64,000 bases of DNA from positions 186,001 to 250,000 of the forward strand of contig NZ_CP040518.1 of the NCBI RefSeq assembly GCF_005848555.1, read 5' to 3'. The notes below the pieces were generated by a model. It worked only from the letters and a program-made list of their open reading frames with translations. It made no database searches and had not been told where the DNA came from. A program made the translations under genes and the position numbers. Source of the DNA: Blautia sp. SC05B48. GTDB lineage: Bacteria; Bacillota; Clostridia; Lachnospirales; Lachnospiraceae. Shown here piece by piece: positions 1 through 64,000 of this stretch (positions are counted from its first letter, which is position 1; each line of letters opens with the position of its first letter).

Positions 1-823
1 CGGTTTTCAGAACGTGGAGGACTTTTTCCAGAAGTACTTTTTTCATGTTTTTGCAGACCGGTACGGTTTCTGTGAAGTAGAATTTTTTATCCGGGCAGGT
101 AGTTTCCAGCTTGTACTGAACACCGCATTCTGTGCAGATGATAAATTCTTTGTTGTCACTTTCCTGTGCATATTTGATGATCCCCGATGTACTTCCGATG
201 TAATCAGCCTGTTTCAGAACTGTCTGAGGACATTCCGGATGTGCCAGAACCAGTGCATCCGGGTGCGCTTCTTTTGCTGCTTTTACTTCTTCCGGATCCA
301 TAAATTCATGGACAATACAGAAACCTTCGTTATAAATAAAGTTCTTCTCAGGAACCTGTTCTGCAATAAAATGTGCAAGGTTTCTGTCCGGGATAAAAAA
401 GATGTTTTTGTTCGGAAGCGCTTTTACGATCTTTACTGCATTTGCGGAAGTAACACATACATCAGAAAACTCCTTCAATGCAGCTGTGGAATTAATGTAA
501 CAGACAACTGCCACATCATCATATTCCTCCCGCACCTTGCGGATGCCTTCTTCTGTTGCCATATGAGCCATCGGACAGTCTGCATCCATGGCAGGCATCA
601 GAACAGTTTTATCCGGACTTAATATCTTCGCGCTCTCTCCCATAAATCCTACTCCACAGAACACGATCGTCTTCTCTTTCGCGCTGGCAGCGATCTTGCT
701 GAGATAAAAGGAATCTCCTATATAGTCAGCTACATCCTGCACTTCCGGACGCACATAGTAGTGTGCAAGGATGATGGCATCTTTTTCTTTTTTTAATTTC
801 TGGATTTCTTCTGCAACTGTCAT
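1..823 (-). CDS. nadA: Quinolinate synthase NadA (3' end outside the window)
   Basis: Makes quinolinate from iminoaspartate and dihydroxyacetone phosphate in de novo NAD synthesis; a cytoplasmic [4Fe-4S] enzyme. Reading the minus strand from the ATG at 823 gives an open frame of 274 codons to the window edge, against about 300 for the family, so roughly the last 30 residues are missing. Visible family motifs are AHYYVRPEVQDVADYIGDS near the start, VFCGVGFMGESAKILSPDK, MPAMDADCPMA, the PECP cysteine and a CTECGVQ segment near the end. The ATG follows GGAAAGGTGAAAGATA, a good ribosome binding site. It has its own promoter and is probably the first gene of a nad operon continuing beyond position 1. 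Identity is seen directly from the translated sequence. Confidence 0.95.
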   Translation of the reverse strand, partial: MTVAEEIQKLKKEKDAIILAHYYVRPEVQDVADYIGDSFYLSKIAASAKEKTIVFCGVGFMGESAKILSPDKTVLMPAMDADCPMAHMATEEGIRKVREEYDDVAVVCYINSTAALKEFSDVCVTSANAVKIVKALPNKNIFFIPDRNLAHFIAEQVPEKNFIYNEGFCIVHEFMDPEEVKAAKEAHPDALVLAHPECPQTVLKQADYIGSTSGIIKYAQESDNKEFIICTECGVQYKLETTCPDKKFYFTETVPVCKNMKKVLLEKVLHVLKT

Positions 824-950
824 TATCTTTCACCTTTCCTGCAGGATTTCTTTTTTTGAATTCCTGCTTTTGCTGTACTAGTCTTTATTATGCAGATGCT
901 TCTGATCTGCTTTTTAATTATCATGCAACTTTTTTCAAAACATCTTACAC

Positions 951-1004
951 ATAATACCACAACACTTTACATGTGACAAGACAGTTGTTTGATATATGTA
1001 AAGT
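951..1004 (-). promoter_or_regulatory. nadA promoter with an inverted-repeat operator candidate
   Basis: On the minus strand TTGTCA (979-974) and TATTAT (956-951) are 17 bp apart, a good sigma-A type promoter for nadA. A 9-bp inverted repeat, ACTTTACAT at 964-972 and ATGTAAAGT at 996-1004, covers the -35 region. Between the arms lies TGTCTTGTCACA, which would suit an NAD-pathway repressor such as NiaR, but assigning that regulator is a guess. The rest of 824-1172 holds the iolH terminator and nothing else I can recognise. Confidence 0.6.
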
Positions 1005-1027
1005 TTTTTTGTAAAGAAAGGCATCAA

Positions 1028-1072
1028 AAACACGGTTTCCACAATGAAACTTTCATCCTGAAAACCGTGTTT
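1028..1072 (-). terminator. Terminator after iolH
   Basis: Perfect 11-bp arms AAACACGGTTT and AAACCGTGTTT, with a smaller palindrome (ATGAAACTTTCAT) in the loop. On the minus strand the stem is followed by a T-run, so it fits an intrinsic terminator closing the inositol operon. Confidence 0.75.
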
Positions 1073-1172
1073 CTGCACGCGTTCATTATTTTATCAGTCT
1101 TTTTCACCGTTCTGCGTACTGTCAGCTGCTCATTTATTGCAGCTTTCTTTCTGATCTGCCGCGATCACCCGA

Positions 1173-2093
1173 TCATTTCCCCAGCAGTTCTCTCTCAATC
1201 CTCTCTCTTGCTTCCGGTGCCTGCTTATCCATCTTTTCCGGAAAACCAAACATGGAAACGCAGGCAATGTTATCGCCGCCGGCTTTCGGTGCATCCGGTT
1301 TCAGCTGCTTGCTGGCAAAATCCATTTCTCTCAATGTTTCAAAAATACCATCAAAATCCACATCTCCCTCACCCATTGCAAGATGCTGATGCACCGTCAC
1401 ATCCGCTTTTCCACGGCCATTCAGCCACGGCGGATTTAAAATGTACCTGCAGTCCATGGTCTGGTTAAAGGTATCCGCAAAAAGTACATGGGTCAGTTCA
1501 TCTCCCGCATATTTCAGCATGGACCGCACATCACCTTTACCCTCATCGTAGAAGAAGCCGTGAGGAGAAGAATACACATAACCAAGGTTTGGAGAACGAA
1601 ACGATTTCACCATATCACAGGTCTCATTATTCAACTCACAGAAATCATAAGGATGAGACTGGATTTCCACGCGGATGCCCTCACGCTCGATCAGCGGAAG
1701 CAATTCCTCCATGGATTTAAACCACATTCCATTGCAGATTTCCTGCTGGTTCGGATCACCCGAAAGTTCTGTATTGATAACCTTCACTCCCATATCTCCG
1801 GCGATCTGGATCATCCGTTTCCAGTTTGCAACTGCAAACTGTCTCTGTTCCTCCGTCGGACCAGACCAGCGATACACCACGATAAAGGACGAAATCTCAA
1901 CACCAGTCTCTTTAAGAGCCTGTCTGTATTCCTGTTCACATTCTTTTGAAAACAACGGATGCTTATAGAACGGATTGATCCTCGGATGCGGAGACTGTTC
2001 AATATATTTATATCCCCAGTCTGCCACCTGATGGACCATACGGTTGATATCCATCTGTTTCGCAAGAACATCTACGTCAAATGCAATCTTCAT
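1173..2093 (-). CDS. iolH: IolH-like sugar phosphate isomerase/epimerase
   Basis: 306-residue TIM-barrel protein of the xylose isomerase-like family, the last gene of the inositol operon. Its start (MKIAFDVDV, then VHQVADWGYKYIEQSPHPRINPFYKHP) and the blocks SSFIVVYRWSGP, INTELSGDP, RVEIQSHPYDFCE and HVLFADTFN fit the IolH family of Bacillus and clostridial inositol loci. The ATG overlaps the stop of the transporter gene by 4 bp (ATGA), so translation is probably coupled. The exact reaction of IolH is not settled. An isomerase acting on an inositol-derived keto sugar is the family-level inference. The gene ends before a strong terminator. Confidence 0.85.
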   Translation of the reverse strand: MKIAFDVDVLAKQMDINRMVHQVADWGYKYIEQSPHPRINPFYKHPLFSKECEQEYRQALKETGVEISSFIVVYRWSGPTEEQRQFAVANWKRMIQIAGDMGVKVINTELSGDPNQQEICNGMWFKSMEELLPLIEREGIRVEIQSHPYDFCELNNETCDMVKSFRSPNLGYVYSSPHGFFYDEGKGDVRSMLKYAGDELTHVLFADTFNQTMDCRYILNPPWLNGRGKADVTVHQHLAMGEGDVDFDGIFETLREMDFASKQLKPDAPKAGGDNIACVSMFGFPEKMDKQAPEARERIERELLGK

Positions 2094-4198
2094 GATGCAT
2101 TCCCTCCTTTTTCCTCTTCTTTATTCCGGATATAATCCAGGATCAGGCTGGCCGCTCCGGCTACACCTGTTTTGGATACATTGATCACCATATCGTAATA
2201 ATGGGGATCGTCTCTGCGGATTCCGGTAAACTTCTCATAATATTCATTTCGGATCTGATCACGTTTCTTCAGTTCTCCAAGAGACTGGCCTTTATAATAT
2301 TCCTGGCCCTCTTTTTCCCGGTAAGCATCATCTGCATAAACGAAAAAGCTGTATGTATGCGGCTCTCCACGAAGCACATAGTTGGCACATCTTCCCAGGA
2401 ATACACCTGGTCTTCTCTCAGAAAGCTCACGGATGATCCGGCTCTGCACCTCAAACATCTGAACACCTGTATAATCTGCTGCCGCACCTGCCGATGAATG
2501 TCCATACGGGGAAAATGTAAGCTCAGAATCCTCATAATTGTAGGAATCCAGATACTGCCTTACACTTTCCAGATCTGCTTTTTCCATACCGAACTTTTCT
2601 GCCATAAGACAGATGATCTGACGATCATAAACCTTGCAGTCCAGTGCTTTTGCAACATCCTCGGCAATCTTTCTTCCACTGCTGCCATACAGTCTTCCAA
2701 TTGCCACATTGATCCGGTTTCCGGAAGCTTCCGGTAACGGCATGGACTGAATCTCGCCCGGCACAGAGACGCTTTCCTCTCCCGATTCTCGCTGGATCAG
2801 TTCACGCATCATTTTGTCATAAACTTTGTCCAGCTGGTAGCATGCTGCGATCACAAACATCACTACCCAGATTGCTATCGGAACATACAGATAAAATCCC
2901 TTGATCACGCGGATTGCCTCTGCAGACTGCTCTGCCGCTGTCGCCTTTGTTCCGTCAAAGTATGCCGCCGAAAGAATCCCGCCCATAATAGCAGAAGTCA
3001 GTCCGGAACCGGCCTTCTGGCCCATGCTCATAGATGAGAACATCAGGCCCTCCACACGCTTGCCTGTTTTCCACTGGCCATACTCAATTGCATCGCTTGG
3101 AAGAGAATACTGCACACCATAGAATGGGGCGATTCCGATACCTCTCATGATACAGGTTACAACACCAAGCGAAACACTGGTAATATTCATCAGGAACAGC
3201 AGCTGTCCTGCAACACCCAGGATGCAGCCGGCACAGATGAGATTTCTTTTTCCATAGCGGGGAAGCACCTTCGGCAGAAGGGCAATTCCTGCCACAGTTG
3301 CCAGTTTCTCAGCTGCGGAAAGAGGCATGACGAGGTCTACATTTCCGAGTACATACTGGCAGTAATAGGTAAGGTCCGTTCCGATAATGATCTGATATGC
3401 GGTATAAAAGATCATCAGCCCCAGAGCGATAAGGAAATACCGGTTGGTAACGGTTGCTTTAAATGCTTCCACAAAAGGAATATCTTCCTTTTCCTGTTTT
3501 GCTGCAGAAACACGCTCTGTACAGACCATATAAGTATTCACAAGTACACCGACAGAAATGATCGCATAGCCGGCAGTTACCAGGATCCAGGCCATCTGCT
3601 GATTGCCGGTAATATTCGCTACGATATTGATCAGCGGCAGTGTGAACGCAGTAATGATCATACTTGCTGTGATCGACAATACCATGCGGATGTTACAGAT
3701 CACATCACGTTCACGACGGTCACGGCTCATCAGAGATCCCAGTGCATGGAATGGCTGGCTGATAGCAGTGTATACAACCGTATTCATGATATTATAGGTA
3801 ACAAAAGCATAGATGATCTTTCCCATATTTCCCATTGGCGGCATAGTGAACAAAAGCACCGCTGCCAGCGCATAAGGAACCGCAAGTCTTAAGATCCAGA
3901 TCCTAGCTTTTCCATACTTGGAATGAGTCCGGTCGATAATAGTTCCCATCAGCACATCGGAAAATCCATCAAAAACACGGGACAAAAGCATGATCATTCC
4001 TACCGCACCTGCTGATATTCCAACAACGTTGGTATAAAAATAAATCAGCAGAGTTGTAGTCATGGTATACATCAAGGTCAGTGCCGGATCACCAAAACAG
4101 TATGCCAGCTTTTCCGACAACGGAACCTTGATGAATTCATTCAAGTCTTTCCCCTTCTGCTTGTAATTCAACAATTCAGGGATTCCCTTACCAGCCAT
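2090..4198 (-). CDS. GPH/MFS sugar transporter fused to a cytidylate-kinase-like domain
   Basis: 702 residues in two parts. Residues about 25-460 are a 12-helix transporter of the glycoside-pentoside-hexuronide (GPH) cation symporter type, with the loop DRTHSKYGKARIWILR between helices 2 and 4 and a SDAIEYGQWKTGKR segment typical of the family. After a charged linker (about 465-495), residues about 496-695 match the cytidylate-kinase-like family: NVAIGRLYGSSGRKIAEDVA in place of a P-loop, KVYDRQII, then GVFLGRCANYVL. GPH transporters normally end near residue 460. The neighbours are iolI upstream and iolH downstream, so the cargo is probably an inositol or inositol derivative. The start ATG follows ATAGGAGGTAGATACT. 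The frame is unbroken across the linker, so this is a real fusion in the given sequence. The kinase-like domain's substrate is unknown. Confidence 0.85.
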   Translation of the reverse strand: MAGKGIPELLNYKQKGKDLNEFIKVPLSEKLAYCFGDPALTLMYTMTTTLLIYFYTNVVGISAGAVGMIMLLSRVFDGFSDVLMGTIIDRTHSKYGKARIWILRLAVPYALAAVLLFTMPPMGNMGKIIYAFVTYNIMNTVVYTAISQPFHALGSLMSRDRRERDVICNIRMVLSITASMIITAFTLPLINIVANITGNQQMAWILVTAGYAIISVGVLVNTYMVCTERVSAAKQEKEDIPFVEAFKATVTNRYFLIALGLMIFYTAYQIIIGTDLTYYCQYVLGNVDLVMPLSAAEKLATVAGIALLPKVLPRYGKRNLICAGCILGVAGQLLFLMNITSVSLGVVTCIMRGIGIAPFYGVQYSLPSDAIEYGQWKTGKRVEGLMFSSMSMGQKAGSGLTSAIMGGILSAAYFDGTKATAAEQSAEAIRVIKGFYLYVPIAIWVVMFVIAACYQLDKVYDKMMRELIQRESGEESVSVPGEIQSMPLPEASGNRINVAIGRLYGSSGRKIAEDVAKALDCKVYDRQIICLMAEKFGMEKADLESVRQYLDSYNYEDSELTFSPYGHSSAGAAADYTGVQMFEVQSRIIRELSERRPGVFLGRCANYVLRGEPHTYSFFVYADDAYREKEGQEYYKGQSLGELKKRDQIRNEYYEKFTGIRRDDPHYYDMVINVSKTGVAGAASLILDYIRNKEEEKGGNAS

Positions 4199-4243
4199 AG
4201 TATCTACCTCCTATCGGTTTAAGGTCGGACCTTTCTGAATGAA

Positions 4244-5083
4244 TTATCCGAAATATTTCTGCACAAAGTCTCTGGTAACTTCCGCAGCCTTTTTCACGTT
4301 GTCCTCATGGCTCATTGCATAGTATTCCGGACGGAACTCTTCAATGGTGCAAACGCCATCAAAACCAATCTCCTTCAGTGCAGCTGCGATTCCTGCATGA
4401 TCTGCAACACCCTCACCCGGCCACAGTCTCTTGTCATCTCCGCAGGAGCCAAGCGGAAGATCCTCACAGTCATTTAAATGATATGCAAAAATCTTCTTTC
4501 CATCCGCAGCTCTCAGGTCCTCAAGGTGGGAGCACATCTCATGGAAATGGAAGGTATCCACAGTAACGCCTACATTATCTCTGTCTACTGCTTTTACCAC
4601 ATCATAGGCTGTTCCAAACTGATTGATGGAGCAATTCGGTGCACCGCAGAACTCCAGAGAAATTTTCATGTCTGCGCCAACCTTATCGGAAAGATAACGA
4701 AGACGTGCAACTGCTTCTTCTTTGATCTCACTGACAGATTTGTCTTTTACGTCGAAGCTCGGAACTGTGATCAGCATTTTCATTCCGATCGCTTTGGAAA
4801 CCTGCAGGATAAAATCAACCTCTTCGTCGATTTCTTTTTCTCCTGCCTCATCTCTCTGGTTAAAGAAGATCAGAGTGTTATATGCCCATGGCTTCAGATT
4901 ATGGTTCTTAAACCAGTCTGCAAGCTCTTCCAGTGTATGCTCTTTGAGATAATCCTTTACGCAGTCAAAACGGATCTCAATATAATCAAAGCCATATTTC
5001 TCGCACATCTCCAGGTCTGCCATAAGAGACTGTCCTTTGCATTCCAGTGCAGTTGCTTCATTAAATCCTAATTTCATCTTCAA
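4244..5083 (-). CDS. iolI: 2-keto-myo-inositol isomerase IolI
   Basis: 279-residue TIM-barrel isomerase. It closely resembles Bacillus subtilis IolI along its whole length: MKMKLGFNEATALE, CEKYGFDYIEIR, LEFCGAPNCSINQFGTAYD, DRDNVGVTVDTFHFHEMCS, KKIFAYHLND and EEFRPEYY. Glu, Asp, His and Glu that could bind the divalent metal are present in LEFCG, VDTFHF, YHLND and IEEFRPEYY. IolI converts 2-keto-myo-inositol to 1-keto-D-chiro-inositol in inositol breakdown. The ATG follows ATGGAGGGTATTGAAG. It lies between iolG (196 bp upstream, with an inverted repeat in the gap) and the transporter (45 bp downstream). Confidence 0.92.
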   Translation of the reverse strand: MKMKLGFNEATALECKGQSLMADLEMCEKYGFDYIEIRFDCVKDYLKEHTLEELADWFKNHNLKPWAYNTLIFFNQRDEAGEKEIDEEVDFILQVSKAIGMKMLITVPSFDVKDKSVSEIKEEAVARLRYLSDKVGADMKISLEFCGAPNCSINQFGTAYDVVKAVDRDNVGVTVDTFHFHEMCSHLEDLRAADGKKIFAYHLNDCEDLPLGSCGDDKRLWPGEGVADHAGIAAALKEIGFDGVCTIEEFRPEYYAMSHEDNVKKAAEVTRDFVQKYFG

Positions 5084-5131
5084 TACCCTCCATATGTTTT
5101 TACTTTTCAGCCAATTTTTCCAGTTAATCTC

Positions 5132-5204
5132 ACCGGCAGGTTTTCCGCCGCAGTTTCAACAAAGCCGTAGCGGAATCGGAGCCTGCCGGTAACTGCCGCC
5201 GCAG
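5132..5204. repeat. Inverted and direct repeat in the iolG-iolI spacer
   Basis: The 196-bp gap between iolG and iolI is long for an operon. It contains ACCGGCAGG (5132-5140) facing CCTGCCGGT (5182-5190), a perfect 9-bp inverted repeat, and CCGCCGCAG twice in direct orientation (5145-5153 and 5196-5204). There is no T-run after the hairpin, so it is more likely an mRNA structure or processing site than a terminator. Function is not known. Confidence 0.5.
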
Positions 5205-5279
5205 ACTCATTGGGGAAGCCTGCAGCAATAAGTTGGTATGATAACTCACACTTGATGAGGTGGAGCTCGTAAAATATAT

Positions 5280-6284
5280 TTATTTATAAAATTCCGGCTT
5301 CTCAACTGCTGTAACGATTTTCTCGATCTGTCCGGTTTCCTGCGCTTTTACAAGAGCATCTGCAGTGATCGCTGCCAGGTATCCATCCCATGCATTCGGT
5401 CCTGTGATCACTCCTGCCTCTGCATTATCAACCCAATCCTGAACCTCTTTATCATAAGCGTCTTTAAATCTTACGAAGCAGTCTGTGTCAATAGCAGTGG
5501 ACACTGCCGCATTCTTGCGGATAGACGGGTAAGCCGGCTGTGCCATTTTCAGTGCACCGTCCTCGCATACAACTTCACAATTGATATCATATCCGAACTT
5601 GCAGTTTACAAATACTTCTACATCAATGCACACACCTTTTTTAGTACGAAGCATCATGATCTGCGGATCTTTCAGCTCAGAGTGGGAATATTTCGTCACT
5701 CTTGGCATTACTACCTGTGCTGATTCATACTCATCATCTACAAGCCAGTGAAGAACATCGATCTCATGGATTGCGGTATCGTGCACAGCCATTGGTGTGT
5801 TGTAATTGGTACCTACCTCCGGATTTCTGTGTGTACAGTGAAGGATTAGCGGCTCGCCGTACTCTCCTGTTGCAAGTGCTTCCTTGATCTGCTGGTATCC
5901 CTTGTCATAGCGTCTCATAAATCCAAGCTGGATGAGGTGTTTGCCGGCTGCCTCCTCTGCCTTTACTACTTTCAGGCAGTCCTCAGCAGTTGTACATAAT
6001 GGTTTCTCACAGAAAATCCTCTTACCGGCCTCAATTGCCTGAAGAAGAGAATCTACATGTGCGAAGCCCGGAGATACGATAAATACTGCATCTACGTTCT
6101 CTGCATTGATGAGCTCCTTACTGTCTGCATAGACTTTTGCTCCGCAGATCTCGGCTGCTTTCCTGGCACTTTCCTCAAATACATCGGAAACAGCTACTAC
6201 TTCTGCTCCCTGGATCTTCTCTGTCAGTCTTCTGATATGATCTCTTCCCATTCCGCCGCATCCGATAACTCCTACTCTTAACAT
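5280..6284 (-). CDS. iolG: Inositol 2-dehydrogenase IolG
   Basis: 334-residue NAD-dependent dehydrogenase of the Gfo/Idh/MocA family that oxidises myo-inositol to 2-keto-myo-inositol, the first step of inositol use. An N-terminal Rossmann fold starts GVIGCGGMGRDH. The family triad appears as Lys94 (CEKPL), Asp169 and His173 (VHDTAIHEIDVLHWL). GFMRRYDKGY, CTHRNPEVG and GPNAWDGYLAA also match Bacillus IolG closely. The ATG follows ACGGAGGAATTTAAA. First gene of the operon iolG-iolI-transporter-iolH. Regulation is probably through the twin sequence repeats upstream. No iolA, B, C, D or E gene is in the window, so the rest of the pathway must be elsewhere or differ. Confidence 0.93.
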   Translation of the reverse strand: MLRVGVIGCGGMGRDHIRRLTEKIQGAEVVAVSDVFEESARKAAEICGAKVYADSKELINAENVDAVFIVSPGFAHVDSLLQAIEAGKRIFCEKPLCTTAEDCLKVVKAEEAAGKHLIQLGFMRRYDKGYQQIKEALATGEYGEPLILHCTHRNPEVGTNYNTPMAVHDTAIHEIDVLHWLVDDEYESAQVVMPRVTKYSHSELKDPQIMMLRTKKGVCIDVEVFVNCKFGYDINCEVVCEDGALKMAQPAYPSIRKNAAVSTAIDTDCFVRFKDAYDKEVQDWVDNAEAGVITGPNAWDGYLAAITADALVKAQETGQIEKIVTAVEKPEFYK

Positions 6285-6352
6285 TTTAAATTCCTCCGTT
6301 CATTTTTTTATTTTTTATTGTTTTCTGTTTTTGTGTTCTTTTTGATGATGTT

Positions 6353-6381
6353 ATATTATCATTTTGTGCACGTGAACGCAA
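6353..6381 (-). promoter_or_regulatory. iolG operon promoter
   Basis: On the minus strand TTGCGT (6381-6376) and TAATAT (6358-6353) are 17 bp apart, and TGA just before the -10 gives it an extended form. The -35 lies inside one copy of a 17-bp repeated sequence, which is what a repressor site would look like. GATAAT is an alternative -10 with a shorter spacer. Confidence 0.5.
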
Positions 6382-6570
6382 TATCTTTTTTGTACAAAAT
6401 TTCCATTTTGTTTTTATGCGATTTTCACCATTTGTTACTTTATTCACATATTTTGTTTGTTTTACAGTATTTTTCCGGCATTTGATCATATTTTCGCATC
6501 TATAAAATGACTTACTATGTTATTACAAACGTTGATCATATGTCATTTTATTATGTGCACCAGAACGCAA
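6365..6570. promoter_or_regulatory. Two matching 17-bp operator candidates upstream of iolG
   Basis: TGTGCACGTGAACGCAA (6365-6381) and TGTGCACCAGAACGCAA (6554-6570) match at 15 of 17 positions and are 189 bp apart, close to 18 turns of B-DNA. One covers the iolG -35 box and the other lies at the edge of the metY promoter region. This suits a repressor binding two sites with looping. No regulator gene is adjacent, so the protein is unknown. Confidence 0.5.
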
Positions 6571-6587
6571 CATTTTAGTTTCCTTAT

Positions 6588-6644
6588 ACTCTAGTAGAGT
6601 TTATGTAGAATATTGTTGTATTTCAACACATAAAGAGTTATACT
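6588..6644 (+). promoter_or_regulatory. metY promoter with upstream palindrome
   Basis: TTGTAT (6616-6621) and TATACT (6639-6644) are 17 bp apart. A perfect palindrome around one central base, ACTCTAGTAGAGT, lies 15 bp further upstream at 6588-6600 and could bind a regulator. Transcription would begin near 6651, leaving an untranslated leader of about 228 nt before the metY start. I do not recognise a SAM riboswitch or T-box in that leader. The rest of 6285-6878 is AT-rich with nothing else I can name. Confidence 0.5.
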
Positions 6645-6878
6645 TATATGTAGTTTTATTTAAAATACACAAATGCACTTTTCATACTTTATTTAGCCGA
6701 ACTATAAGGATCAAAGCTTCTCTCAGAAATCCCTGAAACGCATAATACAGGAATGAAGTATCCGGAAATACAGGAAGCTTCCTTAATCCAGATCAATGGG
6801 GTATCCGCATCTGAAGCAGCAAACTTCCCTGATTCGGTTAGATTCATACGAAAAACACAGCAGAAAGGACTTATCCCT

Positions 6879-8162
6879 ATGAGCGACTATAATTTAGAGA
6901 CTAAATGTATCCACTCCGGCTATACCCCATCCAAAGGCGAGCCCTGTGCACTTCCTGTCTATCAGAGCACCACTTACAAATATGACACCACCGACGAAAT
7001 GGGCCAGTTATTTGATCTGAAGGCAGACGGATATTTTTACACCCGTCTCCAGAACCCTACCAACGATGCCGTAGCCGCAAAGATCGCAGATCTGGAAGGC
7101 GGTGTTGCTGCAATCCTGACTTCTTCCGGACAGGCAGCCAACTTCTACGCAGTTTTTAATATCTGTGAGGCAGGCGATCACGTTGTTGCCGCTTCTACCA
7201 TTTACGGAGGAACCTTCAACCTTCTTGCCGTCACCTTCAAGAAACTTGGCATTGACTGCACCTTTGTTGATACCGATGCAACAGAAGAAGAGATCGCTGC
7301 CGCATTTAAACCGAACACAAAGGTTCTCTTTGCAGAAACCATCGCTAATCCGGCTCTGGTCGTCCTGGACATCGAGAAATTTGCACACGTTGCACACCAG
7401 AACGGCGTGCCTCTTATTGTGGATAACACCTTTGCCACACCGGTAAACTGCCGTCCCTTCGAGTGGGGTGCAGATATCGTTACCCACTCCACCACCAAAT
7501 ATATGGACGGACATGCCGTTCAGGTAGGCGGCGCCATTGTCGACAGCGGTAACTTCGACTGGGATGCCTACGGCCATAAATATCACGGCCTGACAGAGCC
7601 GGATGAATCCTATCACGGCGTCATCTATACAAAGCAGTTCGGAAAAAAAGCTTACATCACTAAGGCTACTTCCCAGCTGATGCGTGATCTGGGTTCTATT
7701 CCGTCTCCGATGAACTGCTTCCTTCTGAACCTTGGTCTGGAAACGCTTCCGCTGCGTGTTGAACGCCATTGCTCCAACGCCCAGAAAATTGCAGAATACC
7801 TGAACGCACACGAAAAGGTTTCTCATGTAAATTACGCAGGACTTCCGGAGGATAAATATCACGCACTGGCTCAGAAATATATGAAGGATGGTCGTACCTG
7901 CGGCGTTATCTCCTTTGAACTGACCGGTGGCCGTGATGCAGCAGTCCGTTTTATGGACAGTCTGAAGCTTGCCACCATCGCAACTCACGTTGCCGCCTCC
8001 ATCACTATGGTCCTTCACCCAGCCAGCCATACACATCGCCAGATGAACGACGAGCAGTTGGTTGAAGCAGGAGTTTCTCCTGGAATGATCCGTCTTTCCA
8101 TCGGTATCGAAAATGTGGATGATATTATCAAAGATCTGGATCAGGCACTGAAAAATGCATAA
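6879..8162 (+). CDS. metY: O-acetylhomoserine sulfhydrylase (MetY)
   Basis: 427-residue PLP enzyme of the Cys/Met metabolism family, making homocysteine from O-acetylhomoserine and sulfide (also called O-acetylhomoserine aminocarboxypropyltransferase). Visible motifs are TKCIHSGYTP at the start, YTRLQNPTNDA, SSGQAANFYA, VDNTFATPVNCRP and VTHSTTKYMDGHA, in which Lys207 would bind PLP. The C-terminal block SIGIENVDDIIKDLDQAL is also typical. The frame is open back to an ATG at 6753, but the 42 added residues are unlike the family and have a poor ribosome binding site. The ATG at 6879 follows AGAAAGGACTTATCCCT. Single-gene unit closed by a strong terminator. Confidence 0.93.
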   Translation: MSDYNLETKCIHSGYTPSKGEPCALPVYQSTTYKYDTTDEMGQLFDLKADGYFYTRLQNPTNDAVAAKIADLEGGVAAILTSSGQAANFYAVFNICEAGDHVVAASTIYGGTFNLLAVTFKKLGIDCTFVDTDATEEEIAAAFKPNTKVLFAETIANPALVVLDIEKFAHVAHQNGVPLIVDNTFATPVNCRPFEWGADIVTHSTTKYMDGHAVQVGGAIVDSGNFDWDAYGHKYHGLTEPDESYHGVIYTKQFGKKAYITKATSQLMRDLGSIPSPMNCFLLNLGLETLPLRVERHCSNAQKIAEYLNAHEKVSHVNYAGLPEDKYHALAQKYMKDGRTCGVISFELTGGRDAAVRFMDSLKLATIATHVAASITMVLHPASHTHRQMNDEQLVEAGVSPGMIRLSIGIENVDDIIKDLDQALKNA

Positions 8163-8173
8163 ATAACCAATTC

Positions 8174-8220
8174 AAAAAGGAAGGATACATCTGCTCATGC
8201 ATGATGTGTCCTTCCTTTTT
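8174..8220 (+). terminator. metY terminator
   Basis: Near-perfect 17-bp arms (AAAAAGGAAGGATACAT at 8174-8190, ATGTGTCCTTCCTTTTT at 8204-8220, one G-T pair) ending in a T-run. The run of A on the other arm would also let it act on the minus strand. Confidence 0.85.
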
Positions 8221-8396
8221 ATGATATATTTTCTCCGAATCTCAATTATGGCATTTCCGCAAATTACCTTCATCCTGTTCTGAGCGGCTTTCTTCTGGCG
8301 CATAAATTCAAAAAAAATGTTAGCCACGTGTTCACTATTACTGTTTTTCCGCACTTTTTAAGAATATTTTGTTCTATTTTTCTCCAGGCACAAAGA

Positions 8397-8425
8397 AAGG
8401 CGCAAACCCTTGAGTTTGCGCCTTT
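8397..8425 (-). terminator. Terminator after the GGGtGRT gene
   Basis: Arms AAGGCGCAAAC and GTTTGCGCCTT enclose a short loop, 25 bp past the stop of the minus-strand gene. The T-run on the minus strand is interrupted (CTTTCTTTG), so termination may be moderate. Between 8221 and 8396 I see nothing; a 60-codon minus-strand ORF there runs through the metY terminator and is not credible. Confidence 0.65.
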
Positions 8426-8450
8426 TCCTATGCTTTTCAGCCTATGTGTT

Positions 8451-9461
8451 TTAGAACTTGCCAGCGTCTGCAGCTTCCTGTACGGAAACAGCTACAGCAA
8501 CTGTCATACCAACCATCGGGTTGTTTCCAGCGCCGATAAGACCCATCATCTCTACGTGAGCCGGTACGGAAGAAGATCCTGCGAACTGAGCGTCAGAATG
8601 CATACGTCCAAGTGTATCAGTCATACCGTAGGAAGCAGGACCTGCTGCCATGTTGTCCGGATGAAGTGTACGTCCTGTACCACCGCCGGAAGCAACGGAG
8701 AAGTATTTTTTGCCTTTCTCGTTGCACTCTTTTTTGTATGTTCCTGCTACCGGATGCTGGAAACGAGTCGGGTTTGTGGAGTTTCCTGTGATGGAAACGT
8801 CAACGCCCTCTTTCCACATGATCGCAACACCTTCCGGAACGCTGTTAGCGCCGTAGCAGTTAACCTTTGCACGAAGTCCCTCAGAATAGGATTTACGGAA
8901 TACTTCCTTAACCTCGTTCTTATATGGATCATACTCTGTCTCTACATATGTAAAGCCGTTGATACGGGAGATGATCTGAGCAGCATCTTTTCCAAGACCA
9001 TTCAGGATAACACGAAGAGGTTTTTTACGAACCTTGTTTGCTTTCTCTGCGATACCGATCGCACCCTCAGCTGCTGCGAAAGACTCATGTCCTGCAAGGA
9101 AGCAGAAGCAGTCTGTCTCTTCCTCAAGAAGCATCTTTCCAAGGTTTCCATGTCCAAGACCTACTTTACGTGTGTCTGCAACGGATCCCGGGATACAGAA
9201 AGCCTGAAGGCCTTCTCCGATAGCTGCTGCTGCGTCAGCGGCTCTTCTGCAGCCTTTTTTGATCGCGATAGCTGCACCTACTGTGTAAGCCCAACAAGCG
9301 TTCTCGAAGCAGATCGGCTGAATGCCTTTGATCTGATCGTAAACGTTCAGTCCTGCGTCTTTAGTGATTTTCTCAGCTTCTTCGATAGAAGCGATTCCAT
9401 AGCTGTTTAAAACAGAATTGATCTTGTCAATTCGTCTCTCATATGATTCAAATAAAGCCAT
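8451..9461 (-). CDS. GGGtGRT family protein
   Basis: 336-residue cytoplasmic protein with the family's name motif GGGTGRT at residues 259-265, inside VASGGGTGRTLHPDN. Other conserved stretches are GIQPICFENACWAYTVGAA, LAGHESFAAAEGAIGIAEKA and MMGLIGAGNNPMVGMTVA at the C-terminus. The function of this family is not established. Here it is the second gene after a NifU-like iron-sulfur scaffold protein (40-bp gap), an arrangement that suggests the two act together, perhaps in cluster assembly or cofactor handling. The start has an ideal site, AGGAGGTTACAGGAA then ATG. There is no signal peptide and no membrane segment. Confidence 0.9.
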   Translation of the reverse strand: MALFESYERRIDKINSVLNSYGIASIEEAEKITKDAGLNVYDQIKGIQPICFENACWAYTVGAAIAIKKGCRRAADAAAAIGEGLQAFCIPGSVADTRKVGLGHGNLGKMLLEEETDCFCFLAGHESFAAAEGAIGIAEKANKVRKKPLRVILNGLGKDAAQIISRINGFTYVETEYDPYKNEVKEVFRKSYSEGLRAKVNCYGANSVPEGVAIMWKEGVDVSITGNSTNPTRFQHPVAGTYKKECNEKGKKYFSVASGGGTGRTLHPDNMAAGPASYGMTDTLGRMHSDAQFAGSSSVPAHVEMMGLIGAGNNPMVGMTVAVAVSVQEAADAGKF

Positions 9462-9501
9462 TTCCTGTAACCTCCTGATATTTTTACCTTACGAAGTGTA
9501 A

Positions 9502-10194
9502 TTACTCTTTTCTTGGGTCGATGATCTTAACAGCATCTGCAACACGGCCGTACTGACCTTTTGCTTTCTCCCATGCTGTGTTCGGGTCATCACCTTTCTT
9601 AATGAAGTCAGTCATTTTTCCAAGGCTTACGAACTGATATCCGATGATCTCATCGTTCTCATCAAGAGCGATACCTGTAACATAACCCTCAGCCATCTCA
9701 AGGTAACGAGGTCCTTTTTTCAGAGTTCCATACATTGTACCAACCTGAGAACGAAGTCCTTTTCCAAGGTCCTCAAGACCAGCGCCTACTGCAAGTCCGT
9801 CCTCGGAGAATGCAGACTGGGAACGTCCGTAAACGATCTGAAGGAAAAGCTCTCTCATAGCTGTATTGATTGCATCACATACAAGGTCTGTGTTCAGTGC
9901 CTCCATAACGGTAAGTCCTGGAAGGATCTCAGAAGCCATAGCTGCAGAGTGAGTCATTCCTGAACATCCGATTGTCTCAACAAGTGCCTCCTGGATGATT
10001 CCCTCTTTAACGTTAAGGGAAAGCTTACAAGCACCCTGCTGCGGAGCACACCAGCCAACACCGTGTGTAAATCCGGAGATATCCTTTACTTCTTTTGCCT
10101 GAACCCATTTTGCTTCTTCCGGGATCGGAGCGGCACCATGATGTACGCCCTGTGCCACTGGACACATTTCTTCTACTTCGCGTGAATAAATCAT
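9502..10194 (-). CDS. NifU/IscU-like iron-sulfur scaffold protein
   Basis: 230 residues. The first half resembles the IscU/NifU N-terminal scaffold fold, with cysteines in GWCAPQQGACKL and ETIGCSGMTHSAAMASEI, where scaffold proteins carry cluster ligands. The N-terminal MCPVAQGVHHG adds another cysteine. The rest (KGPRYLEMAEGYVTGIALDENDEIIGYQFV) is specific to the version paired with GGGtGRT proteins. It is longer than a plain IscU (about 130-150). Probably transcribed together with the GGGtGRT gene from a promoter in 10195-10440. That interval otherwise shows only a short CGATA/TATCG hairpin and the start of the divergent traX-like gene. Confidence 0.85.
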   Translation of the reverse strand: MIYSREVEEMCPVAQGVHHGAAPIPEEAKWVQAKEVKDISGFTHGVGWCAPQQGACKLSLNVKEGIIQEALVETIGCSGMTHSAAMASEILPGLTVMEALNTDLVCDAINTAMRELFLQIVYGRSQSAFSEDGLAVGAGLEDLGKGLRSQVGTMYGTLKKGPRYLEMAEGYVTGIALDENDEIIGYQFVSLGKMTDFIKKGDDPNTAWEKAKGQYGRVADAVKIIDPRKE

Positions 10195-10440
10195 TTTAAA
10201 ACTCCTTTCAAGTATAGATTGACCGATGTTATTGAGAAAAAAAGTTCGATAACACCCTATCGCTATTTTCTCACAAAACCTTTGTTTCGTCCAGTCATAT
10301 TTAATAAAATTTTGCCATAAAACGCATAATATTGGTAGTTATTCCGGCAGTATTGCATGCCTAACTGTCAAATATTTCTGGCAACTGCTGTATGTATGTG
10401 ATAATATATTAGCAAGTTTAACCCTGGAGGTATATTTTTC

Positions 10441-11178
10441 ATGAATGCATCTGTGGATTCTGTTTTTCCAGAAAAATACCGCATTCTCAGCGGAAGCGCT
10501 CTGAAGATGATCGCGGTCATCACCATGCTGATCGATCATATCGGAGCTGTGCTGCTCAGTATGTATCAGCCTGCACAGAAAATCCTGTTTACACTTTTCG
10601 GCAGAGAATATACTGTATATCTTATTTTCCGCGATATCGGAAGAGCTGCTTTTCCCATCTTCTGTTTTCTCCTGCTGGAAGGCTTCCGTCATACACGGAG
10701 CCGGTTCCTCTATGGAAGAAATCTCCTTCTTTTTGCGCTGCTCTCAGAAATTCCGTGGAATCTGATGTTTACAAATACGCTGCGTTACGAAAGACAAAAT
10801 GTGTTTTTCACGCTTTTCCTCGGATATCTGGCCTTTTGTGCCATCGAATATTTCCAGACCAGACCTTCGATGCAGCTTCTCTGCATCCTGGGACTGCTTG
10901 TCATTTCCATTTTTCTGAAAGCAGACTATGGATGGCGGGGGTATATCTTCCTGCTGATCATGTACTATATGCGAAACGATAAGCCAGGCCAGGCAATCCT
11001 CGGAAGCTGCTGGCTTTACTATGAATGGAGAGCCTCCTTTGCCTTTCTGTCCATTAACCTGTACAATGAAAAAAGAGGCTTCATCCGCGGAAAATCAGCA
11101 AAATATTTCTTTTACTGGTTTTACCCAGTCCATATTATAGGACTGGTCATACTTCGACAGCTTTTGTTTTTATCTTAA
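10441..11178 (+). CDS. TraX-family membrane protein
   Basis: 245 residues with about seven hydrophobic segments, matching the TraX family: LSGSALKMIAVITMLIDHIG near the start, FRDIGRAAFPIFCFLLLEGF, then SEIPWNLMFTN, and a closing YWFYPVHIIGLVILR. F-plasmid TraX acetylates pilin, but chromosomal members in Firmicutes are of unknown role and are thought to acylate other substrates at the membrane. The ATG follows CCCTGGAGGTATATTTTTC. It stands alone, divergent from the NifU-like gene. Confidence 0.85.
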   Translation: MNASVDSVFPEKYRILSGSALKMIAVITMLIDHIGAVLLSMYQPAQKILFTLFGREYTVYLIFRDIGRAAFPIFCFLLLEGFRHTRSRFLYGRNLLLFALLSEIPWNLMFTNTLRYERQNVFFTLFLGYLAFCAIEYFQTRPSMQLLCILGLLVISIFLKADYGWRGYIFLLIMYYMRNDKPGQAILGSCWLYYEWRASFAFLSINLYNEKRGFIRGKSAKYFFYWFYPVHIIGLVILRQLLFLS

Positions 11179-11241
11179 TCCCGCCCGCTCCCGGTCGGTT
11201 CATCCTTCCACGACCAATACTGTTGCATCCATCACCCCATC

Positions 11242-11272
11242 AAAAAAAGCTGCACTCTCTCAAAAGTGCAGC
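11242..11272 (-). terminator. Terminator of the topB/acyltransferase operon
   Basis: Perfect 8-bp arms GCTGCACT and AGTGCAGC; on the minus strand the stem is followed by seven T residues. It closes the minus-strand operon and separates it from the converging traX-like gene. Confidence 0.8.
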
Positions 11273-11301
11273 CTAAATGCGTGTCCAGAAGAATCTGTTT
11301 C

Positions 11302-11970
11302 TTATTTTTTCTTTACGATCTCTTTTGCATTTTTATAAATGGAATCTGCAGGAACACATCCACGTACCGGTGACAGCGGGTAGATATTGGAATTCCGTCC
11401 GATCACAGTACCGGGATTCAGCACAGAACCGCATCCGACTTCAACATGATCTCCGAGCATCGCTCCGAATTTCTTAAGACCGGTTTCGATCTTTTCATCC
11501 CCGTCTTTTACGACAACCAGCTTCTTGTCTGATTTTACGTTGGAACAGATCGATCCGGCACCCATGTGGGACTTATATCCCAGCACAGCATCTCCAACAT
11601 AATTATAATGAGGAACCTGAACCTTGTTAAACAGCACTGCATTCTTAAGCTCTGTGGAATTTCCCACAACTGCGCCCTCACCAACGATAGCCTTGCCGCG
11701 GATAAATGCACAGTGGCGCACCTCGGCGTCTCTGCCAATGATAGCCGGTCCGGTGATACTTGCAGTCGGCGCAACTGTAGCGGATCTTGCGATCCATACA
11801 TTTTCGCCCTTCTCCTCATATTCAGAAGGATCCAGTGTTTTTCCCAGCTTAATAATGAAATCTCCGATCTCCGGAAGAACCTCCCACGGATAGGTTTTTC
11901 CCTCAAAAAGCTCTGCTGCAATGGTCTCATTCAGATCCAGCATATTGCTGATAGTAAAATCTTTCATCAT
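11302..11970 (-). CDS. Hexapeptide-repeat (left-handed beta-helix) acyltransferase-like protein
   Basis: 222 residues rich in hexapeptide repeats (ATVAPTASITGPAIIG, EVRHCAFIRGKAIVGEGAVVG, HVEVGCGSVLNPGTVIG), which form a trimeric left-handed beta-helix. It resembles the C-terminal acetyltransferase half of GlmU but lacks the nucleotidyltransferase half. Proteins of this kind are often labelled UDP-N-acetylglucosamine pyrophosphorylase-related in clostridia. The N-terminal 50 residues (TISNMLDLNETIAAELFEGKTYPWEVL) are a conserved extension. The substrate cannot be told. The ATG overlaps the topB stop by 4 bp (ATGA); a second ATG is the next codon. Confidence 0.8.
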   Translation of the reverse strand: MMKDFTISNMLDLNETIAAELFEGKTYPWEVLPEIGDFIIKLGKTLDPSEYEEKGENVWIARSATVAPTASITGPAIIGRDAEVRHCAFIRGKAIVGEGAVVGNSTELKNAVLFNKVQVPHYNYVGDAVLGYKSHMGAGSICSNVKSDKKLVVVKDGDEKIETGLKKFGAMLGDHVEVGCGSVLNPGTVIGRNSNIYPLSPVRGCVPADSIYKNAKEIVKKK

Positions 11971-14018
11971 GATGATCTCTTTCCTCCCTGTCCGGAAGCT
12001 CGCTCCGGCTTCCTGTAGTTTACAGCGGCCACATCAAAAAACTGCCGCAGGTTATACTGATAATTGCTTGCCTCCACCTGCCGGGTACGTACCCGCACAA
12101 AATGCTCCAGCTTGTCCATATATTCCTGTTCCGTGATGCTGCCCTCTGCCACATAGGTGAGCCCCTTTTCCCAGCTTGCCGTAAGCTCCGGGTTCAGAAG
12201 CTGCCGGATAGAACAATTTACCACATCAAAGATCATTTCCCCAAGAAGCGTTGGAGTGATTACCTGGGTCTTTTTGTTCAGTGCCAGATATTTGATGTTA
12301 AAAAGCTTCTTTAGGATCTCGGCACGGGTAGCACTGGTGCCGATCCCACTTCCCTTGATCTGGGCTCGAAGCTCCTCATCCTCGATCAGCTGTCCTGCAT
12401 TTTCCATGGCAAGGATCATGGAACCGGAATTGTATCGTTTGGGCGGTGAAGTCTCACCCTCCTTGATACTCAAACCGTTCACAGGAAGTATATCACCCTT
12501 TTTCAGCTTCTGCAACGCCTCCAGGAGCACAGTATCACAGGAAACCTCGTCTTCCTCTCCATTTCTGTTTTTCTCACTGTCTGAAGCCCTTTTCCGCGAA
12601 AAAGAATTGGTGGCGATCTTCAGATAGCCTTCTTCTTTGAGAACCTTAAAGGATGAAAAGAATGCCTCGCCGTCCAGCTTCGTCACAAGACTCACCTTCT
12701 GATAAACGGCCGGCGGATAAAAAATACACAAAAATCTCCGTACAATAGTCTCGTACACACGCTGCGCAGTAAGAGACACGCTTCCAAGCGCATTCAATCC
12801 CTGACCGGTAGGAATGATCGCATAATGGTCTGTGATCTGCTTGTCATTCACATATCTGGTCTTTGCAATGCTTTTCCAGGATTCCATCCCCAAAACCTCT
12901 GCCGCCGCAGCACCGGCCTGCTGATAATTTCGAAGACCGGATATATTCTTGTATATCTCCTTGGCCACTGCCGTGGAAAGAACTCTGGCATCCGTTCTCG
13001 GATAAGTCACCAGCTTCTTCTCATAAAGCTCCTGTACGATCCGGAGTGTCTCATCCGGACTGATCTTAAACAGCTTTGAGCACACATTCTGAAGCTCCGC
13101 CAGGTTAAAAAGAAGCGGCGGATTTTTGTTTTCTTTTTTTCGTTCCACCTTTTCCACAATACAGGAAAGGGGCTGGTTCACCATCAGCTGATCGATCAGC
13201 ATCTGTGCATGCTCTTTTTTCCTGAAGCCGTTTTCTTTATAAAGATACGGGGACTGGAAATACCTGCTGCCTTCCACAGCTCTCCATTCACCGTCAAAAT
13301 TTTCGCCTGCAAGTCCAATACTGCCAAGGACACGATAGAAGGGTGTCTTCACAAAGACACGGATCTCCCGTTCTCTCCGCACCACCATGCCAAGAACACA
13401 GGTCATCACACGCCCAACTGCAATAGCCTGATATTTGGAATGGAGATAATTGGTGACACTGCTTCCGTAGCGCAGGGTCAGAACTCTGGAAAAATTGATT
13501 CCCATAAGATAATCTTCCTTTGCGCGGAGATACGCAGACGCTGCCAGATTATCATACTCCGAGATGTCCTTCGCTTCACGGATCCCTCTTAAGATCTCTT
13601 CCTCTGTCTGGGAATCGATCCACACACGTTTCTGGACTTTTCCCTTTACTCCTGCCATCTGGGCTACCAGACGGTAGATATATTCACCCTCACGTCCGGA
13701 GTCGGTACACACATAAATGGTATCCACATCCGGCCGGTTCAGCAGTCCTTTTACGATCTCGAACTGCTTTTTGACCCCGGGGATCACTTCATATTTGAAT
13801 TCGCGCGGCAAAAAAGGCAGGGTATCAAAACTCCACCTTTTAAACTTGATATCATATTTTTCGGGATAGCTCATGGTAACCAGATGTCCTACACACCAGG
13901 TTACCACAGAATCATCAGATTCCAGATATCCGTCTTTTCTCTGACCGTTGATCTTCAAAGCCTTCGCAAATTCCTGTGCCACGCTGGGCTTCTCCGCTAT
14001 GTATAAAGCCTTTGCCAT
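11967..14018 (-). CDS. topB: DNA topoisomerase III
   Basis: 683-residue type IA topoisomerase. The Toprim domain lies at the N-terminus (KALYIAEKPSVAQ, then VCTDSGREGEYIYRL with the metal-binding acidic residues). The catalytic tyrosine is in KKLVTYPRTDARVLS, about residue 339. IKGSGIGTSATRAEILKKL and YVAEGSITEQEYMDKL are also typical. It relaxes and decatenates single-strand-containing DNA. No C-terminal zinc fingers are present; the end is a basic tail. An upstream in-frame ATG at 14033 would add five residues and overlap the preceding gene's stop. I prefer the ATG at 14018, whose product begins directly with the family's MAKALYIAEKPS. No clear ribosome site precedes it, so it is probably coupled to the upstream channel gene (1-bp gap). 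Confidence 0.93.
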   Translation of the reverse strand: MAKALYIAEKPSVAQEFAKALKINGQRKDGYLESDDSVVTWCVGHLVTMSYPEKYDIKFKRWSFDTLPFLPREFKYEVIPGVKKQFEIVKGLLNRPDVDTIYVCTDSGREGEYIYRLVAQMAGVKGKVQKRVWIDSQTEEEILRGIREAKDISEYDNLAASAYLRAKEDYLMGINFSRVLTLRYGSSVTNYLHSKYQAIAVGRVMTCVLGMVVRREREIRVFVKTPFYRVLGSIGLAGENFDGEWRAVEGSRYFQSPYLYKENGFRKKEHAQMLIDQLMVNQPLSCIVEKVERKKENKNPPLLFNLAELQNVCSKLFKISPDETLRIVQELYEKKLVTYPRTDARVLSTAVAKEIYKNISGLRNYQQAGAAAAEVLGMESWKSIAKTRYVNDKQITDHYAIIPTGQGLNALGSVSLTAQRVYETIVRRFLCIFYPPAVYQKVSLVTKLDGEAFFSSFKVLKEEGYLKIATNSFSRKRASDSEKNRNGEEDEVSCDTVLLEALQKLKKGDILPVNGLSIKEGETSPPKRYNSGSMILAMENAGQLIEDEELRAQIKGSGIGTSATRAEILKKLFNIKYLALNKKTQVITPTLLGEMIFDVVNCSIRQLLNPELTASWEKGLTYVAEGSITEQEYMDKLEHFVRVRTRQVEASNYQYNLRQFFDVAAVNYRKPERASGQGGKRSS

Positions 14019-14019
14019 A

Positions 14020-14775
14020 CTATTTATCTGCACTCATCTTTCTAAGCGGCCATGCCAGAAGCACAGCTCCGCCAACTATATTTCCCAGTGTTACGATCAC
14101 CATGCTTTTAAGCATAGCGCCGACAGACAATCCTGGCACCATACAGAATGCAACTGTAAAAATACCCATATTTGCAATACAATGCTCAAATCCGCTGACA
14201 ACGAAACCTGAAATACAGATCACGATCATCAGGAACTTGCCTGACTCACTCTTCAGCTTAATGCCGCAGAGAACAGCAAGACAGACGAAGAAATTACAAA
14301 GTACCGCACGGAAAAACATCTGTCCTGCCGGAATACTCAGTTTTCCGTTTATAAATCCGGCAAAATAATCTGCTGTACCGGACGCTCCTGCACCTGCAAA
14401 GATCAGCGCCAGGATCAGGCATCCCACAAAATTGCCGATGTAACTGATTCCCCAGACCTTGCCTACGTCTTTCCATGATACGCTCTTGTCATACGCACCA
14501 AAAGCCATTACCAGATTGTTACCGGTAAACAGCTCTCCTCCTACCATTACGATCAGCAAGACCGCAATGGAGAACACGATGGCTCCAAGGAATTTCCCCC
14601 ATTCCGGGAAAGTTTTGGAAAATACATTTCCAACAACGTTACTGTAGATCATCGCCACATCAATAAAAAATCCGGCCATGATCGCCCGCATAAAGTATTT
14701 TCCGAAATTGCTGTTCAGTAAGTTTATCTTACCCTTCGCAGCGGTTGACAGTTTCTCTACATCCTCCCTGTTCAT
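14020..14775 (-). CDS. Formate/nitrite transporter family channel (FocA/NirC type)
   Basis: 251 residues with six hydrophobic helices, matching the FNT family: FGKYFMRAIMAGFFIDVAMI, GGELFTGNNLVMAFG, YIGNFVGCLILAL, LCNFFVCLAVLCG and SGFEHCIANMGIF. The central histidine in FEHCIANM is the conserved proton-relay residue. It moves small monovalent anions such as formate, nitrite or hydrosulfide; which one cannot be told. The reading frame extends to an ATG at 14790, but that ATG overlaps the ribosome site GGAGGTG; the ATG at 14775 is correctly spaced. It shares an operon with topB and the hexapeptide protein, which seems coincidental. Confidence 0.9.
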   Translation of the reverse strand: MNREDVEKLSTAAKGKINLLNSNFGKYFMRAIMAGFFIDVAMIYSNVVGNVFSKTFPEWGKFLGAIVFSIAVLLIVMVGGELFTGNNLVMAFGAYDKSVSWKDVGKVWGISYIGNFVGCLILALIFAGAGASGTADYFAGFINGKLSIPAGQMFFRAVLCNFFVCLAVLCGIKLKSESGKFLMIVICISGFVVSGFEHCIANMGIFTVAFCMVPGLSVGAMLKSMVIVTLGNIVGGAVLLAWPLRKMSADK

Positions 14776-14815
14776 AAATAGCACCTCCACATATTTTTAG
14801 CAAGCGTGGCACTTT

Positions 14816-14875
14816 GTTACTGCTTCTTTGTTCACAGTAACACGCTTTCCGGAAATCTGCTTGTTATATTGTAAC
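14816..14875. repeat. REP-like dispersed hairpin, copy 1
   Basis: Arms GTTACTG and CAGTAAC (14816-14841) followed by ACGCTTTCCGGAAAT and a further GTTATATTGTAAC. It shares GTTC-CAGTAACACGCTT with the copy at 27208 and the GTTACTG/CAGTAAC arms with the copy at 18012. It lies upstream of the channel gene. Confidence 0.6.
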
Positions 14876-14956
14876 ACTTTACCAATTATTCCACAATGAA
14901 AATGCGAAAATTTTCAAAAATTTCCGTTTTGTTACATACAACAAACAATATCCGTT

Positions 14957-15193
14957 TTATACCAGAACACGATAGATGCCATCCCAGGCCAGTTCCTTTT
15001 TTTTCAGGAAATTTTCTGTTTCCTCCTCTGATTGCTCCACGCATTTCCATGCCAGTCCGCACTGGGCACTGATCTCTGAAGGGATCGGGATCAGCCTTCC
15101 CGGAAATTCAGATTCCTTGGCCGTTCTTTCCATTTTCATGGCAGCCGTGGTTGTGGAAAATGTCACAACTGTAGTAATTACTTTTCTTCGCAT
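14957..15193 (-). CDS. DUF3343 small protein (putative Se/S carrier-like)
   Basis: 78 residues. The segment TTVVTFSTTTAAMKMERTA, then PGRLIPIPSEISAQCGLAWK, matches the DUF3343 family. Its conserved cysteine (AQCGLAW) has led to a proposed role as a small sulfur or selenium carrier. That role is an inference from the family and its usual neighbours, not proven. The frame opens at 15232, but the ATG at 15193 follows AACAAAGGAGAT and fits the family's usual start. It sits 99 bp after asd on the same strand and may be co-transcribed. It is easy to miss because of its size. Confidence 0.8.
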   Translation of the reverse strand: MRRKVITTVVTFSTTTAAMKMERTAKESEFPGRLIPIPSEISAQCGLAWKCVEQSEEETENFLKKKELAWDGIYRVLV

Positions 15194-15292
15194 ATCTCCT
15201 TTGTTCCTTCCACACACGCAAAAACAGGACACCGGAAAAACCGATATCCCGTTTCTGATGATTTTCTTTATTTCCTGTAAAGGATCCAGTTC

Positions 15293-16378
15293 TTATTTAG
15301 CCTGGATATATCCTTTCGCTTTCAGAGTTTCTGCACAGAGAACTGCTCCGCCTGCGGCACCTCTTACTGTGTTATGGGAAAGTCCGATGAACTTGTAATC
15401 ATAAACAGTATCCTCACGAAGACGTCCTACAGATACTCCCATTCCATTCTCATAGTTCACATCCATCTGTACCTGCGGACGGTTGTCTTCCTCAAGATAC
15501 TGGATGAACTGCTTCGGAGCGCTTGGAAGCTCAAGCTCCTGCGGAAGTCCCTTAAACTCAACCAGCTTCTGGATCAGCTGCTCTTTGGTAGGTTTCTTGC
15601 GGAATTTAACGAATACAGCTGCTGTATGTCCGTTGAGGACCGGAACACGTACACACTGGCATGTGATGACAGGTGTGGTAGCCGGAACGATCACGCCGTC
15701 CTCGATCTTGCCCCAGAGTCTTAATGGCTCCTTCTCACTCTTCTCTTCCTCACCACCGATGTAAGGAATGATGTTGTGCTCCATCTCCGGCCAGTCCTTG
15801 AATGTTTTTCCTGCTCCGGAAATAGCCTGGTATGTAGTGGCAACTACTTCATACGGCTCGAACTCTTTCCATGCGGTAAGTACCGGAGCGTAGCTCTGGA
15901 TAGAGCAGTTCGGTTTAACAGCTACGAAGCCGCGTTTTGTTCCGAGACGTTTCTTCTGGAATTCGATAACCTCGAAGTGCTCCGGATTGATTTCCGGAAC
16001 TACCATCGGAACGTCCGGTGTCCAGCGGTGTGCGCTGTTGTTGGACACAACCGGTGTCTCTGTCTTTGCATATTCTTCCTCGATCGCCTTGATCTCATCC
16101 TTAGTCATATCAACTGCTGAAAATACAAAGTCAACAGTAGCTGCAACCTTCTCAACCTCGTGGATATCCATAACAACCAGCTTCTTTACTGCTTCCGGCA
16201 TCGGAGTATCCATTTTCCATCTGCCGCCTACAGCCTCCTCGTAGGTCTTACCTGCGCTTCTCGGACTTGCAGCTACAGTAACCACCTCAAACCACGGGTG
16301 ATTCTCCAGAAGAGAAATGAATCTCTGACCAACCATTCCAGTTGCACCTAAAATACCGACTTTAAGCTTTTCACTCAT
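15293..16378 (-). CDS. asd: Aspartate-semialdehyde dehydrogenase
   Basis: 361 residues. Reduces aspartyl phosphate to aspartate semialdehyde, the branch point to lysine, threonine and methionine. It has an N-terminal NADP fold (KVGILGATGMVGQRF), the catalytic cysteine at residue 158 (AVKPNCSIQSYAP), and GAGKTFKDWPE and LRLWGKIEDG typical of the archaeal/fungal-like Asd subtype. The frame continues to an upstream codon at 16417, but the ATG at 16378 follows GATGAGGAGAGTTTTATT and begins with MSEKLKVGILGATG. A promoter candidate lies just upstream. Confidence 0.94.
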   Translation of the reverse strand: MSEKLKVGILGATGMVGQRFISLLENHPWFEVVTVAASPRSAGKTYEEAVGGRWKMDTPMPEAVKKLVVMDIHEVEKVAATVDFVFSAVDMTKDEIKAIEEEYAKTETPVVSNNSAHRWTPDVPMVVPEINPEHFEVIEFQKKRLGTKRGFVAVKPNCSIQSYAPVLTAWKEFEPYEVVATTYQAISGAGKTFKDWPEMEHNIIPYIGGEEEKSEKEPLRLWGKIEDGVIVPATTPVITCQCVRVPVLNGHTAAVFVKFRKKPTKEQLIQKLVEFKGLPQELELPSAPKQFIQYLEEDNRPQVQMDVNYENGMGVSVGRLREDTVYDYKFIGLSHNTVRGAAGGAVLCAETLKAKGYIQAK

Positions 16379-16436
16379 AATAAAACTCTCCTCATCTCGT
16401 GTCCCTCTATGGCACACATTTGTCTTTTCTGTAAAT

Positions 16437-16463
16437 ACTATACCAATTTTTCCGAAAATGCAA
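16437..16463 (-). promoter_or_regulatory. asd promoter
   Basis: Minus strand: extended -10 TGGTATAGT with hexamer TATAGT at 16442-16437, and TTGCAT at 16463-16458. The 15-bp spacer is short, so the extended -10 probably dominates. Confidence 0.4.
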
Positions 16464-16471
16464 GCATTATC

Positions 16472-17851
16472 TTAATTTTTTTCAAGATATTCTTTATTCT
16501 GAGCGATCACCTGCTCCATCACGTCCGGTCCCGGCGCTCCCAAAGTCACACGTTTTTCCACGCAGGTCTTCATACTGATGGCCTCATAAATATCCTCCTC
16601 AAACACAGGACTGATTTCTTTGTACTCGGAAAGCGGAAGCTCATCCAGAGAGATTCCCTTATCCAGACAGAGAAGGACCAGTCTTCCGACGATGCCGTGA
16701 GCATCACGGAACGGTACACCGTGGTTAACCAGATAGTCTGCTGCGTCTGTGGCGTTTGTAAAGCCTCTTTTTGCACTTGCCTCCATATTGGCTTTGTTGA
16801 ACTGCATAGTGGAAACCATGCCGGTAAACAGGGCGATACAGCCCTTTACGGTGTCAATGGCATCAAAGGTCAGCTCCTTGTCTTCCTGCATATCTTTGTT
16901 GTATGCAAGCGGGATTCCCTTCATGGTTGTAAGAATAGATGTCAGCGCTCCGTAAACACGGCCTGTTTTTCCACGGACAAGCTCTGCGATATCCGGATTC
17001 TTCTTCTGCGGCATGATACTGCTGCCTGTGCTGTATGCGTCATCGATCTCAACGAAACGGTACTCATTGGAATTCCACAGAATGATCTCTTCTGAAAAGC
17101 GGCTCAGATGCATCATGATCGTAGAGAATGCACTGAGAAGCTCAATGACATAATCTCTGTCAGATACGGAATCCATACTGTTTCTGGTTGGTGCATCAAA
17201 GCCGAGAAGCTCTGCAGTATAGGCACGATCCAGCGGATAAGTGGTTCCTGCCAGTGCTCCGGCTCCAAGAGGACAGGTGTTCATTCTCTTACGGATATCA
17301 AAAAGTCTGTCACGGTCTCTCCGGAACATCTCAAAATATGCGCCTACATGGTGTGCCAGAGTTACCGGCTGTGCCTTCTGAAGGTGAGTAAATCCCGGCA
17401 TGTAGGTGTGAACATTCTCTTCCATGATCTTCTGCAGGGCAAGAAGAAGGTCCTTCAGTTCCTTATCTGTCTCATCGATCTCGTCGCGGACATAAAGCTT
17501 CATATCCAGAGCTACCTGGTCATTACGGCTTCTCCCTGTATGAAGCTTCTTTCCGGCGTCTCCGATACGATCGATCAGATTCGCCTCCACGAAGCTGTGG
17601 ATATCCTCATACTCAGCTGTGATCTCCAGCTTTCCTGCTTCCACGTCTGCAAGGATACCGTCCAGTCCTTCTGTGATCTGCTTCTTTTCTTCCTCTGTCA
17701 GGATCCCCTGCTTTGCAAGCATGGCAACATGTGCCTTGCTTCCGCGGATATCCTGTCTGTAAAATTTCTGATCAAAGGAAATGGATGCGTTAAAATTGTA
17801 AACCAGCTTGTCCGTTTCTTTTGTGAAACGGCCTCCCCATAACTGTGCCAT
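16472..17851 (-). CDS. argH: Argininosuccinate lyase
   Basis: 459 residues, the usual length. Splits argininosuccinate into arginine and fumarate, the last step of arginine synthesis. Family blocks are LWGGRFTKETDKLVYNFNAS at the start, TGRSRNDQVALD, GFTHLQKAQPVTLAHH, and the fumarase/aspartase signature GSSIMPQKKNPDIAELVRGK with the catalytic serine loop. The ATG follows GTGAGGAAGAATTAAT. No argG is adjacent. It has its own promoter and is separated from asd by about 90 bp. Confidence 0.96.
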   Translation of the reverse strand: MAQLWGGRFTKETDKLVYNFNASISFDQKFYRQDIRGSKAHVAMLAKQGILTEEEKKQITEGLDGILADVEAGKLEITAEYEDIHSFVEANLIDRIGDAGKKLHTGRSRNDQVALDMKLYVRDEIDETDKELKDLLLALQKIMEENVHTYMPGFTHLQKAQPVTLAHHVGAYFEMFRRDRDRLFDIRKRMNTCPLGAGALAGTTYPLDRAYTAELLGFDAPTRNSMDSVSDRDYVIELLSAFSTIMMHLSRFSEEIILWNSNEYRFVEIDDAYSTGSSIMPQKKNPDIAELVRGKTGRVYGALTSILTTMKGIPLAYNKDMQEDKELTFDAIDTVKGCIALFTGMVSTMQFNKANMEASAKRGFTNATDAADYLVNHGVPFRDAHGIVGRLVLLCLDKGISLDELPLSEYKEISPVFEEDIYEAISMKTCVEKRVTLGAPGPDVMEQVIAQNKEYLEKN

Positions 17852-17945
17852 ATTAATTCTTCCTCACTTTTCTTTTTTGCGGCAGAACTATCTTATCCGG
17901 ACATATATGAGATCCGTCTCCCGGACGTCTGCACTTTTCTGTGTT

Positions 17946-17973
17946 AGTGTAACATATTTTTATAAAAATGCAA
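17946..17973 (-). promoter_or_regulatory. argH promoter
   Basis: Minus strand: TTGCAT (17973-17968), a 16-bp spacer, and extended -10 TGTTACACT with hexamer TACACT (17951-17946). It lies about 95 bp upstream of the argH start. Confidence 0.45.
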
Positions 17974-18002
17974 AGTTTTTCATAATTATACGTTTGCTGC
18001 CT

Positions 18003-18668
18003 TCAGCCGTTGTTACTGTTCACTCTGTTCTCAGTAACCAGCCGTTCTCTGTCCATGGCTTCTTTCTTTGAAAATACACAGCCGCAGTAATTCTGCCGGT
18101 ACAGAGCATGCTCATGAGACAGCTCAATAGAACGCTTGTAGCCATTCTTTTTCTTGAAATCTGAAGTCAGATGTGGCACTTTATAGATTTCCGCCAGTTC
18201 CTCACCGATCTCATTAATCTTCTGTGCATTTTTCAGAGGACTGATACTTAAGGTTGTGGTGAAATAATCATATCCTCCCTCCTTCGCCAGTTTTGCCGCC
18301 TCTTCCATCCGCAGGCGGTAACACCGAAAGCACCTCTCTCCTCCTTCCGGAACATCTTCCAGGCCTTTTGCCATCTCATAAAATTCCTTCGGGTCATACC
18401 GGCCCTCCATAAGAGTTACCGGATGGACAAATTCCATCTCCCCGATCAGGCGGCGGATCTCAGCCACACGGTGTGAATATTCCTCCTCCGGTGCGATATT
18501 GGGATTATAAAAAAATATCGTGATCTCAAAATACTGTGACAGGTATTCCATCACATAGCTGCTGCATGGCGCACAGCAGGCATGCAGAAAAAGTCTGGGA
18601 GTTTTCCCCTCTTTCCGGTTTCTTTCAATCAGTTTATCCAGTTCTTTCTGGTAATTTCTCTTGTTCAA
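18003..18668 (-). CDS. queH: Epoxyqueuosine reductase QueH
   Basis: 221 residues. Reduces epoxyqueuosine to queuosine in tRNA using iron-sulfur chemistry; the non-orthologous replacement for QueG. The conserved cysteines are all present: HACCAPCSSYV near residue 30, ERCFRCYRLRM near 110, and QNYCGCVFS near 195. TTTLSISPLKN is also typical. The start appears to be TTG (codons TTG AAC AAG AGA), after AAAGGAATTACAAACA. The last ten or so residues (VTENRVNSNNG) are encoded by a dispersed hairpin repeat, so the tail is probably not functional protein sequence. Confidence 0.92.
   Translation of the reverse strand: MNKRNYQKELDKLIERNRKEGKTPRLFLHACCAPCSSYVMEYLSQYFEITIFFYNPNIAPEEEYSHRVAEIRRLIGEMEFVHPVTLMEGRYDPKEFYEMAKGLEDVPEGGERCFRCYRLRMEEAAKLAKEGGYDYFTTTLSISPLKNAQKINEIGEELAEIYKVPHLTSDFKKKNGYKRSIELSHEHALYRQNYCGCVFSKKEAMDRERLVTENRVNSNNG
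18012..18038. repeat. REP-like dispersed hairpin, copy 2
   Basis: GTTACTG and CAGTAAC arms around TTCACTCTGTTCT. It is nearly identical to the first half of the copy at 27208 (TTACTGTTCACTC-GTTCTCAGTAA). It overlaps the last codons of queH. Confidence 0.65.
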
Positions 18669-18797
18669 TGTTTGTAATTCCTTTCTCTATGACTGTTTTC
18701 AGGCAGACATCGGAGTATACATCCCTGCCATTGGCCTTCTCCCGTTTCAGACATATGATAATATTATACCATTATCTACGAAAAGGAGGCAACATCC

Positions 18798-19565
18798 ATG
18801 AATCCTGTCCTGAAAGTGCGGGACGTGTGTCTCTCCTATCACACCTTGTCCGGTGAGACACCCGCCCTTTCTCATATATCCTTTGACCTGATGCCCGGTG
18901 AATTCCTGTCCATTGTAGGACCTTCCGGATGCGGAAAATCCACTCTTCTGAATCTCATTGCCGGCCTGCTCACTCCGGAGCACGGTTCCATTACTCTGGG
19001 AGGCCGGCCGGTATCCTCCGGCAGTGCCGCTGTAGGATATATGCTCCAGAAGGATCATCTTCTGGAATGGCGAAGCATCTACAAAAATATCCTTCTCGGC
19101 CTGGAGATCCGGAAAGAGCTCACACCCGAAAAGCTGGCACATGCAGAAGCCCTTCTTCAGACCTACGGTCTGGACCGTTTCCGCGATGCCCGCCCTTCCC
19201 AGCTTTCCGGCGGAATGCGCCAGCGTGCTGCACTGATCCGGACCCTTGTGCTGGAACCGGAACTCCTTCTTTTGGATGAACCTTTTTCTGCACTGGACTA
19301 CCAGACCCGCTTAAATGTCAGTGATGATATCGGAAAAATTCTCAAAAGCTCCGGCAAGCCTGCGATCCTGGTCACTCACGATATCTCAGAGGCCATCAGC
19401 ATGGCCGACCGGGTACTGATCCTTTCTGCACGTCCTGCCACTGTACGAAAGATCATTGATATCGATCTGGATATCAGCGACCGCACTCCCCTCTCCTCCA
19501 GAAATGCTCCGGATTTCAAGAAATATTTTAACATCATATGGAAGGAGCTCAATGAAAATGCCTGA
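18798..19565 (+). CDS. ABC transporter ATPase, nitrate/sulfonate/taurine (SsuB/TauB) type
   Basis: 255 residues. Walker A GPSGCGKST, the signature LSGGMRQRAAL, Walker B LLLLDEPFSALD and the H-loop VTHDISEA are all intact. The pattern GYMLQKDHLLEWRSIYKNILLGLEI after Walker A and the closing block are characteristic of importers for sulfonates, nitrate, taurine or thiamine precursors. The ATG follows AAAAGGAGGCAACATCC. The permease gene overlaps its 3' end by 14 bp. No periplasmic-type binding protein is encoded nearby, so the substrate cannot be fixed from context. Confidence 0.9.
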   Translation: MNPVLKVRDVCLSYHTLSGETPALSHISFDLMPGEFLSIVGPSGCGKSTLLNLIAGLLTPEHGSITLGGRPVSSGSAAVGYMLQKDHLLEWRSIYKNILLGLEIRKELTPEKLAHAEALLQTYGLDRFRDARPSQLSGGMRQRAALIRTLVLEPELLLLDEPFSALDYQTRLNVSDDIGKILKSSGKPAILVTHDISEAISMADRVLILSARPATVRKIIDIDLDISDRTPLSSRNAPDFKKYFNIIWKELNENA

Positions 19566-20352
19566 AATTTCCAGACAACAGAAACAATATCTTGCACAGC
19601 AAAAAAAAGAAAAACACATCATCCTTACTGCACGGATACTTCTTTTTGTCCTGTTTATGGGACTTTGGGAAATATCCTCTGATCTTGGATGGATCGATTC
19701 CTTTATCTTCAGCAGTCCTTCCCTGATCGCAGAGACCTTTCTTTCCATGTGCAGGGATCAGTCCCTGTTTACACATATTGCCGTGACACTGGCAGAAACT
19801 CTTATCAGTTTCTTTTTTGTTGTGATCCTGGGTGTAGGAACCGCAGTACTTCTCTGGTGCTCCCGACGGATCGCACGGATCCTGGAGCCATGTCTGGTGG
19901 TACTGAACAGTCTCCCGAAATCTGCACTGGCCCCTCTTCTGATCGTATGGCTTGGTGCCAACGAACGTACCATTGTGGTCGCCGGCATGTCTGTAGCCAT
20001 CTTCGGCTCCGTTATCAATCTGTACTCAGGCTTCTGCCAGGCAGATCCGGAAAAGCTGAAGCTGATCGAAACTCTGGGGGGACACAAAAAGGAAAAGCTT
20101 CTGAAGATCGTCCTGCCCTCCTCCGTTCCTCTTATCCTGAGTGTGATGAAGGTCAACATCGGGCTTTGCCTGGTGGGCGTGATCATCGGAGAATTTATCG
20201 GTGCCCGAAAAGGCCTGGGATACCTGATCATTTACGGAAGCCAGACATTCAGGCTTACATGGGTCCTGATGTCCATTGTGATCCTCTGCATCATTGCCAT
20301 GCTGCTGTATTTTGCACTTTATCTTATTGAAAAGCAGGTCCGAAAGCATTAG
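19552..20352 (+). CDS. ABC transporter permease, nitrate/sulfonate/taurine (SsuC/TauC) type
   Basis: 266 residues with about six membrane helices and the cytoplasmic EAA-type loop ADPEKLKLIETLGGHKKEKL. FIFSSPSLIAETF near residue 55 and VGVIIGEFIGARKGLGYLI near the end are typical of SsuC/TauC permeases. The frame is open to 19456, but the region before 19552 overlaps the ATPase gene. The ATG at 19552 sits just after AAGGAGCTCA, and a second ATG at 19558 is equally possible. It closes with a very strong terminator. Confidence 0.88.
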   Translation: MKMPEISRQQKQYLAQQKKEKHIILTARILLFVLFMGLWEISSDLGWIDSFIFSSPSLIAETFLSMCRDQSLFTHIAVTLAETLISFFFVVILGVGTAVLLWCSRRIARILEPCLVVLNSLPKSALAPLLIVWLGANERTIVVAGMSVAIFGSVINLYSGFCQADPEKLKLIETLGGHKKEKLLKIVLPSSVPLILSVMKVNIGLCLVGVIIGEFIGARKGLGYLIIYGSQTFRLTWVLMSIVILCIIAMLLYFALYLIEKQVRKH

Positions 20353-20356
20353 CTGT

Positions 20357-20403
20357 AAAAAGGGCGTGTAAAAATGATCTCTCATTTTTTACACGCCCCT
20401 TTT
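20357..20403. terminator. Bidirectional terminator between the ABC permease and the EAL gene
   Basis: Arms of about 20 bp (AAAGGGCGTGTAAAAATGA and TCATTTTTTACACGCCCCTTT) with T-runs on both sides. The right half overlaps the last codons of the converging GGDEF/EAL gene. Confidence 0.9.
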
Positions 20404-22808
20404 GCTCTTATAACCTCTGTTTCAAAGTTTTCCCACGGCAAAGGCCGTGCATAATAAAAGCCCTGGATCCCATCGCAGTGCAGGCTTCGCAGGATCTCCA
20501 CCTGTTTTGCTTTCTCCACGCCCTCGGCAAGAACCTTCATTCCCAGGCTGTGTGCCAGCGAAATGGTATGACGGACCACCTGCTGCCCACGAAAATTTTC
20601 TATGTAATCGATCAGACTTTTATCCAGCTTCAGAGTATCGAACGGCAGCTGGGTCAGGCTTGTCATAGATGAATAGCCGGAGCCAAAATCATCCATATGC
20701 AGCTTGAATCCTGCATCCACCATCTTCTCTATGATCTTGCTGATCTGATCATTATACAACGCAGCAGTTTCTGTCAATTCAATGGGAACAGAAGAAAACG
20801 GAATGCCATTTTCTTCCACGATCTTCACATAACGACAGATCATATTATCGTAATGGATACTGGCACGTGACAGATTCACCGAAATCGGAAGTATCTTTTT
20901 CCCTAATCTTATACGTTCCCCCTGAATGCTGCATACTTTTCGGAAAACATATTCATCAAGGCGTACGATCAGACCGTCCTTCTCAAAAAGAGGGATAAAT
21001 TCTCCCGGCGAAACTATAGTCCCTTCCGCTCTCTTCCAGCGCACCAGTGCCTCCGCCCCAACGATCTCTTCTGTCTCCACACTGTATTTCGGCTGCAGGT
21101 AGACTACGAATTCTTCATTGCGTATAGCCTCCTCGAAAGCATTCTCTATCTGTCCGTTACGGATATGTCTCCGTCTCATCTCATCATCATAAAAAGCGAT
21201 CTGGTGCTCATAATCATCCCGGATACTCTTCATGGCCAGAAAAGCTCTGTCACAGATCAGGGTAAAAGGCAGTGTCTTATCCACATTCTCATAGACCCCA
21301 TAGTTGACCACCAGATTAGGAATCGGCGCTCCGCTCTCGACCCTGTGGATAAATTTCTCCATATCTGCCATACGTATCTCTTTCTTTCCATATATGATGG
21401 CTACAAACTGGTCTCCTCCATATCTGCCCACCGTCCCGTAGCGAACCTGATTTCTGTACGTATCTCCCAGATAGGTAAGAACCTGATCTCCGGTCTTCTC
21501 TCCATAGGTTCCGTTGATCCATTTAAAGTTCTTTATATCTGCCACCACCACATGAAAATACTGATTCGTATTAAAGCGCATCAGCGTCTTTGCATGATGG
21601 AAAAAGGCCTATCTGGTATAAAGCCCTGTAAGATCATCATATTCCAGAGCTGAGAGGACCATCACGGACTCTCTCAGCTTGATCACATTGTTGATCTTAC
21701 TTTTTAATATGCGGACATTATACGGTTTCCGTACAAAATCCACTGCTCCCAGTTCCAGACATCGCACCTCATCCTCCAACCGGTTACTTCCGGTTATGAT
21801 GATCACAGGTACAGAGGTCAGCATCACATCATCACGGATCAACTCCAGAAACTGAAATTCATCACATACCGGCACACTCATATCAAGAAGAATTGCAGAA
21901 AGGGTTCTGTAATTCTCAGACAGACACTTCATCCCCTCTGCTTCATTCATCGCAGTGATAACCTCAAAACTGCCCTCCAGATGTTCTGTAAGCGCTTTCC
22001 GATCCGTTTCGTCATTCGCTACGATAAGGAGTTTTCTTCCGGATGCTGTTCCTCCTGGTTCCAGTATGGCCTCCATCTCACTGTACCGTACATCCATATC
22101 CTCATTGGCAAAAGCAAACACCACGGCCTGAAAATCCTCAGCCGTTCCTACTCTGGCACATTTCACATAGAAATATTCAATCCTCCCGTTGCTTCGGCGT
22201 ACACGATAATGTACCATCAACTGGGGAATCCTGGTAAGGCGTTGGCATATCTTCTCAAAATCCATCATCTGATGCATCCGGATCCTGTCCTCCGCCGCAA
22301 CACTGCTCTCAATATAAATATCCATGATCTTCTCATAGGATTCATCCCTGCGAAGTCCCTCTTCCACATAAGCTCCGCCCTGCCCCTGGAAGCGGTACAC
22401 CTGGACCTTATGAGTTTCTCTGTCAACAGAGTAGATATTGACAAAATTTTTTCCGAGGACATTAATGATCCCCATAAGAAGTGGATTCTCCATCATTCCG
22501 CTGCTGATCTCAGCATTAGTCTCTGTATCCGAAAAAACAAGGGCATGTCCTGTCCCGCCGGATTCCAGCGGAATCTCCACAGCATCAACCACACGCAGGA
22601 TATTCCGTCCCGGTTCCAGATAGTTCTTCGGACCTTTGATCCCGTTAATGATCGGACAGACCTCACAGGGAGTTTCTCTGTTTCTCAGACAGCGATAGCA
22701 TTTCTCGCCACTTCTCAGCTGCGGATAGAGCTCACGTGCTGCCTGATTATAGCTGATAATCTTATAATCCTCATCTATGACATACATTCCTGATGTATTT
22801 TTCCCCAC
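20382..22808 (-). pseudogene. PAS-REC-GGDEF-EAL regulator, interrupted by an in-frame amber codon
   Basis: Two open segments in one frame. 22808-21609 encodes a PAS-like domain with a four-cysteine motif (CYRCLRNRETPCEVCPI) and a receiver domain with LLDMSVP. 21581-20382 encodes most of a GGDEF domain and a complete EAL domain. Between them, at 21611-21609, TAG follows the GGDEF opening (DDLTGLYTR) and the frame resumes with AFFHHAKTLM. A CAG to TAG change would explain it, since glutamine is common there. The GGDEF motif itself is degenerate (GGDQF). The EAL part keeps EALVRW, ELTET, MDDFGSGYSS and AEGVE, so the ancestor was probably a c-di-GMP phosphodiesterase. Start: GTG at 22808 is 8 nt after GGAGG; the ATG at 22814 lies too close to it. 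Sequencing error or readthrough are the alternatives to true loss. Confidence 0.85.
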
Positions 22809-22974
22809 AATCATCACCTCCGGATTCGTAAATTTCTCATAGATCCTTCGTGACAGTTACTGTCTCAAAATCCGCAAATATGCCTTCATTGTATACGATT
22901 TTTCTGATAATCGCAATTATCTTTCGTAATTATTTATTTTTATTTTTCATATTGGTTTTATTATATTTCGGTTA

Positions 22975-23628
22975 TCAGCGCATCTGAAAAGATTTCCCCC
23001 TGAGAGGGACTCCGGCAAGCTCCGCAAGCCTTTTGATCCCGGAATCTGCTATGGATACCGCACTCTCCACATGATTGAAATCTGTGGCACTGTAATCAAA
23101 CAGGATATTTCCCTGAGCTTCAAACTCCTCGTCCCGCTCCCAGAAGAAGAATCTCATAGGCATACAGTCAAAGGCCCTGATCTCATATCCCACATCACCC
23201 TGGGGCAGTTCCCTTCCGTCAAGCTTGTGAAACGCTTCCCTCAGTTCCTTTTCATGACCGGAAAATGTAGCACCGAACACATCCGTCTCTCCGATCTGAT
23301 ACGCCGGCGCAAATGGTCTTGCATTCCTGAGATCAGCAAAAGGGACCCACTTATCCATAATAAAAGCCCCCTCTTTCGCATACCCCAGAAGCGTATAAAT
23401 ATTCAGCATCTCCGTAGTATCCGGTTCTCTCTGTCCATCCAGGCTCCGGATACTGCCGTCTTCCAGACTCACCCCATATTTTCTTCCGAAATGAATGATC
23501 GTGAGAAACCCGTTTTCTTCCTTCAGTTCCGGCACCCGTTTATGCAGATCTGCCTGGTCCATCTTCAAAAAGCGTTGTGCCCACTCTTCACATAGTTTTA
23601 CATAGTTGGACATTCTTTCTTCTTTCAT
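22975..23628 (-). CDS. DUF3786 domain protein
   Basis: 217 residues. MSNYVKLCEEWAQRFLKMDQADLHKRVPEL, then LTIIHFGRKYGVSL and a YTLLGYAKEG segment, fit the DUF3786 family found in anaerobes. The C-terminal half ends with LFDYSATDFNHVESAVSIAD. No enzymatic role is known. The start at 23628 follows ACAGGAGAAGACAGG and gives MKEERMSNYV. The frame is open to an ATG at 23775, which also has a passable ribosome site (AGAAGGTTCCGGG) and would add 49 residues not typical of the family. It stands alone between the broken EAL gene and divergent glgC. Confidence 0.75.
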   Translation of the reverse strand: MKEERMSNYVKLCEEWAQRFLKMDQADLHKRVPELKEENGFLTIIHFGRKYGVSLEDGSIRSLDGQREPDTTEMLNIYTLLGYAKEGAFIMDKWVPFADLRNARPFAPAYQIGETDVFGATFSGHEKELREAFHKLDGRELPQGDVGYEIRAFDCMPMRFFFWERDEEFEAQGNILFDYSATDFNHVESAVSIADSGIKRLAELAGVPLRGKSFQMR

Positions 23629-23903
23629 CCTGTCTTCTCCTGTCTGATATCGATATTCTTCCTCCGCTGTATTCCGGACTTTTTTTACAGAATACACTGC
23701 TTTCACATTTTCCGCAAGAATCTTCGCCGATGTATCCGAAATCCGGATATTTCCAATGTTACTTTTTTTCAGCATCCCGGAACCTTCTTAAACGTTTCTT
23801 TTTTCGACAGATCCTCCGGCAATTTTTCCAAATTCGTCTAATTTTTTAACATAAAAATAACGTTTTTTTGCACAAAAAACTGGATTTTCTTTTTTAAAAG
23901 GTG

Positions 23904-23909
23904 TATAAT
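23904..23909 (+). promoter_or_regulatory. glgC promoter -10 box
   Basis: TATAAT directly after TG (GTGTATAATATT), 73 bp upstream of glgC, in a T-rich, unstructured region. No convincing -35 hexamer at the right distance. Confidence 0.45.
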
Positions 23910-23981
23910 ATTAACAAAGTTTATTGTTTTTATGGTTAAAGACACCTGGCAGTAAACAAGAAATGAAAGTGAGGATTCGCC

Positions 23982-25121
23982 ATGAAACAAAACAGTATGT
24001 TAGCAATGATCCTGGCCGGTGGAAGAGGAAGTCGTCTTCACGAATTGACGAATAAAGTTGCCAAGCCAGCCGTTGGTTATGGTGGTAAATACCGTATCGT
24101 GGATTTTCCGCTCAGTAACTGTGCCAACAGTGGCATTGATGTCGTAGGTGTACTGACACAGTATGAATCAGTTTTACTGAACAGCTATGTAGCAGCCGGT
24201 GGCCGCTGGGGCCTTGATGCCAAGGACAGCGGAGTTTATGTACTTCCTCCACGTGAGAAGGCTGATGCCGGTCTGGATGTATACCGTGGAACAGCTGATG
24301 CGATCTCTCAGAATATTGATTTCATCGACTCACAGAACCCAGAATACCTTCTGATCCTTTCCGGTGACCACATCTATAAGATGAATTATGCAAAAATGCT
24401 TGATGACCATATCCAGCATAAGGCAGATGCGACTATTGCAGTTATCGAGGTTCCCATGAAGGAAGCCAGCCGTTTCGGTATCATGAACACCGGTGAAGAT
24501 GACCGCATCGTGGAATTTGAGGAGAAACCGGAACACCCGAAGAGCAATCTTGCCTCCATGGGTATCTACATATTCAACTGGAAGCTTCTGCGCAAACTCC
24601 TGCTGGCAGATATCAAAAATCCGGATTCCAATCACGATTTCGGTAAAGACATCATCCCTACACTCCTTGCACAGGACAAGGCGCTCTACGCCTACAAGTT
24701 CAAAGGCTACTGGAAGGATGTAGGAACCATCGATTCCCTCTGGGAAGCAAACATGGATCTTCTCAGTCCAAACAGTGAACTTGATCTTAACGATCCTACC
24801 TGGAAGATCTACACTGAGGATGCTACATCTCTTCCACAGTATATCTGTGATACAGCTGTGATCAACAATGCTTTCATCACTCAGGGCTGTGTTGTGGAGG
24901 GTGAGATCACCAACTCCGTACTTTTCACAGGCGTCAAAGTCGGTCCTGGTGCCAAGATCATCGACAGTGTCCTGATGCCGGGTGTTGTTGTTGAGGCAGG
25001 TGCCGTTGTCCAGCGTGCTCTCGTTGCAGGCGGAGTCGTGATCGGTGCCAATGCTCGTGTCGGTTCCAAAGACAGTGAGCACATCGAACTTGTATCAAAA
25101 CGTGTAAAGGGGGCTGAGTAA
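23982..25121 (+). CDS. glgC: Glucose-1-phosphate adenylyltransferase (ADP-glucose pyrophosphorylase)
   Basis: 379 residues. Makes ADP-glucose for glycogen synthesis. N-terminal nucleotidyltransferase domain with [35 protein letters not shown], the substrate loop [12 protein letters not shown], and [10 protein letters not shown]. The C-terminal left-handed helix ([20 protein letters not shown]) carries the usual hexapeptides. The gene is followed after 1 bp by glgD, an operon arrangement common in Firmicutes. No synthase (glgA) or branching enzyme gene is present here. The ATG follows GTGAGGATTCGCC. Confidence 0.96.
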
Positions 25122-25122
25122 T

Positions 25123-26244
25123 ATGTTTAAAGCATTTGGAATCGTGAATTCCTCAGAAAGAAATATTCATGTGGAGGGGCTTCAGGACTACCGTGCGATC
25201 GGCGCCTTTTCATTTCTCGGAAGATATCGTGTCATCGACTTCCCGATCTCAAATATGACCAACAGCGGAATTGAGTACATTCAGGTCTATGTAAAGAACA
25301 AACCCCGTTCTCTTGTGGAACATCTCGGAACCGGACGTCACTACAACATCAATTCCAAGAGTGGTAATCTCCAGATTCTCTTTTCAGAGCATTCCGGAGT
25401 CAACGATATCTATAACACCGATATCGACAACTACTACTCCAATCTGGAGTGCATCGAAGCAGTTCATTATCCGTATGTTGTTATCGCCCCGAATTACATG
25501 ATCTACACTACCGACTACTCCAAGCTGATCGATGCCCATATCGAATCCGGTGCAGATGTGACCATGCTTTATCATTCCGTTGATAATGCCAAGGAGAACC
25601 ATCTGAACTGCCACATCCTGAACCTGAACCGTCAGAAGGGTGTTCTCTCCATTGAGCACAACCACGGCAATGCGAAGAACCGCAACATTTTCATGGATAC
25701 CTACGTAATGAGCAAGGAGCTTTTCATCAGCCTCATCCATAAGGCAAAAGAGATCTCCTCTCTTTATACCCTTGCAGACGTGATCAATGCCGGCTGCAGA
25801 GACGGTGAGCTGGATGTGCGTGGTGTATCTCATCGCGGATATTTTGCAACGATCACTGATTTCAAGAGCTATCACGATGCAAATATGGATCTGATCGACT
25901 ACAAAACTGCAACCGATCTTTTCCATGATAACTGGCCGATCTATACACGCACCAATAACTCCTGCCCGACCCATTACTTTGACACAGCCAATGTTTCCAA
26001 CTCCGTTATCTCCAACGGCTCCATGATCGAGGGAACTGTAGAGAATTCTATTGTCGGACGTGGCTGTACCATCAAAAAGGGCGCTGTTATCAAGAACTGT
26101 GTAGTTCTTGCAGACTGCACCATCGGTGAAAATGTCCATATCGAAAATCTGGTCGTAGACAAGCATGCCAAGATCACACATGCCAAGGAGATCATCTGTC
26201 CTGCAGATGAGCCCGGCTACATCAAACGTAACGATACACTGTAA
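25123..26244 (+). CDS. glgD: GlgD, non-catalytic partner of ADP-glucose pyrophosphorylase
   Basis: 373 residues, related to GlgC along its length (RVIDFPISNMTNSGIEYIQVY, IVGRGCTIKKGAVIKNCVVL). It lacks the GGRG nucleotide loop at the N-terminus (it begins MFKAFGIVNSSERN) and the GDH catalytic motif (APNYMIYTTDYSK instead). GlgD forms heterotetramers with GlgC and changes its activity. The ATG is 1 bp after the glgC stop, with GGGGGCTGAGTAAT as its binding site. The operon ends in a strong terminator. Confidence 0.94.
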   Translation: MFKAFGIVNSSERNIHVEGLQDYRAIGAFSFLGRYRVIDFPISNMTNSGIEYIQVYVKNKPRSLVEHLGTGRHYNINSKSGNLQILFSEHSGVNDIYNTDIDNYYSNLECIEAVHYPYVVIAPNYMIYTTDYSKLIDAHIESGADVTMLYHSVDNAKENHLNCHILNLNRQKGVLSIEHNHGNAKNRNIFMDTYVMSKELFISLIHKAKEISSLYTLADVINAGCRDGELDVRGVSHRGYFATITDFKSYHDANMDLIDYKTATDLFHDNWPIYTRTNNSCPTHYFDTANVSNSVISNGSMIEGTVENSIVGRGCTIKKGAVIKNCVVLADCTIGENVHIENLVVDKHAKITHAKEIICPADEPGYIKRNDTL

Positions 26245-26260
26245 TATTCATATATAATAA

Positions 26261-26293
26261 GGCCTCCGGTTCCTGTGTTATGAACCGGAGGCC
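26261..26293 (+). terminator. glgCD terminator
   Basis: Perfect 12-bp GC-rich arms (GGCCTCCGGTTC and GAACCGGAGGCC) around a 9-nt loop, with only a short T-run (CTATTTAT). It probably serves the converging gene as well. Confidence 0.8.
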
Positions 26294-26330
26294 CTATTTA
26301 TCTCTGTACTCAGCCAGACATATGGATCCA

Positions 26331-27041
26331 TCATTTCAGAACAGACTGGATCCATTTCAACGCATTATCTTTATTCTTCACATTACCCGGAAGGCAGATG
26401 CACACCGGATCATATCTCAGGCCAAATTCCTGAGCAACACTACTGCTGCCGTCAAGCTCCAGATGCTGATCATCCACAGCGCCCAGAGACTCAAACACCT
26501 CATCTCCAAACGTTTCCCTGAGATCTGCATACATTCCGCTGTCTTTCTCATGTTCATAGAGCTCCTTCGGCATGATCAGGACATCAACGGTAGCACTCTG
26601 GATTTCCGTCACATATGCGATCCTGGCATAGTAATCAAAATCCTCTCCTGTCTCGTCCGTCATCAGATTCTGCGCCACACTGACTTCTGCATATTTATCC
26701 TCTGTTCCCAGTGTCTTCAGAGCATCCTCTTCCACCTTCTCAGAGTCGTAATTCCCTGCATTCACCACCGCAATGGAAAGCACCGTCTTCATCTGTGCGT
26801 GCCGGTAAATATTCACTCCCAGGCAGACTCCGCCAATGGCAAGAAGCACACACAGCATATGTATCTTATAATACATCCAGATATACTGAATCTTCTTCCC
26901 TGTTCCCATTCCCTTCAGTTTCTCTCTTTCGATCCGGCGGCGTTCCTTCTTCGTCAGATCAGTTTCGTTGGGCATCTCCGGATTCAGTACACTCTCATCG
27001 TGTCCGTCACTGCCGGCCTCCGCTCTGTTTTGTAAATCCAT
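26331..27041 (-). CDS. Single-pass membrane protein of unknown function
   Basis: 236 residues; I do not recognise the family. Seen in the sequence: an acidic N-terminus, a strongly basic stretch (TKKERRRIEREKLKG) near residue 35, one membrane helix at about 60-80 (MLCVLLAIGGVCLGVNIY), then an exported domain of about 150 residues that starts with VLSIAVVNAGNYDSEKVEED and includes SATVDVLIMPKELYE. The basic residues before the helix predict the N-terminus inside and the C-terminus outside. The exported part looks like a small alpha/beta domain. The ATG follows AAAAAGGAGATTTTT. Single gene, converging on glgCD. Confidence 0.7.
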   Translation of the reverse strand: MDLQNRAEAGSDGHDESVLNPEMPNETDLTKKERRRIEREKLKGMGTGKKIQYIWMYYKIHMLCVLLAIGGVCLGVNIYRHAQMKTVLSIAVVNAGNYDSEKVEEDALKTLGTEDKYAEVSVAQNLMTDETGEDFDYYARIAYVTEIQSATVDVLIMPKELYEHEKDSGMYADLRETFGDEVFESLGAVDDQHLELDGSSSVAQEFGLRYDPVCICLPGNVKNKDNALKWIQSVLK

Positions 27042-27207
27042 AAAAATCTCCTTTTTCTTTCATGTCTCAGTATTTTTTACCCTGAAGCGGGATATTCCAG
27101 TCGCTTTCCCCGCATCCTCCGGGTGGGTGCTGTGACTTATCAATAAAGGATATTTTAGCATATTTTGGTACAAAATCACAGCGCATAAATATGAAAATAC
27201 CATAAAC

Positions 27208-27266
27208 TTTACTGTTCACTCCGTTCTCAGTAACACGCTTCGCGAAATATTACCAGTGAACAATAA
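27208..27266. repeat. REP-like dispersed hairpin, copy 3 (most complete)
   Basis: Outer arms TTACTGTTCACT (27209-27220) and AGTGAACAATAA (27255-27266), 11 of 12 complementary, enclose CAGTAACACGCTTCGCGAAAT. It shares sequence with the copies at 14816 and 18012. It lies between the acyltransferase stop and the upstream region of the membrane protein gene. The remainder of 27042-27279 holds an extended -10 candidate (TGCTAAAAT near 27155, minus) and nothing else. Confidence 0.7.
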
Positions 27267-27279
27267 CCCATAAACTCTT

Positions 27280-28278
27280 CTATTTCCGGCAGATCCTCAT
27301 TCCATATCCATACATTACCGCCACAGCAGTCACAAGAACACAGACCATCACAGGTCTCATCCACAGATATAAAAGATTTTTCTGAATTCCTGCTGCCACA
27401 GCCACATCCTTCAGGATATCAGCCACACAGAGATGGAACAGATAAATAAAAAATGCATATTTCTGACCGATGGCTGCCGGAATCTCGGGCACTTTCCGAT
27501 TCTTTCCCATGATCGCAATGAGAAAAAGACCAACAGCCATAAATACTGAACCCAGAAACAATTCCAGTTTGCCAAAATACCTGTATTCCAGCAGACTTAC
27601 GATCCCGCCGCCAGCTACCATGCCATACAAAAAAAGCACTTTTTTTCCGGCAAACCAGGCTTCCAGCTTTTCCTGATGTCTGTGTATCAAATGTCCCAAC
27701 ATAAAAAACGGAAATCCGGTAAACAGATAGTTTCGAAACTGCATAACACGGAAATGCTTTTCCGGGAACAGGAAGGTCGAAAATTCCTCCATTCCGAAAT
27801 GGATCAGAAGAAGCACCGGTATCAGAACATATGCCTGTTTACAGAGCCGAAATCTTGCTGTCAGGGCAAAAAGAAGATAACAATAGAGCAGTGCCGGGAG
27901 AAACCACAGATGCCATTTCACCTGAGAACTGTTATTATATAGAAGAAACTGACGGATATGTTCCCCCGAAACCAGGGCTTCCAGCCATTCCTTCTGGCTT
28001 GCTCCGTCGATGTGGTTCTGGATCAGCTCCCACAGACAGCAGACCGGAAATGCCACAAGCATCAGCTTCAGAACATGCCGGATCTTTTTTCCAGTCCTTA
28101 CAAATTCCGTATCATCGCCACGGAAGCAGAAATATCCGGATACCATAAAAAAAACAGGTACTGCGAATCTGGCAAGTACATTGGCTATGATTCCGGCATT
28201 TCCCGGAAAATGGACATGAAGAAGCACAACTGCATAAGCACTGATTGCCTTTACCATATCCAGAGTACAGTTTCGCAT
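27280..28278 (-). CDS. Acyltransferase 3 family membrane protein
   Basis: 332 residues with about ten hydrophobic segments. The start LDMVKAISAYAVVLLHVHFPG, with its conserved histidine near residue 21, and RFAVPVFFMVSGYF are hallmarks of membrane O-acyltransferases that modify surface polysaccharides or lipids. KWHLWFLPALLYCYL fits the middle of the family. The last helices end in a short basic tail. The ATG follows AAAAAGGAGTAATTTTT. A perfect hairpin, CCCGGAA (28311-28317) with TTCCGGG (28324-28330), lies just upstream and may be an operator. The substrate is unknown; the window's exopolysaccharide is a possible target. Confidence 0.88.
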   Translation of the reverse strand: MRNCTLDMVKAISAYAVVLLHVHFPGNAGIIANVLARFAVPVFFMVSGYFCFRGDDTEFVRTGKKIRHVLKLMLVAFPVCCLWELIQNHIDGASQKEWLEALVSGEHIRQFLLYNNSSQVKWHLWFLPALLYCYLLFALTARFRLCKQAYVLIPVLLLIHFGMEEFSTFLFPEKHFRVMQFRNYLFTGFPFFMLGHLIHRHQEKLEAWFAGKKVLFLYGMVAGGGIVSLLEYRYFGKLELFLGSVFMAVGLFLIAIMGKNRKVPEIPAAIGQKYAFFIYLFHLCVADILKDVAVAAGIQKNLLYLWMRPVMVCVLVTAVAVMYGYGMRICRK

Positions 28279-28422
28279 AAAAATTACTCCTTTTTATATC
28301 GAACGCTTATCCCGGAAATATAATTCCGGGGTTTCCTTTTTTCGAAACGATATACTAACAAACCAGCAGAATTTTGTCAATGTTGTTTTCTCCTGTACGG
28401 TTTACTCTTATGCGGTTTACTC

Positions 28423-28451
28423 TTGTACGGCTTCCGGATCTGAATTATAAT
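28423..28451 (+). promoter_or_regulatory. Promoter of the MerR-methyltransferase gene
   Basis: TTGTAC (28423-28428), a 17-bp spacer, and TATAAT (28446-28451). Upstream, CGGTTTACTCTT occurs twice at a 15-bp step (from 28398 and 28413), with a third partial CGG at 28428; these could be regulator contacts. Confidence 0.55.
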
Positions 28452-28510
28452 TCTCTTATGACTTCATGACAGGATGTTTGTTATTTCCTCAGAAAGGATT
28501 CTATTTTTTT

Positions 28511-29692
28511 ATGAAAAAAGACGGCTACTATTCTTCCGGCGAATTTGCACGCATGGCACATGTAACTCTGCGTACTGTCCGCTATTATGATAAACAGGAT
28601 ATCCTGAAACCCTCTCTCGTCACCGAATCCGGCGCACGTTTTTATACAGACGAGGATTTTGCAAGGCTTCAGCAGATCCTCCTTCTGAAATACCTGGGCT
28701 TTTCCCTGGATGACATCCGTGAAATGACCATCGGTGATTCCGATTATCATTTCATGCTGAATTCTCTGAATATCCAGCTTCGTCTGGTCCGTGACCGGAT
28801 CGAACAAATGCAGCTGGTAGAAAAAGCGATCCAGGATACCGCACAGGTGATAAATGAACAGCACACCATTGACTGGAGCCAGATGCTGAACCTGATCCAC
28901 CTGACCGGCATGGAAAAAAGCCTCAAGAATCAGTATCAGAATGCTACCAACATTTCCTCCAGGATCAACCTCCACAGCCTGTACTCCCAGAACAAACAGG
29001 GATGGTTTCCCTGGATCTTTGAGCAATGCCGGATCTCACCCGGTCTTCGTATTCTGGAGCTGGGCTGCGGTGACGGAACGTTATGGACTGACAATCTTTC
29101 CCTTCTTCCGGAGGATATCTCCATCACACTTTCCGATATTTCCAGCGGTATGCTCCGCGATGCCAGACGAGCCATCGGTTCCTCGGATACCCGGTTTGCG
29201 TTCCGGGCCTTTGACTGCAGAAAAATCCCTTGCAAGGACGAAAGCTTTGATCTGGTGATCGCCAATCACGTGCTTTTTTACTGCGATGATATTCCCTCCG
29301 TCCTGAAAGAAGTTCGCCGTGTCCTCGCTCCCTGCGGGAGATTTCTCTGCAGCGCTTACGGAAAGGCACATATGCAGGAGGTCAGCCAGCTGGTGCAGGA
29401 TTTTGATGAACGGATCGTGCTTTCCGCAGACCGGCTTTATGAGCGGTTCGGACGTGAAAACGGCCAGAGTATCCTGACGCCTTTTTTCCCAAAGGCTCAG
29501 TGGCTTTCTTATGAAGACTGCCTTCTGGTCCAGGATGCGGAGCCGCTGATCTCCTACGTCCTCTCCTGCCACGGCAACCAGAATCAGTATATATTGGACC
29601 GTTACAAGGAATTCCGGGCCTACACCGCCAGAAAAACTGCCAAAGGATTCCGCATTACCAAGGATGCCGGCGTATTTCTTTGTGAAAAATAG
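28511..29692 (+). CDS. MerR-family regulator fused to a SAM-dependent methyltransferase
   Basis: 393 residues. Residues 6-74 are a MerR winged helix (YSSGEFARMAHVTLRTVRYYDKQD, then GARFYTDEDFARLQQI and GFSLDDIREM). A coiled-coil follows (about 85-115). Residues about 175-300 are a class I methyltransferase with motif I ILELGCGDGTLW at 181, then ALSDISSGM-like and DESFDLVIANHVLFYCDD. MerR proteins normally carry a small-molecule domain in this place, so the methyltransferase may act as a SAM or ligand sensor, or as an enzyme. The ATG at 28511 follows AGAAAGGATTC; an earlier in-frame codon at 28466 adds an unlikely stretch. The next gene is rmlA, behind a promoter of MerR type, so this protein probably controls it. 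Confidence 0.85.
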   Translation: MKKDGYYSSGEFARMAHVTLRTVRYYDKQDILKPSLVTESGARFYTDEDFARLQQILLLKYLGFSLDDIREMTIGDSDYHFMLNSLNIQLRLVRDRIEQMQLVEKAIQDTAQVINEQHTIDWSQMLNLIHLTGMEKSLKNQYQNATNISSRINLHSLYSQNKQGWFPWIFEQCRISPGLRILELGCGDGTLWTDNLSLLPEDISITLSDISSGMLRDARRAIGSSDTRFAFRAFDCRKIPCKDESFDLVIANHVLFYCDDIPSVLKEVRRVLAPCGRFLCSAYGKAHMQEVSQLVQDFDERIVLSADRLYERFGRENGQSILTPFFPKAQWLSYEDCLLVQDAEPLISYVLSCHGNQNQYILDRYKEFRAYTARKTAKGFRITKDAGVFLCEK

Positions 29693-29720
29693 CCAAAAAT
29701 AAAAAATATGAAAAAAGCTC

Positions 29721-29751
29721 TTGAAGGTGACCTTGCGTCACCTTTTATAAT
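29721..29751 (+). promoter_or_regulatory. rmlABD promoter of MerR type: 19-bp spacer with a perfect palindrome
   Basis: TTGAAG (29721-29726) and TATAAT (29746-29751) are 19 bp apart, too long for normal sigma-A use but the known hallmark of MerR-activated promoters. The spacer is filled by AAGGTGAC (29724-29731) and GTCACCTT (29737-29744), a perfect 8-bp inverted repeat around CTTGC. The MerR-methyltransferase gene ends 28 bp upstream. Confidence 0.75.
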
Positions 29752-29821
29752 ACAGTTACAGTAACAAAGTTATGTGCAGGCACGACTTATGCTGCACATC
29801 ATCACGCAAAGGAGAAAACAT

Positions 29822-30718
29822 ATGAAAGGAATTATTTTAGCCGGAGGCTCCGGAACACGTCTTTACCCGCTTACCATGGTGACCTCCAAACAGCTTCTGC
29901 CGATCTTTGACAAACCGATGATCTACTATCCTATGTCTGTTCTTATGAACGCAGGCATCCGTGATATCCTGATCATCTCCACCCCGCAGGATACCCCGAG
30001 ATTTGAGGAGCTTCTCGGTGACGGCCATCAGTTCGGTGTCAACCTTACCTATGCTGTACAGCCAAGCCCGGACGGACTTGCTCAGGCATTTATCATCGGC
30101 GAGGAATTCATCGGCAACGATACCGTATGTATGGTCCTTGGTGACAACATTTTCGCAGGACATGGCCTCAAAAAGCGCCTGAAAGCTGCTGTAGACAATG
30201 CAGAAACAGGCAAAGGTGCCACTGTTTTCGGATACTATGTAGATGATCCGGAGCGTTTCGGCATCGTGGAATTCGACCAGAACGGAAAAGCTGTTTCCAT
30301 TGAAGAGAAACCGGAAAAGCCAAAAAGCAACTACTGTGTAACCGGTCTCTACTTCTACGACAACAAGGTTGTAGAGTACGCAAAAAATCTGAAGCCAAGC
30401 GCAAGAGGCGAGCTTGAGATCACAGACCTGAACCGTATCTACCTTGAGAAGGGACAGCTGAACGTTGAGCTTCTGGGCCAGGGCTTCACATGGCTGGATA
30501 CCGGTACACACGAAAGCCTTGTAGAGGCAACCAACTTCGTAAAAACCATGGAGCAGCATCAGCACCGCAAGATCGCATGCCTTGAGGAGATTGCTTACTT
30601 AAACGGCTGGATCACAAAGGAGGACGTGCTCAAGGTTTACGAAATCCTTAAGAAAAACCAGTACGGTCAGTATCTCAAGGATGTTCTGGACGGAAAATAT
30701 CTGGACGCTCTTCACTGA
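29822..30718 (+). CDS. rmlA: Glucose-1-phosphate thymidylyltransferase
   Basis: 298 residues. Makes dTDP-glucose, the first step to dTDP-L-rhamnose. The start [18 protein letters not shown], the block [20 protein letters not shown], and [34 protein letters not shown] and [13 protein letters not shown] are textbook RmlA. The ATG follows GCAAAGGAGAAAACAT; the frame opens earlier at 29774 without a site. First gene of rmlA-rmlB-rmlD. Confidence 0.95.
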
Positions 30719-30812
30719 GCCGATCTGTTTTTTAACACTGTATTTACCGGCGGGCTCCGTTCCGACGGAATCCGCATAAGATCAATCATTCATATTATAA
30801 AGGAGATTTTTT

Positions 30813-31847
30813 ATGACAATCATTGTTACCGGCGGTGCCGGATTTATCGGAAGCAACTTTATTTTTCATATGATGGAGGCTCATCCGGACTATCGTATCG
30901 TATGCCTGGACTGCCTGACTTACGCAGGAAACCTTTCCACTCTTGCACCGGTTATGGACAAACCGAACTTCCGCTTTGTAAAGGAGAGCATCACAGACCG
31001 TGACGCTGTTTACAAGCTTTTTGAGGAAGAGCATCCGGACATCGTGGTAAACTTCGCAGCTGAGAGCCACGTAGACCGTTCCATCGAAAACCCGGAGGTA
31101 TTCCTTGACACCAACATCAAGGGTACTGCTGTTCTCATGGATGCCTGCCGTAAATACGGAATCCAGCGTTATCATCAGGTTTCCACAGATGAGGTTTACG
31201 GAGATCTTCCTCTTGACAGACCGGACCTCTTCTTCACAGAGGAAACTCCGATCCATACAAGCAGCCCGTACAGCTCCTCCAAAGCAGGTGCTGACCTTCT
31301 TGTTCTCGCATACCACAGAACCTACGGCCTGCCTGTGACCATCAGCCGCTGCTCCAACAACTACGGCCCGTATCACTTCCCGGAAAAGCTGATCCCGCTG
31401 ATGATCGCCAACGCTCTGAACGACAAACCACTCCCGGTTTACGGAAAGGGTGAAAATGTCCGCGACTGGCTCTATGTTGAGGATCACTGCCGTGCCATCG
31501 ACCTGATCATCCACAAAGGACGTGTAGGCGAGGTTTACAATGTAGGCGGACATAACGAGATGAAAAACATCGATATCGTAAAACTGATCTGCAAGGAGCT
31601 TGGCAAACCGGAAAGCCTGATCACACATGTAGCAGACCGTAAAGGCCATGACATGCGCTACGCTATCGACCCGACCAAGATCCACAACGAGCTTGGATGG
31701 CTTCCTGAAACAAAATTCGCAGACGGAATCAAAAAGACCATCAAATGGTACCTTGACAACAAGGAATGGTGGGAAACCATCATCTCCGGTGAGTATCAGA
31801 ACTACTACGAAAAAATGTATGGAAACCGCGAGGAGGTTAAAGCATGA
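30813..31847 (+). CDS. rmlB: dTDP-glucose 4,6-dehydratase
   Basis: 344 residues. Converts dTDP-glucose to the 4-keto-6-deoxy sugar using bound NAD. It has an N-terminal VTGGAGFIGSNF Rossmann loop, FAAESHVDRSIENP, STDEVYGDLP, and the active-site SPYSSSKAGADLLVLAYHRTYGLP with the YxxxK pair, then RCSNNYGPYHFPEKLIP. The ATG follows TAAAGGAGATTTTTT. The 94-bp gap after rmlA shows no open frame. The ORF overlaps rmlD by 4 bp. Confidence 0.95.
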   Translation: MTIIVTGGAGFIGSNFIFHMMEAHPDYRIVCLDCLTYAGNLSTLAPVMDKPNFRFVKESITDRDAVYKLFEEEHPDIVVNFAAESHVDRSIENPEVFLDTNIKGTAVLMDACRKYGIQRYHQVSTDEVYGDLPLDRPDLFFTEETPIHTSSPYSSSKAGADLLVLAYHRTYGLPVTISRCSNNYGPYHFPEKLIPLMIANALNDKPLPVYGKGENVRDWLYVEDHCRAIDLIIHKGRVGEVYNVGGHNEMKNIDIVKLICKELGKPESLITHVADRKGHDMRYAIDPTKIHNELGWLPETKFADGIKKTIKWYLDNKEWWETIISGEYQNYYEKMYGNREEVKA

Positions 31848-32776
31848 GATTTTTCGTAACAGGTGTTGGCGGCCAGCTTGGCCATGACGTAATGAATGAA
31901 CTGTCCGGCCGTGGACATGAAGGCGTAGGAAGTGACATTGCTCCTTCCTACAGCGGCATCGCTGATGGTACTCCTGTTACCACCATGCCTTATGTGCAGC
32001 TTGATATCACAGATAAAGAAGCGGTAGCAAAAACCATCCGTGAGGTAAAGCCTGATGCAGTGGTACACTGTGCCGCATGGACAGCCGTAGACGCTGCAGA
32101 GGACGAGGAAAACCGTGAAAAGGTACGTCTTGTCAATGTTGTAGGAACACAGAACATTGCGGACATCTGCAAGGAGCTTGGCATCAAGATGATGTATATT
32201 TCCACAGACTACGTTTTTGACGGCCAGGGAACCACACCATGGGATCCGGACTGCAAGGACTACGCTCCACAGAACGTATACGGTCAGACCAAGCTTGACG
32301 GTGAACTGGCAGTATCCGGCACTGTAGATAAATTCTTTATCGTACGTATTGCATGGGTATTCGGCAAAAACGGCAAGAACTTTATCCGTACTATGGTAAA
32401 TCTGGGAAAAACCCATGACAAGCTTACCGTAGTCAGTGACCAGATTGGAACTCCGACCTACACCTACGACCTTGCACGTCTTCTGGTAGACATGGTCGAG
32501 ACAGAGAAATACGGCTACTATCACGCAACCAACGAAGGCGGCTTCATCAGCTGGTATGATTTCACTAAAGAGATCTTCCGCCAGGCTGCTGCCCTCGGCC
32601 ACAAGGAATACGAAAAAGTAGAGGTATCTCCTGTCACAACTGCAGAGTACGGCGTTTCCAAGGCTGTACGTCCATTCAACAGCCGCCTGGATAAATCCAA
32701 GCTTGTAAAAAACGGCTTCCAGCCACTTCCAACATGGCAGGATGCCCTGGAAAGATATCTGAAAGAGATCCTGTAA
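31844..32776 (+). CDS. rmlD: dTDP-4-dehydrorhamnose reductase
   Basis: 310 residues. Final, NAD(P)H-dependent step to dTDP-L-rhamnose. FFVTGVGGQLGHDV, CAAWTAVDAAEDEE, YISTDYVFDGQGTTPW, and the YxxxK pair in NVYGQTKLDGE with RIAWVFGKNGKNFI identify it. It starts inside the rmlB stop (ATGA). The 3,5-epimerase RmlC that should act between RmlB and RmlD is not encoded in this operon or anywhere in the window. Confidence 0.93.
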   Translation: MRFFVTGVGGQLGHDVMNELSGRGHEGVGSDIAPSYSGIADGTPVTTMPYVQLDITDKEAVAKTIREVKPDAVVHCAAWTAVDAAEDEENREKVRLVNVVGTQNIADICKELGIKMMYISTDYVFDGQGTTPWDPDCKDYAPQNVYGQTKLDGELAVSGTVDKFFIVRIAWVFGKNGKNFIRTMVNLGKTHDKLTVVSDQIGTPTYTYDLARLLVDMVETEKYGYYHATNEGGFISWYDFTKEIFRQAAALGHKEYEKVEVSPVTTAEYGVSKAVRPFNSRLDKSKLVKNGFQPLPTWQDALERYLKEIL

Positions 32777-32810
32777 AAAAAATCCATCGGTGATCGCCGG
32801 TGGATTTTTT
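32777..32810 (+). terminator. rmlABD terminator
   Basis: Arms AAAAAATCCATCGG and CCGGTGGATTTTTT (one G-T pair) ending in a T-run. Confidence 0.9.
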
Positions 32811-32831
32811 TCGTTCTGTTTCTCATGAAAA

Positions 32832-32868
32832 AACAGCCGGTGGAAAGTTTTACGCTTCCCCGGCTGTT
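32832..32868 (-). terminator. Terminator of the LCP gene
   Basis: Arms AACAGCCGG and CCGGCTGTT with an inner GGAAAG/CTTCC pairing; six T residues follow on the minus strand. Confidence 0.85.
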
Positions 32869-32895
32869 CTTATGCTAAAATTTAATAATTTTATC

Positions 32896-34521
32896 TTACT
32901 GCTGTGCAACAGTTCCGTCTGCACTCTGGGCATCTGCTGTGCCATTCTGTGTGGCATCTGCAGTCTCACCCTGCGCTTCTGCTGTACTTCCCTCTGCAGC
33001 TGCCTGTGCATCATTATCCGTAGCTACTGCCGCTGATGTTGCACTGTCTGCCTCCTCCTGGGAAACAGTCTCTCCGTCACGAACCTTCTTCATCATGGCC
33101 TCTGCCTTCTGAACAGTAGACTCATCCGGAATCATAACGTAAGCCTTCTGACTCATAGAATACGGCTTCTGTGTGTCACCGGTACCATTTACACTGTAGC
33201 TTACGATGTTCCAGTCACCGCCGTTGTTCAGCTGCTGCTGGAGCAGTCTGGCGATCTCCTCGTAGGAGATATTGGTCTCAAAGCATCCCTGGATGCTGGA
33301 AAGAACGGAAGAATAATTCTTCAGAAGCTCCGGTGAAAGAGCCTTGTTGATCACACCCTTGATCACAGCCATCTGGTTCTTGCCACGCTGACGGTCGCCC
33401 TCTTTAAAGGCATAACGCTCACGGCTGAATACCAGAGCCTGCTCACCGTTCAGGTAGTTCTCTCCCTGATTGAAGTGATATCCTGTCTCATTCTTGGAAT
33501 CAAAGTCATAGTCAGAATAAACGGTAACTCCGCCAAGCGCATTGATCAGCTGCTCAAATCCTGCAAAGTTGATACGGAAATAATAGTTGACATCCTCGTT
33601 GTAAAGCATTCCCAGAGTATCCATACATACATTGATACCATAGATACCTGCATGTGTCAGCTTATCTCTCTGTCCGCCTGAAATAGAAAGCGGTACAAAA
33701 TAATCACGAGGTGTAGAAACCAGAAGCACCTGTCTGGTAGCTGTATTTACCGTAGCAATGATATTGGAATCGCTTCGGCTCTTTGCAACAAGGCCGCTAC
33801 GGCTGTCGATACCACTGATAAAGATGGTATATACAGAACCGCCATTGGTATTCTCTTCTACCTTCGCCTCTGTCTCCTGCGGCTCAATGGTCGTCTCCAC
33901 CTTCTTCACAGTCAGCTCTCTGATCCTGGAAGAAATATCGGAATATCCATCCATCTCTTCAATAACGCTTAAATATGCGCTGTTCAGCACGATCGCACCT
34001 GTCTGTCCGTTCAGAAGACCGTCAACCAGCTCTGTAAGTCCTGCAAACTCCTGGACCTGCACGGTCTTGCCTGTCTCGGAATCCACCTCCTGGATAGCCT
34101 TGTCAGAATTGGCTCTGTCAAGATCTGTCAGCACACCATACACATAATCTGCTGTAGCCCCTATGGAATCTGCAGAATCATCTGCACGGACATAAATGCC
34201 GACCTCCGTAATCTCTGTGTTCACACCGGAAATCCCTGCCAGTGTGGAATGTGTCTTATAAACATACATACTTCCGAGAATGAATACTGCTGCAAAGATT
34301 GCTGCAAGGATCACTCCCACTACAAATCTTATCTTACCATCCGTACTCCATACAAGCGCTCCGACGATCACGACCAGAACCAGCATTACCAGTCCGATCA
34401 CTGCAATGAACTTCGTCGGGATCACCTTCATATTCAGAAGCATGACCGCAAATACGATCGCTGTGATCAGAACCACAAGCGTCACGATCAGCCCTGGGAT
34501 ATGTTTTCCCATTTTTCTCAT
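32896..34521 (-). CDS. LytR-CpsA-Psr (LCP) family cell-wall polymer ligase
   Basis: 541 residues. Three membrane helices at about 8-90 are followed by an extracellular accessory domain and the LCP catalytic domain (from about 230: IFISGIDSRSG, SRSDSNIIATVNTATRQVLLVSTPRDYFVPL, GGVTVYSDYDF, and ALVFSRERYAFKEGDRQRGKNQ, with the conserved arginines). LCP enzymes move polymers from the lipid carrier to peptidoglycan. The last 60 residues are a low-complexity tail rich in Ala, Thr, Asp and Glu. The frame extends to 34626, but the ATG at 34521 follows AATGGAGGATTGCAT. It is positioned between the rml genes and glmS, so it is a good candidate for attaching the window's exopolysaccharide. Confidence 0.9.
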   Translation of the reverse strand: MRKMGKHIPGLIVTLVVLITAIVFAVMLLNMKVIPTKFIAVIGLVMLVLVVIVGALVWSTDGKIRFVVGVILAAIFAAVFILGSMYVYKTHSTLAGISGVNTEITEVGIYVRADDSADSIGATADYVYGVLTDLDRANSDKAIQEVDSETGKTVQVQEFAGLTELVDGLLNGQTGAIVLNSAYLSVIEEMDGYSDISSRIRELTVKKVETTIEPQETEAKVEENTNGGSVYTIFISGIDSRSGLVAKSRSDSNIIATVNTATRQVLLVSTPRDYFVPLSISGGQRDKLTHAGIYGINVCMDTLGMLYNEDVNYYFRINFAGFEQLINALGGVTVYSDYDFDSKNETGYHFNQGENYLNGEQALVFSRERYAFKEGDRQRGKNQMAVIKGVINKALSPELLKNYSSVLSSIQGCFETNISYEEIARLLQQQLNNGGDWNIVSYSVNGTGDTQKPYSMSQKAYVMIPDESTVQKAEAMMKKVRDGETVSQEEADSATSAAVATDNDAQAAAEGSTAEAQGETADATQNGTADAQSADGTVAQQ

Positions 34522-34655
34522 ATGCAATCCTCCATTTTTGCTGGTACAGAAAATATTCCATATGGACACTCTCTGTACAGATTCAAATATCCTAATCATT
34601 TTACGCTTTTTTACTGATAAAAGCAAGAAATATCGTAAATCGCCAAATGCAAAAA

Positions 34656-34706
34656 CAGTTCCGTGATATCATGATTCTTTTATGCTCTCACGATGTCACG
34701 GAACTG
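34656..34706 (-). terminator. glmS terminator
   Basis: Perfect 11-bp arms CAGTTCCGTGA and TCACGGAACTG with a long loop; five T residues follow on the minus strand. Confidence 0.75.
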
Positions 34707-34740
34707 CCGCTAAAATGTTCCTTCTGTAAAATGGATCTCC

Positions 34741-36579
34741 TTATTCCACGGTAACACTCTTGGCAAGATTTCTCGGCTTATCCACATCCAGACCTTTATT
34801 TACACTGACATAGTAGCCCAGAAGCTGCAGCGGGATCACTGCCAGCGAAGTTGCAAAATGCGGATCTGTTTTCGGGATATAAACCGTAAAGTCAGCAGTA
34901 TCCTCGATATTATAGTTTCCAAACGTAGTAAGCCCCATCAGATATGCCCCGCGGCTTCTGCACTCCACCATATTGCTGACTGTTTTCTCATAAAGCTCCG
35001 GCTGTGTCAGGATACCGATCACAAGAGTGCCGTCCTCGATCAGGGAAATGGTGCCATGCTTCAGCTCGCCAGCCGCATACGCCTCAGAATGGATGTAGCT
35101 GATCTCCTTCATCTTAAGGCTGCCCTCAAGGCTGATGGCATAATCGATCCCTCTTCCGATAAAAAAGATATCCTTTGCATTGGCCTGCTTGGAGGCAAAC
35201 CACTGAAGCCTTTCCTTATCCTCGATGATCCTGCTGATCTTGTCCGGAAGTGTCTTCAGTTCCTTAATGTAGGACTCACACTGCTCCTCTGAGATCTTTC
35301 CGCGGACCAGTGCCATCTGCAATGCCAGCACATAGGAAGCGATCAGCTGTGTACTGTACGCCTTGGTGGTAGCGACCGAGATTTCCGGTCCTGCAAGTGT
35401 GTAAAATACATGATCCGCCTCTCTTGCAATGGAAGAGCCCACCACATTGACAATAGCCAGCGTGCGGATCCCCTTCTCCTTACATTCCCGAAGTGCAGCC
35501 AGACTGTCCGCAGTCTCACCGGACTGACTGATGATCACTGCCAGGCCATCAGGATCCAGAAGCGGCTTCCGGTAACGGAACTCCGAAGCAAGCTCCACAC
35601 GCACCGGAAGACCTGCCAGATCCTCGATCACATACTGTGCAGCCATTCCCACATGGTAAGCAGAGCCGCAGGCCACGATATAAACCTGGCTGATGCTGCG
35701 GATCCTCTCATCATCCAGACCGATCTCTGTCAGATCCAGCTTGTCCTCCCGGATAACAGAATTCAGTGTATCTGCAACTGCTTTCGGCTGCTCATGGATC
35801 TCCTTCATCATGAAATGCTCAAAACCGGCTTTCTCCGCCGCCTCTGCATCCCACTCAATGATCTTAGGCTCCTTCTCGATCTCCTCACCATCCAGATTGT
35901 AGAAAGTGATCTCACCCGGTTTTACACATGCCAGTTCCAGATTTCCGATATAATAAACATTTCTTGTATACTTCAGGATCGCAGGAACATCCGATGCGAT
36001 ATAGGATTCTCCATTCTCCACCCCCAGGATCATAGGGCTGTCTTTTCTCGCTACAAAGATCTCTTCCGGATAATCACGGAACATCATTGCCAGCGCATAG
36101 GAACCACGGATACGCACCATGGCATGACGCACTGCCTCAACCGGAGATCCGCCGTATTTCTGGTAGTAATAATCCACCAGCTTCACAGCAACCTCCGTAT
36201 CTGTGGAAGAATAAAAAGAATATCCCCTGCGGAGAAGCTTCTCCTTCAGCTCCTGGTAATTCTCGATAATGCCGTTATGCACAGCTGCCACATTTCCGTT
36301 ATCACTGACATGAGGATGGGCATTGACCTCTGATGGCTCTCCATGAGTTGCCCAGCGGGTATGACCGATTCCGCACATACCCGGAACAGATTCACCTGCG
36401 TTTGTTTTCTCCAGAAGAACCTTCAGACGCCCCTTCGCCTTAATGATCTCGATATCCTTTTCCCCGTCACGCACTGCGATGCCGGCGGAATCATATCCTC
36501 TGTATTCCAGTTTGGAAAGCCCGTCCAGAAGGATGGGTGCTGCCTGATGCCTGCCTGTAAAACCTACAATTCCACACAT
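34741..36579 (-). CDS. glmS: Glutamine-fructose-6-phosphate aminotransferase
   Basis: 612 residues. Makes glucosamine 6-phosphate for wall and surface sugars. MCGIVGFTGR carries the N-terminal nucleophile Cys after Met removal. GHTRWATHGEPS and HNGIIENYQELKE complete the glutaminase half; two SIS domains follow (VACGSAYHVGM, ISQSGETADSLAAL). The C-terminus PRNLAKSVTVE is canonical. It lies 81 bp downstream of glmM on the same strand. That gap is too short for a glmS ribozyme, and none is visible. Confidence 0.97.
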   Translation of the reverse strand: MCGIVGFTGRHQAAPILLDGLSKLEYRGYDSAGIAVRDGEKDIEIIKAKGRLKVLLEKTNAGESVPGMCGIGHTRWATHGEPSEVNAHPHVSDNGNVAAVHNGIIENYQELKEKLLRRGYSFYSSTDTEVAVKLVDYYYQKYGGSPVEAVRHAMVRIRGSYALAMMFRDYPEEIFVARKDSPMILGVENGESYIASDVPAILKYTRNVYYIGNLELACVKPGEITFYNLDGEEIEKEPKIIEWDAEAAEKAGFEHFMMKEIHEQPKAVADTLNSVIREDKLDLTEIGLDDERIRSISQVYIVACGSAYHVGMAAQYVIEDLAGLPVRVELASEFRYRKPLLDPDGLAVIISQSGETADSLAALRECKEKGIRTLAIVNVVGSSIAREADHVFYTLAGPEISVATTKAYSTQLIASYVLALQMALVRGKISEEQCESYIKELKTLPDKISRIIEDKERLQWFASKQANAKDIFFIGRGIDYAISLEGSLKMKEISYIHSEAYAAGELKHGTISLIEDGTLVIGILTQPELYEKTVSNMVECRSRGAYLMGLTTFGNYNIEDTADFTVYIPKTDPHFATSLAVIPLQLLGYYVSVNKGLDVDKPRNLAKSVTVE

Positions 36580-36660
36580 GATTTTTTTCTCCTCTTATTG
36601 CATTTTTATATTCTTCTGACTGCTCCGTTCTTCAGACACCTGCGGTCTGCATCCAGGACA

Positions 36661-38049
36661 TTACTCTGCCACATGCCCCTTCTTACGGACGATCTCAACC
36701 ACCTGATCCACATATTTTCTGCAAAGCTCCTCGCTCTCTGCCTCTACCATAACACGGAGCAGGGGTTCTGTGCCGGATTCTCTCACCAGGATCCTTCCGG
36801 TGTCTCCAAGCACCTCAGCCACACTCTCTACTGCTGCCTGCACATCCACATCTGCCTGCGCCGCTGCCTTGTCATGGACACGCACATTCTCAAGAACCTG
36901 GGGATAGATTGCCAGATCAGCGGTAAGCTCACTGAGCTTTTTCTTCCTTGCCATTATAACTTCCATCATCTTCAGACTTGTAAGGATACCATCCCCGGTA
37001 GATGCATACTTGGAAAAAATAATGTGCCCGGACTGCTCACCACCAATACGGCAACCATTCTGCATCATATATTCATAAACATATTTATCCCCTACTGCCG
37101 TCTTCGCATAATCGATATCAAGAGCATCAAAAGCCTTGTAAAGGCCAAAATTGGACATTACCGTAGTTACAACTGTATTGGTGAGAAGCTTTCCGCGCTC
37201 CTTCATATAACGGCCGTACACATAAAGGATCGCATCCCCGCTGACCACATTTCCCTTCTCATCCACACAGAGACAACGATCCGCATCTCCGTCGTAGGCA
37301 AATCCAACATCCAGCCCCTTCTCCACTACAAGCTTCTGGAGACCCTCGATATGGGTGGAACCGGCATTGTTATTGATATTGGTACCATCCGGCTCAGCAT
37401 TGATCACATAAGTCTTCGCTCCCAGCGCATCAAAAACCGCCTTTGCGATATTCCATGCACTTCCGTTGGCACAGTCCAGACCAATCCTCATTCCCTTAAA
37501 GGAATATACTCCCAGGGAGATCAGATATCCTATGTAACGGTTCCGGCCTGCCGAATAATCCACCGTCCTGCCGATCTCACCGCCCTTTGTAAAAGGAATC
37601 TCATGCCATTTTTGTCCGAACAGCTGAAGACGATCATCCAGATAATCCTCCACCAGAGCGATGATCTCCTCTTCCATTTTCTCACCCTGGCCATTGATCA
37701 GCTTGATCCCGTTATCATAATAGGGATTATGGCTGGCAGAGATCATAATACCACAGTCAAAGCCATCGGTACGGGCAACATAAGCCACAGACGGCGTTGT
37801 TGTCACGTGGAGAAGATAAGCATCCGCTCCGGACGCCACCAGTCCGCCAACCAGCGAATACTCAAACATATAGCTGGAACGTCGGGTATCCTTGCCGATC
37901 ACGATCCTGGCTGCAGCCGTCTCTCCGGCCCTCCTGCGCAGTTCATTATAATACCATCCCAGAAAACGCCCGATCTTAAATGCATGATCCGCCGTCAACG
38001 AAACACCCGCTTCTCCACGGAAGCCATCTGTACCAAAATATTTTCCCAT
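36661..38049 (-). CDS. glmM: Phosphoglucosamine mutase
   Basis: 462 residues. Interconverts glucosamine 6- and 1-phosphate, feeding UDP-GlcNAc synthesis. It has MGKYFGTDGFRGEAG at the start, the phosphoserine loop ISASHNP near residue 106, the metal loop AYDGDADRCLCVDE, and the sugar loop GGEQSGHIIF. Blocks RESGTEPLLRVMVEAE at the C-terminus bind phosphate. The ATG follows AAAGGAGAACTGAA. It is probably co-transcribed with glmS. Immediately upstream lies a 15-bp repeat shared with two exopolysaccharide gene starts. Confidence 0.95.
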   Translation of the reverse strand: MGKYFGTDGFRGEAGVSLTADHAFKIGRFLGWYYNELRRRAGETAAARIVIGKDTRRSSYMFEYSLVGGLVASGADAYLLHVTTTPSVAYVARTDGFDCGIMISASHNPYYDNGIKLINGQGEKMEEEIIALVEDYLDDRLQLFGQKWHEIPFTKGGEIGRTVDYSAGRNRYIGYLISLGVYSFKGMRIGLDCANGSAWNIAKAVFDALGAKTYVINAEPDGTNINNNAGSTHIEGLQKLVVEKGLDVGFAYDGDADRCLCVDEKGNVVSGDAILYVYGRYMKERGKLLTNTVVTTVMSNFGLYKAFDALDIDYAKTAVGDKYVYEYMMQNGCRIGGEQSGHIIFSKYASTGDGILTSLKMMEVIMARKKKLSELTADLAIYPQVLENVRVHDKAAAQADVDVQAAVESVAEVLGDTGRILVRESGTEPLLRVMVEAESEELCRKYVDQVVEIVRKKGHVAE

Positions 38050-38073
38050 TTCAGTTCTCCTTTGTGTGTTAAT

Positions 38074-38088
38074 ATTTATAACTTATCT
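38074..38088 (-). repeat. 15-bp direct repeat, copy 1 (upstream of glmM)
   Basis: Exact sequence ATTTATAACTTATCT on the plus strand, 24 bp upstream of the glmM ATG. Identical copies lie at 40559 and 53221. Confidence 0.8.
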
Positions 38089-38128
38089 CATATATGGTTG
38101 TGTCATACAGGGTTAATCAGAATTGTTC

Positions 38129-38545
38129 TTATCTTTGATTGATTTTACAACCTCGCAACTTTTCAATATATTTTTGTATATATTCCGAGTGTATCTCGTA
38201 ATATTCTCCCACATCTGGAAGCATTGATCCCGAAAATGTTTGCGAATCATATTCTTCTACGCCAAGTATATTGCTATTTTCTTCTATAAATGTCTTATAA
38301 ATTCTTTTACCTAAACGGAAAGTACGTTCCATTGTATTGCGATTTTCCAACATATCCAACAATTCATCAGATTCTATTTTCCGATATATATATATTCCGT
38401 TGTAGGAATCATATGTCATAACCAAATATCTATTATTCTTATCATCAATACATACAAGGAGTACAGGTTCTATCCCCACAACCAGTTCCTCTTCTACATA
38501 TAATTTACCTATTCCCCTGATTTCGTCCCAATATTCTTCTGGCAT
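38129..38545 (-). CDS. Unknown protein, possibly DUF6575-like
   Basis: 138 residues; soluble and acidic. YWDEIRGIGKLYVEEELVVGIEPVLLVCIDD, then NRYLVMTYDSYNGIYIYRKI and LDMLENRNTMERTF, resembles small DUF6575-type proteins, but I hold this loosely. No catalytic motif is visible. Its first 37 bp overlap the end of the upstream unknown gene in another frame, which points to a coupled pair. The A+T content is well above that of glmM next door, suggesting that the pair was acquired. Confidence 0.6.
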   Translation of the reverse strand: MPEEYWDEIRGIGKLYVEEELVVGIEPVLLVCIDDKNNRYLVMTYDSYNGIYIYRKIESDELLDMLENRNTMERTFRLGKRIYKTFIEENSNILGVEEYDSQTFSGSMLPDVGEYYEIHSEYIQKYIEKLRGCKINQR

Positions 38546-39045
38546 AGTTCGTCCACCTCTATGATTTTGAATTCACTGCTAGCTGAATCAATTTTATCTT
38601 CGAATAAATACCAATTATGATGTGTTTTTCCCTCTTGAAAATCTGCTGGTCCATACTGACATTTCATGATTCCTCTGACTATTCCAAGAGTTGGTCTTCC
38701 AGGATTCGGAATATGTAGCGCCTTGATCAACTGCATCGGATCTTCATTAACTGAAACACCGCACATTTGAAATGTCGATTTCCTGACAGGACGATCATAC
38801 AACTCTGCTTCATCCAGGTTTCCCAGAAAATCATCTCTCTCAATTCTATTCTCTCGATGAATTCCTCTATATACAATTATGTCCGCATATTCTTTGGATA
38901 TACTTTTAAAAAATTTATCTCTTACCCTTGAGTCTTTTAACATCTCATGCAACTTTGTCGGAAACCGTTTTATATATTCCTCGGATGCCTCTTCCTGCTG
39001 TATCTGAACTGTGCTTTTCTCCATAAGAACATCATTTTCTAGCAT
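38509..39045 (-). CDS. Unknown protein, first gene of an accessory pair
   Basis: 178 residues; family not recognised. Visible: a Glu/Gln-rich N-terminus, IIVYRGIHRENRIERDDFLGN in the middle, SVNEDPMQLIKALHIPNPGRP, and HHNWYLFEDKID near the end. The YRG motif faintly recalls ADP-ribosyltransferase folds, but no full R-S-E set is apparent, so no function is claimed. The partner gene starts inside its 3' end. A weak promoter candidate (TTGTGC, 18 bp, TATATA) lies near 39080-39110 on the minus strand. The interval 39046-39297 holds nothing else I can name. Confidence 0.6.
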   Translation of the reverse strand: MLENDVLMEKSTVQIQQEEASEEYIKRFPTKLHEMLKDSRVRDKFFKSISKEYADIIVYRGIHRENRIERDDFLGNLDEAELYDRPVRKSTFQMCGVSVNEDPMQLIKALHIPNPGRPTLGIVRGIMKCQYGPADFQEGKTHHNWYLFEDKIDSASSEFKIIEVDELCQKNIGTKSGE

Positions 39046-39297
39046 GATCTGTATCTCACCCCTATTTTTTCTTACAATGCTATATATAATTCGTGCTTTC
39101 AGAGTAGCACAATACGCTCTTTTTGTCTATTGATTTATTTCGACTCCGTTCGACAAACATATCCGCTTTACCTGCGAAGCTCTGAAGCTTTTTCACAAAA
39201 ATCCTCTTTCCAAAAGCAATAAACTATGTTACCTTGAAAATGGATCAGATGATAAAATAACTCTGATCACATAACAAGATCGAAGGTGGTGAAACCT

Positions 39298-39970
39298 ATG
39301 GGTACAAAGGATACCATCACCAAAGATTACATGGCTGACAACCCACAGAGAAGCAAAACAATGGCCCTCCACATCCGGAGAATATCTCACCGGCTTCTAC
39401 AAAGATGACCGGCTGATTCCGGTCATCACCGTAGTCGTATACTTCGGCTCCGATACCTGGAAAGCTCCCAGGAGCCTCCACGAAATGCTCTCTGTCCAGG
39501 ATCCCGAGATTCTTTCTCTGGTCCCAGATTACCGGATTAATCTCTTCTCACCTGCCGAGATAAAGGATGAAGAACTTAATAAACTTCAGAGTAATCTAAG
39601 AGAAGTCATGCTCTTCATCAAGTATGCCAAAGATAAACGGAAACTTAAGGAGCTCACATCCGAGAACTCCAGTTTCCAGTCACTCGAGCTCAAAGCAGCC
39701 CGGGTCATTGACTCCATAACCGGTATCAACTTACGTTTCACAGAAACAGAAAGGAGCGTTAATATGTGTCAGGCTGTTCAGGAAATGTGTGATGACGCAC
39801 GCGCAGAAGGTCATGCCTCCGGACTATCCGAAGGTCACGCCCAAGGCCTTCAGGACCAGGCTCTACTCACTGCGCAACGCATGCTGCAGGATCCCAGGTT
39901 CTCGCCGGAGGATATCAGCAGATTCTCAGGACTTCCACTTGAGGATGTTTTGAAATTGCGGGAGAAATGA
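39298..39970 (+). pseudogene. Rpn-family (PD-(D/E)XK) recombination nuclease/transposase, internally deleted
   Basis: An ATG at 39298 after AAGGTGGTGAAACCT starts MGTKDTITKDYMADN, the usual beginning of this family in Lachnospiraceae. About 15 codons later the frame jumps. The frame that continues the family (HREAKQWPSTSGEYLTGFYK, then DDRLIPVITVVVYFGSDTW, SLHEMLSVQDPEILSLVPDY and the Gly/His coiled tail) runs to 39970, while the original frame stops within 60 nt. Roughly 90-100 residues holding the nuclease core are missing at about 39343. A clean internal deletion is the simplest reading. A 161-residue remnant could be translated from the ATG at 39485, but it would lack the catalytic part. 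Confidence 0.85.
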
Positions 39971-39980
39971 TGAATTTGAG

Positions 39981-40017
39981 AAAATGCTCAGGAAGCGTGA
40001 AGCTTCCTGGGCATTTT
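39981..40017. terminator. Bidirectional terminator between the Rpn relic and vanZ-like gene
   Basis: Arms AAAATGCTCAGGAAGC and GCTTCCTGGGCATTTT, with one G-T pair and a 5-nt loop. It ends the exopolysaccharide operon on the minus strand and overlaps the last vanZ-like codons. Confidence 0.85.
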
Positions 40018-40554
40018 AAATTTCTTTAACATTCTCAGCCAGCACCAGGAACCCAAAACAGCTCCCATCATACATCCAATCCCATTGTGGATAATATCAT
40101 CAAACTCAAACAATCCTCGAAAAGTAATCAACTGCAATAGTTCTATCACAAACGATGTTCCCATTCCAATCATCAAACCTCTTTTCCAGCTGATTCTCTT
40201 ATTCAAAGCAACTGGCAATAAACAGCCATACGGCATCAATAATATGCAATTTAGAATATTTTCCTTCAGCATCTCATTGTGATGATATACAAAAAGTGCT
40301 TTCCAGGACCAGAATATATGAAGTTCATATTGAGGATATGCCTGTGGAATGCGGGTAAAAACTGTAGATTCCAATACTGTCCAAATATATATATAAATTG
40401 CGACATATGCCAGACTTTGTGAAAAACTAATTCTGTTACTTTTGTATGACTGTTTTATGATCCGGCTAAAACACGATAAAAGTACGAAAAACCAACAAAC
40501 CCCAGTTATTCCCCAACTAGGATTTTGCTTAGTAATTGTTTTATAAATATCCAT
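39988..40554 (-). CDS. VanZ-family membrane protein
   Basis: 188 residues with four to five hydrophobic segments. The family core is clear: KENILNCILLMPYGCLLPVAL, then GTSFVIELLQLITFRGLFEFDDIIHNGIGCMMGA. VanZ-like proteins are common in Firmicutes surface loci and are linked to teicoplanin resistance in enterococci, but most have no known role. It is the last gene of the minus-strand exopolysaccharide operon. The 15-bp repeat lies only 4 bp before its ATG, and there is no clear ribosome binding site, so translation may be weak. Confidence 0.85.
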   Translation of the reverse strand: MDIYKTITKQNPSWGITGVCWFFVLLSCFSRIIKQSYKSNRISFSQSLAYVAIYIYIWTVLESTVFTRIPQAYPQYELHIFWSWKALFVYHHNEMLKENILNCILLMPYGCLLPVALNKRISWKRGLMIGMGTSFVIELLQLITFRGLFEFDDIIHNGIGCMMGAVLGSWCWLRMLKKFKMPRKLHAS

Positions 40555-40558
40555 TTAA

Positions 40559-40573
40559 ATTTATAACTTATCT
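40559..40573 (-). repeat. 15-bp direct repeat, copy 2 (ugd-vanZ junction)
   Basis: Exact ATTTATAACTTATCT, filling nearly the whole 20-bp gap between ugd and the vanZ-like gene. Confidence 0.8.
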
Positions 40574-40574
40574 T

Positions 40575-41813
40575 TCAATCTCTGTAAAAGATATCTCTTG
40601 TATATACTCGTTCTTTTACATCATCCAGACATTTATCATATCTATTTGCAATAATTGCCTGACTCTGCTCTTTAAATGCCTCAAGATCATTTACGACTTT
40701 GCTTCCAAAAAATGTTGTTCCATCCTCCAATGTCGGTTCATAAACAATAATGGTGGCACCCTTGGCTTTAATGCGCTTCATCACACCTTGTATAGAAGAC
40801 TGACGGAAATTATCTGAATTTGATTTCATTGTAAGACGATATACACCAATTACAACTTCTTTTTCCATAGAAGCATCATATGTATTCTCATCTCCATAAG
40901 CATAATATCCTGCTTTCTGCAAAACACGATCTGCTATGAAATCTTTTCTTGTTCTGTTAGATTCAACGATTGCTGACATCATGTTCTGCGGAACATCTGC
41001 ATAATTTGCCAGCAACTGCTTTGTGTCTTTCGGTAAGCAATATCCACCATAACCAAATGACGGATTATTATAATGTGATCCAATTCTTGGATCAAGACAC
41101 ACACCGTTAATGATCTGCTGTGTATTCAACCCTTTCATTTCGGCATATGTGTCAAGCTCATTAAAATATGATACTCTAAGAGCCAAATATGTATTAGCAA
41201 ATAACTTCACTGCTTCCGCTTCTGTAAATCCCATAATCAAAGTATCAATATTCTCTTTAATAGCACCTTCCTGTAATAATCCGGCAAATGTATTCGCAGC
41301 TTTTACAAGTCTAGCATTTTCAACATCTGTTCCCACAATAATTCTGGATGGGTACAGATTATCATATAATGCTTTTGACTCTCGTAAAAATTCTGGACTG
41401 AAAATGATATTATCACAGTGAAATTTTTCTCTAATACTTGCGGTATACCCTACCGGAATTGTAGATTTTATTACCATAATTGCATCCGGGTTATATTCAA
41501 TAACCAGCTTAATTACAGCTTCTACCGCTGATGTATCAAAAAAATTTTTCTTACTGTCATAGTTTGTAGGTGCAGCGATAACTACAAAATCCGCATCTTT
41601 ATATGCTGTTTCTGCATCTAACGTAGCTGTCAGATTTAACTGTTTTTCCTTTAAATACTTTTCAATATACTCATCCTGAATTGGACTGATTTTTTTATTA
41701 ATCTTTTCTACCTTTTCTTGGACTATATCAACTGCCATTACCTCATGATGCTGCGATAATAATGTTGCAATGGACAAGCCAACATATCCTGTTCCGGCTA
41801 CTGCTATTTTCAT
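40575..41813 (-). CDS. ugd: UDP-glucose 6-dehydrogenase
   Basis: 412 residues. Oxidises UDP-glucose to UDP-glucuronate with [19 protein letters not shown] is the NAD loop; [25 protein letters not shown] and [11 protein letters not shown] follow. The catalytic cysteine is at residue 259 in [15 protein letters not shown]. The C-terminal half is the UDP-binding domain. In this operon it provides an acidic sugar, or a precursor such as galacturonate, for the polymer. The ATG follows AAAGAGGAAAAATACA. The sequence is AT-rich but intact. Confidence 0.94.
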
Positions 41814-41832
41814 TGTATTTTTCCTCTTTTAA

Positions 41833-42696
41833 TTACTGGTAATTTTCTTTAGTTTGTATCTTATTTAAAAAATATATATTAACTTGATTAACTGACGTTT
41901 CAGCGTCATGATAATAACCATCATTAAGTACGTACAACACATCATCAACAATTGTAATCCCTTCAATTGCATATGAATCTTTCAATACATACAATGGTTT
42001 AGCTCTATTTGTTTTCAAGTCAACTGTATAAATATAGCTATCTCCGTGATAGTCTGCACCTGCTGAAAAATATATCAAATCATTTTTTTCGTCTAAAAAT
42101 AATTGATCTTGTCCTTTTATATGGATTTTAACTGTTTTTTGTACTACACCATCATATGAACAATTATATAAATAATTATTTGTCAAAATCCAAAGCGTAT
42201 TACTCCTACTATCATTTGCAATGCCAGATGGTTCTTTTATATCAAAATATCCTATTTCATTTCCTTTTTCATCTATATGACGAACTTTATTTTCTCCATA
42301 AGAACATAACCAAATAGTTCCATCTATTGACTTAGTAACTCCTTGTATATCTCTCATATTCTCAAACTTTAAATAACAAGGTATATCTCCTTTAATAATC
42401 GAAAAATCCTTTTCAACTATTTCGATAGAAGCCTGGAAAGTTTTATCGTTAGGCTTATATTTACCTGCATTCCCTATAAAAAAGTACTCTTCTTCTTTAT
42501 CCCAATAAAGCCCTGTACACGTAAATCCTACATTGTTTTTTTCTTTGTCCGGTAATTTTAATATCTTATTTGCATATATTTTGTCACATTTCTCTTGTTC
42601 AATTTTTATTCTAATACGTGGTAAAATTATATATCCTACTATAAAAAGTATTATGAGAAAAAATAACATAAAAATTAATTGTTTTTTCTTTTTCAT
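41833..42696 (-). CDS. Membrane-anchored beta-propeller-like protein of unknown function
   Basis: 287 residues. A basic N-terminus and one helix (QLIFMLFFLIILFIVGYIIL) anchor it. The outer domain has repeated short beta patterns ending in Trp or Tyr (TGLYWDKEEEYFFIGN, DGTIWLCSYGENKVRHID, SNTLWILTNNYLYN, DLIYFSAGADY, DVLYVLNDGYY), which suggest a six- to seven-bladed propeller. It is not a known exopolysaccharide enzyme class. It starts inside the Wzx stop (ATGA overlap), so it belongs to the operon and may help polymer export or modification. Role not known. Confidence 0.7.
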   Translation of the reverse strand: MKKKKQLIFMLFFLIILFIVGYIILPRIRIKIEQEKCDKIYANKILKLPDKEKNNVGFTCTGLYWDKEEEYFFIGNAGKYKPNDKTFQASIEIVEKDFSIIKGDIPCYLKFENMRDIQGVTKSIDGTIWLCSYGENKVRHIDEKGNEIGYFDIKEPSGIANDSRSNTLWILTNNYLYNCSYDGVVQKTVKIHIKGQDQLFLDEKNDLIYFSAGADYHGDSYIYTVDLKTNRAKPLYVLKDSYAIEGITIVDDVLYVLNDGYYHDAETSVNQVNIYFLNKIQTKENYQ

Positions 42697-44153
42697 ACTT
42701 TCTTTCCTTTTCTCAGTTCTGGTATCCATTTTTTCCTTGTTGCAACCAACAGTACAAACATCATTAAAACCAACAAATATCTAGCAACTGCATTTTTATA
42801 TACAGCAACCATAGCCAATGCCAAAATACTCGTACCTATAAGTATTGTCATTTGCAATTTTGTATTAAAATATTTTTTCATTTGTATCTCATTATTAATA
42901 CATTCTTTTCTTGCTAATACAAAATATAAAATCATGACTATTAAATAACTTACTAATGACGTGTATCCACCAGCAACATATCCAAAAATCGGAATAAAAA
43001 TAGCATTTAAAATTATATTGCACACTGCTGCAAATACTGACGCAAACAAAATAAATTTTGTCTTTTTATAGTAAAACAAGACATTTACATATTGTTGATA
43101 TATATACATAACAATAACACTGATTGCTAATGGCGGCATAACCCATATTGCCTCTAAATATTTTTTTCCCCCTAAAATCAAAATAATTTCTGGAGCCATC
43201 ACAATTTCCGCAATAGCACAAAAAGCAACTATAATTGTCCCGACTGTTATCAATCTACTTTTATCTTTCGACGAATCATTTAACTTTAATTCCTTAAACA
43301 GCCATGCCTGTAAAGATAAATTCAACGCACCACTTATAACAAAAATGACCATAGCTGCACTATATGATACACTATATAAAGCAGCATCTTCATAACCATC
43401 AATTTTTTGTATCATCAAACGATCCGAATGATTTAATAATATCATCGATAAGTAATATGGCATCAATGGCAAATTATATTTCAATGCATCTATTGCGTAG
43501 TCTTTTTTCCATAATGTGGATGTTCCTTTATAATTTGATATAAAAAACGGAATTGCAACACCTAACTGGATTACTGTCCTTGTAGCCACAACATAAAATA
43601 TAGGATTATCCAAATTAAGGAAAACAGTTAATGCACCAACGATAGGTCCGATAAGACCATATACAATTATTGCAAATAACATTTTCTTATATTGGTTATC
43701 AACTCTTTGTCTTGATGACCACAATCCGAAACTGATAGTTCCTATAAAAGAACATATCATCAGTATACTTAATGTGGTCCGTATTCCTGTAATATAATTA
43801 ATGCCCTTGTGAAACATTAAATATATTAACGTCCAAATCGCAATCAATACAATACTCAATGATTGCATAGTTGCTGTATATGTTGTCCTATTTTCATCGT
43901 CCCTTACTAATCCTGCGACATAACCATTGCTGTATATCCTCAATGTTATAATAATCTCAAATATTTCTAGCCAGGACATAAATATACTATATATTCCATA
44001 TTCCTCAGTAGCTAAGTAATGTGTCAGTATAATCATTACCAACCAAGGCGCAATTTTTTGTATTATATTTCCCACTGCATACCAAGACGCAGCTTTCATT
44101 TCTACTGACATATCTCTATATTTTTTTATGATTTTTTTAAGAAAAAATTTCAT
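42693..44153 (-). CDS. wzx: Wzx-type polysaccharide flippase
   Basis: 486 residues with 12-14 predicted membrane helices and few charged positions, fitting the MATE/MOP polysaccharide transporter fold. The N-terminus has ASWYAVGNIIQKIAPWLVMIILTHYLATEEYGIYS, a recurring flippase opening. KYNLPLMPYYLSMILLNHSDRLMIQ is also common in Wzx. It moves lipid-linked repeat units across the membrane. It begins 2 bp after wzy. The gene name is by class only; Wzx proteins share little sequence. Confidence 0.85.
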   Translation of the reverse strand: MKFFLKKIIKKYRDMSVEMKAASWYAVGNIIQKIAPWLVMIILTHYLATEEYGIYSIFMSWLEIFEIIITLRIYSNGYVAGLVRDDENRTTYTATMQSLSIVLIAIWTLIYLMFHKGINYITGIRTTLSILMICSFIGTISFGLWSSRQRVDNQYKKMLFAIIVYGLIGPIVGALTVFLNLDNPIFYVVATRTVIQLGVAIPFFISNYKGTSTLWKKDYAIDALKYNLPLMPYYLSMILLNHSDRLMIQKIDGYEDAALYSVSYSAAMVIFVISGALNLSLQAWLFKELKLNDSSKDKSRLITVGTIIVAFCAIAEIVMAPEIILILGGKKYLEAIWVMPPLAISVIVMYIYQQYVNVLFYYKKTKFILFASVFAAVCNIILNAIFIPIFGYVAGGYTSLVSYLIVMILYFVLARKECINNEIQMKKYFNTKLQMTILIGTSILALAMVAVYKNAVARYLLVLMMFVLLVATRKKWIPELRKGKKV

Positions 44154-44155
44154 AT

Positions 44156-45337
44156 CTAACTCACTTCTATTGACTGATAAATCTTGCTATTTCCAAAAAA
44201 GAAAATAGCAATAAAAATAGTTGATAAATAATGAATCCATATGCTTGATCCTGTCATTCCGATGCCTATATAACATAGCAGCATAAAATACATAAATTTT
44301 TTACACTTTAAAGGTGCAATATACTTTATCGTTTTTGCACGAATCAATGTAATTCCAAGAATAATGATAGTCCCCCATATTCCGAAAAATATTAAAAATT
44401 GTAAAACAACATTATGTGCATAATAATATTCACCCGAAGTAATATATAGCGGAATTCCAAATCCTCCTGGCAAACCGACTCTACCTCTTATATACTCTAC
44501 ACATGCCGTATAAATATAATCTCTATTAGTCAAGTATATCTCATTGCTTTTTATTTGATTTATCAACAAAGTAACACTTCGAGATTGCATTCCATATTGT
44601 GCTAGTTTTTGGCTTACCCAATATAAAATATCTATTAAATTGTTTAGCAAAATATATGCCGCTACTACCAGTCCTACAATAATTATTAGTTTCTTCCATA
44701 ACTTTATTTTACCTGAATATACATATGCAAATAAAATCATGCACGCTGATATTACTGCCGACATACGTCCACCCAAAATTGCAGTCACAAGAATATTAAT
44801 GGCTACATTAATATATAGCCATTTTCTTTTTTCAATTCCCTGAAACACCATGTAAGAACCAATAAATACATTTGGTACGCATATACTTGTAAATATTGAA
44901 TAATGCACTAGCCCTTGTTTAAGTAAGACAACCGCAACTAATACTAATGGTAAATTTAATTTAGAAAATTTCCACCATTTTTCAACAAATATTCGTAAAT
45001 CAAATATATTATTTGAAACACACAAGCATGGAACTGCTATGCCAACCAACGCTTGTATACCTTCTATAAATACATAATACTGATAAGACACTGCCATATA
45101 ATTAATGATTATCGCCAAACAAAAAATAAACAAAAATGTAAGCACACGTTTATTCATGCTCATTGTCGCTCCTATTGCTATTATCGCAAGCATCATATAA
45201 ATTATATATTCATATAACGATGAAATTTTAAAAGTGTTTTCTAAAATATTCGCAAAGTATGGAACATAAATATATATTACCAATATAATTGCAAGTATTG
45301 TACTTTTCTGTTTTATATTTCTTTGTCCATTACTCAT
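44156..45337 (-). CDS. wzy: Wzy-type polysaccharide polymerase
   Basis: 393 residues with about ten to eleven hydrophobic helices. The outer loop RDYIYTACVEYIRGRVGLPGG followed by YYYAHNVVLQFLIFFGIWGT, with the HN pair, is typical of O-antigen ligase/polymerase proteins. It would polymerise lipid-linked repeat units outside the membrane. Very AT-rich. It starts 8 bp after the radical SAM gene and ends 2 bp before wzx. Confidence 0.82.
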   Translation of the reverse strand: MSNGQRNIKQKSTILAIILVIYIYVPYFANILENTFKISSLYEYIIYMMLAIIAIGATMSMNKRVLTFLFIFCLAIIINYMAVSYQYYVFIEGIQALVGIAVPCLCVSNNIFDLRIFVEKWWKFSKLNLPLVLVAVVLLKQGLVHYSIFTSICVPNVFIGSYMVFQGIEKRKWLYINVAINILVTAILGGRMSAVISACMILFAYVYSGKIKLWKKLIIIVGLVVAAYILLNNLIDILYWVSQKLAQYGMQSRSVTLLINQIKSNEIYLTNRDYIYTACVEYIRGRVGLPGGFGIPLYITSGEYYYAHNVVLQFLIFFGIWGTIIILGITLIRAKTIKYIAPLKCKKFMYFMLLCYIGIGMTGSSIWIHYLSTIFIAIFFFGNSKIYQSIEVS

Positions 45338-45345
45338 ATCGCACC

Positions 45346-46455
45346 TTACTTCTTGTGTTTTCTTATAACTTTATTATATATTTCTTTCCAGTCATACAAT
45401 GCCGTTTTGAAAAATATAAACGGATACTTTCTTTCATAACTATTCTTTTTCTCTTCATCCCATACTTCATTGTTATCAGCTAATTTTTGTGAAAATGCAT
45501 CTTTAACTTCTTTCGATAACCATTCTCTACCATCTTCACATACTCTGTTACGAATGTCAGCGTATGTTGGTGTTTCTAATTCTGGAATTACTCCCAAGGT
45601 TAAAAATGCATGACCATTATAACAATATGGCTGCCTGCAATGTTTTCCCACTGGATTAAAGATTATTGGTTGTTCAGGATTGTTAAATATATTTTGATTA
45701 CTAAGCTGTCCATAACATGGCTTAGATGCCCCTGTTCCCAAATCAACATACAAAGTCCAAACTCCCGCATAACAAAAATTATCTATTTTTTTCTGAAAAA
45801 TATCCAATTTGAAATCAAACATTGTAGAATCAAATTTTCTCCAAACAGACTCATACTCTTTTCTTGACATAGATGTCAAAAGATCTTTTTTCTCCGTCAA
45901 ATCATTTCGTCCTACTGTAATTTGACATGCTGCTCCTAGTTCTAATTTACAAAGATTTATAATTTCATCAATATCATCAATCAATCCATCATATGGCATT
46001 AACTCAACAGTAAACGAACATCCCTTTTCCCACATCTTTTTCACATTTGAAAAGTATCTATCTAGCCATCCTTTTTTCTTTAACTCAGCATAGTGGAAAG
46101 AGAATTTGAATTCCAAATGCTCTAACAAATTTCTTGGAAACTCAGCAATTTCATCAAATCGACTTGTCAATGTTCCATTTGTTACAACCTCTAAAAAATG
46201 CCCTTGTAATAATAATTGATAAATATATTGCGGCATTTCTTTTGGAATAAGTGTTTCCCCTCCTCCCGTTAGATTTATAATACAAGTACCTCCTAACCTT
46301 TCTTTTGAAAGACATTTGCCAACATGCTCTGGAGTATATAAAAATTTAGCTGCTCCTTTTTCATTTTCTTTCAACGCTGAAATATAACAATATTCACATT
46401 TAAGATTACAATTCTTAATTGGTACATTGATAACTAACAATCTTTTAATTTTCAT
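45346..46455 (-). CDS. Radical SAM protein in the exopolysaccharide operon
   Basis: 369 residues. CNLKCEYCYISAL (residues 16-) is the CxxxCxxC radical SAM motif, and LTGGGETLIPKEMPQ is the GGE motif. The C-terminal part has more cysteines (FCYAGVWTL, KPCYGQL, HCRQPYCYNGH), as in SPASM or twitch domains with an extra iron-sulfur cluster. The substrate cannot be told. Its position between the pyruvyl transferase and Wzy, with gaps of 2 and 8 bp, suggests a sugar or lipid-carrier modification. This is an unusual member of such operons. Confidence 0.82.
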   Translation of the reverse strand: MKIKRLLVINVPIKNCNLKCEYCYISALKENEKGAAKFLYTPEHVGKCLSKERLGGTCIINLTGGGETLIPKEMPQYIYQLLLQGHFLEVVTNGTLTSRFDEIAEFPRNLLEHLEFKFSFHYAELKKKGWLDRYFSNVKKMWEKGCSFTVELMPYDGLIDDIDEIINLCKLELGAACQITVGRNDLTEKKDLLTSMSRKEYESVWRKFDSTMFDFKLDIFQKKIDNFCYAGVWTLYVDLGTGASKPCYGQLSNQNIFNNPEQPIIFNPVGKHCRQPYCYNGHAFLTLGVIPELETPTYADIRNRVCEDGREWLSKEVKDAFSQKLADNNEVWDEEKKNSYERKYPFIFFKTALYDWKEIYNKVIRKHKK

Positions 46456-46457
46456 AT

Positions 46458-47507
46458 TTAATCCTTTCGTATTACGTCTGCCATTTTTTCAAAATAGTTT
46501 AGCAATTTTTCTCTATTATATTTTTTATGTTCCCATATAGTTGTTCTTTCTAATTTCTCAAGCACTTCACTTAAAGAATTAGCTCTTACAATCATATTTG
46601 TATCGTCAAGCCAATCTGCCACTCCAAAAACTTTACCTGTTTTATTATTTAAAACAATGCATGGAGTCCCATTTAATACAGAAAACAGCATTGCATGTAA
46701 ACGATCTGTTATAGTAACTTCCGCATTTTCAAAAGTTTCCCACGACTTTTGCAACTCACTTATTCGCTTTCTTAAAACAACTGGCGATTTTATAACAGTA
46801 CTAACTTTTCTAATATTATAATTTTGTTTTATTTTTTCATAAAAATCATCAATATTTTCTTGCTCAGATTCGCAATCCTCTCGAATACATACATTTATCA
46901 CTTTCTCATATCCAGTACATTTTTCCCTTGTTATTATATTTTTTCCATACAAAACCATATCTGGCACTAAATATATATTTGAGTTTCCTGTAAATTCAAA
47001 TTTTTGTTTTATAAAATTGTAAGACTTTCTTTCTCTTACAAATATATGTAAATTACTATGTCTTTTTAATATTTCATTTGTTATTCTGTATTCCTTCTCT
47101 CCCAGTTCATCTGAAGTATAATATACTGTTTGTGGAAGAATAATAATCTTATTATTTGGATAGTTTTGCACAATTTCACGTATAACACATTCATTATGTA
47201 TCCATAAATTTCCCATCCATCCACCACCCGAAATTACAACTAAATCTTCAGGCGTTACTGTATTTTTTATTATTTCTTTTTGTGTATGATACATAGGCAT
47301 CAATATTTCAAAATAGTCATAATCTGAAAAAAAATCTTCAAAAAAATATTGTTCTTGAATTGCGATTGCATGATCTCCCAAGTTGCCATGCATAGGCGTT
47401 CCAAATAAAAAAATCTTTTTATTTTTATTTAATCTTAATTTTTTTATTGCCGAGCGCCATCCAGGATAAGCTACTGACAGTTTAATTTGTTCTTTTAAAA
47501 TATTCAT
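46458..47507 (-). CDS. Polysaccharide pyruvyl transferase family protein
   Basis: 349 residues. LFGTPMHGNLGDHAIAIQEQYFF near residue 35 and VTITDRLHAMLFSVLNGTPCIVLNNKTGK near 265 mark the pyruvyl transferase family (EpsI/EpsO/CsaB type), which adds ketal pyruvate to sugars of surface polymers. LVVISGGGWMGNLWI is the glycine-rich loop. The ATG at 47507 follows TGAGGGATATA; the frame opens four codons earlier at a TTG. It overlaps the upstream glycosyltransferase by 26 bp. Confidence 0.88.
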   Translation of the reverse strand: MNILKEQIKLSVAYPGWRSAIKKLRLNKNKKIFLFGTPMHGNLGDHAIAIQEQYFFEDFFSDYDYFEILMPMYHTQKEIIKNTVTPEDLVVISGGGWMGNLWIHNECVIREIVQNYPNNKIIILPQTVYYTSDELGEKEYRITNEILKRHSNLHIFVRERKSYNFIKQKFEFTGNSNIYLVPDMVLYGKNIITREKCTGYEKVINVCIREDCESEQENIDDFYEKIKQNYNIRKVSTVIKSPVVLRKRISELQKSWETFENAEVTITDRLHAMLFSVLNGTPCIVLNNKTGKVFGVADWLDDTNMIVRANSLSEVLEKLERTTIWEHKKYNREKLLNYFEKMADVIRKD

Positions 47508-48261
47508 TATATCCCTCAAAAAAGTATTTAAAATTCTTTTCTTTTTTTAGCACCAAATCTCTAAGTAAAACTAATAAGCAAATAAATATATTAAAATTCT
47601 TTCCATAAACTGCCCCTTTAGCAATAATTTGTTTGTTACTACTACCATTTTCTTTCTTTTTATGATAAACCGTTACCTCTGGTATATAAAAAATTGCATT
47701 TTTTTCATAATTACTTAAAAGGAAATCCACTTCTTCTCCACATACAAATTCGCCTCCCAAACCTAAACGTTCATCAAATTTTTTATTCATCACTAAATCT
47801 TTCTTGAATGCAACTTCAATAGACGATTTTGACATGAGCTGTAATTTGTTTCTTACATACTCTTCGTTGGAAGTATAATTTTTATATGAAATATTTTTTT
47901 CTGGATCAAAAATCTGTGATAATACAATTATCGCACTTTGTCTTTTTTCAAACGCATTTACAATAATTTCAAATGCATTTGTAGGATACCAACAATCATC
48001 ATCGGATAATACTACTATCTCGCCTGATGCCTGCTCTAATCCTCTATTTCTAGCTCGTGATAGTCCTTTTACACTCATTTCAATTTGCTTTATATCCAAA
48101 TTACCATATTTACAAATTATATCTTTTACAATTTCATGATTATCCTGCGTTACAAATATAATTTCAAAGTCTTTATATGACTGTTTTTCCAATGTTTCTA
48201 ATAATCGTCTAATTTCCTTTTCTCTTTTTCCTAACGTAGGAACTAATACTGATATTTTCAT
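47482..48261 (-). CDS. Family 2 glycosyltransferase
   Basis: 259 residues. GT-A fold: ISVLVPTLGKREKEIRRLLETL, FEIIFVTQDNHE, LSRARNRGLEQASGEIVVLSDDDCWY (the DDD metal motif), and GGEFVCGEEVDFLLSN as acceptor loop. The C-terminus has a short basic tail. The donor and linkage are unknown. The ATG follows TAAGGAAGTAAAT. It overlaps the following pyruvyl transferase gene. Confidence 0.86.
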   Translation of the reverse strand: MKISVLVPTLGKREKEIRRLLETLEKQSYKDFEIIFVTQDNHEIVKDIICKYGNLDIKQIEMSVKGLSRARNRGLEQASGEIVVLSDDDCWYPTNAFEIIVNAFEKRQSAIIVLSQIFDPEKNISYKNYTSNEEYVRNKLQLMSKSSIEVAFKKDLVMNKKFDERLGLGGEFVCGEEVDFLLSNYEKNAIFYIPEVTVYHKKKENGSSNKQIIAKGAVYGKNFNIFICLLVLLRDLVLKKEKNFKYFFEGYNEYFKRTN

Positions 48262-48271
48262 ATTTACTTCC

Positions 48272-49024
48272 TTACTTAATTTTTAACAATTTAATCACAC
48301 ACCAATATGCAATATGAAAAATACTTCTAACTATACTAAGATGTTCTATATTTCTATATAAAATCCAATGATATTTAATCACTTTGAATTTATTACTTGA
48401 AATAGAATTCTGTCTTATTCGATATTTCATAAGCACCGATTTCATACCATAAATGTACTTTTCTTTTTTTAACATTCGAAGCCACAAAGCATCATCGTTT
48501 CGTTTTCTAATATTAGGTACTTCAAATTTCCCCATCTTTTCTACGTTGTACATAACCGTAGAATTTCCTACCGGACAATCTAAAAGCACTCGATTATAAT
48601 CAGCCTTTGGTACTGTCTTTATAATTTTATTTAATAATTTCCCATTTTCATCAATTTGTTCATACGCTGTACAAGAAAATGCAACATCATGCTTTTTCAT
48701 AAATGCTAATTGCTTTTTCAATTTTTCTTCTGTCCAAATATCATCAGAATCCAAAAAAGCCATATATTCCCCATTTGCCAATTCCATTGCCTTAGTTCTT
48801 GCAACGGCAGCTCCAGAATTATTTTTCAAACAAAAATATTTTATTCTACTATCTTCTTTTATATATTTATCGACAATTTCTTTTGTATTGTCTGTCGAGC
48901 AATCATCAACAATAATCATTTCCCATTGCTGATAAGTTTGTGCCTGAACAGATTCAATTGTTTCCCCTATAAATTTCGCACAATTATATGTTGGCGTAAT
49001 AACTGACACTAATCCTTTTTCCAT
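48272..49024 (-). CDS. Family 2 glycosyltransferase
   Basis: 250 residues. VSVITPTYNCAKFIGETIESV, WEMIIVDDCSTDNTKEIVDKY, and EYMAFLDSDDIWTEEKL (DSDD metal motif) are classic GT2. KRNDDALWLRMLKKEKYIYG holds the ND acceptor motif. The C-terminal stretch is hydrophobic (SIVRSIFHIAYWCVIKLLKIK) and may touch the membrane. It probably adds the second or third sugar of the repeat. It lies 6 bp downstream of the sugar transferase gene. Confidence 0.9.
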   Translation of the reverse strand: MEKGLVSVITPTYNCAKFIGETIESVQAQTYQQWEMIIVDDCSTDNTKEIVDKYIKEDSRIKYFCLKNNSGAAVARTKAMELANGEYMAFLDSDDIWTEEKLKKQLAFMKKHDVAFSCTAYEQIDENGKLLNKIIKTVPKADYNRVLLDCPVGNSTVMYNVEKMGKFEVPNIRKRNDDALWLRMLKKEKYIYGMKSVLMKYRIRQNSISSNKFKVIKYHWILYRNIEHLSIVRSIFHIAYWCVIKLLKIK

Positions 49025-49030
49025 ATTCTC

Positions 49031-49714
49031 CTACCTAACCACCGCTATAACAGTTTTAATCATTGTTTCTATTTCCCGGATAAAACTGAATTTCTTAATA
49101 CTTTCCAGATTATATTTCATCTTCTCTGGAAGGATTTTTTCTATGTAAACTTTATCTACATCATCTGCCTTATCCAACAGTTCTGCCTCATCTTTATAAA
49201 GGATGCTCGTCTCTGATGTCACACCTGCTGGTAGAAGCAATGTTGCCATCATTTCCGGAGTATAATGTTTTACATAATGCACACTTTCCGGGCGGGTACC
49301 TACCAGTGACATATCACCGGCCAGAATATTAAGCAGCTGTGGTATCTCATCAATACGATATTTCCGAATCATAGCACCAATTTTTGTGATTCTATTATCA
49401 TTTGATACCGTTACCTGCGTTCCGATTTTATCCGCATTTGCTACCATTGTCCGGAATTTAAATATCTTGAATTTCTTTCCATACTGGGTAACTCTCTCCT
49501 GACGGTAAAATACTCCACCTTTTGAATCTGTCACAATCAGAATTGAAATGATGAGCAGCAGGGGAGAAAGTATTACAAGCATAATAGAGGATGCAATCAC
49601 ATCAAAAATTCTTTTTAATGCCAGGCTTACTTTTTTCTTTTTCAGTCTTTCATAATATGGACGGACAGCTTCTGTCCGCATACTCTTTGGCAGTTTATCC
49701 CATTCTCGTAACAT
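49031..49714 (-). CDS. Bacterial sugar transferase (initiating phospho-sugar transferase, small type)
   Basis: 227 residues. One membrane hairpin (IFDVIASSIMLVILSPLLLIISILI) is followed by the catalytic block VFYRQERVTQYGKKFKIFKFRTMV and then RKYRIDEIPQLLNILAGDMSLVGTRP, typical of PglC/WcaJ-type enzymes. It would place a phospho-sugar on undecaprenyl phosphate. The upstream dehydratase and aminotransferase suggest a diamino or amino-dideoxy sugar. The ATG at 49714 follows GGGAGATTGTT. A second, large sugar transferase is encoded in the same operon. Confidence 0.9.
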   Translation of the reverse strand: MLREWDKLPKSMRTEAVRPYYERLKKKKVSLALKRIFDVIASSIMLVILSPLLLIISILIVTDSKGGVFYRQERVTQYGKKFKIFKFRTMVANADKIGTQVTVSNDNRITKIGAMIRKYRIDEIPQLLNILAGDMSLVGTRPESVHYVKHYTPEMMATLLLPAGVTSETSILYKDEAELLDKADDVDKVYIEKILPEKMKYNLESIKKFSFIREIETMIKTVIAVVR

Positions 49715-49739
49715 AACAATCTCCCATCTCAATCTATTT

Positions 49740-50942
49740 TTATAAATGCTCCCCTACAATTTTGCAATACTGTTCAATCACATATTTCACTTCTTCATCT
49801 TTGAGTCTTGTATGCAGCGGCAATGTAATCTCATTTTCAAATCGCTTATAAGCATTCGGGTAATCCTTAATGTCAAATCCCATATTTTTATAAGCAGTCA
49901 TCATTGGCAGTGGTTTGTAATGTACGTTGCAGGCAACACCTTTTTCTGCCATTTTGACGATAATCTCGTGTCTCTGCTCCAGAGCGATCCCCGGGATCCT
50001 GGTGATGTACAGGTGTCCGGAGGACTGATGCTCTTCGTTGTAATGATCCAGTACTTCGATGCCAAGTGGTTTAAATGCTGCATCATATCTGCTGATGATT
50101 TCTTTTCTTCTTGCAAGCAAAGCTTTATACCGTTTCATCTGCGCCAGTCCGATTCCGGCAACTACATCGGTCATATTACATTTAAACCAAGGTCCGATAA
50201 TGTCATACTCCCATGCTCCAAGCTGCGTTTTGGCAAGGGCATCCTTTGACTGACCATGAAGTGATAACAGCTGATATTGATGATAGATTTCTTCATTATC
50301 AATTCCTTCGATATCTCTCCATGCCACAGCGCCGCCTTCCGCTGTTGTAAAGTTTTTCACTGCATGGAAGCTGAAGTTTGAAAAATCCGCAATGCTGCCC
50401 ACTGGTTTTCCATGCCAGGTCGCACCAAATGCATGTGCCGCATCTGCCATTACAATGACTCTTCCGATTGCTTCCTGAAGCTTATTGTCTGGATGGAAAA
50501 GCTTCTTTTTCTCTTCTACGATAGAGAAAATCCTGTCATAGTCGCATGGCACTCCGCCAAGATCCACCGGAATGATCACTTTTGTTTTTTCTGTAATAGC
50601 TTCTGCCAGCTTGCTATAATCCATTTCCAGAGAATCTTTCTGTGTATCAATCAAAACAAGTTTTGCACTGACATGGCACACCACAGATGCACTTGCAGTA
50701 TAGGTGTAAGCACATGTGATCACTTCATCTCCTTCACCAATTCCCAGAAGACGTAATGTCATTTCCGCACATGCTGTCTGTGAATTCAGGCAGACTGCAC
50801 GGCTGGTACCACACAGATCCGCTACTTCTCTTTCCAGTTCTTTTGTTTTCGGTCCTGTGGTGATCCATCCAGATCTTAAAGCTTCTGCTACCTGTTCGAT
50901 TTCTGCCTCTGTAATATCTGGCGGTGAAAATGGGATTTTCAT
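49740..50942 (-). CDS. DegT/DnrJ/EryC1 sugar aminotransferase
   Basis: 400 residues. PLP enzyme of nucleotide-sugar pathways. GSGWITTGPKTKELE-type start (LRSGWITTGPKTKELEREV), NSQTACAEMTLRLLGIG, the aspartate in MADAAHAFGA and Lys196 in FSFHAVKNFTTAEGGAVAW are all as expected. The C-terminal EITLPLHTRLKDEEVKYVIEQ is typical. With the dehydratase upstream it would make a 4-amino-4,6-dideoxy sugar, as PglE does. No PglD-like acetyltransferase is encoded next to it. The ATG follows GAAGGAGTGTTGAAAAA. Confidence 0.92.
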   Translation of the reverse strand: MKIPFSPPDITEAEIEQVAEALRSGWITTGPKTKELEREVADLCGTSRAVCLNSQTACAEMTLRLLGIGEGDEVITCAYTYTASASVVCHVSAKLVLIDTQKDSLEMDYSKLAEAITEKTKVIIPVDLGGVPCDYDRIFSIVEEKKKLFHPDNKLQEAIGRVIVMADAAHAFGATWHGKPVGSIADFSNFSFHAVKNFTTAEGGAVAWRDIEGIDNEEIYHQYQLLSLHGQSKDALAKTQLGAWEYDIIGPWFKCNMTDVVAGIGLAQMKRYKALLARRKEIISRYDAAFKPLGIEVLDHYNEEHQSSGHLYITRIPGIALEQRHEIIVKMAEKGVACNVHYKPLPMMTAYKNMGFDIKDYPNAYKRFENEITLPLHTRLKDEEVKYVIEQYCKIVGEHL

Positions 50943-50990
50943 TTTTTCAACACTCCTTCGTTTTCTTATATGTAAATTATTGATCAGTTA

Positions 50991-53201
50991 TCAATTCTTC
51001 TCCGCAGCCACAGCCGCCTCACTCATCAGCTCCTCATACACCTTCTTATGCAGCTTCAGGTCGGAATCCGCAGAGTGATAGGTCGGTACGATCGCGGCTA
51101 CAATGTCTCGGATCTTTTCGCTGTTGGCGGAGCCGTATGCTGCCAGGACTTCCAGCTGTTTGAAGAATTCCTGTACGTCCATTTCGATGGGTTTGCCGAT
51201 GTGGATGAGGTCGTTTGGAGTTTTCTCCATGCCTTCCTCGGCCATCAGCTTTTCTTCGTAGAGCTTTTCGCCCGGGCGGAGACCGGTGTAGGTGACTTTA
51301 ATGTCTACATCCGGTGTGTAGCCGGAAAGCTTGATCAGGTTTCGGGCAAGGGTGTCGATCTTTACCGGGGCGCCCATGTCCAGGACGAAGATCTCGCCGC
51401 CTTTGGCGTAGGTTCCTGCCTGGAGGACAAGGCTTACGGCCTCCGGGATGGTCATAAAGTAACGGATGATGTCCGGATGTGTGACAGTGACAGGACCGCC
51501 TTTTTCAATCTGGCGCTTGAACAGCGGGATCACGCTTCCGTTGCTGCCGAGAACGTTTCCGAATCGTACAGCTACGAATTCTGTGCCGGTTCCTGCTTCC
51601 GGTGCAGGGTTCTCACTTACATATGCCTGGCCTTCGTTATCGTGAAGTGCATCCAGGGTATCCTTTCTGTGTCCGCCAAGTCGTGGCAGCCAGTCGGTGT
51701 GTCCGTTGTGGCTGACCATGTTCATGCTCTGGACTACCATTTCGCAGAGTCGTTTGCTGGCGCCCATGATGTTTGTCGGGTTTACGGCCTTGTCGGTACT
51801 GATCAGCACAAATCGCTGACAGCCGTTCATCATTGCCGCATACGCAGTCTTATAGGTTCCTACCACATTGTTCTTGATCGCCTCACAGGGGCTGTTCTCC
51901 ATCAGCGGCACGTGCTTATGTGCGGCTGCATGATATACGATTTCCGGCTTGTAGGTTTCAAATACCCAGTTGATCCTTTTGCTGTCACGGACGGAGCCGA
52001 TCAGTACCTTCAGGTTCAGGTTCGGATAACTGGCCTTCAGCTCCTGTTCAATGTCGTAAGCATTATTTTCATAAATATCGAAGATCACCAGAAGCTCCGG
52101 CTCATGACCTGCGATCTGACGGCAGAGCTCGCTTCCGATGGAGCCGCCGCCTCCTGTTACCAGGATCCTTTTGCCCTTCAGATACTGAAAGATTTCTGAC
52201 ATGTTGACTTTGATGGTGTCTCGTCCGAGAAGATCCTCCACTGCTACTTTTTTCATCTTGCTCAAGGATACTTCTCCGTTTACAAGCTGATATACACCCG
52301 GAAGCTGCTTCAGCTCGCACCCGGTTTCCTTGCAGATGTTCAGGATATCCCGCTTCTGATGCGGTGTTGCCGTCGGGATTGCAAGAAGGATCTGATTGAT
52401 ATGATACTTGTCCACATTGAGAAAAATATCGTCTCTTCCGCCTACCACCGGAACTCCTTCCATGTATCTTCCCCATTTATTCGGATTGTCATCGATCAGG
52501 CAGCGTACTCTGGAATTGGTTTCCTTTGCATTCTGAAGCTCCCGGACAATGGTTCTTCCCGCTTCTCCTGCACCGATGATCATCACGTTTTTGCTCCGCT
52601 CCTCACGCTCACTCTTTTCTCTGCGGTTCCGCTCAAGAAGTACAAAACGATAGGAGAAACGTACGCCTACAGTCAGGAAAAACTGCAGCATGATACCGAT
52701 CAGATAATAGGAGGCGGGCATCCGTTCCCAGAAGATCGTGATACCCGCAATATGCAGAACGCCTGTGATCACAGTTGCTACCGTGATCTTGATCAGCTCA
52801 TGGAAGCTTGCGAAACGCCATACACTGTTATACAGATGCATGCATCCGAACACTGCCAGAATGATAATGGTATAGATTGGTGCAAAACTCCTCCATGCAG
52901 CAAAATAATCTGTGGGGATCAAGGAATACCGAAAATCGAATCTCACCAGCAGCGCCATAAAATAAGAAAAATTAACAGCTATCACGTCATAGATGATCAG
53001 ATATATCGCAATTACTTTCCAATGTTCTAACTTCTTCATACTTCCTCCGGTCTGTCTTACTGTTTCTGCATAATCCCTGATGTATTCTTCCTGCTCTTTG
53101 TCTTCTGTCTGCTTTTCTCTGGGACTTTGTTTTGCCAGTGCCAGAAGCAGGACCAAGAACGCGAGAAGTACTACGATCAGCATGATCAATAAAATCTGCA
53201 T
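50991..53201 (-). CDS. Membrane nucleotide-sugar 4,6-dehydratase (CapD/PglF/WbpM-like)
   Basis: 736 residues. Residues about 60-190 hold four membrane helices. A first Rossmann domain follows (VMIIGAGEAGRTIVREL), then the catalytic SDR domain (ILVTGGGGSIGSELCRQI; STDKAVNPTNIMGASKRLCE with Met in place of the usual Tyr, as in this family). It would convert UDP-GlcNAc to the 4-keto-6-deoxy form. Two starts have good sites: ATG at 53201 (AGAGGAAGTTAAAA), giving an extra N-terminal helix MLIVVLLAFLVLLLAL and charged linker, and ATG at 53039 (GGAGGAAGT), giving the canonical 682-residue protein. An insert of about 42 residues (51586-51712) separates MGASKR from FVAVRFGNVLGS. It partners with the aminotransferase. 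Confidence 0.9.
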   Translation of the reverse strand: MQILLIMLIVVLLAFLVLLLALAKQSPREKQTEDKEQEEYIRDYAETVRQTGGSMKKLEHWKVIAIYLIIYDVIAVNFSYFMALLVRFDFRYSLIPTDYFAAWRSFAPIYTIIILAVFGCMHLYNSVWRFASFHELIKITVATVITGVLHIAGITIFWERMPASYYLIGIMLQFFLTVGVRFSYRFVLLERNRREKSEREERSKNVMIIGAGEAGRTIVRELQNAKETNSRVRCLIDDNPNKWGRYMEGVPVVGGRDDIFLNVDKYHINQILLAIPTATPHQKRDILNICKETGCELKQLPGVYQLVNGEVSLSKMKKVAVEDLLGRDTIKVNMSEIFQYLKGKRILVTGGGGSIGSELCRQIAGHEPELLVIFDIYENNAYDIEQELKASYPNLNLKVLIGSVRDSKRINWVFETYKPEIVYHAAAHKHVPLMENSPCEAIKNNVVGTYKTAYAAMMNGCQRFVLISTDKAVNPTNIMGASKRLCEMVVQSMNMVSHNGHTDWLPRLGGHRKDTLDALHDNEGQAYVSENPAPEAGTGTEFVAVRFGNVLGSNGSVIPLFKRQIEKGGPVTVTHPDIIRYFMTIPEAVSLVLQAGTYAKGGEIFVLDMGAPVKIDTLARNLIKLSGYTPDVDIKVTYTGLRPGEKLYEEKLMAEEGMEKTPNDLIHIGKPIEMDVQEFFKQLEVLAAYGSANSEKIRDIVAAIVPTYHSADSDLKLHKKVYEELMSEAAVAAEKN

Positions 53202-53220
53202 TTTTAACTTCCTCTTTTAT

Positions 53221-53235
53221 ATTTATAACTTATCT
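53221..53235 (-). repeat. 15-bp direct repeat, copy 3 (upstream of the dehydratase gene)
   Basis: Exact ATTTATAACTTATCT, 19 bp upstream of the first dehydratase ATG. Confidence 0.8.
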
Positions 53236-53249
53236 AATTTATTTTTATC

Positions 53250-53275
53250 CCCGGACTGCACCTCCGCAGTCCGGG
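53250..53275 (-). other. GC-rich hairpin between sugar transferase and dehydratase genes
   Basis: Perfect 10-bp arms CCCGGACTGC and GCAGTCCGGG with a 6-nt loop. No run of T follows on the minus strand, only an AT-rich stretch, so it may attenuate or protect mRNA rather than fully terminate. Since later genes need reading through this point, partial polarity is possible. Confidence 0.65.
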
Positions 53276-53304
53276 TCATTATATTCAATCTCAATATGTA
53301 TTGA

Positions 53305-54723
53305 TCATTTCGCGCCGCTTCCGCGGAAAACGACCATAACTGTCTTAACCAGGATCTCAATGTCCAGCTTCAGACACCATTCGGCAATATACTTCGTATC
53401 AAGCTCTACGACTTCCTCGAAATCCGTGATATCACTTCGGCCGCTTACCTGCCACATACCGGTAAGTCCCGGCTTGATGGCCAGACGTTTGCGATGGTGA
53501 AGCTCATACTTCTCCCACTCATCCATTGTCGGCGGTCTGGTTCCTACAAGGCTCATATCTCCTTTCAGAATATTCCAGAACTGCGGAAATTCATCCAGGG
53601 ATGTCTTTCGGATAAAATGTCCTACTCCTTTGATGATTCGTGGATCATCATCCATTTTGAACATCATTCCGTCTTTTACGTTATTCTGTTTCATTAGTTC
53701 TTTTTTGCGTTCTTCTGCATCCATATACATGGAGCGGAATTTATAGATCTTGAACGGACGACCGTTCTTTCCCATGCGGACCTGTGAAAAAAATGCAGGA
53801 CCCGGAGATTTGATCTTGATGGCCGGAACCAGAAAGATCGCTGCGATTCCTGTAAAAAGACAGCCTACCAGACCGCCTGCTATATCCATGGCTCTCTTAA
53901 CAAACATCTGGCGCGGCGTTACAATGTGGATACTGCTGGAAAGCACGGTATATCCACCAAGCTCCTCCACCACCTGGTTCTTGCCAAGGGATTTCATGGT
54001 TGCCAGTCTCATATGGATGACAACTCCCATTGCAGAACAATCCTTGATCATCTGCTCCGGGATCGGAATTTGCTTAGGTACTGCAAAAAATACTTCGTCA
54101 ATCCAGTTCTTATGGATATAGGAGATCATATCCTCCTTCCCGGCTACTACCGGAACTCCACAGACGGATGCTCCCTTCCTGTCACAATCCATAAAAACAA
54201 TTCCTGCCAGATGATAGGTTCCGTAATTATTCTTGCGGATGGTTTCCACCACATTGTCTGCATCTTCACTGACTGTAACGATCAGCAGAGATCGTTTCTC
54301 GCTTTCTTCGTATCTGCGATCCTTCAGGAATTTCTTCAGTGCCTGTCTGCCGCAATAGCTGAAGCAGGTATAAAGCACATAGGTGATCAGCAGGATCATT
54401 CTGGAATAATTGTTTCCAATTCTTAAAAGAAACATATATGCCAGAACCAGAAGGCAGACCAGTGTACACTGTTCAAAGGTTTTCTTCAGTTCCACCAGCA
54501 TTCCTCTTCGCAGAACTCCGCTGAAGCTCTCATTAAAAAATGTGACCATCAGCTGGATAAGAAACATCACCACTGCCACATTTCGGTACAGCTCAGTCTC
54601 GTATGGCTGATCGATCCCGTTTCGGATCCAGTATGCAAGTACAAACGCAAGCTGCAGACACAGCATATCGCAGATCGCAAAATCCGCATGTTTTACCCAG
54701 CTACTGTTTTCTTTTTGATACAT
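53305..54723 (-). CDS. Polyprenyl glycosylphosphotransferase (large, WbaP-like initiating sugar transferase)
   Basis: 472 residues. Four N-terminal membrane helices (residues about 12-125), a CoA-binding-like domain (IVTVSEDADNVVETI, VVAGKEDMISYI), a fifth helix (GGLVGCLFTGIAAIFLVPAI), and the catalytic domain FFSQVRMGKNGRPFKIYKFRSMY, then RKTSLDEFPQFWNILKGDMSLVGTRPP and GLTGMWQVSGRSD. It starts the repeat unit by transferring hexose- or HexNAc-1-phosphate to undecaprenyl phosphate. The ATG follows AAAAGGATATGT. A G10 tract lies 54-63 bp upstream. Confidence 0.93.
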   Translation of the reverse strand: MYQKENSSWVKHADFAICDMLCLQLAFVLAYWIRNGIDQPYETELYRNVAVVMFLIQLMVTFFNESFSGVLRRGMLVELKKTFEQCTLVCLLVLAYMFLLRIGNNYSRMILLITYVLYTCFSYCGRQALKKFLKDRRYEESEKRSLLIVTVSEDADNVVETIRKNNYGTYHLAGIVFMDCDRKGASVCGVPVVAGKEDMISYIHKNWIDEVFFAVPKQIPIPEQMIKDCSAMGVVIHMRLATMKSLGKNQVVEELGGYTVLSSSIHIVTPRQMFVKRAMDIAGGLVGCLFTGIAAIFLVPAIKIKSPGPAFFSQVRMGKNGRPFKIYKFRSMYMDAEERKKELMKQNNVKDGMMFKMDDDPRIIKGVGHFIRKTSLDEFPQFWNILKGDMSLVGTRPPTMDEWEKYELHHRKRLAIKPGLTGMWQVSGRSDITDFEEVVELDTKYIAEWCLKLDIEILVKTVMVVFRGSGAK

Positions 54724-54749
54724 ATCCTTTTATACGCCTTCCCTCGCTT

Positions 54750-54786
54750 ACAGTATGTTATACTGTGTTTATTTTACCCCCCCCCC
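54750..54786 (-). promoter_or_regulatory. G10 homopolymer and hairpin upstream of the large sugar transferase gene
   Basis: Ten C residues on the plus strand (54777-54786) read as G10 on the coding strand. TAAAAT (54776-54771) follows at once, like a -10 box. Then comes ACAGTAT/ATACTGT (54750-54766), a perfect 7-bp hairpin. TTGGTC at 54803-54798 is 21 bp from TAAAAT, so tract contraction would bring them to promoter spacing. The promoter reading is speculative; the tract is directly seen. Confidence 0.5.
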
Positions 54787-54819
54787 GGTATTTTGAAGAC
54801 CAAGGAGGGGTATCATGCA

Positions 54820-55614
54820 CTATTTTACAACAACAGTCAGTACGGCTCCGTTGGAGCTGTTTCCACTGTTGTCGACTACATAATATGTAAGCTCGTAAGT
54901 TCCCGGTGCGGCTGTATTTACATCACCGGTGATCTGGATTTTTTTGAAAAGATCACTGGTTGAGTCTGTATCATCCTGGATATCCTTTACGTAGCTTAAT
55001 TTATCCAACGTAGTTCCTACTGGTACCTCTACGTAATAGGTAGTCAGATACATCTTTGGATCCTGCGGAGAGAGCTGCTCGATCTTGTCTTCCTGTGTCT
55101 TCTGCGCCTGTTCCTCCGGGGTCAGTTCTCCTTCTGTGGAATCTCCGCTTTCAGCATCTGTGCTGTCTGCCTCTGTCCCATCCTGCATATCTGTCTCTTC
55201 TACCGGCTCTGTGGTGTCTGTGGAATCTCCGTCCTCTGGGAGTCCATCATTATCGATCAGTCCCAGCTGCGGATTTTCGGCGCTGCCGTCCTGAGCCTCC
55301 ATGGTAAATTCTTTTTTTGTTACATTGTTGTTTTTGTCTTTTGCAACAAAGATAACGGAAACCTGTTTTCCGTCGTTCTTCGGATATATGGTTTCTACGG
55401 TAAGAGAATCTGTAACATCTCCGTCCCTGTCATCCTGTGCCTTTACACCCTTCAGAAGATCTTCTTCTGTCATATCGGATATATAATTTGTATCTTTTCC
55501 CTCTTCAAATGTGATCTTCGGTCCTTCATTATCCTCAGAGCTCTTCATGTATACTACACCGGCTCCCATACCAAGGCAGATGACCACTAATAAAAACACA
55601 AAAAATTTCTTCAT
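54820..55614 (-). CDS. Membrane-anchored Ig-like (DUF5011-type) surface protein
   Basis: 264 residues. One N-terminal helix (KKFFVFLLVVICLGMGAGVVYM), probably an uncleaved anchor. Two Ig-like modules flank an acidic Asp/Glu/Ser/Thr linker: DRDGDVTDSLTVE with VSVIFVAKDKNNNVTKKEF, and GDVNTAAPGTYELTYYVVDNSGNSSN near the end, both with the bacterial DUF5011/HYR signature. A structural or adhesion role at the envelope is likely. Its position after the chain-length protein suggests a part in polymer assembly. The ATG follows CCGGGAGCAGCAAAAAT; the frame runs to 55644 upstream. Confidence 0.82.
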   Translation of the reverse strand: MKKFFVFLLVVICLGMGAGVVYMKSSEDNEGPKITFEEGKDTNYISDMTEEDLLKGVKAQDDRDGDVTDSLTVETIYPKNDGKQVSVIFVAKDKNNNVTKKEFTMEAQDGSAENPQLGLIDNDGLPEDGDSTDTTEPVEETDMQDGTEADSTDAESGDSTEGELTPEEQAQKTQEDKIEQLSPQDPKMYLTTYYVEVPVGTTLDKLSYVKDIQDDTDSTSDLFKKIQITGDVNTAAPGTYELTYYVVDNSGNSSNGAVLTVVVK

Positions 55615-55665
55615 ATTTTTGCTGCTCCCGGCCTTTCCCAACACTTTGATCCGTTGTTGTTATTT

Positions 55666-56400
55666 TTATGCGTGACGTTTCTTTTTCTTTTTGGATTTCT
55701 TGCCCATTTTGGAAGAGTACGGAATCGTACCAAGTACACTTAATCCAAGATATTTCTCTACGTCTTCCGGTGTCTTTACGGTATCGTTTGTCAGATATAC
55801 GATGATCACAACGGCTGCTGCCAGAAGGATACCCAGAAGTCCGCCGATCACACCGTTTTTCGGTACGCTTGGGCTTGACGGCTCATCCGGAATGTTTGCT
55901 GTCTCTACCACATTTACTGCCTTGATATCCATAACCTGCTGGATATGCTTGGAAGCAATATCTCTTACTGCGTTTGCGATCTCTGCCGCTGTATAAGGAT
56001 CGGTATCTGTAACTGTGATGGATACTACTCGTGTATCGGTTGGTGTATCTACGGAAAGCTTCTTAAGGAGCTTCTCATGTGTCATATCCAGGTTCAGCTG
56101 TGCGATCACACCCTCGGTAACTGTACGGCTCTTGATCAGCTCCGCATAGTCCTTTGTCAGTGATGTACTCGTCTGGATATCCTGATTGGTCAGTGTGCTG
56201 CTGTCCTGCTTGGACAGTACCACGATCTTGGTTGTGGATTCATACTTCGGTGTGATCAGAAGCATGGTTCCCATAACAGCTGCCAGGCAGAAAACAATAC
56301 CGGATAAAATGATAACACCCAGCTTGCTCAGTAACAGGTGAAATACCTCACCAAGATCGATCTCTACTTCGTCGTTGTTGTTAACAGTCTGATTTTCCAT
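55666..56400 (-). CDS. Wzz-family chain-length protein (YveK/CapA-type)
   Basis: 244 residues. Two membrane helices (about 27-50 and 185-205) bracket an outer domain, with VEIDLGEVFHLLLSKLGVIILSGIVF at the front and the proline-rich motif NIPDEPSSPSVPKNG before the second helix. It controls polymer length and activates the cytoplasmic kinase encoded next door; the C-terminal cytoplasmic tail is highly basic (SKKKKKRHA). The ATG follows ATGGAGAAAAGAA. Confidence 0.9.
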   Translation of the reverse strand: MENQTVNNNDEVEIDLGEVFHLLLSKLGVIILSGIVFCLAAVMGTMLLITPKYESTTKIVVLSKQDSSTLTNQDIQTSTSLTKDYAELIKSRTVTEGVIAQLNLDMTHEKLLKKLSVDTPTDTRVVSITVTDTDPYTAAEIANAVRDIASKHIQQVMDIKAVNVVETANIPDEPSSPSVPKNGVIGGLLGILLAAAVVIIVYLTNDTVKTPEDVEKYLGLSVLGTIPYSSKMGKKSKKKKKRHA

Positions 56401-56412
56401 TTCTTTTCTCCA

Positions 56413-57129
56413 TTACCCTGTGATTTTCCGGGGATTTTTGATAAAGATCTTCTTTACATATTCGCTCCCCATTGTTTTTTCCATTTTGGCGACACATTTG
56501 CCGATCTCCGGGATACGCTCCGTCTTACGGTGTCCGTCGGAACCGACAAAATCCAGAAGCCCATGCTTCATGACTTTCCGTGCGAAGGTTTTTGCCCCGA
56601 ATCCGTCCTGACCGCTGATGGTATCTGCGTTGACCTGGATATGTGCTCCCATATCCTTCAGCTCTGTCAGGAATCCGATATCGTTCCGGGTAGCCTTATA
56701 ACGTTCCACATGAGCGATGATCGGGATAAAACCATTCATCAGAAGACTTCTGACCCGTTCTTCAATATAATTTTTCTCATCTCCGTTGCTGAATTCCACA
56801 AGCACATATCTGGAACCTGCAAGGGTAAGCCGCCGTCCCTTCTTAAGGCATTCCACCATATCCATACTGGAATGGAGTTCACAGCCCAGATAAAGCCTCA
56901 TGCCTTCATCACCAATATTCATGGCTGCTCTGCGCAGCTGCATGAACTGTCTTGTCACAATGTTCATATGCGGCTCAAACATATCATACCGGAAATGTGG
57001 TGTCAGGATCACATGACGTACGCCCTCCTGATACTCCTTATTGAGCATCCAGAGTGATTCTTCCATGTTTCTTGCACCGTCATCCACCCCGGGGAGGATA
57101 TGACAATGAATATCATAAAGTCCCTTCAT
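56413..57129 (-). CDS. CpsB/YwqE-type PHP-family protein-tyrosine phosphatase
   Basis: 238 residues. Mn-dependent phosphatase that reverses the tyrosine kinase. Metal motifs are visible: YDIHCHILPGVDDGA at the start, LTPHFRYD, LGCELH, PIIAHVERY, and FVGSDGHRK. ATG is 36 bp downstream of the kinase stop, with a poor ribosome site (AGTGGGTTATTTTA), so coupling to the kinase gene is likely. Confidence 0.92.
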   Translation of the reverse strand: MKGLYDIHCHILPGVDDGARNMEESLWMLNKEYQEGVRHVILTPHFRYDMFEPHMNIVTRQFMQLRRAAMNIGDEGMRLYLGCELHSSMDMVECLKKGRRLTLAGSRYVLVEFSNGDEKNYIEERVRSLLMNGFIPIIAHVERYKATRNDIGFLTELKDMGAHIQVNADTISGQDGFGAKTFARKVMKHGLLDFVGSDGHRKTERIPEIGKCVAKMEKTMGSEYVKKIFIKNPRKITG

Positions 57130-57165
57130 TAAAATAACCCACTCATTTCTGTTGTCAATGTCTTT

Positions 57166-57891
57166 TTATTTACTGCTGCTCTCACCATAATCTCCGTAGG
57201 AACCATACTTGCCGTACTTGCCGTATTTACCATACTTGCCATAGTGACCGTAATTGCCGGCCTTGCTGTAGTCCACCTTGTTCAGGATAGTTCCCAGGAT
57301 CGGACAGTTGCTCTTGGCAAGCTGATCTCTTACTTCCTGTACAAAACGATAACTGATGGTACCGGATTCAACGACGATTACAGATCCGTCACAGGAATCT
57401 GCTATGATAGCACTGTCGATGATCAGTCCAAGCGGCGGTGTATCTACAATAACATAATCATAAACATCTCTTACCACACGGATCATATCCTTGAAAAGTC
57501 TGTTTCCGAGAAGCTCTGCCGGGTTCGGAGGTACGATACCGGAGAAGATAATATGGAACTTCGGAAGTGTAGTGGCACAGATCACGTCGGAAAGTTTGGC
57601 CTGCTTGGAAAGATAATGGGCAAGTCCCATAACCTCCTGGTCTACTGTCACACGTCCCATCAAAACGGATTTACGCAGATCGGCATCGATCAGAAGCACA
57701 GATTTGCCGCTCTCAGCAAGAGAGGCAGCAAGATTAAATGCCACACTGCTCTTTCCCTCATTAGGAGTACAGCTGGTAAGTGCGATCACTTTCTTATCTG
57801 CTCCGCAGAACTGGATATTTGTTCGCAGAGCTTTATAAGCCTCATCCATCTGGTGATCAGACTTCCAGTTGCTCAGTTTAACTTTAATCAT
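57166..57891 (-). CDS. CpsD/CapB-type tyrosine kinase (BY-kinase)
   Basis: 241 residues. ATPase with SCTPNEGKSSVAFNLAASLA (Walker A), LLIDADLRKSVL (Walker A') and VIVDTPPLGLIIDSA (Walker B). The N-terminal RTNIQFCG stretch contacts the next subunit. The C-terminus is a tyrosine cluster with eight Tyr at every third residue (about 214-235) for autophosphorylation, which sets the state of the polymer machinery. First gene of the exopolysaccharide operon. The ATG follows GAAAAGGAATT. Confidence 0.94.
   Translation of the reverse strand: MIKVKLSNWKSDHQMDEAYKALRTNIQFCGADKKVIALTSCTPNEGKSSVAFNLAASLAESGKSVLLIDADLRKSVLMGRVTVDQEVMGLAHYLSKQAKLSDVICATTLPKFHIIFSGIVPPNPAELLGNRLFKDMIRVVRDVYDYVIVDTPPLGLIIDSAIIADSCDGSVIVVESGTISYRFVQEVRDQLAKSNCPILGTILNKVDYSKAGNYGHYGKYGKYGKYGKYGSYGDYGESSSK
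57184..57254 (-). repeat. 9-bp tandem repeat coding the kinase tyrosine tail
   Basis: Eight 9-bp units each code Gly/Tyr with Lys, His, Ser, Asp or Asn (YGK type). Some units are near identical (GCCGTACTT, GCCGTATTT, ACCATACTT on the plus strand), so slippage could change the number of phosphotyrosines. Confidence 0.75.
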
Positions 57892-57961
57892 AATTCCTTT
57901 TCACCTTTACCTTTATGTTCTATCTGATGACAGTCTTGCCCCTTGGGCATGTCTACAGATT

Positions 57962-57990
57962 ATTATACAATCTCATTTCTTAATACGCAA
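57962..57990 (-). promoter_or_regulatory. Exopolysaccharide operon promoter
   Basis: Minus strand: TTGCGT (57990-57985), a 17-bp spacer, TATAAT (57967-57962). Transcription would start near 57955 and the leader is about 64 nt, with a TGCCC/GGGCA hairpin (57937-57949) close to its 5' end. This is the only clear promoter I see before 40 kb on that strand apart from the speculative one at 54.77 kb. The plus-strand half of 57892-58180 shows a weak inverted arrangement (GCAGCGGTT with AACCGTGAT) before the next gene. Confidence 0.65.
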
Positions 57991-58180
57991 GTTCTTTATT
58001 CGACAGAAAAGCCGCCAAATATGTACAATTTGCCTAATTTTTATTTTCCGACTCAGAAACAGGATAGATTATTTTTATTCCCTGTGTTAAAATAAACCCA
58101 CGGCAATGAGTGCAGCGGTTACAGGAGGAGCCTTATTTTTTGCCAACCGTGATTGGCTGCCATAAGGAGGATATAAACAT

Positions 58181-59059
58181 ATGACAAAACAGGAATTTCA
58201 GAAATTGACCGAAGATCATGTCCTGCTGCTGGATGGTGCTACCGGCTCCAACCTGATGAAGGCCGGCATGCCACGTGGTGTCTGCACAGAGAGCTGGGTG
58301 CTTGAGCACAAGGATGTGATCCAGTCCCTGCAGAAGGCATACATCGAGGCGGGAAGCCATATCATCTATGCGCCTACCTTCGGCGGAAACCGTATTAACC
58401 TCACTATGCACGGGCTGGAGGATCAGATCGAACAGATCAATCATACCCTGGCCGGCTATTCAAAGGAGATTGCACCGGAGGGTGTTTTAGTAGCAGGTGA
58501 TATCACCACCACCGGCAAGATGATGGCACCGGCCGGTGACATGACTTACGAAAAAGCCTTCGAAGTCTATCAGGAACAGATCGGCTATCTCCGTGACGCA
58601 GGTGTGGACCTGATCGTAGCGGAAACCATGATCAACATCGAGGAGACACTGGCTGCTGTAGACGCCTGCCAGAGTGTCTGCGAGCTTCCTATCATCTGTA
58701 CCGTGACTGTAGAAGCAGACGGAAGTATCTTCAGCGGCGGAAATGCCATAGAGGCTGCCATGTCCCTGGAAGCTGCAGGTGCAGACGCTGTCGGCATCAA
58801 CTGCTCGGTTGGCCCGGATCAGCTGGTATCGGTTATCCGCAATATCAAAGAGAACGTTTCCATTCCTGTCATCGCCAAACCCAATGCGGGAATGCCCCAG
58901 ATCGATGATCTTGGAAATGCAGTTTACAGCATGACGCCTGCTGATTTTGCAGGTTATATGAAGGTGCTTGTGGACAACGGTGCCTCCGTGATCGGCGGAT
59001 GCTGTGGTACCACACCGGAGTTTATTTCGGAAACCGCGCAGGTGCTTGGACTTCGATAA
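58181..59059 (+). CDS. Homocysteine S-methyltransferase family protein
   Basis: 292 residues. Barrel related to the N-terminal domain of MetH: VLLLDGATGSNLMKAGMP, APTFGGNRINL, AVGINCSVGPD-like GINCSVGPDQL and the closing GASVIGGCCGTTPEFI supply three Zn-binding cysteines. It could make methionine from homocysteine with a corrinoid protein or S-methylmethionine. No cobalamin-binding domain is attached. The ATG follows ATAAGGAGGATATAAACAT. It is transcribed alone, divergent from the exopolysaccharide operon. Confidence 0.88.
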   Translation: MTKQEFQKLTEDHVLLLDGATGSNLMKAGMPRGVCTESWVLEHKDVIQSLQKAYIEAGSHIIYAPTFGGNRINLTMHGLEDQIEQINHTLAGYSKEIAPEGVLVAGDITTTGKMMAPAGDMTYEKAFEVYQEQIGYLRDAGVDLIVAETMINIEETLAAVDACQSVCELPIICTVTVEADGSIFSGGNAIEAAMSLEAAGADAVGINCSVGPDQLVSVIRNIKENVSIPVIAKPNAGMPQIDDLGNAVYSMTPADFAGYMKVLVDNGASVIGGCCGTTPEFISETAQVLGLR

Positions 59060-59137
59060 CTTTAACCGGAACAGATATGTTTCCACGCACTGCTTCAATT
59101 GAGAACAGCAATAAGCCGTGAGTGGAAGATTCCGTCA

Positions 59138-59203
59138 AAAAAATCCTGAGGATCCTATGTGAGATATCAACAGATATCAACATAGAAATTCTCAGGATTT
59201 TTG
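59138..59203. terminator. Bidirectional terminator between the methyltransferase and ptsI-like genes
   Basis: Arms AAAAATCCTGAG and CTCAGGATTTTT with T-runs on both strands. The loop has CTATGT/ACATAG pairing and a doubled GATATCAACA. Confidence 0.85.
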
Positions 59204-59215
59204 TTTTTTCGGATA

Positions 59216-60868
59216 TTATTTCTCTTTTACTGCTTCCGCCGGCCGGTTTGCCTCATCCGCATAGGAGCTGCGGATTGCTTTTCGCACAGGAAGTACACAG
59301 GCGGGAACAACGGAAAGGCCGTCCACTCCCATCTGGATAAAAGCTTCGGTAAGATTGGAATCTGCTGCCAGCTCTCCGCATATGTAAACTTCACATCCTG
59401 ACTTATGTCCTGCCTCTGTTACCATGCGGATCATCTTTACAAGCGCCGGATGATGATCGTTGTATTTATCCTTCAAAAGAAGATTCTGCCTGTCCATGGC
59501 CAGAGTATACTGGGTCAGGTCATTGGTTCCAAGGCTCAGAAAATCTACACGTTTTCCAAGTTCTTCACTGATCATGACCGCTGCCGGTGTCTCGATCATA
59601 ATTCCGGTACGGATGTTTTTGTAAGGAATGTTCTTCTCATCCAGACCCTTTTTTACCTCCCGGATCAGCTTCTCGATCTCATCCAGCTCATCCTCGGACG
59701 TGATCATCGGATACATCAGGTTGATATTTCCATAGGCACTTGCACGGTAAATAGCCCGAAGCTGCGCTTTGAACATTTTTTTGCGATCAAGGCAGAGGCG
59801 GATGCCACGGTTTCCCATCATAGGATTGACCTCATCAGGAATTGCCATATATTCTGCCTGACGGTCTGCCCCCAAGTCCACGGTACGGATCACTGCCGGA
59901 CGTTCATCCATACCCTCGGCTACTTTTTTATAGGCACGGAACAGCTCATTCTCTCTTGGATAATTCTCTCTTCCGAGATACTGGAATTCACTTCGGAGAA
60001 GGCCGATACCTGCCGCTCCGTAATAAAGAACCGTATTCAGATCGTCCAGATTTCCGATGTTTGCCAGAAGCTTGATCTCCTTGCCATCGACTGTGATATC
60101 CTTCTGGTTCCGAAGTCTCAAAAGTTCTTCCCGTTCTTCCTTATCTGCTGCATGACGGATCTCATATTCCTTAAGAAGCTCCGGCTCCGGATCGATATAC
60201 AGTGTTCCTGTATACCCATCTACAATAGCCATATGGCCATCCCATTCTTTCTCTATCTCCACCTCGACCAGGGTGGGGACTTCCATGGATTTTGCCATGA
60301 TCGATACATGGGAAATAACAGACCCCTGATGCATGACTACCGCCAGAAGACTGGCTTTGTTCATCTCCAGAAGTTCATTGGGGGAAAGCTGCTCTGCTGC
60401 AAGGATCACCGGCTCATCTCCCAGATTGATCCGTGCATGGGAGCCACCCATGGCGCCGATCAGCAGCTCGGAGATCTCCCTGATATTTTCGATCTGTTCT
60501 TTGACAGCCTCGTCCTCCAGCTTGCGGAACACATTGGCAAGCTCATCCCTGGTTATCTGGACTGCGTAAGCTGCACTGACCTTTTCTGTCGTGATCATGC
60601 TTTCCACGGCCCGCTGGAAGCTGCCGCCACTTAAGAGCTTCAGCTGCCGTTTCAGGGTCAGCTCCTGCTCTTTTGGGAGGGGTGCTCCGTTTTTATACAT
60701 ATGCTGGATCTGGTTCTTTACCGCTGTTCTTGCATTATCCAGACGATCCAGTTCCTTTTTTACATTGTCTACCATGGACTGACGGATCTGATATTCGCCT
60801 CTGTGGTAATACAGTATTTTTCCAATGGCTATTCCGGAAAAAGCGGATGTACCTTTGTATATCTCCAA
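59216..60868 (-). CDS. Divergent PTS enzyme I (phosphoenolpyruvate-protein phosphotransferase)
   Basis: 550 residues. Full PtsI layout: N-terminal HPr-binding region, the phospho-histidine segment (GSVISHVSIMAKSM, His about 187), and the PEP barrel (LLRSEFQYLGREN, RTVDLGADRQAEYM, NPMMGNRGIRLCLD, GTNDLTQYTLAMDR, YICGELAAD). Several sites differ from ordinary EI: the loop before the histidine is GSVISH rather than GGRTSH, and GGDK is GADR. The start appears to be TTG at 60868, eight nt after AAGGGGG; an earlier TTG at 60901 overlaps the potD stop. It follows the polyamine transport genes with a 29-bp gap, and there is no ptsH nearby. It may be a second EI with a regulatory role. Confidence 0.82.
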   Translation of the reverse strand: MEIYKGTSAFSGIAIGKILYYHRGEYQIRQSMVDNVKKELDRLDNARTAVKNQIQHMYKNGAPLPKEQELTLKRQLKLLSGGSFQRAVESMITTEKVSAAYAVQITRDELANVFRKLEDEAVKEQIENIREISELLIGAMGGSHARINLGDEPVILAAEQLSPNELLEMNKASLLAVVMHQGSVISHVSIMAKSMEVPTLVEVEIEKEWDGHMAIVDGYTGTLYIDPEPELLKEYEIRHAADKEEREELLRLRNQKDITVDGKEIKLLANIGNLDDLNTVLYYGAAGIGLLRSEFQYLGRENYPRENELFRAYKKVAEGMDERPAVIRTVDLGADRQAEYMAIPDEVNPMMGNRGIRLCLDRKKMFKAQLRAIYRASAYGNINLMYPMITSEDELDEIEKLIREVKKGLDEKNIPYKNIRTGIMIETPAAVMISEELGKRVDFLSLGTNDLTQYTLAMDRQNLLLKDKYNDHHPALVKMIRMVTEAGHKSGCEVYICGELAADSNLTEAFIQMGVDGLSVVPACVLPVRKAIRSSYADEANRPAEAVKEK

Positions 60869-60897
60869 CTGAAAAACCCCCTTACTGGTCCGTCTGC

Positions 60898-61938
60898 TCA
60901 ATCGCAGGCAGCTTTAAACTCTGTCCAGATCTTATTGTATTCCTGCTCTGCTTCCTGGCTTACATTCTGTACGATCTCACCCTTTGTCACACTGTCCGGA
61001 ACAACCAGGCTCTCGTCTACCAGATCATCTGCTGCCTTGTTTGTATTGTAGTATCCGATATAGTTGATGCACTGTGCAGATACTTCCGGCTCCAGGATAT
61101 AATTGATAAATTCATTGGCAGCCTTCGCATTCGGTGCTTCACTCGGCACAAACATTCCCATAATACCAAATCCAAGACCTTCCTCCGGATAAACCACCTT
61201 AAGATCCGGATTATCCTTCAGTGCCTGTGTTACCTGTGATGTATAAAGAAATGCCACACTTGCCTCTCCGTTGAGAAGTGCATTCTGTGTATTGTCATCC
61301 TGGATCATGCGAATGTTCGGTGCCAGCTCTTTCAGCTTCTCACCGGTCTTGTCGATCACGGATACATCTTCTTCGTTCATGCTCTCTCCCATGGAAAGCT
61401 GTGTGATGCCACAGATCACGCGGTAATTACCTACGATGGCAATGCTGTCCTCCAGAGACTTATCCCAGAGATCCTTGTATCCTTTAATGTCGATATCTAC
61501 CTGCTCCGGATCATAAACGATCAGTGGGATTCCTGCTCCGTAAGGTACTGTATATTCGTCATCCGGATCATAAAACTGTCCCTGATAAAGGGGGTTGATG
61601 TTCTTAAAATTGGAAACGGTATCCTTGTCGATCTTCTGAACAAGTCCCTCTTTTACCGCGCTGTCGATAATGTAATCATCTGCAATTACCACATCGTAAT
61701 CGCCGCCCTTTGCCTGGGAAAGCTTCTCAAGCATGGTCTCATCGGTATCAAAGTTGGAATATACCACCTTGGTCCCTGTTTCTTTTTCAAAATCATCCAG
61801 CACTTCCTGCGGAAACATTCCGTCCCATGTATAAAGTACCAGTTCATCCTTATCCTTTGCACTGACACTGACACCTGTTATCATAGATGTTCCAAGTATC
61901 GCACATAACATGATCGCTGCTGCTTTTTTTGATTTCAT
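60898..61938 (-). CDS. potD: Spermidine/putrescine-binding protein (PotD-like)
   Basis: 346 residues. Sec signal with VSA cleavage near residue 27 (KKAAAIMLCAILGTSMITGVSVSA). The mature part is a PotD-type binding fold: ELVLYTWDGMFPQEVLDDFEKETGTKV, DYDVVIADDYIIDSAVKEGL, YTVPYGAGIPLIVYDP, and NEFINYILEPEVSA. There is no clear lipobox, which is unusual for a Gram-positive binding protein; it may be free, or the signal may remain as an anchor. It comes 33 bp after the potCD fusion, which already has a binding domain. Confidence 0.88.
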   Translation of the reverse strand: MKSKKAAAIMLCAILGTSMITGVSVSAKDKDELVLYTWDGMFPQEVLDDFEKETGTKVVYSNFDTDETMLEKLSQAKGGDYDVVIADDYIIDSAVKEGLVQKIDKDTVSNFKNINPLYQGQFYDPDDEYTVPYGAGIPLIVYDPEQVDIDIKGYKDLWDKSLEDSIAIVGNYRVICGITQLSMGESMNEEDVSVIDKTGEKLKELAPNIRMIQDDNTQNALLNGEASVAFLYTSQVTQALKDNPDLKVVYPEEGLGFGIMGMFVPSEAPNAKAANEFINYILEPEVSAQCINYIGYYNTNKAADDLVDESLVVPDSVTKGEIVQNVSQEAEQEYNKIWTEFKAACD

Positions 61939-61971
61939 AGAACCTCCTTCATGTCTCTCTCTGACGTCTTG

Positions 61972-63825
61972 TTATTTTGCTTTTACCTTTGTCCAAAGCT
62001 CTGCGAATTTCTGTTTGATCTTTGGCTTCTGGTATCCGAAGATCTCATTCTTTGGATTGTCGATCTGCGGAATATAGGAAGAAATTCCCTCATAAGTTCC
62101 GTTCTTCATCTCCTCGAATGCACTCTTTACAGTAGAAGTATATCCTACTTCTTCGGTATTGGAAAGAGCATTTTCATCATCCAGCATAAAATTGATGAAC
62201 TCATGAGCCAGATCTACTTCATTGCAGTCCTTAGTGATGACCATGGCATCATACCAGGTATTGGTTCCCTGCTGCGGAGTATAATAGCCAAGCTCCGGAT
62301 TTTCGCTGATAATATAGGAAGCATCTCCGGAATAAACAACCGCCATTGCCTTGTTTCCTGAGATCATGTTGTCGATCACATCATCACCTGCATAGATTGG
62401 ATCCATGGTATCTCTCTGCCGGATCAGCCACTCATAAGCCTGCTGGATCTCATCAAGATTCTTTGTGTTCATGGAATACCCCAGCGCTTTCAGGGCGATC
62501 ATAAAGGAATCCCTTTCGGAATCATACATATAAAGATCTCCCTTATATTTTTCATCGCAGAGAATATTCCAGCCCTCTTTGTCAAGATCCTCCTGAGAGA
62601 CTACATTCTTATTATAAAGGATTCCTACAGTTCCCCAGAAATACGGACAGGAATAACGATTTCCCGGATCATAGTCCTTATTCTGTACCTCGGGAAGAAG
62701 ATTTTTGCTGTTTGGGATCTTTTTCCAGTCAAGGGCCTGAAGATATTCCTCCTTGATCAGTCTTTCGATCATATAATCTGACGGAACCAGAACATCGTAG
62801 GTTTCACCACTGGCCAGCTTGGTGTACATCATCTCATTGGACTCGAAGGTTTCATATACAACAGTACAGTTATACTGCTTCTCAAATTTGTCCAGAAGAC
62901 TCAGGTCCATATATTCTCCGGCATTATATACACGAAGCACGTGGTTTCCCTGGCTTACAATCGTCCACTTTCCCAATACCAGAACAACCGCAGCAGCTGT
63001 GATAACCGCAACGATCCTTCTTTTTTTCGGATCCATTTTTTTTACGGTGGAAGCCTGTAGCTTCGGCATGATCAGATTTGCAAAAAGAAGCACCAGTACA
63101 ATAACCACGATCACAATGGTAGAAAGAGCGTTGATGGTGGGATTGATACGCTTTGTCATATTATATACAACAATGGAAATATTTTTTACTCCGTTTCCGG
63201 AAACAAAGTAGGAAATTACAAAATCGTCAAAGGACATAGTAAATGCCAGGAGCGCTCCCGCAAAAATCCCTTCTTTGATCATAGGCACAATAACCTTGGT
63301 AAGTGCCTGATATGGCGTTGCGCCAAGATCCATGGCTGCATTGGCAAGGTTCGGATCCAGGCTTCGTACCTTCGGATATACGCTGGTGATCACATAGGGC
63401 GTACAGAATGCGATATGTGCCAGCAGCATGGTCAGATAGCCTTTCGTCATTCCCAGCGAAGAAAACAGCAGCATCAGACCAATTGCGGTTACGATCTCCG
63501 GGTTCAGGATCGGAAAGTTATTGATGGTAAGGACCATCTCCTTCAGCACCTTTCTGGATTTTGAAAGTCCGATGGCTGTGATGGTTCCCAGCACTGTGGA
63601 AATAACGGTTGCCAGAATTGCCACTGTGACCGAAACATAAACCGCCTTACTGATCTCCATGTTGTTTATCAGCTCCCCGTACCAGCGCAGGGAAAATCCT
63701 GTAAATCTGGTCAGGGACTTGGATGAGTTAAAGGAAAAGATCATGGTCACAAGGATCGGAAGGTAAAAAAATGCCAGACACAGCACTACGTATAATTTTG
63801 AAAATATGGTATTTTTTCTTTTCAT
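61972..63825 (-). CDS. potCD: PotC permease fused to a PotD substrate-binding domain
   Basis: 617 residues. Residues 1-265 are a PotC-type permease with six helices and the EAA loop DPNLANAAMDLGATPYQAL. A further helix (RIVAVITAAAVVLVLGKWTIV, about 272-292) leads to an external binding domain: LRVYNAGEYMDLSLLDKFEKQYN, YDVLVPSDYMIERLIKEE, and YFWGTVGILYNK. Such fusions occur in Firmicutes polyamine importers. It tethers the binding domain to the transporter. The ATG follows AAAGGAGGCAGGAG, directly after potB. Confidence 0.92.
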   Translation of the reverse strand: MKRKNTIFSKLYVVLCLAFFYLPILVTMIFSFNSSKSLTRFTGFSLRWYGELINNMEISKAVYVSVTVAILATVISTVLGTITAIGLSKSRKVLKEMVLTINNFPILNPEIVTAIGLMLLFSSLGMTKGYLTMLLAHIAFCTPYVITSVYPKVRSLDPNLANAAMDLGATPYQALTKVIVPMIKEGIFAGALLAFTMSFDDFVISYFVSGNGVKNISIVVYNMTKRINPTINALSTIVIVVIVLVLLFANLIMPKLQASTVKKMDPKKRRIVAVITAAAVVLVLGKWTIVSQGNHVLRVYNAGEYMDLSLLDKFEKQYNCTVVYETFESNEMMYTKLASGETYDVLVPSDYMIERLIKEEYLQALDWKKIPNSKNLLPEVQNKDYDPGNRYSCPYFWGTVGILYNKNVVSQEDLDKEGWNILCDEKYKGDLYMYDSERDSFMIALKALGYSMNTKNLDEIQQAYEWLIRQRDTMDPIYAGDDVIDNMISGNKAMAVVYSGDASYIISENPELGYYTPQQGTNTWYDAMVITKDCNEVDLAHEFINFMLDDENALSNTEEVGYTSTVKSAFEEMKNGTYEGISSYIPQIDNPKNEIFGYQKPKIKQKFAELWTKVKAK

Positions 63826-63837
63826 CTCCTGCCTCCT

Positions 63838-64000
63838 TTAATCGTCCTGGGTATCCATCTTCTTCATCAGGCTCATAAAGATCAGGATGATCACTGCCAG
63901 TATCAGAGAGATGGCACTTCCGAAGTTCCAGTCGCCTACAGAAATAAACTGTGACTCGATGAGATTACCGATCAGCATGTACTGGCCGCCGCCGAGAAGC
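63838..64000 (-). CDS. potB: Polyamine ABC permease PotB (C-terminal end only)
   Basis: The last 53 residues are visible (LLGGGQYMLIGNLIESQFIS, then VGDWNFGSAISLILAVIILI and MKKMDTQDD), matching the last helices of PotB-type permeases. The start lies beyond 64000. The stop is 12 bp before the potCD ATG. A potA ATPase is expected upstream. Confidence 0.85.
   Translation of the reverse strand, partial: LLGGGQYMLIGNLIESQFISVGDWNFGSAISLILAVIILIFMSLMKKMDTQDD

Follow-up and report, generated by a model that had tools for sequence, protein, structure and literature searches.

The 393-aa product of a gene in a 64,000-nucleotide stretch of the Blautia sp. SC05B48 genome (contig NZ_CP040518.1, positions 186,001 to 250,000; hereafter the window, in which coordinates are given) quite probably binds a 21-bp dyad and activates the promoter of the rmlABD genes that follow it. 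This protein is a fusion of a MerR DNA-binding domain and a class I methyltransferase domain, and the fusion itself, the geometry of the operator and the association that ties regulator and operator to the rml genes in many genera are strongly supported; from the sequence data, we infer DNA binding by the fusion protein. In the proposed mechanism, a dimer of the MerR-methyltransferase would bind the rmlABD promoter at the dyad that separates its overspaced -35 and -10 boxes and, in the signalling state, would distort the DNA such that RNA polymerase could use this promoter, leading to a larger supply of dTDP-rhamnose precursor. The C-terminal methyltransferase fold would replace the usual sensor domain of MerR proteins and would bind SAM or SAH plus a small molecule, the likeliest candidates being metabolites from dTDP-sugar or cell-wall glycan pathways. 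Activation rather than plain repression is suggested by the geometry of the promoter, which is that of MerR promoters.

The gene coding for the fusion protein (28511..29692, plus strand) has a start backed by an alignment of 43 homologues. Its product harbors the N-terminal winged helix-turn-helix of the MerR family (residues 7-72, 28529..28726, plus strand; Pfam MerR_1, 64.4 bits for a cut-off of 21.6), and sequence matches of this part to solved structures include 3hh0, Mta, BmrR, TipA and EcmrR. The class I methyltransferase domain and the C-terminal part cover residues ~133-393 (28907..29689, plus strand), as indicated by Pfam (Methyltransf_11, residues 182-280, 67.3 bits for a cut-off of 21.2) and by the fold and model matches, which span residues 133-393. 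This part displays the Rossmann-like fold and the glycine-rich SAM motif of class I SAM-dependent methyltransferases (ELGCGDG, plus D209). A linker helix, at the place of the long dimerisation helix of MerR regulators, is predicted with low confidence at residues 79-117, in a model with a pTM of 0.62 and a mean pLDDT of ~47-59 over residues 71-120. A possible promoter of the regulator gene itself can be read from the sequence at 28423..28451 on the plus strand (TTGTAC, 17-bp spacer, TATAAT, no dyad), a weak candidate because it is absent from the consensus promoter scan. A divergent gene coding for a membrane acyltransferase (27280-28278, minus strand) adjoins the regulator, and this neighbourhood is retained with high identity in only the nearest species seen (L005, L006 and L220).

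The rml promoter is composed of a -35 box TTGAAG (29721..29726), a 19-bp spacer (29727..29745) and a -10 box TATAAT (29746..29751), all on the plus strand, with a predicted start near 29758. The predicted MerR-type operator, AAGGTGAC-CTTGC-GTCACCTT (29724..29744, plus strand), is an 8-5-8 inverted repeat of 21 bp with exact arms, the left one sharing three bases with the 3' end of the -35 box. This dyad is centred 7 bp past the -35 box, in a spacer of the length (19-20 bp) that holds the dyad in MerR-family promoters, and the same distance is given for 21-bp MerR-family sites by the rule of Prot-DNA-Korr, in the available text of the source (PMC5045206). An earlier note on this DNA had described a MerR winged helix fused to a SAM-type methyltransferase, now borne out by both Pfam matches, and a promoter whose 19-bp spacer would be filled by an 8-bp palindrome; the spacer was correctly read, but the palindrome is in fact the 21-bp 8-5-8 repeat. 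The search of other promoters suggested in the same note found the element to be unique in its own genome. The inverted repeat has its sole match within the window at ≤3 mismatches (shuffles average 0.17), the extended element occurs once at ≤3 mismatches in the whole 3.73-Mb genome (reversed control, 0), and a scan of both strands of the window for TTG, a spacer of 19/20 bp, TA...T and a dyad of at least 7 pairs at the expected centre returned this site alone. A chance palindrome is ruled out by the shuffles, by the single occurrence in the genome and by the family-wide whole-genome pattern described below. A wider regulon in this genome was also rejected, the matches at 2 mismatches lying at 5 other places as compared with 7 for the reversed control.

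Conservation of this arrangement was analysed from one scan of genome contigs, which gave 193 relatives of the regulator, the best 80 of which were kept. A 32-bp element comprising the dyad and both promoter boxes is present in 79 of these best 80 loci, before an rml gene in 77 cases and near a contig end in two (L054 and L084, the former still showing the first 25 codons of rmlA). The rml gene starts ≤700 bp downstream of the regulator in 64 of the 80. In six loci, regulator and rml genes are apart or inverted (L029, L037, L050, L061, L071 and L076; in L037 the rml genes are inverted within the locus) and the element stays with rml, and in seven others the stretch examined holds no rml gene and the site is found elsewhere in the genome, before rmlA. 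No site was found for L080, a 3-mismatch match in that genome being unlike the element. The regulator-operator pair is found in gut Lachnospiraceae that include Blautia, Dorea, Coprococcus and Anaerobutyricum. Over the aligned sites, the element holds 1.55 bits per base as compared with 0.53 and 0.19 for its flanks, in windows chosen by the matrix presented below, and the flanks are unconserved except for an A5 tract a few bases 5' of the -35 box (29712..29716, plus strand; 1.4-1.8 bits in 66 thinned sites), which may be an UP element.

The same loci bear on the nature of the repeat, which lies directly 3' of the regulator gene, could form an 8-bp stem and might thus be a transcription terminator of that gene or an RNA hairpin. 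This appears extremely unlikely, as the repeat is followed by TATAAT and not by a T run, is absent from the terminator scan and has no match in Rfam. Moreover, it stays with the rml promoter when another gene is upstream, and all 64 adjacent loci (64/64) give an ungapped match, before rml, to the dyad together with the TTG and TATAAT boxes.

The specificity of the link between regulator and operator was evaluated in a set of 250 genomes of the family, 36 of which harbor the rml-type regulator (35 as one long match and G114 in two pieces). At ≤1 mismatch, the whole-genome pattern matches 23 of the 250 genomes, at one place each, and its reversed control none. All 23 belong to the 36 genomes with the regulator, and none of the 214 regulator-free genomes matches; the pattern is not fully sensitive, since it misses 13 of the 36. 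A matrix trained without gaps on 52 sites from loci L005-L114 identifies a site in 35 of the 36 genomes, with a weakest score of 14.5. The exception is G174 (76% complete), which has the regulator and in which neither a site nor a match to rmlA was found. Because of this design, neither the matrix scores on L005-L114 nor the constant spacing of the matches counts as an independent result, and independent evidence comes from the whole-genome patterns and from the rmlA loci of regulator-free genomes.

In the family, rmlA is present in 209 of the 250 genomes, including 34 of those with the regulator, leaving ~175 with rmlA and no regulator. One rmlA locus from each of 88 such genomes (28, then 60 more) was searched with the matrix, and 87 have no site, scoring ≤5.6 as compared with 14.5-55.2 for accepted sites. 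A second rmlA of a genome that does have the regulator (G194, locus L144) is also without a site. The only regulator-free locus with a site is that of G162, a 97% complete draft, where a site scoring 27.6 (reverse strand of L284, 1053-1084; loci L284 and L335) directly precedes rmlA-rmlB-rmlD and an rmlC-like gene. No regulator was found within 9.3 kb of it, nor among the 7 of 11 candidates that were scored. G162 remains an exception in which the regulator may have been lost, left unassembled or replaced, and it is alone among the results in favouring either a different binder or a regulator that was lost or not assembled.

A similar picture emerges within the genus, where the regulator is present in 24 of 64 genomes and all 24 have the site. 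Among the 40 regulator-free genomes of the genus, one has a site (G478, an 83% complete draft), at the start of a contig. At 2 mismatches, 29 genomes of the genus match and the reversed control gave 2 matches; the matches in G452, G457, G477 and G495 were excluded as sites (matrix scores of -1.7 to 6.9, no adjoining rml gene). Most matches of a further scan at 3 mismatches look like chance, the control matching as well; those at 1 mismatch in that scan lie in G309 (before rmlB), G349 and G435.

The proposal in the earlier note that the regulator acts on the rmlABD promoter gains strong support from this conservation, gene and palindrome being carried together in 79 of the best 80 loci and in 35 of the 36 regulator genomes. 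The same note had named rmlA genes with the palindrome and without the regulator as evidence to the contrary, a combination that does not occur at 87 of the 88 loci and is found at one, that of G162. Alternatively, the dyad could be the target of a different cellular MerR protein, the fusion gene being a mere neighbour, since 6 matches to the query point to further MerR-like proteins in this genome and since G162 has a site and no rml-type regulator was found there. We consider this improbable, because site and fusion protein co-occur even when their genes are far apart, and because the pattern is absent from all 214 regulator-free family genomes and the matrix finds a site at only 1 of the 88 regulator-free rmlA loci.

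Binding by the fusion protein itself is further addressed by the recognition helix, whose residues 20-21 are KK whenever the arms are of the TGCCC type (eight of eight distinct protein-site pairs) and in none of the 89 other pairs, in a comparison limited to loci that have both a site and a complete helix. In a tree built from 116 proteins (110 have a site), the KK residues and the TGCCC arms each result from one change, in the same clade, suggesting a single joint event rather than repeated co-evolution and giving weak support. The association fits a direct recognition of the operator by the regulator.

The genes predicted to be under this control code for the glucose-1-phosphate thymidylyltransferase RmlA (29822..30718; TIGR01207, 489 bits, cut-off 361), the dTDP-glucose 4,6-dehydratase RmlB (30813..31847; TIGR01181, 491 bits, cut-off 365) and the dTDP-4-dehydrorhamnose reductase RmlD (31844..32776; TIGR01214, 301 bits, cut-off 224), all on the plus strand. 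Their pathway provides dTDP-rhamnose, which feeds surface polysaccharides. Since the fourth pathway gene, rmlC, is located apart from this cluster in the Blautia sp. SC05B48 genome and has no site there, the predicted regulon covers only rmlABD in this strain. All 23 sites of the whole-genome pattern precede rml genes, mostly rmlA, the other targets being an rmlB-like gene (L119), rmlD (L124) and an rmlC-like gene (L126, labelled from a reading of the translation). In this last case (G046), the site directly precedes the rmlC-like epimerase gene, distant from the rml operon, and rmlC may thus join the predicted regulon in some species. In a more distant branch (~45-54% identity), the regulator is often within the rml operon, and in L190, L192, L194 and L201 the site then stands before both regulator and rml. 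L078 (4279, minus strand) has a second rmlA, accompanied by a site of its own and by the end of another regulator gene, on the same short contig as the first copy and facing it, possibly a duplication or an assembly artefact.

In the methyltransferase part, E183, G185, G187, G189 and D209, as well as the LSCHGNQ motif (residues 351-357, 29561..29581, plus strand), are invariant in the 43 aligned proteins. This motif is replaced in four MerR-methyltransferases without rml genes in the flanks examined, by YPGN (L204), LPGS (L205) and SATGNM (L225 and L226). Being specific to the rml-type proteins and absent from the four other fusions examined, LSCHGNQ may form part of a pocket for an rml-specific signal, and the domain would act as a sensor, as we infer from these comparisons. 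A dTDP-sugar or cell-wall glycan intermediate, accompanied by bound SAM or SAH, is our guess for the ligand. Our tentative reading, for which there is a reasonable if limited chance, is that the methyltransferase fold senses such an intermediate with a co-ligand built in (SAM or SAH) and with LSCHGNQ in the ligand pocket, such that rhamnose supply in Lachnospiraceae would be gated on glycan demand and methylation state. Fold matches do not designate a substrate, as they concern many different methyltransferases (GtmA, OxaG, TmtA, RoqN and others), and no acceptor could be named from the structure.

The domain might instead be a general SAM/SAH gauge that couples the supply of rhamnose precursor to the methylation status and has neither a sugar nor a glycan as ligand. 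The invariance of the SAM-binding residues in the 43 homologues would agree with such a role, and a precedent exists in SahR, an ArsR-family regulator that responds to SAH according to the available text of its description (PMC4239095). This possibility is rather doubtful, given that 23 of 23 pattern sites precede rml genes and 0 a SAM-cycle gene, and that the most rml-type-specific part of the protein, LSCHGNQ, lies near the C-terminus, outside the SAM motif. The intact SAM motif may also indicate that the protein is a working methyltransferase as well, acting as a trigger enzyme with DNA binding controlled by its substrate, and the family also has stand-alone relatives of the domain (~30-40% identity). 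The five that were aligned nevertheless carry other residues at likely pocket positions (ANMMLYH, with ANSMLYH in L209, as compared with ANHVLFY) and have no SCHGN, which makes this activity unlikely. The stand-alone homologues (L195 and L206-L209) show no rml genes in the 4-7 kb examined, and therefore do not give the ligand of the sensor that we favour.

As far as literature searches show, a dedicated regulator of dTDP-rhamnose synthesis in gut Lachnospiraceae, as predicted here, is undescribed, and no account of a MerR-methyltransferase controlling rml was found in the accessible part of the open-licence literature. MerR activators with large ligand domains are already known, and the present fusion would extend the sensor-type domains of this group by a methyltransferase fold. 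With one site per genome in most genomes scanned, it offers a clean system for finding what such a domain senses, and a single protein with a single promoter would suffice to address the question of its ligand.

Among the known systems, BmrR, TipA and EcmrR likewise combine an N-terminal MerR winged helix, a large C-terminal domain and a dyad in an overspaced promoter. These regulators serve drug response, whereas the fusion protein has a class I methyltransferase fold as C-terminal domain and nucleotide-sugar synthesis as predicted target. The sensor domain of SahR is methyltransferase-like, but SahR has an ArsR-type DNA-binding domain and SAM-cycle targets, in contrast to the MerR domain and predicted rml targets of the fusion protein, which is thus not of the SahR type. 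The fusions of L204, L205, L225 and L226 show the same domain order and have 19-bp MerR-type sites upstream of their genes; they differ by the lack of rml genes in the flanks examined, by the replacement of LSCHGNQ and, in L204 and L205, by other operator arms. The 19-bp-spacer sites of these two are of the CCTTCCGG and CCTTGCCC types, so that the fusion family seems to include other regulons. L226 (G435) lies outside the family and codes for a 32%-identical MerR-methyltransferase with two MerR-type sites on the minus strand (~3595-3625 and 2703-2733), one before its own gene and one before an upstream gene that reads, from its translation, as a sugar-isomerase-like TIM-barrel protein. Finally, a comparison can be made with CueR/HmrR-type operators, as the CueR site is an 8-5-8 repeat, ACCTTCCC-(5)-TGGAAGGT, in a 19-bp spacer in the available text of the source (PMC1526738). 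The rml operator shares this spacer and this layout, and is distinguished by its half-site AAGGTGAC, by another regulator and by another target.
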